Source: an uncultured Clostridia bacterium
GTDB taxonomy: Bacteria > Bacillota > Clostridia > Peptostreptococcales > Anaerovoracaceae
Length of the DNA stretch: 34,758 nt
Reading direction: 5' to 3'
Assembly (NCBI GenBank): GCA_946006945.1
Contig: CAMFZN010000005.1
Location: forward strand, 1 to 34,758
Shown here in pieces: positions 1 through 34,758 of the stretch. The number at the start of each line of letters is the position of its first letter. The stretch's first letter is position 1. A program made the position numbers and the translations under genes. The notes beneath the pieces are model-generated. The model was not told the origin of the DNA and ran no database searches. It was given only the letters and a program-made list of their open reading frames with translations.

Positions 1-533
1 GCTTAACCTTGTGGTCAATAACGTGTCTTGATGAGAGCTCGTCACGGATTTCCTTAAGCGAGTTCTCTGATAAGCCCCCTGACAATTCCCATATGGGAAA
101 TATCAAGAACATAGTCGCTGCTTATGGTCTCAAGACTCTTTACAGCAAGAATTATAACTTCACAGATATCATAGGATCCGATATCTCCTATGCACTCAAT
201 TCCTGTCTGGTTAATCTCTCTGAAGGTCCTGTCTTCCCTGGATCTTCTGTATACATAATCATTGTAAGAGAATCTGTTTACCACACCAGGCTCATCCGAT
301 GAGTTCTTTGCTATTGAAAGAGTAACATCAGGCTTTAATGCCATCAGTCTTCCGAAAGAGTCAGTAAATGTCAGAATGGCATCCTGACCTATGAAATCCC
401 TGTTTCTTGCGTAAAGCTCGTATTCCTCAAACTTTCCTGATTTAAATCTGCTGTATCCATATCTGCTGTAAAGATCGAGCAGATCAAAAACAGCCCTTTC
501 ATCACTCTTTAATATCTTGTTGTAATCCTTCAT
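1..533 (-). CDS. hisZ: ATP phosphoribosyltransferase regulatory subunit-like (HisZ), 3' partial with apparent frameshift
   Basis: HisZ is a catalytically dead histidyl-tRNA synthetase paralogue that activates short-form HisG in the first step of histidine synthesis. The class II synthetase-like core is visible: LKPDVTLSIAK (motif-2-like region) and a stretch with YVYRRSRED, FREINQTGIECIG. I place the start at the ATG at 533, with GGAGACAAGAGAAG upstream; longer starts run into yerC. The start overlaps the yerC end by about 30 bases, suggesting coupling. The frame stops at 54-56 after GLIRELA. The +1 frame then continues as LKEIRDELSSRHVIDHK to the window edge, which looks like the expected HisZ continuation. 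So either one base is wrong in the assembly or the gene is broken. Family assignment is good; functionality is undecided. Confidence 0.75.
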
Positions 534-822
534 CTTCTCTTGTCTCCAGTCTTTCAAGAACCGTTCTGTATCCTCCGGGACCATATCTAAGACACTTGTT
601 TACTCTCCCGATGGTAGCCGAGCTTGCACCCGTAAGCTTTATTATGTCGTTGAATACCTTACCCTCTTTAAGAAGCCTCGCAACCTCCAGTCTGCTGGTA
701 AGGTCTCTAAGCTCATTAATCGTGCAGATGTCATCAAAGAACGCAACGCATTCATCTCTTGTCTTAAGAGATAGAACCGCATCATAGAAGTTATCCTTAT
801 GCTTCTGCTCCAAATGACTCAT
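502..822 (-). CDS. yerC: YerC/YecD-type TrpR-like regulator
   Basis: This 106-residue protein matches the small TrpR-related YerC/YecD family of Firmicutes in length and in its helix-turn-helix region (NDIIKLTGASSATIGRVNKC, roughly residues 59-78). It lies directly ahead of hisZ and overlaps its start. A GGAGG site sits just before the ATG. Its promoter spacer carries a perfect inverted repeat (895-912), the natural place for autorepression by a TrpR-fold dimer. The effector is unknown. Control of the histidine genes downstream is an inference from position only. Confidence 0.85.
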   Translation of the reverse strand: MSHLEQKHKDNFYDAVLSLKTRDECVAFFDDICTINELRDLTSRLEVARLLKEGKVFNDIIKLTGASSATIGRVNKCLRYGPGGYRTVLERLETREDEGLQQDIKE

Positions 823-886
823 ATCATTTCCTCCGTTATTACAATAACCATTTCAATAATGGATTTAAGCTAAATATCACTTGTGT

Positions 887-915
887 ATGGTAGCACTTTA
901 GTGCGCTAAAGTCAA
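887..915 (-). promoter_or_regulatory. yerC promoter with operator-like palindrome in the spacer
   Basis: On the minus strand a -35 TTGACT (910-915) and a -10 TACCAT (887-892) are separated by exactly 17 bases. The spacer and -35 edge hold a 7+7 inverted repeat with a 4-base loop, ACTTTAGTGCGCTAAAGT (895-912, plus strand). Its placement would block RNA polymerase, as expected for a TrpR-type repressor site. The repeat and spacing are seen directly; binding by YerC is inferred. Confidence 0.6.
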
Positions 916-936
916 CAATGTTCTGTTGTTATTCAC

Positions 937-978
937 AAAAAATATATAAAATAAGCGCCGATAATTGTATATCAGCGC
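937..978 (-). terminator. Rho-independent terminator after the CHAP gene
   Basis: On the minus strand GCGCTGATA (978-970) pairs with TATCGGCGC (963-955), with one G-U pair and a 6-base loop, followed by a T-rich run. It lies 16 bases past the CHAP stop codon and separates that gene from yerC. Confidence 0.75.
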
Positions 979-993
979 CAAATTAATGTTTTA

Positions 994-1620
994 TTATTCT
1001 ATTATTCCATAACCCTTTATTACTGGATTATCAATTCTATATCTCTTGCGTCTGCATCTGTCGCTTGAATTGCCCTCAATCGTAAATACATAGTCTCCAA
1101 CAACACCTGTAACAATTCCTGTATGATCATACATTCTGTTCTCCTGCCAGCTGAAAAAGATTACATATCCACCCTTAGGCTTCTTACCACCTTCAAGCCA
1201 TCTGCCCTTGGACTTAAACCATTCCGCGCCTGTACCGCAGCCTACATATTCAATAAGCTTGCCATCCTCTATCATATCATTCTGCTCGGCGCACCAGGTT
1301 ACGAAGGCTGCACACCATGGGACTCTTGATGAGAATCCGGAATTAGACCAGAACTTTCTTCCGCCCTTGTTTTCAGCTGTTGCCTGAGACAGGGCTGTAT
1401 CAACGAAGCTGTTTCCTGATACATCAACAGAGTAAGTCGCGATATCAGACTGGTATCGTTTATTGCCAACAGAGCTTCCAACAATAGATGCAAGAACTAC
1501 CGTAAGTCCAATTATCAGAAGACATGACACAACAATAGACGACCTTCTTGCCCATCTCCTGCGTCTTTTCTTCTTACGTATTATTCTTCTTATCTCTTCA
1601 TCTGTATATTCTCTGTTCAT
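994..1620 (-). CDS. Membrane-anchored CHAP-domain peptidoglycan hydrolase-like protein
   Basis: This 208-residue protein has a very basic N-terminus (KKKRRRRWARR), one membrane segment at about residues 28-49, and an extracytoplasmic CHAP domain. The CHAP Cys/His/Asn-type residues are visible in WCAAFVTWC, YDHTGIVTG and FTIEGNSSD. CHAP enzymes are papain-like amidases or endopeptidases acting on cell-wall peptides. The domain is minimal, with no separate wall-binding repeats, so the protein is probably tethered to the membrane and acts locally. No ribosome binding site is visible and a TATAAT lies only six bases before the ATG. The gene is divergent from the 1764 gene and ends in a terminator. 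Confidence 0.8.
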   Translation of the reverse strand: MNREYTDEEIRRIIRKKKRRRRWARRSSIVVSCLLIIGLTVVLASIVGSSVGNKRYQSDIATYSVDVSGNSFVDTALSQATAENKGGRKFWSNSGFSSRVPWCAAFVTWCAEQNDMIEDGKLIEYVGCGTGAEWFKSKGRWLEGGKKPKGGYVIFFSWQENRMYDHTGIVTGVVGDYVFTIEGNSSDRCRRKRYRIDNPVIKGYGIIE

Positions 1621-1626
1621 GTATCC

Positions 1627-1632
1627 ATTATA
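1627..1632 (-). promoter_or_regulatory. -10 element very close to the CHAP start codon
   Basis: A perfect TATAAT on the minus strand ends six bases before the ATG at 1620. If used, transcription would start at or next to the start codon, giving a leaderless or nearly leaderless mRNA. The best -35 (TTGTCA) is at 19 bases, so promoter strength is uncertain. Confidence 0.4.
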
Positions 1633-1702
1633 CTATAATATTTATGAAAGTTGACAACAAAGTTCCAATATATATGCAGGAAATAAAGGCTGATACATCA
1701 TC

Positions 1703-1732
1703 TTGTGTATTACTCAGTATAACTGATATAAT
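1703..1732 (+). promoter_or_regulatory. Candidate promoter for the 1764 gene
   Basis: A perfect -10 TATAAT (1727-1732) is preceded at 18 bases by a weak -35 TTGTGT (1703-1708). The ATG follows 31 bases later with GAGGAAATGAA as ribosome binding site. Confidence 0.45.
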
Positions 1733-1763
1733 TTAATAAGCTAATCTGAAATGAGGAAATGAA

Positions 1764-2342
1764 ATGTCCAGAAGATTTAGAAACAATCTAATAATACTTC
1801 TACTGGTTGTCGTGACAGTATTTGTTTCAGTCAAGGTTTTCGCCTCGATGGTTGAATACTTCGCTGATAGAAGATACCAGAAGAACATTGAGAATGAAAG
1901 CTTTACCGAGGTTGATACATACAAGCTTTCTGTATACAGCGAGGAGAATGCCGTCGCTGCGCTTAAGGCTCTTAAGTCAGGAAGCAAGGATAAGCTTGAG
2001 AAGCTGTTTACAGATAAGACAGATGTAACTGAGCTTATGGAATACGCAGACTGGTCATCGATGGACGAAGAAAGGTCCAGAACTCTCGGCGGCGGAAGCT
2101 ACATGTATGAGCCTGACAGCAGCGGCAGAATGGATTTTGGTGAGACCTACTGGATAAGAATCGGCAAGAAGACCTATGTTATGTACATACAGACTGTCTG
2201 CTCAAGGTACGGCAAGGCTAATGACGGAATATCTGCAATAGCTGCAACCACCTGGGAGCACTATGATTCAATTCACTGGCTCTGGGAGTGGCAGACGGAT
2301 AAGAATGAGGTTCTCGCAGGCACGCCTTACTCCGATAAGTAA
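1764..2342 (+). CDS. Membrane-anchored protein of unknown function
   Basis: I do not recognise a family for this 192-residue protein. It has a short basic N-terminus (MSRRFRNN), a hydrophobic segment at about residues 8-28 that could be an uncleaved anchor or signal peptide, and a soluble domain expected outside the membrane. The middle part is helical and rich in charged residues (about 50-95). The C-terminal half has a strand-rich stretch with many aromatics (YWIRIGKKTYVMYIQTV, then HWLWEW). It has its own promoter and a strong terminator right after the stop, so it is monocistronic. It is divergent from the CHAP hydrolase, which hints at an envelope role but does not show it. Confidence 0.75.
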   Translation: MSRRFRNNLIILLLVVVTVFVSVKVFASMVEYFADRRYQKNIENESFTEVDTYKLSVYSEENAVAALKALKSGSKDKLEKLFTDKTDVTELMEYADWSSMDEERSRTLGGGSYMYEPDSSGRMDFGETYWIRIGKKTYVMYIQTVCSRYGKANDGISAIAATTWEHYDSIHWLWEWQTDKNEVLAGTPYSDK

Positions 2343-2355
2343 TAATGATTTTTGC

Positions 2356-2403
2356 CCGGCACAGCAATCTCTCACTTCGAGAGATTGTCACTGCCGGTTT
2401 TTT
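2356..2403 (+). terminator. Rho-independent terminator after the 1764 gene
   Basis: A long stem pairs CCGGCA...CAATCTCTC with GAGAGATTG...TGCCGG around an ACTTC loop and ends in six T (2398-2403). Confidence 0.9.
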
Positions 2404-2410
2404 CATGTGC

Positions 2411-2441
2411 AAAAAAACGGGTGACAACAGCATTGCCACCC
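2411..2441 (-). terminator. Rho-independent terminator of the flavonoid operon
   Basis: Read on the minus strand, GGGTGGCAA pairs with TTGTCACCC (one G-U pair) around TGCTG and is followed by G and seven T (2417-2411). It lies about 110 bases beyond the LVIVD stop codon and abuts the opposing terminator at 2356-2403, making a back-to-back insulator. Confidence 0.8.
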
Positions 2442-2551
2442 ATTTCAAGAAGAATATGTCTAATAAGGATTTGGTCGTACTAATGTACTAAATATGTCAA
2501 TTTATTGGTTATTTTTACTTCTTTGGTTAATATTCTCGCAAATGTGTTTTA

Positions 2552-3940
2552 TTAATCCTCGTATGTCTTTCTTAGGATGTAGAATCCGTCCTCAAGTGCA
2601 TCGATGATTATGTTTCCTCTGTCATCTACAACAACATCCTCAGTTGAAGCAAGATGCGGTCCGGGGAATGGGAAGAATCTTGATGTTGGGTTAGGAGGAA
2701 TGAAGTAAGCCTTCTCCTTTATGTAATATGGATCCGATACATCATAGATTCTGAGTCCTGCATGGAAATAACAGTTATATACGACATCAGTTCTCTGCTC
2801 AAGCCATGGCTTTCCGTCCATAGGCTCGTGAAGATTATGTGGTCCGAAAGGTCCGATTCCTCCATTTAAGCCGTATGTGTTGAAGTTAGGTGCAGGGAAA
2901 TCCTCCGGTACCTCAGGGTATGGGAACTGTGCAATCATTACAGGATTGGCAGGATCGCTTACATCTACCATATGGATGTTATTCATCGCCTGCGGTCTGT
3001 TAAGAGTTCCCTCAGGGAAGAAGCCATATCTTTCTCCCTCATTTGTTACTACGCAGAGGTTTCTTCCCTTAAGTGGAAGTGCAGTGTGTGTTCTTGCACC
3101 TGCAAGATGGCTTGAGAATGCAGGCATAAACTTGAGATTGCCAAGTGCCTTCGGTCTCTTAGGATTCTCAACATCAACTATCATAAGACCGTCGCCGCAG
3201 TATCCCATATATGCCTTGCCGTCCATTACGAACGGAGGACCGTGAAGCCAGCCCTTGTCCATGAAGTTAGGATTATGAGGCTCCTGATGGTTGACAGTTC
3301 TTCCCGGAACACCGTCAACATACTGATGAGGAGCCCACCATCTTCCCTCCTCGTAAGGATTGGTTGGGTCTGAAATATTAATGATTCTGTAAATTAGTCC
3401 CTCGAACTCCTCAGCCTCACATGAAAGGTGCACATAATCTCCGCCGTTATACATGAATCTGTGAACACCCATTGAATGAGGAACTCCGCAGTCCCAGTAG
3501 CTTAGGAACTTAGGATTCAGAGGATCCTCTTTGAGGCTGTATATTCTAATTCCCTGCTCAGACTTCAAATCAGACAGCCTGTCTCCTACAAGCGCACCAG
3601 GACCTGCTCCGGATGTCATTGCAAGAATCATAAGATCATCTGCAATCTGAATCTTAGGAATTGAAGTTGTCGGCATCTCCTCAATATCGAACGGCACGAA
3701 CTTCTTTATGAATACAGGATTCCTTGGGTCGGTAACGTCACTGATCATGACACCGACACCGTTCGGACCTGCTGCAAAAGCAGCACCATAGAGAAGATAT
3801 CTTCCATCCTCAGTTCTGTAGAGAGCCATCTGGAACATTCCGCATGTTCCATCCATATCGCAGTGAGAAAGAACCTCAAGGTTCTTTATGTAACCATCGT
3901 TACCCTCACCCTTTGAGTAAAAATACTTACCCTCGCTCAT
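2552..3940 (-). CDS. LVIVD-repeat beta-propeller protein, last gene of the flavonoid cluster
   Basis: I start this 462-residue protein at the ATG at 3940, which has AGGAGA at the right distance; the frame is open 29 codons further but would run into the preceding gene. At least six LVIVD-type blade motifs are visible: GVMISDVTDPRNP (63-75), GIRIYSLKEDPLNP (130-143), IINISDPTNP (187-195), GLMIVDVENPKRP (251-263), MVDVSDPANP (324-333) and GLRIYDVSDP (395-404). A last one, GFYILR, closes the ring, so a six- or seven-bladed propeller is likely. There is no signal peptide, so it should be cytoplasmic. Histidines recur between blades (H155, H160, H218, H222, H233, H278, H285, H368, H371, H393, H429), a pattern reminiscent of propellers that bind a metal in the central channel. 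No function is established that I know of. Position suggests a role in flavonoid conversion or binding. Confidence 0.85.
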   Translation of the reverse strand: MSEGKYFYSKGEGNDGYIKNLEVLSHCDMDGTCGMFQMALYRTEDGRYLLYGAAFAAGPNGVGVMISDVTDPRNPVFIKKFVPFDIEEMPTTSIPKIQIADDLMILAMTSGAGPGALVGDRLSDLKSEQGIRIYSLKEDPLNPKFLSYWDCGVPHSMGVHRFMYNGGDYVHLSCEAEEFEGLIYRIINISDPTNPYEEGRWWAPHQYVDGVPGRTVNHQEPHNPNFMDKGWLHGPPFVMDGKAYMGYCGDGLMIVDVENPKRPKALGNLKFMPAFSSHLAGARTHTALPLKGRNLCVVTNEGERYGFFPEGTLNRPQAMNNIHMVDVSDPANPVMIAQFPYPEVPEDFPAPNFNTYGLNGGIGPFGPHNLHEPMDGKPWLEQRTDVVYNCYFHAGLRIYDVSDPYYIKEKAYFIPPNPTSRFFPFPGPHLASTEDVVVDDRGNIIIDALEDGFYILRKTYED

Positions 3941-3968
3941 CTCTTTCTCCTTAATTAACTGTAATTTA

Positions 3969-4457
3969 TTATCGATTAATCGTGCGATGTATCTTGTCAA
4001 GCAGTGCTCCGACATAGAACACTCCAACCATCATTGATACTGCTATCTGAACAGTCATGCTCATCAGAGGAATCTCTGTCTCAAGGTTCATGGCAAGCAT
4101 TCCTATCGCCCAGCCGGCAAGCCACGACGGCATGAATATGTATCGTGCAAAAGTACAGGATATCACAACCGCCAGAAATCCCAGCACGAAGAGTACCGCA
4201 AAAAGCAGCACATCAGGATTTATCTCAAGTCCGCTTCTCATTATAAGTGTTGCCGCAAGAGCCCATACATCGCCAAGCAGATAACCCGCCGCTATCTTTC
4301 CTGCATCCTCGAACTTATTTCCGTTGCAGCCATAGATGCCTGCAGCAATAAGAGCTACCGGACCGAAGCTGTTTCCGATATACGGACTTGCTACAGCCCA
4401 GACAGGAGGCAGTAAGCCTACAAGCAGCGCGAGCGAAATAATCTCTTTCTTTGACAT
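3969..4457 (-). CDS. DUF1097-family integral membrane protein
   Basis: This 162-residue, very hydrophobic protein has about five membrane segments and little outside them, matching the size and look of DUF1097 proteins, whose biochemical role is unknown. It lies 22 bases after the chalcone isomerase gene and 28 bases before the LVIVD gene, so it is firmly part of the operon. Being the only membrane protein in this half of the cluster, it may move flavonoids or their products across the membrane. That is inference from context; there is no transporter motif I can point to. The ribosome binding site is weak (GGTG), so translation may be coupled to the gene before it. Confidence 0.75.
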   Translation of the reverse strand: MSKKEIISLALLVGLLPPVWAVASPYIGNSFGPVALIAAGIYGCNGNKFEDAGKIAAGYLLGDVWALAATLIMRSGLEINPDVLLFAVLFVLGFLAVVISCTFARYIFMPSWLAGWAIGMLAMNLETEIPLMSMTVQIAVSMMVGVFYVGALLDKIHRTINR

Positions 4458-4479
4458 TCTTTATGCACCGCTTATGAGA

Positions 4480-5331
4480 TTATCTCATTGTGATATATCC
4501 GCGGTAGTTGGTCAGGTTGTTAAATGGAGTGTAATCTCCTACAGCGCATGAGATTACGTTATGTCTTGGCTTAAGATATGGGAATGTATCAGTCATTGCC
4601 CACTCAGGCTTTCTGATTGACTTAACGTCCTCTACCATTACCTTTCTCCACTCTGACTCACATCCGAACCAAAGCTCAAGTGTCCAGTCCATTACACATC
4701 CGTTAATGTCCTTCTTAACCTGGCTTGCAAGAATTCTTGTGCACTCAGGCGCCTTCTCAAGAACAGGAATTACCTCTTCGAAGAGCCACTTCTCACCCTC
4801 TGCCTTGTCTACGCCCTCAGGGAAGCCGATTGACATGTTGAAACGATAGTTAGGACCATCCTCTATGGTTCTTCCCTTTCCCTTGATATCCTTCTCCCAC
4901 CACATAGGAAGGAATGCGAAGATAAAAGGATTTCCTTCTGCATCGTTAGTCTGACGAGCTGCATTTCCTGCATCTCCTTCAGTCTCAATCTGACCCTTGC
5001 CCAGAGCTGATGCAGGAAGGTTGCCCTGCCATACAAGAACATCAAGAGGGAATGTCTCCTGAAGAGCCTTGATTCCAAGTCTTGGATCAAGGTCGCTTAC
5101 AAGCCAGTGATGCTCTGTAAGCTGAAGTCTTGCATAGCCATAGCTTTCTCCTCCCTCAGGCATTCTGTATGATGGATAGAAAGCATACTTTGTTACATAA
5201 GGCTCAAACTGAGAAATACTCTCAGGAATATGAGTCTTATAAAGCCATCTCTGAAGGCTTGGTCTGTAATCCTCACATGCGCAGTCTACGTAGATAAGAC
5301 TTCTCATCGGCTCAAATTTGAAATCTGCCAT
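4480..5331 (-). CDS. chi: Bacterial chalcone isomerase (Eubacterium ramulus type)
   Basis: The enzyme interconverts flavanone (for example naringenin) and chalcone; the E. ramulus enzyme also acts on taxifolin. The 283-residue length, the N-terminus MADFKFEPMRSLIYVD, the stretch ISQFEPYVTKYAFYPS, the block QLTEHHWLVSDLDPRL, the segment GFPEGVDKAEGEKWLF and the C-terminal NYRGYITMR agree closely with the E. ramulus chalcone isomerase as I remember it. The reported catalytic His33 and Asp79 (numbered without Met, recalled) fall on H34 and D80 here. The region around residues 115-135 (DAGNAARQTNDAEG) corresponds to the lid loop. This family is unrelated to plant chalcone isomerase and made of ferredoxin-like domains. 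It lies after the FMN reductase gene, separated by a hairpin, and before the DUF1097 gene. The assignment is by recall, not by search. Confidence 0.9.
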   Translation of the reverse strand: MADFKFEPMRSLIYVDCACEDYRPSLQRWLYKTHIPESISQFEPYVTKYAFYPSYRMPEGGESYGYARLQLTEHHWLVSDLDPRLGIKALQETFPLDVLVWQGNLPASALGKGQIETEGDAGNAARQTNDAEGNPFIFAFLPMWWEKDIKGKGRTIEDGPNYRFNMSIGFPEGVDKAEGEKWLFEEVIPVLEKAPECTRILASQVKKDINGCVMDWTLELWFGCESEWRKVMVEDVKSIRKPEWAMTDTFPYLKPRHNVISCAVGDYTPFNNLTNYRGYITMR

Positions 5332-5379
5332 TTCTGAATACCTCTTTCATTAAATCAAATACAGTCTCATGCAGTAACT

Positions 5380-5406
5380 GCCATATACCGAACCTCGGCA
5401 TATGGC
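5380..5406 (-). promoter_or_regulatory. Intercistronic hairpin between the flr-like gene and chi
   Basis: On the minus-strand RNA a 12-pair stem forms, with one G-U pair and a GGT loop: GCCATATGCCGA with TCGGTATATGGC. There is no T-run after it, so it is not a standard terminator. It could protect or mark an mRNA end and set unequal levels of the two enzymes. Confidence 0.6.
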
Positions 5407-5436
5407 TGCTTCTGCTTTAGTATCGTTATGTATTAA

Positions 5437-6420
5437 TTAGTTGTTCTTTGATGGTGATGGGGTTGGCTCGATAACAGCTGTATAGTGAGCCTTTCTAGCC
5501 TGGAACTCAGGATCCTTGTGAAGGTTCATGAGTCTGCCCTCATTCTCAAAGATATCCTTGCCGTGAAGTGCCTTTCCGGAAAGAATATCGTGTGCATGAT
5601 GCTCACAAGCAGGATCGTACTCGAACTTTATTGCACCGTCAACTACCTTAAGCTCACCTCTGAGTCCGCAAAGCTCGCACTCTGCAGTAGTAGTGCCAGG
5701 GTGAATGTAGAACGCATTACCGTTGCAGTGTGGGCATGCACCAGGTGTTCCCTTCCAGTATGAAAGTGAATCATTCTCCTTATCGAAAATCATGAGATTT
5801 CTGTCGATCATGTCCTGTGCAGCCTCAACAAGGTTTCTTGCAATCTCCTTCATTCTCTCAACCTTGTCATCCTGCATGATAACATCCTTGCACCATGAGA
5901 AGTACTCGTTGTTAACAACCTTCCAGCCAGGGCTCATTGCGAGCATAGCGTGGTCAGTCTCTGTTCTTACAGCCCAGTCAGAACCGCCGATTCCAACAAA
6001 TGAAACAGCCTTCTGCTTGAAGTACTTGTGATCAAGAGGCTCCTTGCCCTGCTCCTGAAGCTTTGAGTTAAGGCCGAGAAGCATTCCTGTATCATGTCCA
6101 GGTCCCATTCTGTCACACATTGCGTGGAAGAGACCTGTAGCACCTGACTCAAAGATTGGGTCAACAAAGAGAACTCCGTCAGCATCTACCATCTTCTCAT
6201 AGAGAGCCTTAAAGTCATCCTTTCTTGTGCAGATCATGCCCTTACCCATTACAAGACCTCTTGAACATGCAACGCAGCCTGAGCACTGCTCAATATTCCA
6301 GTCAGCAACGTGGATGAACTCGATCTCAGCACCGAGATTTCTTGCCTCCTCGAGAGCGATGCGGCACATTGTGTCATTGTTTCCGTTCTTTGTTCCGGTT
6401 GAAATACCTAAGATTTTCAT
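5437..6420 (-). CDS. Flavodoxin-fold NAD(P)H/FMN oxidoreductase, candidate flavone reductase
   Basis: The 327-residue protein begins with an NADPH-dependent FMN reductase (flavodoxin-like) domain: MKILGISTGTKNGNNDTM supplies the phosphate-binding loop and CSGCVAC (46-52) is the cysteine cluster common in this family. The domain continues to about residue 210. A zinc-ribbon-like module follows with two CxxC pairs (C229/C232 and C248/C251), then a short His-rich tail (ACEHHAHD) ending in a Pro/Ser-rich stretch. As I recall, the flavone reductase FLR of Flavonifractor plautii, which reduces the C2-C3 double bond of flavones, belongs to this class. Position beside chalcone isomerase makes FLR the best guess, supplying flavanone to the next enzyme. 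The family call is firm; the substrate is inferred. It starts at the ATG at 6420 with GGAGGAAAG. Confidence 0.8.
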   Translation of the reverse strand: MKILGISTGTKNGNNDTMCRIALEEARNLGAEIEFIHVADWNIEQCSGCVACSRGLVMGKGMICTRKDDFKALYEKMVDADGVLFVDPIFESGATGLFHAMCDRMGPGHDTGMLLGLNSKLQEQGKEPLDHKYFKQKAVSFVGIGGSDWAVRTETDHAMLAMSPGWKVVNNEYFSWCKDVIMQDDKVERMKEIARNLVEAAQDMIDRNLMIFDKENDSLSYWKGTPGACPHCNGNAFYIHPGTTTAECELCGLRGELKVVDGAIKFEYDPACEHHAHDILSGKALHGKDIFENEGRLMNLHKDPEFQARKAHYTAVIEPTPSPSKNN

Positions 6421-6501
6421 ATCTTTCCTCCGATTATTAGATTTAGTTTACAACTGGTTTCGTTAATAATTCAATTACTATCGTGCAAAAGAATGTTTTG
6501 C

Positions 6502-6966
6502 CTAGAAGTGATTCTCTGCAGGTTCGTTGCAGATCTTTCTTGATAGACCGTCAGCTACAGGATTCCACAGCATTGCGATAACAAGTGTTGGAACATAGCA
6601 TGGAATGAAGCCTGCAACTACTGCAAACGCAAATGCCTGGAATGTTCCGTGTCCGAATACGAGTACTCCGAGACCTGTCATGATAAGGTCGAGGATTACT
6701 ACGAACACACCTGCGATAACAATGTTGATTAAAAGGCCGAACTTGAAAGTGCCCGGCTTAGCATGCTTTACAGCGAAGTCTACGCCCCACTTTCCTACAG
6801 GAAGGAAGTTAACGAAGAATGTTACAAGATATGCAATGCATGCCATTCTTACGAACATTGGACCGTTAAGGTTATTGCCAAGCTTCAGTGCGATTCCTGT
6901 AATCACAAGGCTGAGCGGAAGATCCATTATCAGTGCATATACAGCTGTGAGTTTCTTGCTTTTCAT
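6502..6966 (-). CDS. DUF2798-like integral membrane protein, first structural gene of the operon
   Basis: I choose the ATG at 6966 (MKSKKLTAVYALIMD, 154 residues) because a perfect GGAGGT lies nine bases upstream; a TTG start further up would bury that site. The protein has four hydrophobic segments and resembles the DUF2798 type of small membrane protein, a weak family call. It precedes the FMN oxidoreductase gene by about 80 bases and is the first gene after the lysR-operon regulatory region. Possible roles are uptake of flavonoid aglycones or product export. This is inferred from its place in the operon only, and no motif defines a transport mechanism. Confidence 0.7.
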   Translation of the reverse strand: MKSKKLTAVYALIMDLPLSLVITGIALKLGNNLNGPMFVRMACIAYLVTFFVNFLPVGKWGVDFAVKHAKPGTFKFGLLINIVIAGVFVVILDLIMTGLGVLVFGHGTFQAFAFAVVAGFIPCYVPTLVIAMLWNPVADGLSRKICNEPAENHF

Positions 6967-7018
6967 GAGAATTACCTCCAAATCTGAATTATTCTTTCTA
7001 TCTCTTATGCAAAATATG

Positions 7019-7066
7019 AAAAAAGAAAATACTCTTTACACCCATAGTTTAGATATAAAGAGTATT
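7019..7066 (-). terminator. Inverted repeat with T-rich tail between lysR and the operon
   Basis: A perfect 11+11 inverted repeat, AATACTCTTTA (7028-7038) and TAAAGAGTATT (7056-7066), surrounds a 17-base loop. On the minus strand it is followed by TTTTCTTTTTT, as in an AT-rich terminator for lysR. The same dyad could instead be a LysR-type operator upstream of the operon promoter, so its role is open. Confidence 0.5.
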
Positions 7067-7095
7067 CTTGTACAATTCATTAAAAGCGATACAGT

Positions 7096-7115
7096 TTATA
7101 ACCATTTGGTTATAA
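7096..7115. promoter_or_regulatory. Near-perfect 20-bp palindrome overlapping the lysR stop codon
   Basis: TTATAACCATTTGGTTATAA has perfect 9-base arms around TT. It lies about 130-150 bases upstream of the first operon gene and covers the TAA of lysR. Its size and symmetry fit a LysR-type recognition site for the downstream genes. No binding data exist; a lysR site in a tandem rather than divergent layout would be unusual. Confidence 0.45.
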
Positions 7116-7997
7116 ATCGCAGTTATACGCACTTTGTAGTATTTTTATCAAAGTTCTGATGGTGTCATCAGCTTTACTATTCATATATGCAATACATATC
7201 TCGTCCTCTGAATCGAGCTCAAGGCATGAAATCTGCGGTGCTCCCTTAGCCCAGCTCCATTCATCAGTTATCGCAACACCCATTCCGGCACGAACACAGG
7301 TAATCATTGACTCATGATTGCTTACGAATTCAAGCTTAGGAACGAATCTGTATTTGTTCATGTGACCGTATATGGATTCTCTTACAAGCTTCTCAACAAC
7401 ACCCCACGGAACAAAGAAGGTTTCGTTTCTGAAATCTAAAGGACTTAAATCCTCAATGCTTTCATATCTGCTGCCCTTCGGATACAGAATATTCTTACGG
7501 ATTGAACATACGTCAACAATGCTTATCTCCTGTATTCCTTCAACAGAGTTCTTCATTGTAAGGCAAAGATCAAGGCCTCCTGTAAGAATGAGTGTTGAAA
7601 GCTCCTTAACACCGCAGCAGTTGACCACAAGTCTCACACCGGGACAATTCATCCTGAATTCTTCGATGATTCCGGGAAGGTATTCATACAGATCCCAGCC
7701 CTCAAGAAAACCAATCCTTACAACCCTTTCATTGGAAGATGCAAGCTTTAGAGCCTCTGTATGTGTCTTCATGAAATCCGACTTGCAGTCTCTAAACAGA
7801 TTGTAATACAGCTTACCTGCCTCAGTAAGCTCTGTCTTCTTGTTATTTCTGACGAACAGCTTAACACCAAGCTCCTTCTCAAGAAGAGATATCTGCTTGG
7901 ATATGGCAGGCTGGGACACGAAAAGCTCCTCTGAGGTCTTAGTAAAGCTCAGATTCGTTGCAACCGCCATAAAATAATCTATCTGCAGACTGTTCAT
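7110..7997 (-). CDS. LysR-family transcriptional regulator of the flavonoid cluster
   Basis: At 295 residues this is a standard LysR regulator. The N-terminal winged helix-turn-helix is clear (SFTKTSEELFVSQPAISKQI, about 17-36, then LEKELGVKLFVRN). The rest is a periplasmic-binding-protein-like effector domain starting near residue 90 (VVRIGFLEGWDLYEYLP). It is co-directional with and directly upstream of the operon, so it is the likely activator, with a flavonoid or intermediate as inducer; the ligand is inferred. It sits only 22 bases after ruvX, with its own ribosome binding site GGGAG, so it may be read through from the alaS-ireB-ruvX unit as well as from its own promoter. Confidence 0.88.
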   Translation of the reverse strand: MNSLQIDYFMAVATNLSFTKTSEELFVSQPAISKQISLLEKELGVKLFVRNNKKTELTEAGKLYYNLFRDCKSDFMKTHTEALKLASSNERVVRIGFLEGWDLYEYLPGIIEEFRMNCPGVRLVVNCCGVKELSTLILTGGLDLCLTMKNSVEGIQEISIVDVCSIRKNILYPKGSRYESIEDLSPLDFRNETFFVPWGVVEKLVRESIYGHMNKYRFVPKLEFVSNHESMITCVRAGMGVAITDEWSWAKGAPQISCLELDSEDEICIAYMNSKADDTIRTLIKILQSAYNCDL

Positions 7998-8019
7998 AAG
8001 CGATCAATCTCCCTGTAGT

Positions 8020-8451
8020 CTAGAAATGCGAGTCGAGATAGCTCTGAAGAATTACAATGGCCGCCTGTCTGTCTATTATCTTCTTCCTGTCTTTCCTCGA
8101 TACGTTTGCCTCTATAAGAACATTCTCGGCAATCTTTGTTGTGAATCTCTCATCCTGCCAGTGAACCTTTACCTTCGAAAGCGGTCCGAGACTCTTAAGC
8201 TTGTTCTCAAGCATGGTCCTAAATTCTCTAACCTTCTCGGTCTGAACACTGTCGGTACCGTCAAGCGAAAGCGGAAGCCCTATCACAACAGCCTCACATT
8301 CATATTCTTTAATGTAATCTATTACCTTGCCTGCATCCTTTCTGATGCCTACGCGCTCAATGGTGGTAATTCCCTGCGCAGTAATACAAAGGGGGTCGCT
8401 TACAGCAACCCCTATTGTTTTATCACCTACATCAAGTCCAAGTATTCTCAT
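8020..8451 (-). CDS. ruvX: Putative Holliday junction resolvase / pre-16S rRNA nuclease RuvX (YqgF)
   Basis: This 143-residue RNase H-fold nuclease carries the family's start MRILGLDVGDKTIGVAVSD with the first catalytic Asp, the VVIGLPLSLDG segment, WQDERFTT, and the final RQAAIVILQSYLD with the C-terminal Asp. The bacterial family is linked to 16S rRNA 5' end maturation and to Holliday junction resolution. I start at the ATG at 8451, directly after the ireB stop; a longer start would overlap ireB. It belongs to the conserved alaS-ireB-ruvX unit. Confidence 0.95.
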   Translation of the reverse strand: MRILGLDVGDKTIGVAVSDPLCITAQGITTIERVGIRKDAGKVIDYIKEYECEAVVIGLPLSLDGTDSVQTEKVREFRTMLENKLKSLGPLSKVKVHWQDERFTTKIAENVLIEANVSRKDRKKIIDRQAAIVILQSYLDSHF

Positions 8452-8452
8452 A

Positions 8453-8704
8453 TTACTTCTCAATACCAAGATAATTAATCAGAAGCTCCTCAAGAAGCTC
8501 ATCTCTATCGAGCTTGAGAACGAGATTTCTTGCGTTGTTATGACTTGTAATGTATGAAGGATCACCTGATGTCAGATATCCGACAATCTGATCGATTGCG
8601 TTATATCCTCTTTCAGTCAGTGCAGAATAGATAGCATTTAGTGCTTCCTTCTTATCAATCTGAGCATCCTTTAATCCGTCAAAAGTCAGTGTATTCTTAC
8701 TCAT
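8453..8704 (-). CDS. ireB: IreB-family regulatory phosphoprotein (UPF0297)
   Basis: The 83-residue protein matches IreB/YrzL in length and sequence (GYNAIDQIVGYLTSGDPSYI and the preceding ALNAIYSALTERGY). In enterococci IreB is a small substrate of the Ser/Thr kinase IreK tied to envelope stress and cephalosporin resistance. The Thr phosphorylation sites near the N-terminus could correspond to T5 and T7 in NTLTFDG. It lies in the standard position between alaS and ruvX, with one base separating its stop from the ruvX ATG. Confidence 0.95.
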   Translation of the reverse strand: MSKNTLTFDGLKDAQIDKKEALNAIYSALTERGYNAIDQIVGYLTSGDPSYITSHNNARNLVLKLDRDELLEELLINYLGIEK

Positions 8705-8753
8705 TATTCATATTCCTCCTCAAATTCTAAGAAATGAACAATTCCGTTTATGA

Positions 8754-11363
8754 TTATGCCAGAACCTCTGCAGCTCTTGCAAAGGCTTCGTCAAGCTTGC
8801 CCGGATCCTTAGCGCCGGCCTGTGCCATATTAGCCTTTCCGCCGCCGCCTCCGCCGCAAACAGAAGCTACTTCTTTGATAAGCTTTCCTGCATGGTATCC
8901 CTGACCTACAAGATCGTCACTTACAGATGCAATAAACATGAGCTTACCGTCATTAACTGCAGCAAATACCATTACTACCTTATCAATCTTTGACTTAACA
9001 GCATCACAGATATTTCTGAGCTGATCTGCATCAGTATTCTCAAATAATCTTGTAATAAGTCTGATATCTCCGATTGTCTTTGCAGATGCGATAATCTCAT
9101 CAAGTGAGCCGCTGATTTCATCCGACTTAAGTGACTTGATTGTATTCTCAAGCTCCTTGTTATCTGTAACAAGCTGATGTGCTCTTCTTGAGAGATCATT
9201 CTCATTTGTCTTAAGAACAGATGATACCTCTGCTATTACAGCATCCTTTGCCTCAGCATACTTTACAACATTGCTTCCTGTAACAGCCTCGATTCTTCTT
9301 ACGCCTGATGCAACACCATATTCGGAAGTAATCTTGATACATCCGATAAGGCCTGTGTTGGCAAGATGAGTTCCTCCACAGAACTCAACGCTGTAATCAC
9401 CCATTGTTACTACTCTTACAATGTCACCATACTTCTCACCAAAGATTGCCATTGCGCCAAGCTTCTTAGCATCTTCAATAGGCATCTCTTCCATTACGAT
9501 TGGAAGGAAGCTGTCAATCTTGCTGTTAACAATATCTTCAACCTTCTTAAGCTCCTCGGTAGTAACTGGCTGGAAGTGATTGAAGTCGAATCTGAGATAC
9601 TTGTCATCAACATATGATCCTGCCTGCATTACGTGATCTCCGAGAACATCCTGTAGAGCCTGCTGCAGAAGGTGTGTTGCAGAGTGACTTCTTGCAATTC
9701 TGTTTCTTCTGATCTGACAGATTGCAAGCTTTGCCTTGTCGCCAGCCTTTAGAGAAGAAAGCTTCTCTGAATCCTCAGCAGTTGCAATATGCAGATAGAT
9801 TCCATTCTCCTTCTCAACCTGCTCGATTCTTACAGTTTCTGAACCGAATTCAACACTGCCGCAGTCGTGAAGCTGTCCACCGCCTGTTGCGTAGAACGGA
9901 GTACGGTCAAAAATAACGAATTTTCTGTTCTTGTCATAGTCTCCGCAGAACAGAACCTCTGCCTCTGCGTCAGTTGAATCATATCCGAGGAACTCAGTCT
10001 GAGGAAGTGTGCTGTACTCAGATGCATCTCTCCATGCATCCTCATCAGTATTCCTCTGACCCTCACGAGCCATCTGCTTCTGAGCATCCATCTTCTCATT
10101 ATAGCCATCCATGTCGATGGTCATGCCGTTCTCTTCAAGAATCTCCTGCGTAACCTCAACAGGGAATCCGTATGTATCATAGAGCTTGAAGGCTCTTGCA
10201 CCATCGAGCTGTGAACCACCCTCAGCCTTAATCTCAGACATATAATCATCAAGGATAGACATTCCCTTGTCGAGAGTCTTTGCGAACTGCTCCTCCTCAA
10301 CTCTGATTATCTTCTGGATGTAATCCTTCTTCTCTACGATTTCAGGATATGCACCGCCTGATACCTCGATAACCCTGTTGGAAAGTTCTGTAAGGAAGTT
10401 CTCCTCGCTGATTCCAAGAAGTCTTCCGTGTCTTGCTGCTCTTCTGATAATTCTTCTGAGAATATAGCCTCTTCCCTCATTGCTTGGAAGAACTCCATCA
10501 CCAATCATGAATACCATTGAACGAAGGTGATCTGTGATGATTCTGATACTTATATCAACCTTAGTGTTGCCGGTCTGGTATGAAACTCCAGCCATATCAG
10601 TAATAGCCTCGAGAATATGTCTTACAGTATCTACATCATAGATTGAATCTACGCCCTGCATGATGCAGGCAAGTCTCTCAAGTCCCATTCCGGTATCGAT
10701 GTTCTTGTGCTCAAGATCTGAGTATGAACCGTCCTCTTCTCTTGAGAACTGAGTAAATACATGGTTCCAGAACTCCATGTATCTGTCACAGTCACATCCC
10801 GGCTTGCAGTCAGGACTTCCACAGCCATATTCAGGACCTCTGTCGTAGTAAATCTCTGAGCAAGGTCCACATGGTCCAAGTCCGATCTCCCAGAAGTTAT
10901 CGTCCTTGCCAAGTCTTACGATTCTGTCCTCCGGAAGGCCTATCTTCTTCCAGATTTCTACGGCCTGGTCATCGTCCTCATATACTGTTGCCCATATCTT
11001 CTCCTCAGGCATGTGAAGCCACTGTGTAATAAACTCCCATCCCCAATTAAGAGACTCCTCCTTGAAGTAATCTCCAAAGCTGAAGTTACCAAGCATCTCG
11101 AAGAATGTACCATGTCTTGCTGTCTTTCCGACATTCTCGATATCGTTTGTTCTGATACACTTCTGACATGTTGTCATCCTCTTTGATGGCGGTGTCTCAA
11201 GTCCTGCGAAATAAGGCTTTAATGGTGCCATTCCTGAGTTTATTATGAGAAGGCTCTTGTCATTGTTAGGAATAAGTGATGCACTTCCTCCTGCATAATG
11301 TCCCTTGCTGACAAAAAAATCCTTAAACATCTCACGTAATTCATTAAGACCGATCTTTTCCAT
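8754..11363 (-). CDS. alaS: Alanine-tRNA ligase
   Basis: At 869 residues this is full-length AlaRS. Seen in order are the class II aminoacylation core (NELREMFKDFFVSKGH near the start, PSNEGRGYILRRIIRRAARHG), the editing domain with zinc-site motifs HSATHLLQQAL and CGGTHLANTG, and the C-Ala domain ending in the glycine-rich CGGGGGGKANMAQAG. It charges tRNA-Ala and clears mischarged Ser/Gly. No T-box leader is present: only 40 bases separate it from the DUF896 gene, so the two are probably cotranscribed from the promoter at 11639-11666. Confidence 0.98.
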   Translation of the reverse strand: MEKIGLNELREMFKDFFVSKGHYAGGSASLIPNNDKSLLIINSGMAPLKPYFAGLETPPSKRMTTCQKCIRTNDIENVGKTARHGTFFEMLGNFSFGDYFKEESLNWGWEFITQWLHMPEEKIWATVYEDDDQAVEIWKKIGLPEDRIVRLGKDDNFWEIGLGPCGPCSEIYYDRGPEYGCGSPDCKPGCDCDRYMEFWNHVFTQFSREEDGSYSDLEHKNIDTGMGLERLACIMQGVDSIYDVDTVRHILEAITDMAGVSYQTGNTKVDISIRIITDHLRSMVFMIGDGVLPSNEGRGYILRRIIRRAARHGRLLGISEENFLTELSNRVIEVSGGAYPEIVEKKDYIQKIIRVEEEQFAKTLDKGMSILDDYMSEIKAEGGSQLDGARAFKLYDTYGFPVEVTQEILEENGMTIDMDGYNEKMDAQKQMAREGQRNTDEDAWRDASEYSTLPQTEFLGYDSTDAEAEVLFCGDYDKNRKFVIFDRTPFYATGGGQLHDCGSVEFGSETVRIEQVEKENGIYLHIATAEDSEKLSSLKAGDKAKLAICQIRRNRIARSHSATHLLQQALQDVLGDHVMQAGSYVDDKYLRFDFNHFQPVTTEELKKVEDIVNSKIDSFLPIVMEEMPIEDAKKLGAMAIFGEKYGDIVRVVTMGDYSVEFCGGTHLANTGLIGCIKITSEYGVASGVRRIEAVTGSNVVKYAEAKDAVIAEVSSVLKTNENDLSRRAHQLVTDNKELENTIKSLKSDEISGSLDEIIASAKTIGDIRLITRLFENTDADQLRNICDAVKSKIDKVVMVFAAVNDGKLMFIASVSDDLVGQGYHAGKLIKEVASVCGGGGGGKANMAQAGAKDPGKLDEAFARAAEVLA

Positions 11364-11403
11364 TTGATATATACCCCTTTTATTTCTAAATTTGATTATC
11401 TTA

Positions 11404-11607
11404 TTAATTCTTATGTCCTGCCGGAGTTACGTTTCCATCCTCGTCGACAAAATCAATGTTATCAAGAGATCTCTTCAGATCCGCTCGAATCGCACTCAAA
11501 AATTCCATCCTAAGCTCAGCCTGCTCGGCTCGCTCTGCCTCAGTCAGACCAACTGATTTTGACTTGTGCGCAAGTTCATTTATTCTGTCAATTTTAGACT
11601 GTTCCAT
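11404..11607 (-). CDS. DUF896 (YnzC/UPF0291) small protein
   Basis: The 67-residue protein fits the DUF896 family: helical hairpin INELAHKSKSVGLTEAERAE followed by QAELRMEFLSAIRADLK and the usual ending VTPAGHKN-like. B. subtilis YnzC is a small helical protein linked to the SOS-induced yneA operon; function is unknown. A strong AGGAGG precedes the ATG, and a promoter lies about 30 bases further upstream. It probably forms one transcript with alaS. Confidence 0.9.
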   Translation of the reverse strand: MEQSKIDRINELAHKSKSVGLTEAERAEQAELRMEFLSAIRADLKRSLDNIDFVDEDGNVTPAGHKN

Positions 11608-11638
11608 ACTTCCTCCTATTATTGCAATATACCAAATT

Positions 11639-11666
11639 AGTATATCACAAATGCATAGATAATCAA
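11639..11666 (-). promoter_or_regulatory. Promoter for the DUF896-alaS-ireB-ruvX unit
   Basis: On the minus strand, -35 TTGATT (11661-11666) and -10 TATACT (11639-11644) are separated by 16 bases. The next start codon is 31 bases downstream. Confidence 0.6.
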
Positions 11667-11693
11667 AATAGAAGAAGGATATATCACCATCAT

Positions 11694-12257
11694 TTATTTC
11701 ATTTCATCCGTATTATTCTTCTGATTCATTATTACCTGGGCAGCAGAGATAAGCTTTCTCATCATCTCGCCATTGGATGGCTTATGATTAAACCCTGCAA
11801 ATATGTTATCTGAAGGACTGCAGAAAACACATTCTCTCTCCCAGGAGATATCAATCACATTCCTGATTGCACGCTCTACGCTTGTGCTCGTAACATTATA
11901 GAGTCTTGCCAGCTCAGGATAAATGTCCTTTGTGATCATAAAGTTATAGATACCGCTTTGCATAATCAGTTCACAGCCCTTCAGCATATACATGTGAGCC
12001 TTGTATTTCTTTGTGATACCCGCTTCAATAAGAAGCATTTCTAGAATTGACTTGAACCGGCACTCTTCTTCTTCAGATGATACATGACTATCAGTATCGG
12101 TAGAACTGCTTTTATCACTCTGATTGTTATCCAAATCAGCTATAGTTACAAAAGCATCGTATCTTTTAAGAAGAATTGACTCTTCAAGCAGCCCGATAAT
12201 TCTTTCAATTAGCTCCTTGTCTCTCAATTCAAGAGCTATCATTAGACCTTCTGTCAT
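11694..12257 (-). CDS. Spo0A C-terminal-domain-like protein
   Basis: The C-terminal half of this 187-residue protein resembles the Spo0A DNA-binding domain: a start like GITKKYKAHMYMLKGCELIM, then ITKDIYPELARLYNVTSTSV (helix-turn-helix) and VERAIRNVIDISWE, ending with the typical KPSNGEMMRKLI. The N-terminal 70 residues are acidic and Ser-rich and do not look like an intact phosphoreceiver: no clear DD/D/K pattern is visible. It may therefore be a sporulation-type regulator uncoupled from phosphorelay, or a degenerate paralogue. It starts 18 bases after the ComEA-like stop, suggesting cotranscription. Confidence 0.8.
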   Translation of the reverse strand: MTEGLMIALELRDKELIERIIGLLEESILLKRYDAFVTIADLDNNQSDKSSSTDTDSHVSSEEEECRFKSILEMLLIEAGITKKYKAHMYMLKGCELIMQSGIYNFMITKDIYPELARLYNVTSTSVERAIRNVIDISWERECVFCSPSDNIFAGFNHKPSNGEMMRKLISAAQVIMNQKNNTDEMK

Positions 12258-12275
12258 GATGCACCACCAAGAATG

Positions 12276-12905
12276 CTATGTGGTTATCAGCGATTCCATT
12301 TTCTCATAAGTCTTGTCACCGATTCCACTTACATTCTTGATATCCTCCTTTCTTACGAATCTATTCTGGGTACGGTAATCAACAATTCTCTGTGCTATCG
12401 CCTCTCCTACACCCGGCAGCTCCATGAGCTTGTCCTTAGGTGCAGAATTGATGTTGATAAGACCATTGTCAGCATTTCCATTATCATCACCGGAGACTCC
12501 TGCACTCTCATTTTCAGTTTTTGCAGGTATTATTATCTTCTGTCCATCCGATACTGTTTCCGCCTGGTTTATCATATCCAAATCGGCATCATCCTGAAGT
12601 CCGCCTGCTTTCTCTATCAATTCATATAATCTTGTGCCCTCTTCGAGAATGTATATTCCCGGATTTATCACCTCTCCACTAATGTCAACGCAAATCTCTT
12701 TATTTACAGCCTCTGAGACTACAGAGCCGTTATCATCATCTGCAGAATCAATGATTACTCTGTCCTTTGAAGCGCTGCCGGCCTTAAGCACAACAGCAAT
12801 CACAACAATCAGCACTATCCCCGCAATCCTCATAACCTTCCTTCGATTAGAAGATAGATAATCCAGAACATCTGACAGTCTGTCTCTCAAATCAGAATCT
12901 TTCAT
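12276..12905 (-). CDS. comEA: ComEA-like helix-hairpin-helix protein
   Basis: The 209-residue protein has a cytoplasmic basic N-terminus, one membrane segment (about 23-42), an SLBB-like domain (ICVDISGEVINPGIYILEEG, then LYELIEKAGG), a Gly/Asn/Asp-rich linker and two HhH motifs (INSAPKDKLMELPGVGEAIA and FVRKEDIKNVSGIGDKTYEK). This is the ComEA layout: a membrane-anchored receptor that binds incoming double-stranded DNA during transformation. No other competence gene lies next to it in this window, so uptake competence is not shown. It starts at the ATG at 12905 after GGAAAGG. Confidence 0.9.
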   Translation of the reverse strand: MKDSDLRDRLSDVLDYLSSNRRKVMRIAGIVLIVVIAVVLKAGSASKDRVIIDSADDDNGSVVSEAVNKEICVDISGEVINPGIYILEEGTRLYELIEKAGGLQDDADLDMINQAETVSDGQKIIIPAKTENESAGVSGDDNGNADNGLININSAPKDKLMELPGVGEAIAQRIVDYRTQNRFVRKEDIKNVSGIGDKTYEKMESLITT

Positions 12906-13064
12906 AAGAAATCCTTTCCGGAGCGTGGCAAGATTTCATTATTCCTCATATTAATATTATTAAAGAAATATATCAAAAGCCGGATTCGTGCAAAAAACTA
13001 CTGTTATTAACGCTATTCATCACGAATCACTGCAATTCAGTCACATTTTGCAAGTATTTATACT

Positions 13065-13101
13065 AAAAAAAGATACCCTGAAGACAAAAAAGGGTATCTT
13101 T
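13065..13101 (-). terminator. Terminator after obg
   Basis: AAAGATACCC pairs with GGGTATCTTT (13092-13101 and 13069-13078). On the minus strand it is followed by a run of seven T. It lies about 20 bases past the obg stop. Confidence 0.85.
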
Positions 13102-13119
13102 ATGTATCATTTTAAATTC

Positions 13120-14403
13120 TTAATCCTCGTAATACTCGAACTCATAATCCTCGATTCTTACAGTATCACCTTCCTCGAGGCCCAGCTCAAGCATCTGATC
13201 CATTCCGCCCTTCTCAACGATGTATCTGTAAAGATATCTTACAGAACCCATGTCGTTGAAGTTGGTTGAATTAAATATCTTGCTAAGCTGCTTTCCCTCA
13301 AGAACAAATACTCCATCCTCGTCCTTATATGCAGTAACCGTTCTGTAATCAGGATCATAGTCATCCATCTCAAGGTCAAACAGTTCAACCTGAGTCTCCT
13401 CTTCCGGCTCATAGCTTTCTATCTGATGGAGAACCTCATTAAGAAGCTCCATTATTCCCTGTCTTCCTGCAGCACTGATCTGGAATACCTTACGGCCCTC
13501 CTTATCCATGAATTCCATAAATTCATTAAGCTTGTCCTCATCATATACCATATCCATCTTATTGGCAGCTATTATCTGAGGCTTCTTTGCAAGCTGAGGA
13601 TCATACTGAACAAGCTCTTCATTTATCTTAATGTAATCTTCAATAGGATCTCTTCCCTCAGAGCCGGACACATCGATAACATGAACAAGCACCTTTGTTC
13701 TCTCGATATGCTTAAGGAATCTGAAACCGAGGCCAAGGCCCTCGTGTGCACCCTCAATGATTCCGGCAATATCTGCCATGACAAAACTGGTATCATGAAT
13801 GTTTACAACACCAAGGTTAGGATCTATTGTAGTGAAATGATAGTTGGCAATCTTTGGCTTTGCACTTGTTGCAGCAGACAGGAGAGTTGATTTGCCAACA
13901 TTCGGAAAGCCAAGAAGGCCAACATCTGCAATAAGCTTAAGCTCAAGGATTACTGTACGTTCCTTGCCCGGAGTACCTGCCTCAGCAAAATTCGGTGCTC
14001 TTCTTACAGAGCTCTTGAAGTGGACATTGCCTCGTCCGCCGCGTCCACCCTTTGCTGCAACAAGCTCATCTCCGTCATGAATCATATCCTTCATTAGAAG
14101 GCCTGTCTCCTTGTCATATATCAGTGTGCCGACCGGGACCTTGATATACAGGTCCTCACCCTTCTTGCCGAAACGGTTCTTTTTCATTCCATCCTGTCCG
14201 TTCTCGGCTTCGTATTTTCTCTTATACTTAAAGTCCATGAGTGTACGAAGATTTCTGTCAGCGACAAAAATGATGCTGCCCCCATCTCCGCCATCACCTC
14301 CGTTTGGACCGCCTTCTGGTACAAACGGCTCTTTACGGAAAGTCACAGCTCCGTTACCGCCCTTACCGGACGCTATTGATATCTCTGCTTTATCTACGAA
14401 CAT
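13120..14403 (-). CDS. obg: GTPase Obg (CgtA)
   Basis: The 427-residue protein has the glycine-rich Obg fold (GKGGNGAVTFRKEPFVPEGG), the G domain with P-loop GFPNVGKSTLL, switch region FTTIDPNLGV, DIAGIIEGA, and NKMD, and a C-terminal OCT domain (about 350-427). Obg binds the 50S subunit and links ribosome assembly to stringent response and sporulation. It follows rplU and rpmA in the classic order. A terminator-like hairpin precedes it at 14416-14446, with the GAGGAT ribosome binding site just after the T-run, so its transcription may be partly attenuated relative to the ribosomal genes. Confidence 0.97.
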   Translation of the reverse strand: MFVDKAEISIASGKGGNGAVTFRKEPFVPEGGPNGGDGGDGGSIIFVADRNLRTLMDFKYKRKYEAENGQDGMKKNRFGKKGEDLYIKVPVGTLIYDKETGLLMKDMIHDGDELVAAKGGRGGRGNVHFKSSVRRAPNFAEAGTPGKERTVILELKLIADVGLLGFPNVGKSTLLSAATSAKPKIANYHFTTIDPNLGVVNIHDTSFVMADIAGIIEGAHEGLGLGFRFLKHIERTKVLVHVIDVSGSEGRDPIEDYIKINEELVQYDPQLAKKPQIIAANKMDMVYDEDKLNEFMEFMDKEGRKVFQISAAGRQGIMELLNEVLHQIESYEPEEETQVELFDLEMDDYDPDYRTVTAYKDEDGVFVLEGKQLSKIFNSTNFNDMGSVRYLYRYIVEKGGMDQMLELGLEEGDTVRIEDYEFEYYED

Positions 14404-14415
14404 TTCTCTATCCTC

Positions 14416-14446
14416 AAAAAAACAAGGAGCCCCTGTAAGGGCTCCT
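14416..14446 (-). terminator. Attenuator-like terminator between rpmA and obg
   Basis: An 8-pair stem, AGGAGCCC with GGGCTCCT (14425-14432 and 14439-14446), is followed on the minus strand by TTG and seven T. It ends only 12 bases before the obg ATG, so it can reduce readthrough from the ribosomal genes. Confidence 0.75.
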
Positions 14447-14452
14447 CAATAA

Positions 14453-14713
14453 CTATGCTTCCTTGCTGTAAACACTTACCTGTTTTCTCTTCTTGTCGTA
14501 TCTCTCGAACTTTACAGTTCCATCGATCTTAGCAAATAGAGTATCATCTCCACCGATACCTACGTTGTTACCTGGGTGGAACTTAGTACCTCTCTGTCTT
14601 ACAAGAATGCTTCCAGCGCTTACATACTCACCAGCACCAATCTTGAGTCCCAAACGTTTCGACTCGGAATCACGACCGTTCTTGGAACTACCTACTCCCT
14701 TTTTACTTGCCAT
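14453..14713 (-). CDS. rpmA: 50S ribosomal protein L27
   Basis: The 86-residue protein starts [20 protein letters not shown], the L27 signature, and ends in a normal core. Many Firmicutes make L27 with a short N-terminal leader (xxNLQFF-A) removed by the protease Prp. Here the leader is absent and no prp gene lies between rplU and rpmA, which are only 29 bases apart. An AAAGGAGG site precedes this ATG, so the short start is right. It serves the 50S peptidyl-transferase region. Confidence 0.97.
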
Positions 14714-14742
14714 CGAAAGTTACCTCCTTTAACTCTAATTTA

Positions 14743-15219
14743 CTACTTTGACTCGATTGCAGCGAGGATATCAGCCTTAGTTGCCTTGCTTGATACCTCT
14801 ACGCCCATCTTGTTTGCGATCTCAAGGAGCTCATCCTTCTTCATTGAGAGTGAAGGCTTAACATCCTCAGTCTGAGCCTCAGCTACTGGAGCCTTAGCAG
14901 CAGGTGCCTCAACACCCTGGCTAATCTCTGTGATCTTAACCATTGTATATGGCTGTCTGTGACCGTTCTTTCTTCTGTAGTCCTTCTTTGCCTTGTACTT
15001 GTAGATGATAACCTTGTCGTTCTTACCCTGCTCGAGAACCTCTGCTGATACAGCATATCCCTTTACAGCGTCTCCAACAAGAAGCTCATCTCCGCCAACA
15101 GCGAGAACCTCGTCGAAAACAACAGTTGAGCCAACCTCAACGTCAAGCTTCTCTACCTTGAATACATCGTCCTTCTGAACTCTGTACTGCTTTCCGCCTG
15201 TCTTAATAATTGCGTACAT
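14743..15219 (-). CDS. rplU: 50S ribosomal protein L21 with C-terminal SAP-like extension
   Basis: The first 100 or so residues are canonical L21 ([19 protein letters not shown], then [20 protein letters not shown]). The protein is 158 residues, about 55 longer than usual. The extra part is an Ala/Pro-rich linker (about 101-122) followed by [15 protein letters not shown] and [13 protein letters not shown], a helix-loop-helix resembling SAP/Rho-N or LEM-like DNA/RNA-binding motifs. L21 binds 23S rRNA; the tail's role is unknown. A structured leader and strong promoter lie upstream. Confidence 0.95.
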
Positions 15220-15312
15220 TTATAAGTTTCCTCCTCAAACCAGACTCGCCAGGCACCCGGGTGTGCTTAACTATTCTTAAGCAGCTTAAAAGACCTTGCC
15301 TGTGCGGCTAAC
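15220..15312 (-). ncRNA. L21-leader-like structured 5' region
   Basis: Between the rplU promoter and ATG the minus-strand RNA can form an outer stem CAGGCA/TGCCTG (15302-15297 with 15255-15250) enclosing a hairpin GCTTAA/TTAAGC (15282-15277 with 15270-15265). Position and size fit the L21 leader of Firmicutes, which is thought to mediate autoregulation. Structure is inferred from pairing only. Confidence 0.6.
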
Positions 15313-15318
15313 TGTTAG

Positions 15319-15347
15319 AATATAACATGGATTGCAACGAATGTCAA
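15319..15347 (-). promoter_or_regulatory. rplU-rpmA-obg promoter
   Basis: A consensus -35 TTGACA (15342-15347) and -10 TATATT (15319-15324) are separated by 17 bases on the minus strand. Transcription would start near 15312. Confidence 0.8.
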
Positions 15348-15442
15348 TCATTATTATCCAATTATTTGCTTATGAATCCATCATCTCGAAGATGTGAATA
15401 CCACAAGCACTCCGCAGCAGCATTTATGTGCTATGAAGGGAA

Positions 15443-16498
15443 TTACTCGATTACAACTCCATCCTCATCACATACAGGAGTATCGTCCTCAGGCTTCACA
15501 ACTATAGTATCTAAAACCTTCAGCCTAATCTCCTCAAGCATAGCACTGTTGTTCTCAAGGAAGTCCTTAACGTTCTCTCTTCCCTGTCCGATTCTCTCTC
15601 CATTATAGCTGTACCACGAACCTGCCTTATCAACAATCTTTAATTCAACAGCAGTATCGAGCACATCACCCGAAAGAGAAATTCCTGTTCCATACATGAT
15701 ATCGAATTCTGCCTTCTTGAAAGGAGGAGCAACCTTGTTCTTTACAACCTTAACTCTGGTTCTGTTGCCCAGCATCTCCTCTCCCTTCTTGATTGTCTCT
15801 ACTCTTCTTACGTCAAGCCTCATTGATGCATAGAACTTAAGTGCGCGTCCGCCGGTTGTTGTCTCCGGATTGCCGAACATAACACCAATCTTCTCTCTAA
15901 GCTGGTTAATGAAAATCACGCAAGTGTTGGACTTATTGACAGCTCCTGCGATCTTACGAAGAGCCTGTGACATCAGTCTGGCCTGTAATCCAACATGGGA
16001 ATCTCCCATCTCACCCTGAATCTCCGCTTTAGGGACAAGAGCCGCTACAGAGTCGATTACTATGATATCAAGAGCACCGCTTCGCGCGAGCAGCTCGCAG
16101 ATCTCAAGAGCCTGCTCTCCTGTATCAGGCTGTGATACCAGCAGTTCGTCTATATCAACTCCAAGATTTCTTGCATAAACCGGATCAAGAGCGTGCTCAG
16201 CATCAATGAAAGCAGCCTTTCCTCCGCATTTCTGAGCCTCTGCTATGCAGTGAAGTGTAAGAGTTGTCTTACCCGAAGACTCCGGTCCGAAAATCTCTAT
16301 GATTCTTCCCTTAGGAAGGCCTCCTACACCTGTTGCAAGATCAAGGCTTATTGATCCTGTTGAAATGGCTTCGATATTAGTTCTCGCACTATCATCGCCA
16401 AGCTTCATTATTGCGCCCTTACCAAACTGCTTCTGAATCTGATCGAGAGCAGCTGACAATGCTTTATCTCTATCTGTATTGTTTACAGTATTTGCCAT
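15443..16498 (-). CDS. recA: Recombinase RecA
   Basis: I start at the ATG at 16498 ([20 protein letters not shown]), 351 residues, because AGGAGGA precedes it; the frame is open further but would run into the promoter. Walker A is GPESSGKTT, and the L1/L2 loop regions ([20 protein letters not shown] and [20 protein letters not shown]) are intact, followed by the usual acidic C-terminus. RecA drives strand exchange and LexA self-cleavage. The region upstream has a LexA box overlapping the start of transcription, and cinA lies directly upstream in the familiar cinA-recA order. Confidence 0.98.
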
Positions 16499-16521
16499 AT
16501 GAATTATCCTCCTAGAACAAA

Positions 16522-16533
16522 GAACATCTGTTC
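16522..16533. promoter_or_regulatory. LexA (SOS) box of recA
   Basis: GAACATCTGTTC fits the Firmicute SOS consensus GAAC-N4-GTTC exactly, and lies between the recA -10 and the ribosome binding site, so bound LexA would block transcription. Confidence 0.85.
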
Positions 16534-16535
16534 TT

Positions 16536-16564
16536 ATATTATACTCTAAATCCGTTCCTGTCAA
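16536..16564 (-). promoter_or_regulatory. recA promoter
   Basis: The minus strand shows -35 TTGACA (16559-16564) with -10 TAATAT (16536-16541) at 17 bases, or TATAAT (16538-16543) at 15 bases. The LexA box is 3-14 bases downstream. Confidence 0.75.
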
Positions 16565-16660
16565 CATTATACTTTGCGGATAATGCAATCTCAAACATCA
16601 GAGTCACCACAAAGGACGATAGAATCACTTTAATGTATCCCATTCATCCTCTGCTCTATG

Positions 16661-17911
16661 CTATCTGAACGTAACCTCTCCCTTTGATGCAAGCTCATAC
16701 ACAATCCTAAGCATTGTCATTTTGTAGAAATTTCTGTTTCTGAATCTGTCATTTCTCATGCCTCTCAGATGAATTGTGCCGGATATTTCACCATATGAGT
16801 ATCCAACGTATCCCTCACCCGGAGCATATCCTTCAGGGATATCCGGTCCGGCATATGCAGTTACCGATATTCCGATATCGCTTTCACAGACCCTTCTTGC
16901 TCCCTCTGCCATCTGAAGCGCAACCTCAGGGCTTACGACACCCTTGTCCTCAATAACAGACTTGTCCACTCCGGCAAGAGCTGTTTTTGATTCATCACTG
17001 TATGTAACAAGCGAGCCTCCAAGCACTGAAGATGCACCCGGCACATCGGCTAGATATGAAGAGAACATTCCTGCTGTTGCCGATTCGCACGATGCAACCT
17101 TAAGGCCTTTATCTGCAAGAAGCTTAACTACAACCTCATTCAGCTCCTCATCATCATAGCTATAAATATATCTGCCGACAATTTCATCAATTTTGGAGAG
17201 CATCTCTTCAACGGCTTCTTTTGCTTCCTCTGGAGTATCTCTTTGTGAAGCAACCCTGAGCGTGCATTCTCCTTCTTTTGCATATGTCGCAATGGTCGGG
17301 TCAGTCTGTTCATCAATAAGCGGAAGAAGAGCTGTCTCGAGATCGGATTCTCCGATTCCTATCGTTCTTACAACCTTGTAATACATGCTTTTGCTCGAAA
17401 GAGATTCAAGATACTGTCTTGCGCCATTTTCGAACAGCCATTTCATCTCGTGAGGAGGACCCGGGAAGCATATCGCTGTCTTTCCGTCTCTGGTCAGCAC
17501 AAAGCCGGGCGCAGTTCCAGTTCTGTTATAGAGAGGAATGCATCCCTTAGGAAGGTAAGCCTGCTTGATATTGTTCTCAGTCATGACTCTTCCTCTTGCA
17601 TCGAAGAATTCACGAAGCTCTGCCATAACCCTTTCATCGATCTCAAGCTCTGCTCCCATGTATTCTGATACAAGTTCTTTTGTGAGGTCATCCTGAGTAG
17701 GTCCAAGACCTCCTGTCAGAATGACGAGCTCACAGAGTGCAAAAGCACGTTCAAGCGTATCCCTAAGTCTGTCGGGATTATCACCTACAACATAGTGATA
17801 CATTACGTTAAAGCCCATCTGATTAAGCTTCATCGAAAGATAACTGGCATTGGTATTTACAGTCTGACCGAACAGAAGCTCGGTTCCTACAGCAATGATT
17901 GCGCTGTTCAT
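16661..17911 (-). CDS. cinA: CinA-family protein (COG1058 domain plus nicotinamide-nucleotide amidase-type domain)
   Basis: This 416-residue protein combines an N-terminal MoaB-like domain (IIAVGTELLFGQTVNTNA, LTGGLGPTQDD, CFPGPPHEM) with a C-terminal PncC-like domain (CESATAGMFSSYLADVPG, then SDESKTALAGV). CinA recycles NMN to nicotinate mononucleotide or hydrolyses ADP-ribose in studied species; in some bacteria it is linked to competence. The last domain reads VTAYAGPDIPEGYAPGEGYV, where the usual TGxAGP pattern is altered, so deamidase activity is likely but not assured. It sits between pgsA and recA, the conserved order. Confidence 0.93.
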   Translation of the reverse strand: MNSAIIAVGTELLFGQTVNTNASYLSMKLNQMGFNVMYHYVVGDNPDRLRDTLERAFALCELVILTGGLGPTQDDLTKELVSEYMGAELEIDERVMAELREFFDARGRVMTENNIKQAYLPKGCIPLYNRTGTAPGFVLTRDGKTAICFPGPPHEMKWLFENGARQYLESLSSKSMYYKVVRTIGIGESDLETALLPLIDEQTDPTIATYAKEGECTLRVASQRDTPEEAKEAVEEMLSKIDEIVGRYIYSYDDEELNEVVVKLLADKGLKVASCESATAGMFSSYLADVPGASSVLGGSLVTYSDESKTALAGVDKSVIEDKGVVSPEVALQMAEGARRVCESDIGISVTAYAGPDIPEGYAPGEGYVGYSYGEISGTIHLRGMRNDRFRNRNFYKMTMLRIVYELASKGEVTFR

Positions 17912-17926
17912 TTCTATCTTGTCTCC

Positions 17927-18457
17927 TTATCTTCTGAATACATCTATGTTCTGAATTACATACTCAACTCCTGAGTATACGGTTAGAACCAGCGACAGAT
18001 AGAATAGTATCATTCCAGCCTTCAAAATTAAAGGAACTGAAGTTATTGCAAGTCCTGCAATTATCAGGATTACTGCAAACATCTGAAATACGGTCTTCAC
18101 CTTGCCGCTCATGCCGGCTGCAAGTACTGTTCCCTCAGATGCGGCAATTGTCCTCATGCCACTTACAACAAACTCTCTTGCAAGGATAATTATAAGCATC
18201 CATCCGCTGATTATCCTGTCATCAATAAACAGACATAACGCTGAATACACAAGAATCTTATCTGCAAGGGGATCCATTATTTTTCCGAAATTTGTTACAA
18301 GACCTCGTGCTCTTGCTATCTTGCCGTCAAGAAGATCAGTAAGTGATGCCAGACAGAATATCACAAGTGCAGCAATATACATTTTCATCATAAAACACGC
18401 TATGAAAAATGGTACAGCTACTATTCTTCCAAGTGTCAGCTTATTAGGCAGATTCAT
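17927..18457 (-). CDS. pgsA: CDP-diacylglycerol-glycerol-3-phosphate 3-phosphatidyltransferase
   Basis: The ATG at 18457 (MNLPNKLTLGRI) has a GGAGG site and gives a 176-residue membrane protein with several hydrophobic segments. The CDP-alcohol phosphatidyltransferase motif is present, with catalytic aspartates in DLLDGKIARARG followed by NFGKIMDPLADK. The enzyme makes phosphatidylglycerophosphate, the committed step to phosphatidylglycerol and cardiolipin. It lies just after rimO, with four bases between. Confidence 0.96.
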   Translation of the reverse strand: MNLPNKLTLGRIVAVPFFIACFMMKMYIAALVIFCLASLTDLLDGKIARARGLVTNFGKIMDPLADKILVYSALCLFIDDRIISGWMLIIILAREFVVSGMRTIAASEGTVLAAGMSGKVKTVFQMFAVILIIAGLAITSVPLILKAGMILFYLSLVLTVYSGVEYVIQNIDVFRR

Positions 18458-18461
18458 TTGA

Positions 18462-19781
18462 CTATACCTCCTCTCCCTCGAGATCGTACTCGTAGGCATC
18501 CGTAATTCTTACTTCAGTAATATCTCCGCACTTATGCTCTCTTACAGGTCTGAAAACAACATCACAGTCTATTTCCGGAGCATCGTATCTTGTTCTTGCT
18601 ATTGCATATCCGTCATCCTGTATCTCATCGATAATGACCTCATACGTTCTTCCGATTTTGCGCTCGTTAAGCTCTTCGCTAACTCTCTGCTGGTGCTCCA
18701 TCACAGCATCTCTTCTGATTGATTTAGTCTCTTCATCGAGTTTGTTGTCCATAAGATATGACTCTGTTCCCTCCTCATCAGAGAAGGCAAATGCTCCAAG
18801 CCTGTCAATCTTCATCTCATCAACGAAGGAAACAAGCTTCTCGATATCCTCCTCGGTCTCTCCCGGAAAACCAACAAGAAGAGTTGTTCTGATGTGAATA
18901 TCAGGAATAGCTGCACGGAGCTTGTTTATCGTCTCTCGGATTGAAGCTTCAGTAGAGCATCTTCTCATCATCTCAAGAACTCTGTCAGAAACGTGCTGGA
19001 TTGGAATATCTATGTAATTGCATATTTTGGGCTGTCTTCTTATGGTATCAATAAGCTCGTCTGTGATGCCGTTATCGTACACATACATCAGTCTTATCCA
19101 TTCAATTCCGTCAATCTCGCACAGCTTGTCGAGAAGCTCCGGAAGCGCAAGTCTTCCATATAAATCAAAACCGTATCTTGACGTATCCTGCGCTATGAGA
19201 ATCAGTTCTCTGATGCCGGCAGAGGCAAGATCCTCAGCCTCTCTTACACAGTCCTCCATGGACTTGCTTCTGAACCTTCCCCTTATTGATGGAATCGCGC
19301 AAAAGGCGCAGGCATTATCACAGCCCTCAGCAATCTTAAGCCATCCCGTATGTGCGCGGGTTGGAAGAACTCTTGTACGGTACGACAGATTGTCAAGCGA
19401 GTCTCCGACAGAATCTCTTACACTGTAATCATCGGCAATCAGTGTATCGGCCATCTTGTCGTACTCGTTAACACCAAAGAAAATGTCAACCTCAGGCATC
19501 TCCTCAAGGAGCTCCTCGTGGTATCTCTCGGAAAGACATCCTGTAACTACAAGCTTTTTGGCCTGATCCTCGCCGCTGATTTCAGCCATCTCAAATATAT
19601 GAGCAATGGATTCTCTTTTGGCATCTTCAATAAAACCGCAGGTGTTGACAATTATGATGTCCGCTTCGTACGGATCATCCGCCATCACGCAGCCCTTCTC
19701 GAGAAGCGATGCTGCAAGCATCTGTGAATCGTACTCGTTCTTCTCGCATCCTAAAGTATCAATATAAAAGCTTTTGCTCAT
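18462..19781 (-). CDS. rimO: Ribosomal protein S12 methylthiotransferase RimO
   Basis: At 439 residues RimO has its three domains: an N-terminal UPF0004 domain with the three auxiliary-cluster Cys (DTLGCEKNE, VNTCGFIED, TGCLSERY), a radical SAM core with CDNACAFCAIPSIRGRFRS giving the CxxxCxxC cluster, and a C-terminal TRAM domain (about 375-439). It methylthiolates Asp of S12 using two iron-sulfur clusters and SAM. Three residues favour RimO over MiaB: the N-terminal FYIDTLGCEKN, RGRFRS and QDTSRYG. It precedes pgsA. Confidence 0.95.
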   Translation of the reverse strand: MSKSFYIDTLGCEKNEYDSQMLAASLLEKGCVMADDPYEADIIIVNTCGFIEDAKRESIAHIFEMAEISGEDQAKKLVVTGCLSERYHEELLEEMPEVDIFFGVNEYDKMADTLIADDYSVRDSVGDSLDNLSYRTRVLPTRAHTGWLKIAEGCDNACAFCAIPSIRGRFRSKSMEDCVREAEDLASAGIRELILIAQDTSRYGFDLYGRLALPELLDKLCEIDGIEWIRLMYVYDNGITDELIDTIRRQPKICNYIDIPIQHVSDRVLEMMRRCSTEASIRETINKLRAAIPDIHIRTTLLVGFPGETEEDIEKLVSFVDEMKIDRLGAFAFSDEEGTESYLMDNKLDEETKSIRRDAVMEHQQRVSEELNERKIGRTYEVIIDEIQDDGYAIARTRYDAPEIDCDVVFRPVREHKCGDITEVRITDAYEYDLEGEEV

Positions 19782-19875
19782 CCTTATTCCCTTCTGAATT
19801 CGAATAATTATTTCTGAAAGCAGATCAGATTATCTAATCACACCATAATAATATATTGTTAACAATTGAATCATC

Positions 19876-22677
19876 CTACTCTAATGATTTGTTATCTGTT
19901 TCATCGTCTGATTCGTCCTCGGCTTCATCATAATCGGCAGTCTCCTGATGACCTCCATAATACTCTTCCTCTGTTACAAGAACCTGTCTAGGTCTTGAGC
20001 CATCAGATGGTCCTATGATTCCTTTTTCTTCGATCTCATCAATGATTCGTGCCGCTCTGTTATAACCGATTCTGAACCTTCTCTGAAGCATTGATACCGA
20101 CGCCTGCTTCGACTTCAGAATGAACTCAATTGCATCCTCTGTAAGCTCATCGCCATCAGAAGCCTGAGAGCCTCCCTTCTGCTCTGACTCAGAATTGATG
20201 TCATTCTCAAGTTCTTCGTTATAGTCAGGATCTCCCTGATTCTTAGCGAATTCAATGATATCCTGTGTCTCCTTGTCGGTAATGAAAGGGCCCTGAACTC
20301 TAAGAGGCTTGTTAGCTCCGACAGGATAAAACAGCATGTCTCCCTTACCGAGAAGCTTCTCTGCGCCCGACATGTCAAGTATTGTTCTTGAGTCAAACTG
20401 CGATGATACGCTGAAGGCAATTCTCGAAGGGATATTTGCCTTAATAACTCCTGTTACAATATCTACTGAAGGACGCTGCGTTGCAACAATAAGATGCATT
20501 CCTGCAGCCCTTGCCTTCTGTGCAAGCCTGCATATTGACTCCTCTACCTGAGATGGTGCCGCCATCATAAGATCGGCAAGCTCGTCGATAATGATTACTA
20601 TCTGAGGCTTGACCTCCATGTGGTTTTCTCTCGCATATCTGTTGTATGTCTCAAGATCCTTTACTCTTACCTTGGCGAATTCCTCGTATCTCTTGTTCAT
20701 CTCGCCTACAGCCCAGTTAAGCGCCCTTGCCGCCTTCTTTGGGTCTGTAACAACCGGAATCGACATGTGAGGAATTCCATTGTAATTGCCAAGCTCAACA
20801 ACTTTAGGATCAATCATTATGAACTTTACCTCGTATGGGTTGGCCTTATACAGAATGCTGGCAATTATCGTGTTGATGCATACGCTTTTGCCCGAACCGG
20901 TTGCACCTGCAATAAGCATGTGCGGCATCCCTTTGAGGTCTGCGACAATGTTTCTTCCGGAAATGTCCTTACCGACAACGAATGTCAGCTTAGACTCAGA
21001 AGCTCTGAACTCTTCCGAATCAATAAGTTCTCTAATCAGAACAGGCGCCGCCTTATCATTCTCTATCTCAATTCCAACTGCCGCCTTGCCCGGGATAGGA
21101 GCCTCCATACGTATGCTCTTGGCACGCATGTTAAGCGCTATGTCGTCTGCAAGAGCAGTAATCTTGCTGACCTTAACTCCTGTTGCAGGCTGAACCTCGT
21201 ATCTTGTAACGGATGCACCCTGTGTAACCTTTATTACAGTTGCATCAACACCGAAGTCTCTAAGCACCTGTTCAAGAGTTGCAGCCTTGACCCTAAGCTG
21301 ATTCTCGCTTAGCATTGACCCCTGAACCTTAGGCCTCTTAAGAAGAGAAATATCCGGAAGCCTGTAGAATTCATGGTGAGCCTGGCTGCTGTTAATGCTT
21401 GACTCAAGGTCTTTCTCGAGACTGTCATCTCCATCATCTGCTGCATCTTCCGCCTTCACCTTCGTCCTTCTTCTAGGCTTAGGTGACTCAGGCTCGTTAT
21501 CTACTGCCGTCTCAGATACTGAGGTCTCAATTACAGGCATGTTAACTGAAACTTCTTCCTTCTCCGGCACATTGTTTATATCTGAATTATCCGGAATAAC
21601 CTGACCCTTCTCAGAATGATTTGTTGAATGCGAAGCTGACGCGAAAGATGCAGGATTAACATCTGATTCGAATCTTACATTTGATCTTTCAGGCTCTACA
21701 TAATCACCAAGACCGAAGCCTGTTCTTGTCTTACCCGATGATTCTAAGCCGTAGCTGACTTTGCTGTTATCATCTGTCACATCAGGAAGACCTGTGTTCT
21801 TTACCGATGAGGCAGAATCTTCTCTGTCAAATGTTGCAGATGGCATAACAGAAGGAATAGCTGCTGAAGTCTTCCTATCGCTATCTGAGCCTCTGCCTGC
21901 CTGAGTAGACTGATTCCATGGAAGAATGCCTCCGAATAACCCTGTATCTGCTTTTGCTTTTGCTTCCGCTGAGGCTCCGCCCATTTCTGCTTCAGTCTCT
22001 GAGAGCTGCTCCAGAATAAGCTTTGCTTCCTTCTTCTCTTTGTATTTCTCATATGCTATCGACAGAGGATTATTGACAAGAAGAAGAATACATATCACAA
22101 GAATTGCGATGCACAGTATCATCATACCGCTCTTACCCAGGAGCTTGACAAGAAGAGATCCAATCTCCATTCCTACGGCTCCGCCCTTATCCCCGGAAAC
22201 ACCTGCAATATAGTATTTCTTTATGTCGTTAAACCCGAATGCAAGTTTGTTCTGTTCGATGAACCTGTATGAATTGATCAGACACATGTCAACAAAAAGC
22301 ACTACCGAGCATACGGCAGTTCTTGTACCTATGTGCTGAAGCTTTTTGAAAAACAGCAGAAGAGCATATGCAATAAAGTAGAATGGCAGAACATAAGCCA
22401 TTACAGCAAAAAGCCCCATGAACATATCATGGATGAAAGCTCCCATTGCACCCGTTGAATCAGTGATTATTGTAAAGAAAAGAAAACAGCCTACCGCAAA
22501 AATAGCCACCGACCAGATAGCATCATTAAGCCTGCTGCTGTTTTTTGATTTGTTCTGAATCTCCCTGACCTGCGCCTCCTTCGACTTGGCAACCGCAGGA
22601 ACATTCACCTCAGAACTTTTTTTGTTCTTGCTTCCCTTAGGTCTTCCGGGACCTCTCTTCTTCTGATTATCTGACAT
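19876..22677 (-). CDS. ftsK: FtsK/SpoIIIE-family DNA translocase
   Basis: This 933-residue protein has four membrane segments (about 52-72, 82-110, 120-136, 171-201), a long Ser/Asp-rich linker, and the motor with Walker A LIAGATGSGKSVCINT and Walker B IIIDELADLMMA. A winged-helix gamma domain for KOPS/SRS sequences ends the protein (DELTEDAIEFILKSKQASVS, then IGYNRAARIIDEIEEKG). It pumps chromosomal DNA at the septum. The first 20 residues contain an AT-hook-like KRGPGRPKGSKNKK, which could contact DNA ahead of the membrane part. An inverted repeat lies just upstream. Confidence 0.96.
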   Translation of the reverse strand: MSDNQKKRGPGRPKGSKNKKSSEVNVPAVAKSKEAQVREIQNKSKNSSRLNDAIWSVAIFAVGCFLFFTIITDSTGAMGAFIHDMFMGLFAVMAYVLPFYFIAYALLLFFKKLQHIGTRTAVCSVVLFVDMCLINSYRFIEQNKLAFGFNDIKKYYIAGVSGDKGGAVGMEIGSLLVKLLGKSGMMILCIAILVICILLLVNNPLSIAYEKYKEKKEAKLILEQLSETEAEMGGASAEAKAKADTGLFGGILPWNQSTQAGRGSDSDRKTSAAIPSVMPSATFDREDSASSVKNTGLPDVTDDNSKVSYGLESSGKTRTGFGLGDYVEPERSNVRFESDVNPASFASASHSTNHSEKGQVIPDNSDINNVPEKEEVSVNMPVIETSVSETAVDNEPESPKPRRRTKVKAEDAADDGDDSLEKDLESSINSSQAHHEFYRLPDISLLKRPKVQGSMLSENQLRVKAATLEQVLRDFGVDATVIKVTQGASVTRYEVQPATGVKVSKITALADDIALNMRAKSIRMEAPIPGKAAVGIEIENDKAAPVLIRELIDSEEFRASESKLTFVVGKDISGRNIVADLKGMPHMLIAGATGSGKSVCINTIIASILYKANPYEVKFIMIDPKVVELGNYNGIPHMSIPVVTDPKKAARALNWAVGEMNKRYEEFAKVRVKDLETYNRYARENHMEVKPQIVIIIDELADLMMAAPSQVEESICRLAQKARAAGMHLIVATQRPSVDIVTGVIKANIPSRIAFSVSSQFDSRTILDMSGAEKLLGKGDMLFYPVGANKPLRVQGPFITDKETQDIIEFAKNQGDPDYNEELENDINSESEQKGGSQASDGDELTEDAIEFILKSKQASVSMLQRRFRIGYNRAARIIDEIEEKGIIGPSDGSRPRQVLVTEEEYYGGHQETADYDEAEDESDDETDNKSLE

Positions 22678-22695
22678 TTCTCACCTATCTTAATA

Positions 22696-22719
22696 AATAG
22701 TATGTTTAATCATACTATT
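22696..22719. promoter_or_regulatory. Inverted repeat at the ftsK promoter
   Basis: AATAGTATG and CATACTATT (9+9 bases, TTTAAT between) overlap a minus-strand -10 TATAAT (22717-22722). A matching -35 is weak (TTGCCT at 18). It could be an operator or an RNA hairpin in the ftsK leader. Confidence 0.4.
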
Positions 22720-22764
22720 ATACTATATTATGTGTTGCTAAGGCAAAAATAGAATGAAGTAATA

Positions 22765-22876
22765 TGCTGTTTTTGCGCTAGTTCAAGGCGCCAAGCTGCC
22801 GAGGAACGGAGCGTACCTGGATGTACGTGAGAACCGCAGGACAGCGCAGCGGGCGCTGAAATAGCGCAAAAGAGCA
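22765..22876. repeat. Large imperfect-dyad intergenic element, possibly a REP/MITE-like repeat
   Basis: The ends TGCTGTTTTTGCGCTA and TAGCGCAAAAGAGCA form an inverted repeat with one mismatched stretch. Inside are CGTAC/GTACG (22812-22816, 22823-22827), GCTG.../...CAGC and GGCGCC/GGGCGC pairings, so a branched hairpin is likely. It is more GC-rich than the flanks and lies between rpmF and ftsK. I saw it only once in the window. Confidence 0.55.
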
Positions 22877-22880
22877 AGCA

Positions 22881-22915
22881 GAAAAAAAAAGATGCAAGCA
22901 TAACGCTTACATCTT
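22881..22915 (-). terminator. Terminator after rpmF
   Basis: On the minus strand, AAGATGTAAGC pairs with GCTTGCATCTT (one G-U) around a short loop, followed by a run of T. It lies about 14 bases past the rpmF stop. Confidence 0.85.
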
Positions 22916-22928
22916 ACCTTCCCGATGA

Positions 22929-23105
22929 TTACTCACCAACTACGTCCTTACCCTTGTAGTAACCGCAGTTAGGACAAACTCTGTGTGGAAGCTTAGGCTC
23001 ATGGCACTGAGGACAAACCGAAGTTCCAGTTGCCACCTTCTTCATGTTAGCAGCCTTTCTGCCGCTTGTTCTCGCCTGTGAAGTTTTCCTCTTAGGTACT
23101 GCCAT
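22929..23105 (-). CDS. rpmF: 50S ribosomal protein L32
   Basis: The 58-residue protein begins [20 protein letters not shown] and carries two CxxC pairs (CPQC and CPNC), the zinc-binding form of L32. It ends [10 protein letters not shown]. In many Firmicutes rpmF follows a DUF177 (yceD) gene; here it follows tmcAL directly, with its own promoter and terminator. Confidence 0.97.
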
Positions 23106-23166
23106 CCGTCGACACCTCCTTATATAATAAATTTAGTAATTATTGTTTTCAGATTGACACCAAATT

Positions 23167-23194
23167 ATTATATCACTTAGTTATACAATGTCAA
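23167..23194 (-). promoter_or_regulatory. rpmF promoter
   Basis: The minus strand has -35 TTGACA (23189-23194) and -10 TATAAT (23167-23172) with 16 bases between, directly against the tmcAL stop codon. Confidence 0.8.
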
Positions 23195-23197
23195 GTG

Positions 23198-24394
23198 TTA
23201 TGAGTTAATTATTATTGGTTTTTTGACATAATCTGAATTCCTGTACAGATTACTGCCACATAGAAGATTATATATGTCAGAAGCCTTGGAATCAATGGCA
23301 AGAAGTCTCTTCCCTTCATCATTCAGAAGCTTTTGCTGCCTTGAAGGATTTGTTATTACGGGAATAGCGGATTTCCTGCTGATCTCAGACAGAAGCTCCC
23401 TGCCCCTGGCTGTAAACCCGAGAACCCTTATATATGAAGGATCAATAACAAGATTATCCCTCGTAATGCCAAGAACAAGCTGTGTAACGAGCCTTGAAAG
23501 CCTTGAGAATGTATATCTCTTGGATTTAGCCAAGGAAATAAGCTCATCAAGCGATTCGGCATTTAAGACTGCTTCTTTAAGCCTGGAGGAAAGTCCCTCT
23601 CCTCCCGATGGAGTGTTATCAATCTCACCTCTTCCTGCTTCGATTATCTTGTAGGCTGCAAGCCTGTAGAATTCTCTTTCGATAGCACCAAAAGCTTCTC
23701 CGCTGAGATTCTCTGCAACAGCGGATGGCATGTACTGTGATATCCCAAGATCCCCGTCAGCAACCATCTTCCTTATCCCAGAGGCACTCTGAAATCTGGA
23801 CTCAGAACAGAACTCCTGATTATAGCCGGCGCCAAGCCTCTTTACAGGATAAAAATCAAGCCCGGACAATTCACTTATGTATTCAATTGCAAGGATGTCA
23901 TTCGGCGATGAGATGATTCTAAGCTCATCATCAATACTGTCGCTAAATGCAAAAGTCTCCTTATATAACTCAGTCCTTGCGGCAGGATAGCTTAGACCGG
24001 GATGCTCCTTTACGAAGGAAGGTATTTCATCTCTGATAAGCCTTGTTCTTTGCGATACAGTCTTTAGAAGCTCCTTGTCAGCACATTCGCTGCCGAATGA
24101 CACCGCATCGCATCCTGCTTGAGCCAGAATTGAAACAGCAGAGCATGCGAATCTTCCTGCATCAGCAGAAGCAAAGGCCTGCGGAAGCTCAATAACCAGG
24201 TCTGCACCATGGCTAAGCGCCCATCCGGCTCTTGTCCATTTATCACATACTGCAGGGCCTCCTCTTTGTACGAAATTGCCGCTCATGCACACCACAACAG
24301 CATCAGCGCCTGATATTCGCCTTGCTTCTTCAATATGATATCTGTGACCATTATGGAATGGATTGTATTCCGCTGTAATGCCGATAGCCTTCAT
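23198..24394 (-). CDS. tmcAL: tRNA(Met) cytidine acetate ligase (TmcAL)
   Basis: This 398-residue enzyme belongs to the TmcAL (formerly YlbM) nucleotidyltransferase family. TAEYNPFHNGHRYHIEEA supplies the ATP-binding HxGH-type motif, followed by the Ser/Gln block MSGNFVQRGGPAVCDKW. It activates acetate with ATP and acetylates C34 of elongator tRNA-Met, keeping AUG and AUA codons distinct. A strong terminator of the gene before it lies immediately upstream of its ribosome binding site GAGGAG, so it likely uses readthrough or a weak own promoter. Confidence 0.93.
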   Translation of the reverse strand: MKAIGITAEYNPFHNGHRYHIEEARRISGADAVVVCMSGNFVQRGGPAVCDKWTRAGWALSHGADLVIELPQAFASADAGRFACSAVSILAQAGCDAVSFGSECADKELLKTVSQRTRLIRDEIPSFVKEHPGLSYPAARTELYKETFAFSDSIDDELRIISSPNDILAIEYISELSGLDFYPVKRLGAGYNQEFCSESRFQSASGIRKMVADGDLGISQYMPSAVAENLSGEAFGAIEREFYRLAAYKIIEAGRGEIDNTPSGGEGLSSRLKEAVLNAESLDELISLAKSKRYTFSRLSRLVTQLVLGITRDNLVIDPSYIRVLGFTARGRELLSEISRKSAIPVITNPSRQQKLLNDEGKRLLAIDSKASDIYNLLCGSNLYRNSDYVKKPIIINS

Positions 24395-24407
24395 GGATTA
24401 ACTCCTC

Positions 24408-24439
24408 AAAAACAAGACTGAATCAGAGATTCAGTCTTG
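24408..24439 (-). terminator. Terminator between the 24449 gene and tmcAL
   Basis: A perfect 12-pair stem (CAAGACTGAATC and GATTCAGTCTTG, 24413-24424 and 24428-24439) with an AGA loop is followed on the minus strand by five T. It stands about 15 bases before the tmcAL ATG. Confidence 0.9.
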
Positions 24440-24448
24440 TGGATCATA

Positions 24449-25006
24449 TTATTTATCTTCAACGTTCGCATCGGACAGCTGAACTCTCTCAGCGAGATTC
24501 TTCATCTCGATCCTGTTGTTGTTTACCTTGCTGTTGATGTTGTTGATTACCTCTGCAAAGTAATCATTCATCGGCTGAATATATGAAGATGCAACACTGC
24601 TGATGTCTGTCTGCATATCATAGAGCATCTTATCTACATATTCGTATGCTCTAAGCTTCATGTATCTTGTGTGATTCTCAGCCTCTGCAAGGAGTGCAGC
24701 AGCTCTCTTCTCAGCCTCTCTCTTGATGATATCGTTCTCAATCATGTACTGAGCCTGTGCCTTGGCTGACTCAATGATTCTGTTGTACTCAGCCTTTGCC
24801 TCCTCTTCAATTCTGTCCTTCTCCTGGATGATCCACTGAGCGTCCTTGAAGTCCTTAGGAAGAGTCATCTTAATGTCATTGATAATCTGTGTCGCCTCAT
24901 CGATATCAACGATACCCTTCTCAACAAAAGGCATTCTTGAAGACCCTGTAATTACATCCTCAAGTTCATCAAGAAGTGATAGAATCTTAATATTGTCTTC
25001 GCGCAT
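24449..25006 (-). CDS. Coiled-coil protein of unknown function, ATP-synthase-B-like
   Basis: The 185-residue protein is mostly charged helix. A central Glu/Lys/Ala/Arg-rich segment (about 64-125, with RIEEEAKAEYNRIIESAKAQ) forms a long coiled coil like F-type ATP synthase subunit b or DivIVA tails, but it has no membrane segment. The N-terminus (NIKILSLLDELEDVITGSSR) is conserved-looking. In clostridia a similar gene sits near coaD and tmcAL and is often named simply ATPase. I cannot assign a role. It lies 9 bases after coaD and ends in a strong terminator. Confidence 0.75.
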   Translation of the reverse strand: MREDNIKILSLLDELEDVITGSSRMPFVEKGIVDIDEATQIINDIKMTLPKDFKDAQWIIQEKDRIEEEAKAEYNRIIESAKAQAQYMIENDIIKREAEKRAAALLAEAENHTRYMKLRAYEYVDKMLYDMQTDISSVASSYIQPMNDYFAEVINNINSKVNNNRIEMKNLAERVQLSDANVEDK

Positions 25007-25015
25007 AACAACCTC

Positions 25016-25510
25016 CTATTGTTTCTGTCTGCAGTATTTATTATCGATTGACTCTATCAGGAAATCCGGTACAAGTCCGCTGATATCGCCACCATATGAT
25101 GCAACCTCTTTAATTAAGGATGAACTAATGAACGAATACTCAGGTGCCGTCATAAGAAAAACAGTCTCAGTGCTTCCGATGAAGAGTCTGTCATTCATCT
25201 GCGCCATCTGAAGCTCATACTCGAAATCAGTTGTAGCTCTAAGGCCTCTAACAACTACATCAAATGAATTATCATTGACATAATCTGCAAGCAGACCACC
25301 GAACGTATCTACAACAACATTATCGAGATGCGATACCGCTCTTCTAATAAGCTCCATTCTCTCCTCGAGCGAAAACAAGCCGTTCTTGGATGGATTATTA
25401 ATCACTCCTACCGTAAGCTTGTCGTACATCCTTGATGCTCTTTCGATAATATTGAGATGCCCGTTAGTAATCGGATCAAAAGATCCGGCATACAATGCCT
25501 TTCGTTCCAT
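25016..25510 (-). CDS. coaD: Phosphopantetheine adenylyltransferase
   Basis: The 164-residue enzyme carries the nucleotidyltransferase motif GSFDPITNGHLNII near its start, VRGLRATTDFEYELQMAQMN in the middle and the ISSSLIKE motif towards the end. It transfers AMP to 4'-phosphopantetheine, the next-to-last step in coenzyme A synthesis. It follows rsmD, the usual order in Firmicutes. Confidence 0.97.
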   Translation of the reverse strand: MERKALYAGSFDPITNGHLNIIERASRMYDKLTVGVINNPSKNGLFSLEERMELIRRAVSHLDNVVVDTFGGLLADYVNDNSFDVVVRGLRATTDFEYELQMAQMNDRLFIGSTETVFLMTAPEYSFISSSLIKEVASYGGDISGLVPDFLIESIDNKYCRQKQ

Positions 25511-25545
25511 ATATAATCCTTTCCTGATATTACATTCTATCAGAA

Positions 25546-26097
25546 TTATTCCTCTATTGCAATTTCATAGAGATATATGTCAACTCCGATGGTTCCATAT
25601 TTCTTCATTTTGATTCTTTTGAGATTACCATATGTCTCCTGAAGAGGATTCTCGTAGAGATGCTCTGCAACCACTATTGACCCATCATCAAGAACGCCAC
25701 ATTGCTCAAGCAGCTCGAAAGCCTCCTCATAATATCCTGCTTCATAAGGCGGATCCATAAGAACAACATCAGCAGTCTCATTAATACTCATTATGCACTT
25801 TCTGAAATCGCTGTTGCTTATTACCGCCTTATCACCTGCCTTGCAGTGATTGATATTGTTAACAAGAACCTTGTAGTTCTTTCTGTTACCTTCATTGAAA
25901 TAGCATTTTGCTGCACCCCTTGAAAGCGCCTCAAGTCCAAGCGATCCGGAACCGGCAAAAAGATCAACAAATACCGAGTCCTGAATCCATTCTCTTATCA
26001 TGCTGAACACAGCCTCCCTGACCTTCTCGGTTGTCGGCCTTATTCCCTCCGGCACCTCGAGCTTTCTGAATCTGTAATCTCCTGATGTAATCTTCAC
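25546..26097 (-). CDS. rsmD: 16S rRNA (guanine(966)-N2)-methyltransferase RsmD
   Basis: The 183-residue SAM-dependent enzyme shows the family's opening MKITSGDYRFRKLEVPEG, the RPTTEKVREAVF block, the SAM site VDLFAGSGSLGLEALSRGA and the catalytic DPPY motif. It methylates G966 of 16S rRNA. The start codon is GTG (26095-26097), with GGGAG upstream. It follows recG and precedes coaD. Confidence 0.95.
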   Translation of the reverse strand: MKITSGDYRFRKLEVPEGIRPTTEKVREAVFSMIREWIQDSVFVDLFAGSGSLGLEALSRGAAKCYFNEGNRKNYKVLVNNINHCKAGDKAVISNSDFRKCIMSINETADVVLMDPPYEAGYYEEAFELLEQCGVLDDGSIVVAEHLYENPLQETYGNLKRIKMKKYGTIGVDIYLYEIAIEE

Positions 26098-26153
26098 CTT
26101 GATGTACTCCCTTCATTATGTATGATCATGATACCTCAACAAGTGCAAAAGCA

Positions 26154-28202
26154 TCATATTACATTACTGTTATCGTATGTCTTCAGACGGCCGCACTTCA
26201 TCTCAAGCTCCGAAAGCCTCTCAGCCGACGCTCTTGACACCATTGTTCTGGCGTCCTCGGAAGCAGCCTCAAGAATTGATGTGTATCTAAGAAGCTCTGC
26301 TATGCCTGAGCCCCCGTCTCCATGCTGCATGGTTCCCATAATATCGCCGGGACCTCTGAGCCTGTAATCCTCCTCGCTTAATACAAAGCCGTCATTATGC
26401 ATTGTCATAAGTCTGATTCTTTCCTTTGCAGTCTCACTGTCAGAATGATTGATAAGGTAACAGTACGACTGCACATCAGATCTGCCGACACGTCCCCTCA
26501 GCTGATGAAGCTGCGAAAGGCCGAATCTCTCAGCATTCTCGATGACAATTATCGTAGCCTCGGGAACATCCACTCCAACCTCAACTACAACCGTTGCCGC
26601 AAGGACCTGAATATCACCCTCGGCAAATCTTCTCATGACATTCTCTTTCTCATCTCTGTCCATTCTGCCATGAAGGATTCCGACATTATAATCACTGTAT
26701 CTTCTGCTAAGCCTTTCGTAAAGCCTTGTTGCAGATGCAAGCTCCTCATCATCCGAATCAATAGAAGGAGCAATTACATATGCCCTTCCGCCTTTATCAA
26801 GCTCTGCCTTTAGCGCGACATAGGCCCTTTCTTCTGAGTCCGCATTAACAGCTCTCGTAATGACAGGAAGCCTGCCCTTAGGTTTCTCTCGTATTATGCT
26901 GAAGTCCATGTCCCCATAGACAGTATTAGCTAGTGTTCTTGGAATCGGTGTAGCAGACATTACACATACATTAACAGATGAGCCCTTCAACGCTATGCTT
27001 TTCCTCTGCTTGACTCCGAATCTGTGCTGCTCGTCAGTAATAACAAGCCCAAGAGAAGCGAACTCAACATCATCCTGAATGAGAGCGTGAGTACCTATGA
27101 TACAGTCAAGCTCACCATCCTTAAGCCGCTTCAAAATATTTCTTCTCTCTGATGCAGTTACAGACGATGTAAGAAGAGCAACACTTACTCCGCACTCTCT
27201 GTAATCCTCTGTAAGCTTCGCCGCATGCTGCCTCGCAAGAACCTCGGTCGGCACCATGAACGCAGACTGATAGCCTGCACGCTTAGCCATTACAATAGCG
27301 GCCTCTGCCACTGCTGTTTTGCCCGAACCTACATCTCCCTGAACAAGCCTGTTCATCGGTCTGTCAGAGGAAAGATCCCTTCTGATATCCTCTATCGCAT
27401 CAATCTGGTCTTTAGTAAGCTCAAAGCCAAGGCCTCGTGCAAAATCATCATATCCAAGCTCGTCATATGCCCCAAGAGACGCCGACTCACCGTAATCCGC
27501 AAGCCGTCTTCTCGAGAGCTCGACTGAGAGCTGATGTATAAGGAGTGTCTCATATATCATCCGATACCTTGCAATCCTATATGCATCCCTGCTTGAAGGA
27601 TAATGAAGCCCTCTTTGCATCATCTCACGGCTGCATATCCTTCTCTCCTGAACAATATCAGAATCAATCCACTCAGGTATCGTCTCGGCTGACTCTATGG
27701 CGGTGTAAGTAAGCTTTGCAATCTCTTTCGATGTTATTCCCTTGCAGGCGTGGTATACCGGCATAAGCCCCCTAATATCCTGAGATGAACCCTTCGGATA
27801 AATCTCAGGATTGGTGAATCCGACGAAGCCGTTTCTTACTGTCGCCTTTCCGAAAATAACATAATCAGAACCAATGCTTAGCGACTTTGCCATAAAAGGC
27901 ATATTGAAGAATGAGGCATGCAGGAATCCGGCTTCATCCTTAAACCTGGCCTCCACAATTACTCTTCCGCCGCTTATCCTTCTCGACTGCTTGGAAAGAA
28001 GCTCTCCTTGAGCAAGGACGTCACGTCCTGACTGCACCTGGTCAGAGAGGATTGCCTGTCGCTTGTCCTTGTACTTATAAGGATAGAAGCATAGAAGGTC
28101 ACCTATTGACGCAATACCAAGCCTCGAAAGCGCATCTGCTTTAGCAGGACCAACACCCTTAAGTGATGTAACCGCTTCAGACTGTAACATTTTACTGCTC
28201 AT
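26154..28202 (-). CDS. recG: ATP-dependent DNA helicase RecG
   Basis: At 682 residues RecG has the N-terminal wedge/OB region (LKGVGPAKADALSRLGIASI, about 14-33), Walker A GDVGSGKTAVAEAAI, DEQHRFGVKQR (DExH), SATPIPRT, and the C-terminal helicase half with HGRMDRDEKE and QLRGRVGRSD. It reverses stalled forks and branch-migrates junctions. The ATG at 28202, with GAGGTGAC upstream, overlaps the Asp23-like gene by 11 bases, implying coupled translation. Confidence 0.97.
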   Translation of the reverse strand: MSSKMLQSEAVTSLKGVGPAKADALSRLGIASIGDLLCFYPYKYKDKRQAILSDQVQSGRDVLAQGELLSKQSRRISGGRVIVEARFKDEAGFLHASFFNMPFMAKSLSIGSDYVIFGKATVRNGFVGFTNPEIYPKGSSQDIRGLMPVYHACKGITSKEIAKLTYTAIESAETIPEWIDSDIVQERRICSREMMQRGLHYPSSRDAYRIARYRMIYETLLIHQLSVELSRRRLADYGESASLGAYDELGYDDFARGLGFELTKDQIDAIEDIRRDLSSDRPMNRLVQGDVGSGKTAVAEAAIVMAKRAGYQSAFMVPTEVLARQHAAKLTEDYRECGVSVALLTSSVTASERRNILKRLKDGELDCIIGTHALIQDDVEFASLGLVITDEQHRFGVKQRKSIALKGSSVNVCVMSATPIPRTLANTVYGDMDFSIIREKPKGRLPVITRAVNADSEERAYVALKAELDKGGRAYVIAPSIDSDDEELASATRLYERLSRRYSDYNVGILHGRMDRDEKENVMRRFAEGDIQVLAATVVVEVGVDVPEATIIVIENAERFGLSQLHQLRGRVGRSDVQSYCYLINHSDSETAKERIRLMTMHNDGFVLSEEDYRLRGPGDIMGTMQHGDGGSGIAELLRYTSILEAASEDARTMVSRASAERLSELEMKCGRLKTYDNSNVI

Positions 28203-28593
28203 TGCTTCTTGTCACCTCAATATCTCTTAAGACAAGCTGCTTAGACATTATTCCCTTGATGCATGCAGTAATCTCAGCCGGCTTCTCAGGCATAAGGAGC
28301 CCAAGATCATTCTCAATCCTGTCAAAAAGCTCATTGGCCGTATCGCTTATACTCTCACCGAAAAGACCCACATAGTAAATCCTGATTCGAAGCCTTCCGC
28401 CATCGTCCTCAAGACTTATGCAGTTAAGACTCCTGGGATCACCTCCAAGAAGTCCTTTCTTATATATTCTGCCCTTCTGATTGCATGGAATAAGTCTTCC
28501 CTTCATATCAGAAACGCACTTGAACACTATATCCTTAATTGCATCGTTGTTTACTGCAACGAGACCATATCTGCTTCTTGCTATCAGAGCCAT
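28192..28593 (-). CDS. Asp23/Gls24-family protein
   Basis: I start at the ATG at 28593 (MALIARSRYG, 133 residues) because GGAGG lies just upstream. The length and the C-terminal alternation of strands and helix (RLRIRIYYVGLFG, then TANELFDRIENDLGL) resemble Asp23/Gls24 alkaline-shock-type proteins, though similarity is loose. In many clostridia this gene is followed by a DAK2/DegV-type fatty-acid kinase subunit before recG; here that gene is missing and recG overlaps directly. Membrane-associated alkaline stress is the family's theme; function here is inferred. Confidence 0.75.
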   Translation of the reverse strand: MALIARSRYGLVAVNNDAIKDIVFKCVSDMKGRLIPCNQKGRIYKKGLLGGDPRSLNCISLEDDGGRLRIRIYYVGLFGESISDTANELFDRIENDLGLLMPEKPAEITACIKGIMSKQLVLRDIEVTRSNEQ

Positions 28594-28649
28594 AACCAAC
28601 CTCCGATTTATCTTTATACCAGTATTATATCCTATCAGCGATTATTCGC

Positions 28650-28686
28650 AAAAAAGAAAAAAGTCTTAAGCACAATGCTTAAGACT
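28650..28686 (-). terminator. Terminator after rpmB
   Basis: AGTCTTAAGCA (28662-28672) pairs perfectly with TGCTTAAGACT (28676-28686) around a CAA loop; on the minus strand a T-rich run follows. It lies about 17 bases past the rpmB stop and about 55 bases before the Asp23-like start. Confidence 0.88.
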
Positions 28687-28702
28687 GACTACGGTATATT
28701 CA

Positions 28703-28894
28703 CTAGATAGCACGGTTAACCTTGCCCGATCTCAGGCAGCTAGTGCACACTGAAGCCTTTCTAACTGTTCCGTTCTCGTTTACTCTTACAGTCTGAATGT
28801 TAGCATTCCACTTTCTTCTTGTGTGTCTGTTTGAGTGAGAAACAGCGTTTCCGGAAGTCTGACCCTTACCGCATACTTCGCATTTTCTGGACAT
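28703..28894 (-). CDS. rpmB: 50S ribosomal protein L28
   Basis: The 63-residue protein starts MSRKCEVCGKGQTSGNAVSH with a zinc-type CxxC and ends with the second CxxC, CTSC, then LRSGKVNRAI. The start is the ATG at 28894, with AAAGGAGGTG upstream. It is followed by a strong terminator. The 276 bases between it and the divergent gene at 29171 hold promoter-like AT-rich sequence in both directions but no further gene that I can see. Confidence 0.97.
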   Translation of the reverse strand: MSRKCEVCGKGQTSGNAVSHSNRHTRRKWNANIQTVRVNENGTVRKASVCTSCLRSGKVNRAI

Positions 28895-29170
28895 TTGCCG
28901 CACCTCCTTTAATTACTAAATTCTTAAATGCTATAAACACGCTCGAATATAATAACACATAGTAATCACACATGCAAGCAAAAGTTTGTGTATTCTATAT
29001 TTCAACTGTACAAATAAATCACGCTCTCCTTACCTGCTATTATGACGTATGTAATTCTTAATCGGTTCTAAATAAAAAGCACGGTTTATTATATATTTTA
29101 TATTAAACCCGATGAGAGTATAATTATTATGTATTTTTGTACACTTTATTGAAAGGTAGTAATAATAAAC

Positions 29171-30652
29171 ATGGACGATGTCAAAAATTCACAGGCAAGA
29201 TATTATTTCCGAAGACTCATGCTTGTATTCGGTATCATTGCTGCAATCACGATAATTACATTTATATATAAAGACACAAAGAAAGGTCTGTTCAACTCGG
29301 CTGACTTCAAGGATATCAAAGCTCAGATTGAGGCAGCCTGTGACTCATTTGAGACAAATGATGATATGGCCGAGTTCATTGCGAAATGGGCAGATAAGGA
29401 ATGTCTCAAGTACCACATAGATGACGCCGGAAACATAATTCTCAGAACCAAGGCTAAGAGCAGCAAATCTTCAGAGGATCCTGTAGTAGTGTGTGCAAGC
29501 TATAACAGCAAGACTGCGTCAAAGAATACTGACCTTCTGGCTTCCGCTCTTTATATAGCACGTTCCGAGATAAGATCAACTGAGTATACAGTTATTCTGT
29601 TCAACAACAAGAAGGGTGATTTCAGAGGTTATAAGAACATAAGCAAATCATACTTTACCAAAGACTCAGATGTCATCTATCTTGACTACGGCTCCAGCAC
29701 GTACGCTTCTCTTCAGAGCTTTAATGAGCTCAAAGCTTCTTATGTAATAAAGAAGAAAATGAAGCCTGTGACATGTGACACGCTTGTGCATCTTCATATT
29801 GCAGGTGTTGATACTGATGAGATTACATCAAGAATAAGCTCACAGCCGAATCCGATCACAGCATTTGGTACTGTTCTTGCCCAGCTTGAATCCAAATCAT
29901 CTCGTTATGAGCTTGCCAACATTAAGGTTGTCAACGAGGGTAACATGTTCCCTACTTCTCTTGATGCAGACATTCTGGTCAACTCATATTCGGTGGAATC
30001 GCTAACCGATTATCTGGATGACAGAATTGAATCCTTTGAAGACAAGTATAAGGGAGATTTCCCTAACATAGAATACACTTACGAGGTTATTGATGATGAG
30101 TCAAAGCTTCCTGCAGAGAGATATTCAGATGCAGTGTGCAAAACCATCAACAACATCATCTACACCTTCAATAACGGAACCTATCGTTTTGATGAAGAGG
30201 ATGAGATTCCGACAGGATATGAGAAGGACGAGGTATACGGAATAAACAGCCTTGAGCAGCTCAGAGAGAAAGATGATACCATTATTCTGGATATCTGCAC
30301 TCAGGCTCTTACTAATGCATATCTAAATAAGATTGAAGACGAGAACAAAACAATAGCCAGAATATCCAGTTGCAGCTATGTTCGCGGTGAGAAGGTTGAA
30401 AACTTCTATGAGACAGATACAGATTTCTACAACCTTCTTAATTTCACATATTTAAAGGTTAACGATGTTATCTCGAGGAATATGATAATCAAGCAGAAGA
30501 TTGACCATTACTTTACTCCATGCTCATACCTTCAGGACATTAATCCTAAGATGGATATTATCCATCTCAGCATGGATGAGGATTCGGTTAAGCTGATTAC
30601 CAACACAATACTCTGCTATATCGATTCTCTCGGTAATTTCCTTTCATTATGA
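29171..30652 (+). CDS. Membrane-anchored protein resembling a degenerate M20/PepD peptidase
   Basis: The 493-residue protein has one membrane segment near the start (about 16-33) and a large domain expected outside. Its order of motifs matches aminoacyl-histidine dipeptidase (PepD, M20): IDDAGNIILRTKAK (83-96) like the lid substrate region; VVCASYNSK (106-114) where a His-Met-Asp ligand set is expected; LFNNKKGDFRGYKNIS (143-158) where enzymes have an EE motif; and an insertion-domain-like TAFGTVLAQLE and NIKVVNEGNMFPTSLDADIL. The expected His, Asp and Glu metal ligands are absent. I read it as a pseudo-enzyme of that fold. The resemblance is by eye and unproven. It starts a three-gene plus-strand run. 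Confidence 0.65.
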   Translation: MDDVKNSQARYYFRRLMLVFGIIAAITIITFIYKDTKKGLFNSADFKDIKAQIEAACDSFETNDDMAEFIAKWADKECLKYHIDDAGNIILRTKAKSSKSSEDPVVVCASYNSKTASKNTDLLASALYIARSEIRSTEYTVILFNNKKGDFRGYKNISKSYFTKDSDVIYLDYGSSTYASLQSFNELKASYVIKKKMKPVTCDTLVHLHIAGVDTDEITSRISSQPNPITAFGTVLAQLESKSSRYELANIKVVNEGNMFPTSLDADILVNSYSVESLTDYLDDRIESFEDKYKGDFPNIEYTYEVIDDESKLPAERYSDAVCKTINNIIYTFNNGTYRFDEEDEIPTGYEKDEVYGINSLEQLREKDDTIILDICTQALTNAYLNKIEDENKTIARISSCSYVRGEKVENFYETDTDFYNLLNFTYLKVNDVISRNMIIKQKIDHYFTPCSYLQDINPKMDIIHLSMDEDSVKLITNTILCYIDSLGNFLSL

Positions 30653-30687
30653 TAATGAAAGACGTAAAAGGAGGATTAACCACCATC

Positions 30688-31521
30688 ATGAATAAAAGTC
30701 TGCTTCTGGTCAACGATGTTACAGGCTACGGCAGAGTATCGTGCTTTGCAATGACTCCGATACTCGCAGCATACGGACTTCATCCATATCTTCTGCCTAC
30801 CGGGCTTGTATCAAACACTCTTGATTATGGTATGTCAGAAATTCTTGATACTACAGACTTCATGAGAGCTGCAGTATCCAAATGGAGGAAGCTTGGCTTC
30901 AGCTTCAATACAATCGCTACCGGATTTATTAATTCCGACGAGCAGGTCGATATCATACTCGATCTGATTGACAGCCAGGACAATCCTTTTGTTCTGGTCG
31001 ACCCTATTATGGCTGATTCAGGCGAGCTTTATGACAACATGTACCCGGGTGCGATTGAATGCAACCGCAAGCTTGCCTCAAGAGCTGACGTGATTATTCC
31101 TAACTTCACGGAGGCCGCGATGCTCGCGGGTCTTTACACTGACAGATTTTGCCTGAGTGATGAGGAGTATATCGAGCTTGCCGCAGAGGTATCAAAGCTG
31201 GGGTGCAAAAAGCTTGTTATTACAAGCTGCAGGTCCTGCGACGGCAGAATGTTTAATCTTGTTTATGACTGTCTTGCCGGAGACAAGTACGACTTTCTTT
31301 ATTATGATGAGATTGAGGACAGCTTCATTGGAACCGGAGATGTGTTCAGTGCCGTACTTATCTCAGAGCTTATGTGCGGAGCTTCCCTTCCTGCTGCAGT
31401 AGAAAGAGCCGGAGAGTTTGTAGCTGATGTAATAACTGCCAATCTTGGAAGAGAGGACCACTTTGATTTATATATCGAGGGCTGTGTTGCACGCTTATGT
31501 GAAAATAGGTTCACTTTATAA
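30688..31521 (+). CDS. Pyridoxal/pyridoxamine kinase-family protein
   Basis: I start at the ATG at 30688 (MNKSLLLVNDVTGYGRVS), with AAAGGAGG 13 bases upstream; an ATG at 30649 would overlap the preceding stop. The 277-residue protein fits the ribokinase-like PdxK/PdxY family: GYGRVSCFAMTPILAAYGLH near the start, the ADP-site VLVDPIMADSGELYDNMYPG, and the catalytic FIGTGDVFSAVLISE (GTGD). It would phosphorylate vitamin B6 vitamers to salvage PLP. It lies between a membrane pseudo-peptidase and a PBP, a context I cannot explain. Confidence 0.85.
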   Translation: MNKSLLLVNDVTGYGRVSCFAMTPILAAYGLHPYLLPTGLVSNTLDYGMSEILDTTDFMRAAVSKWRKLGFSFNTIATGFINSDEQVDIILDLIDSQDNPFVLVDPIMADSGELYDNMYPGAIECNRKLASRADVIIPNFTEAAMLAGLYTDRFCLSDEEYIELAAEVSKLGCKKLVITSCRSCDGRMFNLVYDCLAGDKYDFLYYDEIEDSFIGTGDVFSAVLISELMCGASLPAAVERAGEFVADVITANLGREDHFDLYIEGCVARLCENRFTL

Positions 31522-31580
31522 TGCATAGCTCATGTGTTATAGTATTAATGTTACATTTCATGTTATGTTAGGAGGTTTTT

Positions 31581-34500
31581 ATGAGATCCGACAGAGATAA
31601 CAGAACTAAGGGCGAAAAGGAAATCGACGATTTTCTTTCTCAGTTCGAAACTCCTGTTGAAGATATTTCGACGGATATCGACAGATATCTGAATAATTCC
31701 GGAGAGAGTGCTCATGTTGGAAGAGCTGATAGAAGGTCTGCAAGCCAGCCTTCTTCCTACGCTCAGACAAAGCATGTACAGAATGAAGCATACGCAGCGT
31801 CGCGTGAATCAAGCCCTCAGGAACCGGAAAAACCGGATAGAAAGAAAAGAAAGAATTCCGACAAGCCTAAATCAAAACGCAGAAACAGTTCTGCAGCATC
31901 TGATTCCAATGCAAGTCATCTCAAATACAGACTTTTCTATAAAGAGAATCCGGACTATGTCCCTGGCAAGGGCGAATATGTCATGGTTAATGGTAAGAAG
32001 AGAAAGAACAAGCCTTATAAGATAAGTATCAAGAAGCTCCTTCTCGACTGCGTTGCACTTGGAGCAGCAATGTGCATTCTGGCCTTTCTGTATGCTTTCA
32101 TCACTATCAGCTTCGCTCCGAAGATTAACGCCAATGATATATACGATGCAATCGAGAGAAGCTCTGTAATATATGATGATCAGGGCAAGGAGGTTGACAG
32201 CGTCTACTACAGCCAGGACCGAACGCTTATCAAGTATGATGACTGCCCGGAGGATCTGATTAACGCGTTTGTTGCACTTGAGGATAAGACCTTCTGGAAG
32301 CATCACGGTTTCAACTGGACAAGAATGGTTGGAGCTGTTGTAAGCTCACTTACCGGAGGCGGACGAATATCCGGTACAAGTACAATCACACAGCAGCTTT
32401 CACGAAATGTGTACCTTGCTGATGTTAAGAGTGAACGATCCATAAAGCGAAAGATACTTGAGATGTACTATGCCGCTCAGATCGAGAAATGTCTTTCTAA
32501 AGAAGAGATAATCGAGGCATATCTCAATACAATTTATCTCGGCTTCGGCTGCTATGGAGTTGATGCTGCAGCCCATGCATACTATTCAAAGGAAGTAAGT
32601 GAGCTTTCTCTCGTTGAGTGTGCATCGCTTGCTGCTCTTCCTCAGGCACCTGACACATATGCCCTTGTACAATATGTATCTGATGCCAACCTGAGTGAGG
32701 ATACAACTAACATTATTATTCGCGAGCCTGATACATATGTTGCAAATGATATAGCCAAAGGCAGAAGAGATACCTGTCTCAACCTCATGAAGGAACAGGG
32801 CTATATTACAGAAGATGAATATAATAAGGCATATAACAAGGATCTTATCGACTTTATTAAGCCGACAATTGATTCAGGTAATTCAAATTACGCTTATTTC
32901 CACGAGTATCTGATTGATCAGGTAGTATCTGACCTTATGGAAGAATACAATCTTTCATATGCAGAGGCTGAATCAATGGTTTACACCAAGGGTCTGAAGA
33001 TTTATTCTACAATTGACTCTGAGGCACAGAAGGCAGCGGTAAAGGAGTTCCAGAATCCTGCCAACTTCCCTTCTGTAATGAACATCAGATATGATGCTGA
33101 CAAGAACATCATCTCTTCTAACGGAAGCATTCTTCTCTATGATTACGATGATTTCTTCAACGATAACAACAGCTTTGTATTCAAGGATGATGAGGCACGA
33201 CTTAATTCTGACGGTTCTGTTACTGTAGTTAGAGGCAAGCGTCTTAACATCTACACTACACAGTATGACGGCACAACAGACTACAGTCTGGAGTTCAAGT
33301 CAACCTACGTATATGATGGAACACTTTACACATATTCAGGCGGATACATCAATATTCCTGCACAGTATAAGACACTTGACGGTGATGATAATCTAGTAAT
33401 TTCAGCAGACTACTTCAAGGATTATCCTGATGTGTGGAAGGTCAAGAAGGATAAGATAGTAATCACTGAGAACGGATATACTCTTACTCCTAAGACAATT
33501 CAGCCTCAGGCTGCAATGGCAATAGTTGGAGTTGGAACCGGTGAGGTTAAGGCCCTTGTTGGAGGAAGAAGCACCAAGGGACAGAGACTCTTCAACAGAG
33601 CGCTTAACCCTAGACAGCCTGGATCGTCAATTAAGCCGCTTGCAGTTTATGGAGCTGCTCTTCAGAAGAGCTTTGACCTTGCTGAGGCCGGTAAGGAATG
33701 GACATATACCGATTTCGGCTATGACAGGCAAGGAACAAAGGGATACGGAGATTACATCACAACTGCATCAACTGTCGCTGATGAAAGAATGGTTGTCAAC
33801 GGAGAGGTATGGCCTACCAACTCAGGAGGAGGATATTCCGGTTCAGTATCCTTCAGACAGGCTATTCAGAGATCTATCAATACCTGTGCAGTAAAGATAC
33901 AGCTGCAGGTAGGTGTTGATTATTCAATGGAGCTGCTTGAGAAATTCGGTCTTACAACACTGGTTACATCTGCTGATAACGCAACAGTTAACGATGAGAA
34001 TACAGCTGCTCTGGCTCTTGGAGGTATGACTAAGGGTGTTATTCCTCTTGAAATGGCACTTGCATATGCAACCTTCCCTGCCGGGGGAACAAGAAACAGC
34101 GCTGTAGCTTACACAAAGGTTGAGAATTCCAAGGGTGAAGTTATTCTTGAGTCCAAATCTGAAGAAACAAAGGTTCTCGATGAAGGCGTTGCATGGATTA
34201 TGACTGATGTACTTAAGTCAGTAGTAACAAATGGTCTTGGACGACCTGCTGCCCTTTCCGGAGCACAGGCCGGCGGTAAGACAGGTACTACAAGTGACAA
34301 GTATGATATCTGGTTTGACGGATTCACTCAGTCATATGCTGCAGCACTATGGATCGGAACAGACGTCAACCTTGAGCTTACATCCATGTCATCTACTACT
34401 GCAGCTCTCTGGGGCAAGATTATGAACCAGGTTTCAGCTGCTAAGGAAGGAACATACAGGGAGATGCCTGACAATGTAATCAGATACAGGGGTGAATACT

Positions 34501-34758
34501 TCACCAAGGGTACTGAGAAGGGCCTCTCCAAGTACAAGAGTTATAAAGACAACGATAAAGACAAAGACAAAGATAACCCATCTAAGGAAACTCCTGGCCT
34601 TCCTGACAACGGTAACACCGGCGGCGATTCCGGCGGCGGAAATACCGGAGGTAACACCGGCGGTGATTCCGGCGGCGGAAATACCGGAGGTAACACCGGC
34701 GGCGATTCCGGCGGCGGAAATACCGGAGGTAACACCGGCGGCGATTCCGGCGGCGGAA
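31581..34758 (+). CDS. Bifunctional class A penicillin-binding protein (PBP1A type), 3' partial
   Basis: The reading frame is open from the ATG at 31581 (AGGAGG upstream) to the window end, 1,059 codons without a stop. A long Ser/Lys-rich cytoplasmic tail (about 1-145) precedes a membrane segment (about 152-177). The GT51 transglycosylase has ALEDKTFWKHHG (catalytic E234), GTSTITQQLSRN and EAYLNTIYLGFGCYGVDAAA. The transpeptidase has SSIK (682-685), SIN (765-767) and KTGTT (900). A charged KDKDKD segment and Asn/Thr/Gly/Asp/Ser repeats follow, apparently an extracellular disordered tail. It synthesises and cross-links peptidoglycan. Confidence 0.93.
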   Translation, partial: MRSDRDNRTKGEKEIDDFLSQFETPVEDISTDIDRYLNNSGESAHVGRADRRSASQPSSYAQTKHVQNEAYAASRESSPQEPEKPDRKKRKNSDKPKSKRRNSSAASDSNASHLKYRLFYKENPDYVPGKGEYVMVNGKKRKNKPYKISIKKLLLDCVALGAAMCILAFLYAFITISFAPKINANDIYDAIERSSVIYDDQGKEVDSVYYSQDRTLIKYDDCPEDLINAFVALEDKTFWKHHGFNWTRMVGAVVSSLTGGGRISGTSTITQQLSRNVYLADVKSERSIKRKILEMYYAAQIEKCLSKEEIIEAYLNTIYLGFGCYGVDAAAHAYYSKEVSELSLVECASLAALPQAPDTYALVQYVSDANLSEDTTNIIIREPDTYVANDIAKGRRDTCLNLMKEQGYITEDEYNKAYNKDLIDFIKPTIDSGNSNYAYFHEYLIDQVVSDLMEEYNLSYAEAESMVYTKGLKIYSTIDSEAQKAAVKEFQNPANFPSVMNIRYDADKNIISSNGSILLYDYDDFFNDNNSFVFKDDEARLNSDGSVTVVRGKRLNIYTTQYDGTTDYSLEFKSTYVYDGTLYTYSGGYINIPAQYKTLDGDDNLVISADYFKDYPDVWKVKKDKIVITENGYTLTPKTIQPQAAMAIVGVGTGEVKALVGGRSTKGQRLFNRALNPRQPGSSIKPLAVYGAALQKSFDLAEAGKEWTYTDFGYDRQGTKGYGDYITTASTVADERMVVNGEVWPTNSGGGYSGSVSFRQAIQRSINTCAVKIQLQVGVDYSMELLEKFGLTTLVTSADNATVNDENTAALALGGMTKGVIPLEMALAYATFPAGGTRNSAVAYTKVENSKGEVILESKSEETKVLDEGVAWIMTDVLKSVVTNGLGRPAALSGAQAGGKTGTTSDKYDIWFDGFTQSYAAALWIGTDVNLELTSMSSTTAALWGKIMNQVSAAKEGTYREMPDNVIRYRGEYFTKGTEKGLSKYKSYKDNDKDKDKDNPSKETPGLPDNGNTGGDSGGGNTGGNTGGDSGGGNTGGNTGGDSGGGNTGGNTGGDSGGG
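34611..34758 (+). repeat. 39-bp tandem repeat coding the Gly-rich PBP tail
   Basis: Four copies of a 39-base unit (34611-34649, 34650-34688, 34689-34727, 34728-34758 partial) encode NTGGDSGGGNTGG. Copies differ by at most one base (GGC/GGT) where complete. The window ends inside the fourth, consistent with an assembly break. Confidence 0.95.

Follow-up and report, generated by a model that had tools for sequence, protein, structure and literature searches.

A flavone reductase homologue with an invariant four-cysteine loop in a chalcone isomerase gene cluster of uncultured gut Clostridia

The stretch of DNA that was analysed (the window) comprises 34,758 nucleotides of contig CAMFZN010000005.1 of an uncultured Clostridia bacterium of the Anaerovoracaceae (GCA_946006945.1). 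The open reading frame at positions 5437-6420 is genuine and is read from the minus strand (window 6420..5437), where it encodes a product of 327 amino acids and starts with an ATG that is preceded by a strong ribosome-binding site (GGAGGAAAGAT-ATG). In this interval, the plus strand contains many stops and no frame that spans the full length. The product carries a PF03358 (FMN_red) domain at residues 1-176 and has cysteines at positions 19, 46, 49, 52, 64, 102, 177, 229, 232, 248, 251 and 272. The gene, a homologue of flavone reductase (FLR), is part of a cluster that is encoded entirely on the minus strand and runs from a LysR-type regulator via a small membrane protein, FLR, chalcone isomerase (CHI) and a DUF1097 protein to an LVIVD propeller. 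The features are as follows:

7110..7997, minus strand: LysR-type regulator, the likely regulator of the cluster (Pfam, synteny)
6502..6966, minus strand: small membrane protein of 154 amino acids from the ATG at 6966, without a Pfam match (Pfam search, synteny)
5437..6420, minus strand: FLR homologue, with a PF03358 N-terminal domain, a C-terminal ribbon and a tail (PDB and Pfam matches, alignment, fold match)
6229..6285, minus strand: N-terminal four-cysteine loop C46-x2-C49-x2-C52-x11-C64, a candidate [4Fe-4S] site (cysteine pattern, conservation; the FLR counterpart, residues 48-67, is disordered in crystals)
5668..5736, minus strand: C-terminal zinc-ribbon-type knuckles CPHC (229-232) and CELC-G (248-251) (cysteine pattern, conservation, strands in the predicted model)
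5440..5583, minus strand: C-terminal helical tail, residues 280-327, in which H286 and I290 correspond to H271 and I275 of FLR (alignment, model)
5380..5406, minus strand: strong stem-loop in the flr-chi gap, not followed by a T-run (folding, comparison of flr-chi gaps)
4480..5331, minus strand: bacterial CHI of 283 amino acids (Pfam, 4D06 match)
3969..4457, minus strand: DUF1097 membrane protein, a possible transporter (Pfam, synteny)
2552..3940, minus strand: LVIVD beta-propeller of 462 amino acids from the ATG at 3940, a candidate auronol-cleaving metallohydrolase (Pfam, conservation, fold and profile matches)

The same set of genes, with a variable position of DUF1097, recurs in Mogibacterium-type MAGs, mostly from the ruminant gut, and the closest related locus is that of Candidatus Crickella merdequi (L005), with an FLR of 83% identity. 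The module is sporadic, since an FLR-like gene was recovered at E<=1e-20 in only 6 of the 291 sampled genomes of the same class, the window's own included. The CHI belongs to the bacterial chalcone isomerases, considering its match to PF18232 (Chalcone_N, E 1e-43) and its full-length match to 4D06 (E 7e-161, ~78% identity). The CHIs of the window and of Candidatus Crickella merdequi are of the Eubacterium ramulus type (77-85%), and the CHI that occupies the same slot in the other Mogibacterium-type operons is ~48% identical. Because these CHIs are so dissimilar although the corresponding FLRs are ~80% identical, chi appears to have been replaced in place. The stem-loop between flr and chi has an MFE of -31.2 over 116 nt (z -3.7). 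Nearly all related flr-chi gaps also contain a strong stem, and as the sequences of these stems are unrelated, it seems that position and structure rather than sequence have been kept; the element may set the flr:chi mRNA ratio. Promoter-like sites were no commoner within the cluster than in shuffled sequences.

The only significant match of the protein in the PDB is the flavone reductase of Flavonifractor plautii (7D38; E 4e-82, residues 1-320, 45% identity, full length). A profile search against the PDB returned the same single match, and in a fold search with the predicted model 7D38 was recovered with a target TM-score of 0.89 and an E of 1e-27, the runner-up (6e-8) being around 20 orders of magnitude weaker. 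In the F. plautii enzyme the N-terminal domain (1-202) is followed by C-terminal subdomain 1, made of four strands and with its copies packed together in the dimer, and by subdomain 2, a bent helix from which H271 and I275 touch the substrate (PMC7862272). The substitutions G106A, W149A, H271A and I275A cause the loss of most of the activity and deletion of the 11 C-terminal residues abolishes it (PMC7862272). We found that G106, W149, H271 (here H286) and I275 (here I290) are invariant in 42 sequences and that T305, E34, I89, E91, D103, G146 and S147 are conserved with respect to the F. plautii enzyme as well. Since the mutation-sensitive residues and T305 and E34 have all been kept, the reaction is very likely the same. 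Given the full-length match, the fold match, the four retained residues and the chi neighbour, the initial annotation was right to propose a candidate flavone/flavonol reductase, and we consider it highly probable that the gene encodes an FLR of the F. plautii type, that is, an FMN enzyme reducing the C2-C3 bond of flavones or flavonols. By analogy to the solved homologue, the enzyme would be a dimer that converts flavones and flavonols to flavanones and dihydroflavonols, in which the ribbon (subdomain 1) would build the dimer and the tail helix would position H286 and I290 above the other subunit's flavin and thereby close the substrate pocket.

Two other readings of the identity of the enzyme were considered. 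The PF03358 domain, together with the weak fold matches of quinone reductases, azo reductases and WrbA to the N-terminal half, could point to a general FMN reductase (NAD(P)H:quinone, azo or WrbA-type) with a role in redox stress and a fortuitous position next to chi. This is very improbable, as the full-length match to FLR is far stronger, the ribbon and tail are absent from such reductases, the FLR substrate residues and the synteny with chi are conserved, and WrbA of E. coli is inactive on apigenin (PMC7862272). As nearest relatives these reductases were ruled out by the PDB sequence and fold searches: the nearest characterised homologue is FLR, and not the ribbon-less quinone or azo reductase that the initial annotation had named as a possible counter-indication. 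We also regard it as rather unlikely, though clearly less so, that the protein is an ene-reductase of the FLR family with a substrate preference that differs from that of the F. plautii enzyme, for instance for flavonols only or for another enone. What counts here against a straightforward assignment is a number of clade-wide differences at the FMN/substrate site (M10->T, S14->N, K92->S and T279->E294). In the F. plautii enzyme T279 relays a hydrogen bond, via water, to the carbonyl of the substrate (PMC7862272), and both this carbonyl-activating relay and the flavin contact of K92 are absent from the clade, which has E294 and S92 throughout; these are details of one solved structure and not known to define the family. 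Moreover, several Lachnospiraceae possess FLR relatives without chi, and specificity does vary within the family, since C. butyricum, which has an FLR sharing 28% identity with that of F. plautii, acts on flavones and leaves flavonols unconverted (PMC11868195). On the other hand, the contacts to the A/C-ring (W149, H271, I275 and G106) are unchanged and each of the 11 homologues that Yang et al. assayed converted apigenin (PMC7862272). An FLR of the F. plautii type thus remains the preferred reading, and the protein itself is a further member of the already known gut-bacterial FLR family, with which the degradation of plant flavones and flavonols begins.

The two groups of cysteines (46/49/52/64 and 229/232/248/251) are invariant in all 42 full-length sequences of the alignment, which included F. 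plautii FLR, and were also kept in three distant homologues of 28-31% identity (L059-L061). The fourth cysteine of the N-terminal group always follows 11-12 residues past the third, also in the distant homologues, and C19 is likewise invariant among the relatives. Considering this conservation, the eight-cysteine pattern is a trait of the family, far beyond chance. The CxxCxxC element and the two C-terminal pairs had been placed at exactly these positions before, whereas C64, which completes the N-terminal group, had been missed. The comparison with F. plautii FLR that had been suggested as a check, cysteine pattern included, revealed that both groups are common to the two proteins. The ribbon is consequently not the 'added module' it was taken for, because these four cysteines are also found in C-terminal subdomain 1 of F. 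plautii FLR; that it might be a peculiarity of the window protein was ruled out by the conservation across the family, distant homologues included. In the predicted model (mean pLDDT 78), strands at 237-239, 245-248, 254-260 and 263-268 surround both C-terminal CxxC pairs, an arrangement of two CxxC knuckles on beta-strands as in zinc ribbons. CPHC and CELCG thus resemble the knuckles of a zinc ribbon, with zinc as a putative ligand; the FLR paper makes no mention of zinc in its main text (PMC7862272). The 'His-rich tail' reported earlier turned out to be modest: H274, H275, H277 and H286 are present and only H277 and H286 are invariant.

The N-terminal loop bears on the way in which electrons enter the enzyme. 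F. plautii FLR reportedly cannot take electrons directly from NAD(P)H; its assay contained Fre, FMN and NADH, and Yang et al. left the electron transfer chain for later exploration (PMC7862272). For this reason NADH alone is the wrong assay, and the NADH-dependent reduction of apigenin and kaempferol that had been proposed as a check would probably fail. The iron-sulfur flavoproteins (Isf) of anaerobes contain FMN and a [4Fe-4S] cluster that is bound by the motif CX2CX2CX5-7C (PMC3164229). The loop of the FLR family reads CX2CX2CX11-12C; as this spacing is longer than that of the compact motif we do not class FLR as an Isf and only infer a similar mode of working. In our view there is an even chance that electrons would be supplied by reduced ferredoxin via a [4Fe-4S] cluster on C46/C49/C52/C64, and not directly by NADH; this is the mechanism that we favour. 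A realistic alternative, for which the case falls somewhat short of even, is that the loop binds zinc or constitutes a redox/thiol switch, and that the FMN is reduced by free FMNH2 or by a dedicated flavin reductase. This would agree with the activity of F. plautii FLR in the presence of Fre, FMN and NADH, with the flavin absorbance, and nothing else, that was reported for the purified enzyme in a main text that does not mention iron (PMC7862272), and with a loop spacing in excess of that of the classical iron-sulfur flavoproteins. It agrees less well with the invariance of the four loop cysteines down to 28% identity and with the crystals of FLR, which miss residues 48-67, a span that includes C49, C52 and C64 (PMC7862272), as would be expected after the loss of an oxygen-labile cluster. 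In addition, E. ramulus has SufC/SufBD-type iron-sulfur assembly genes directly upstream of flr, at a gap of ~0.5 kb, which may be taken as a weak hint of an iron-sulfur FLR. Such SufC- and SufBD-type genes were observed immediately upstream of flr-chi in three loci, from E. ramulus and a close relative (L019, L020 and L021). Literature searches on FLR in combination with iron-sulfur, or with electron donor, yielded nothing pertinent. Whichever applies, the invariant four-cysteine loop makes the electron donor of FLR, left open by its discoverers, a question that is concretely and cheaply testable.

The LVIVD propeller is present in 19 of the 19 Mogibacterium-type relatives and, at 66%, in E. 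ramulus. Among 44 FLR-bearing genomes, 32 contained both the propeller and CHI, 3 the propeller only, 2 CHI only and 7 neither (Fisher p 1e-4, kinship ignored); without the Mogibacterium group the respective numbers were 14, 2, 2 and 7 (p 0.002, kinship ignored). The phosphotriesterase of Sphingobium sp. TCM1 is metal-dependent. This enzyme (PDB 5HRM) was the best fold match of the predicted propeller model (pLDDT 84.5), with an E of 2.7e-15, and the sole significant profile match of the LVIVD protein (E 8e-9). The invariant residues H160, H233, H285, H368, E301 and E303 are consistent with a metallohydrolase, and on basis of the gene context we hypothesize that the propeller is a candidate for an auronol-cleaving enzyme. 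A literature search on LVIVD and flavonoids yielded nothing pertinent, and for the quercetin pathway through alphitonin no named alphitonin-cleaving enzyme was found.

Some indications on the downstream route can be obtained from the wider gene context. FLR, CHI and the propeller are clustered with a 2-oxoacid:ferredoxin oxidoreductase (KOR) in L011, L058 and the Butyrivibrio-type genomes (L072/L033, L073). The clusters of L058 and L072/L033 add a phosphate butyryltransferase (Ptb) and a butyrate kinase (Buk), and that of L073 adds Ptb. In L057, FLR and CHI lie beside an indolepyruvate:ferredoxin oxidoreductase (IOR) and Ptb. Overall, the combination of FLR/CHI with KOR or IOR occurs in four lineages, mostly together with Ptb and/or Buk. 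The genome of the window has a cluster of a P-loop NTPase and KorA/KorB/KorC on another contig (C6:1618-4974, L084), with 65-81% identity to the genes that come right after FLR-CHI-LVIVD in L011. The link between KOR and flavonoids is contextual, since in the window's genome, as in most relatives, KOR forms an operon of its own. In Butyrivibrio/Pseudobutyrivibrio (L033, L072, L073, L042) there appears to be a single long cluster CHI-Ploop-KorABC-Ptb-Buk-MFS-FLR, accompanied by a divergent propeller and LysR. The propeller is absent from L056 and related L057 genomes. Small cluster proteins of these loci (L056 9867-10544 and L057 5189-5809) gave sub-threshold matches to PF18089, the family of DAPG/phloretin hydrolases (E 0.0003 and 0.0015, respectively), and these PHY-like proteins are possibly a non-orthologous replacement of the propeller. 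PHY itself (PF18089) was detected neither in the window's genome nor in any of the 19 Mogibacterium-type genomes, while both E. ramulus genomes, used as positive control, gave clear matches. Members of the OYE family (PF00724, Fcr) were not found in the window's genome, which is 81% complete, and are present in all 19 relatives examined; their absence was therefore dropped as a trait of the group, that of PHY being better supported.

Taken together, the clustered genes suggest a flavonol route via an auronol and an arylpyruvate as the one that FLR most likely feeds in this bacterium. More explicitly, FLR would convert the flavonol to a dihydroflavonol, which CHI would contract to an auronol such as alphitonin; E. 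ramulus CHI converts taxifolin to alphitonin, besides opening flavanones (PMC9694015). The propeller, or the PHY-like protein in the L056/L057 genomes, would then split the auronol into phloroglucinol and an arylpyruvate, the latter would be oxidized by KOR/IOR to arylacetyl-CoA with formation of reduced ferredoxin, and Ptb and Buk would turn arylacetyl-CoA into arylacetate and ATP. The stoichiometry of the cleavage balances (alphitonin C15H12O7 + H2O = phloroglucinol C6H6O3 + dihydroxyphenylpyruvate C9H8O5), and Goris and Braune, working from the metabolites of Catenibacillus, independently postulated that dihydroxyphenylpyruvate might be released when alphitonin is cleaved (2024, PMC11170127). 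As for the physiological substrate, the chi neighbour, from which a flavone or flavonol had initially been deduced, is a valid clue in so far as its product is ~78% identical to E. ramulus CHI, but the downstream genes speak for flavonols rather than flavones; a flavone route is possible too, because OYE-family proteins occur in other relatives. The assignment as flavone reductase is more certain than either the electron route or the downstream route. Only tentatively, then, do we propose that FLR-CHI-propeller and KOR/IOR-Ptb-Buk may constitute a complete module for flavonol fermentation, with FLR as a ferredoxin-fed iron-sulfur flavoenzyme and the propeller as alphitonin hydrolase.

Taken alone, the gene adds one more FLR, now from uncultured rumen/gut Mogibacterium-type bacteria. 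Its interest lies in the question of electron entry and in the candidate auronol-cleaving neighbour. The position of the propeller beside FLR and CHI, elsewhere clustered with 2-oxoacid:ferredoxin oxidoreductase and acyl-phosphate enzymes, provides a named candidate for alphitonin cleavage and an energy-conserving scheme. If true, the conversion of arylpyruvate to arylacetate would yield ATP as well as the reduced ferredoxin that FLR consumes.

The best-characterised counterpart is F. plautii FLR (KGF53654, PDB 7D38-7D3B; Yang et al. 2021, PMC7862272), which has the FMN_red domain, both cysteine groups, the ribbon subdomain, the tail, W149/H271/I275/G106 and chi as immediate neighbour in common with the window protein. 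The two differ in sequence (45% identity) and by an extra insertion of ~13 residues before the ribbon of the window protein; furthermore, the window cluster includes the propeller and phloretin hydrolase was not found in the window's genome. The propeller shares 14-16% identity with the TCM1 phosphotriesterase, which acts on another substrate, and its metal ligands are putative. With the iron-sulfur flavoproteins, the FLR homologue shares an FMN-binding flavodoxin-like domain and a CxxCxxC...C loop in the N-terminal half, but the fourth cysteine is 11-12 instead of 5-7 residues away, the ribbon and tail are extra and the substrate is another one. Finally, the CHI of the window resembles the chalcone isomerase of E. 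ramulus (PDB 4D06, 8B7R), an organism of another genus, over its whole length (~78% identity).
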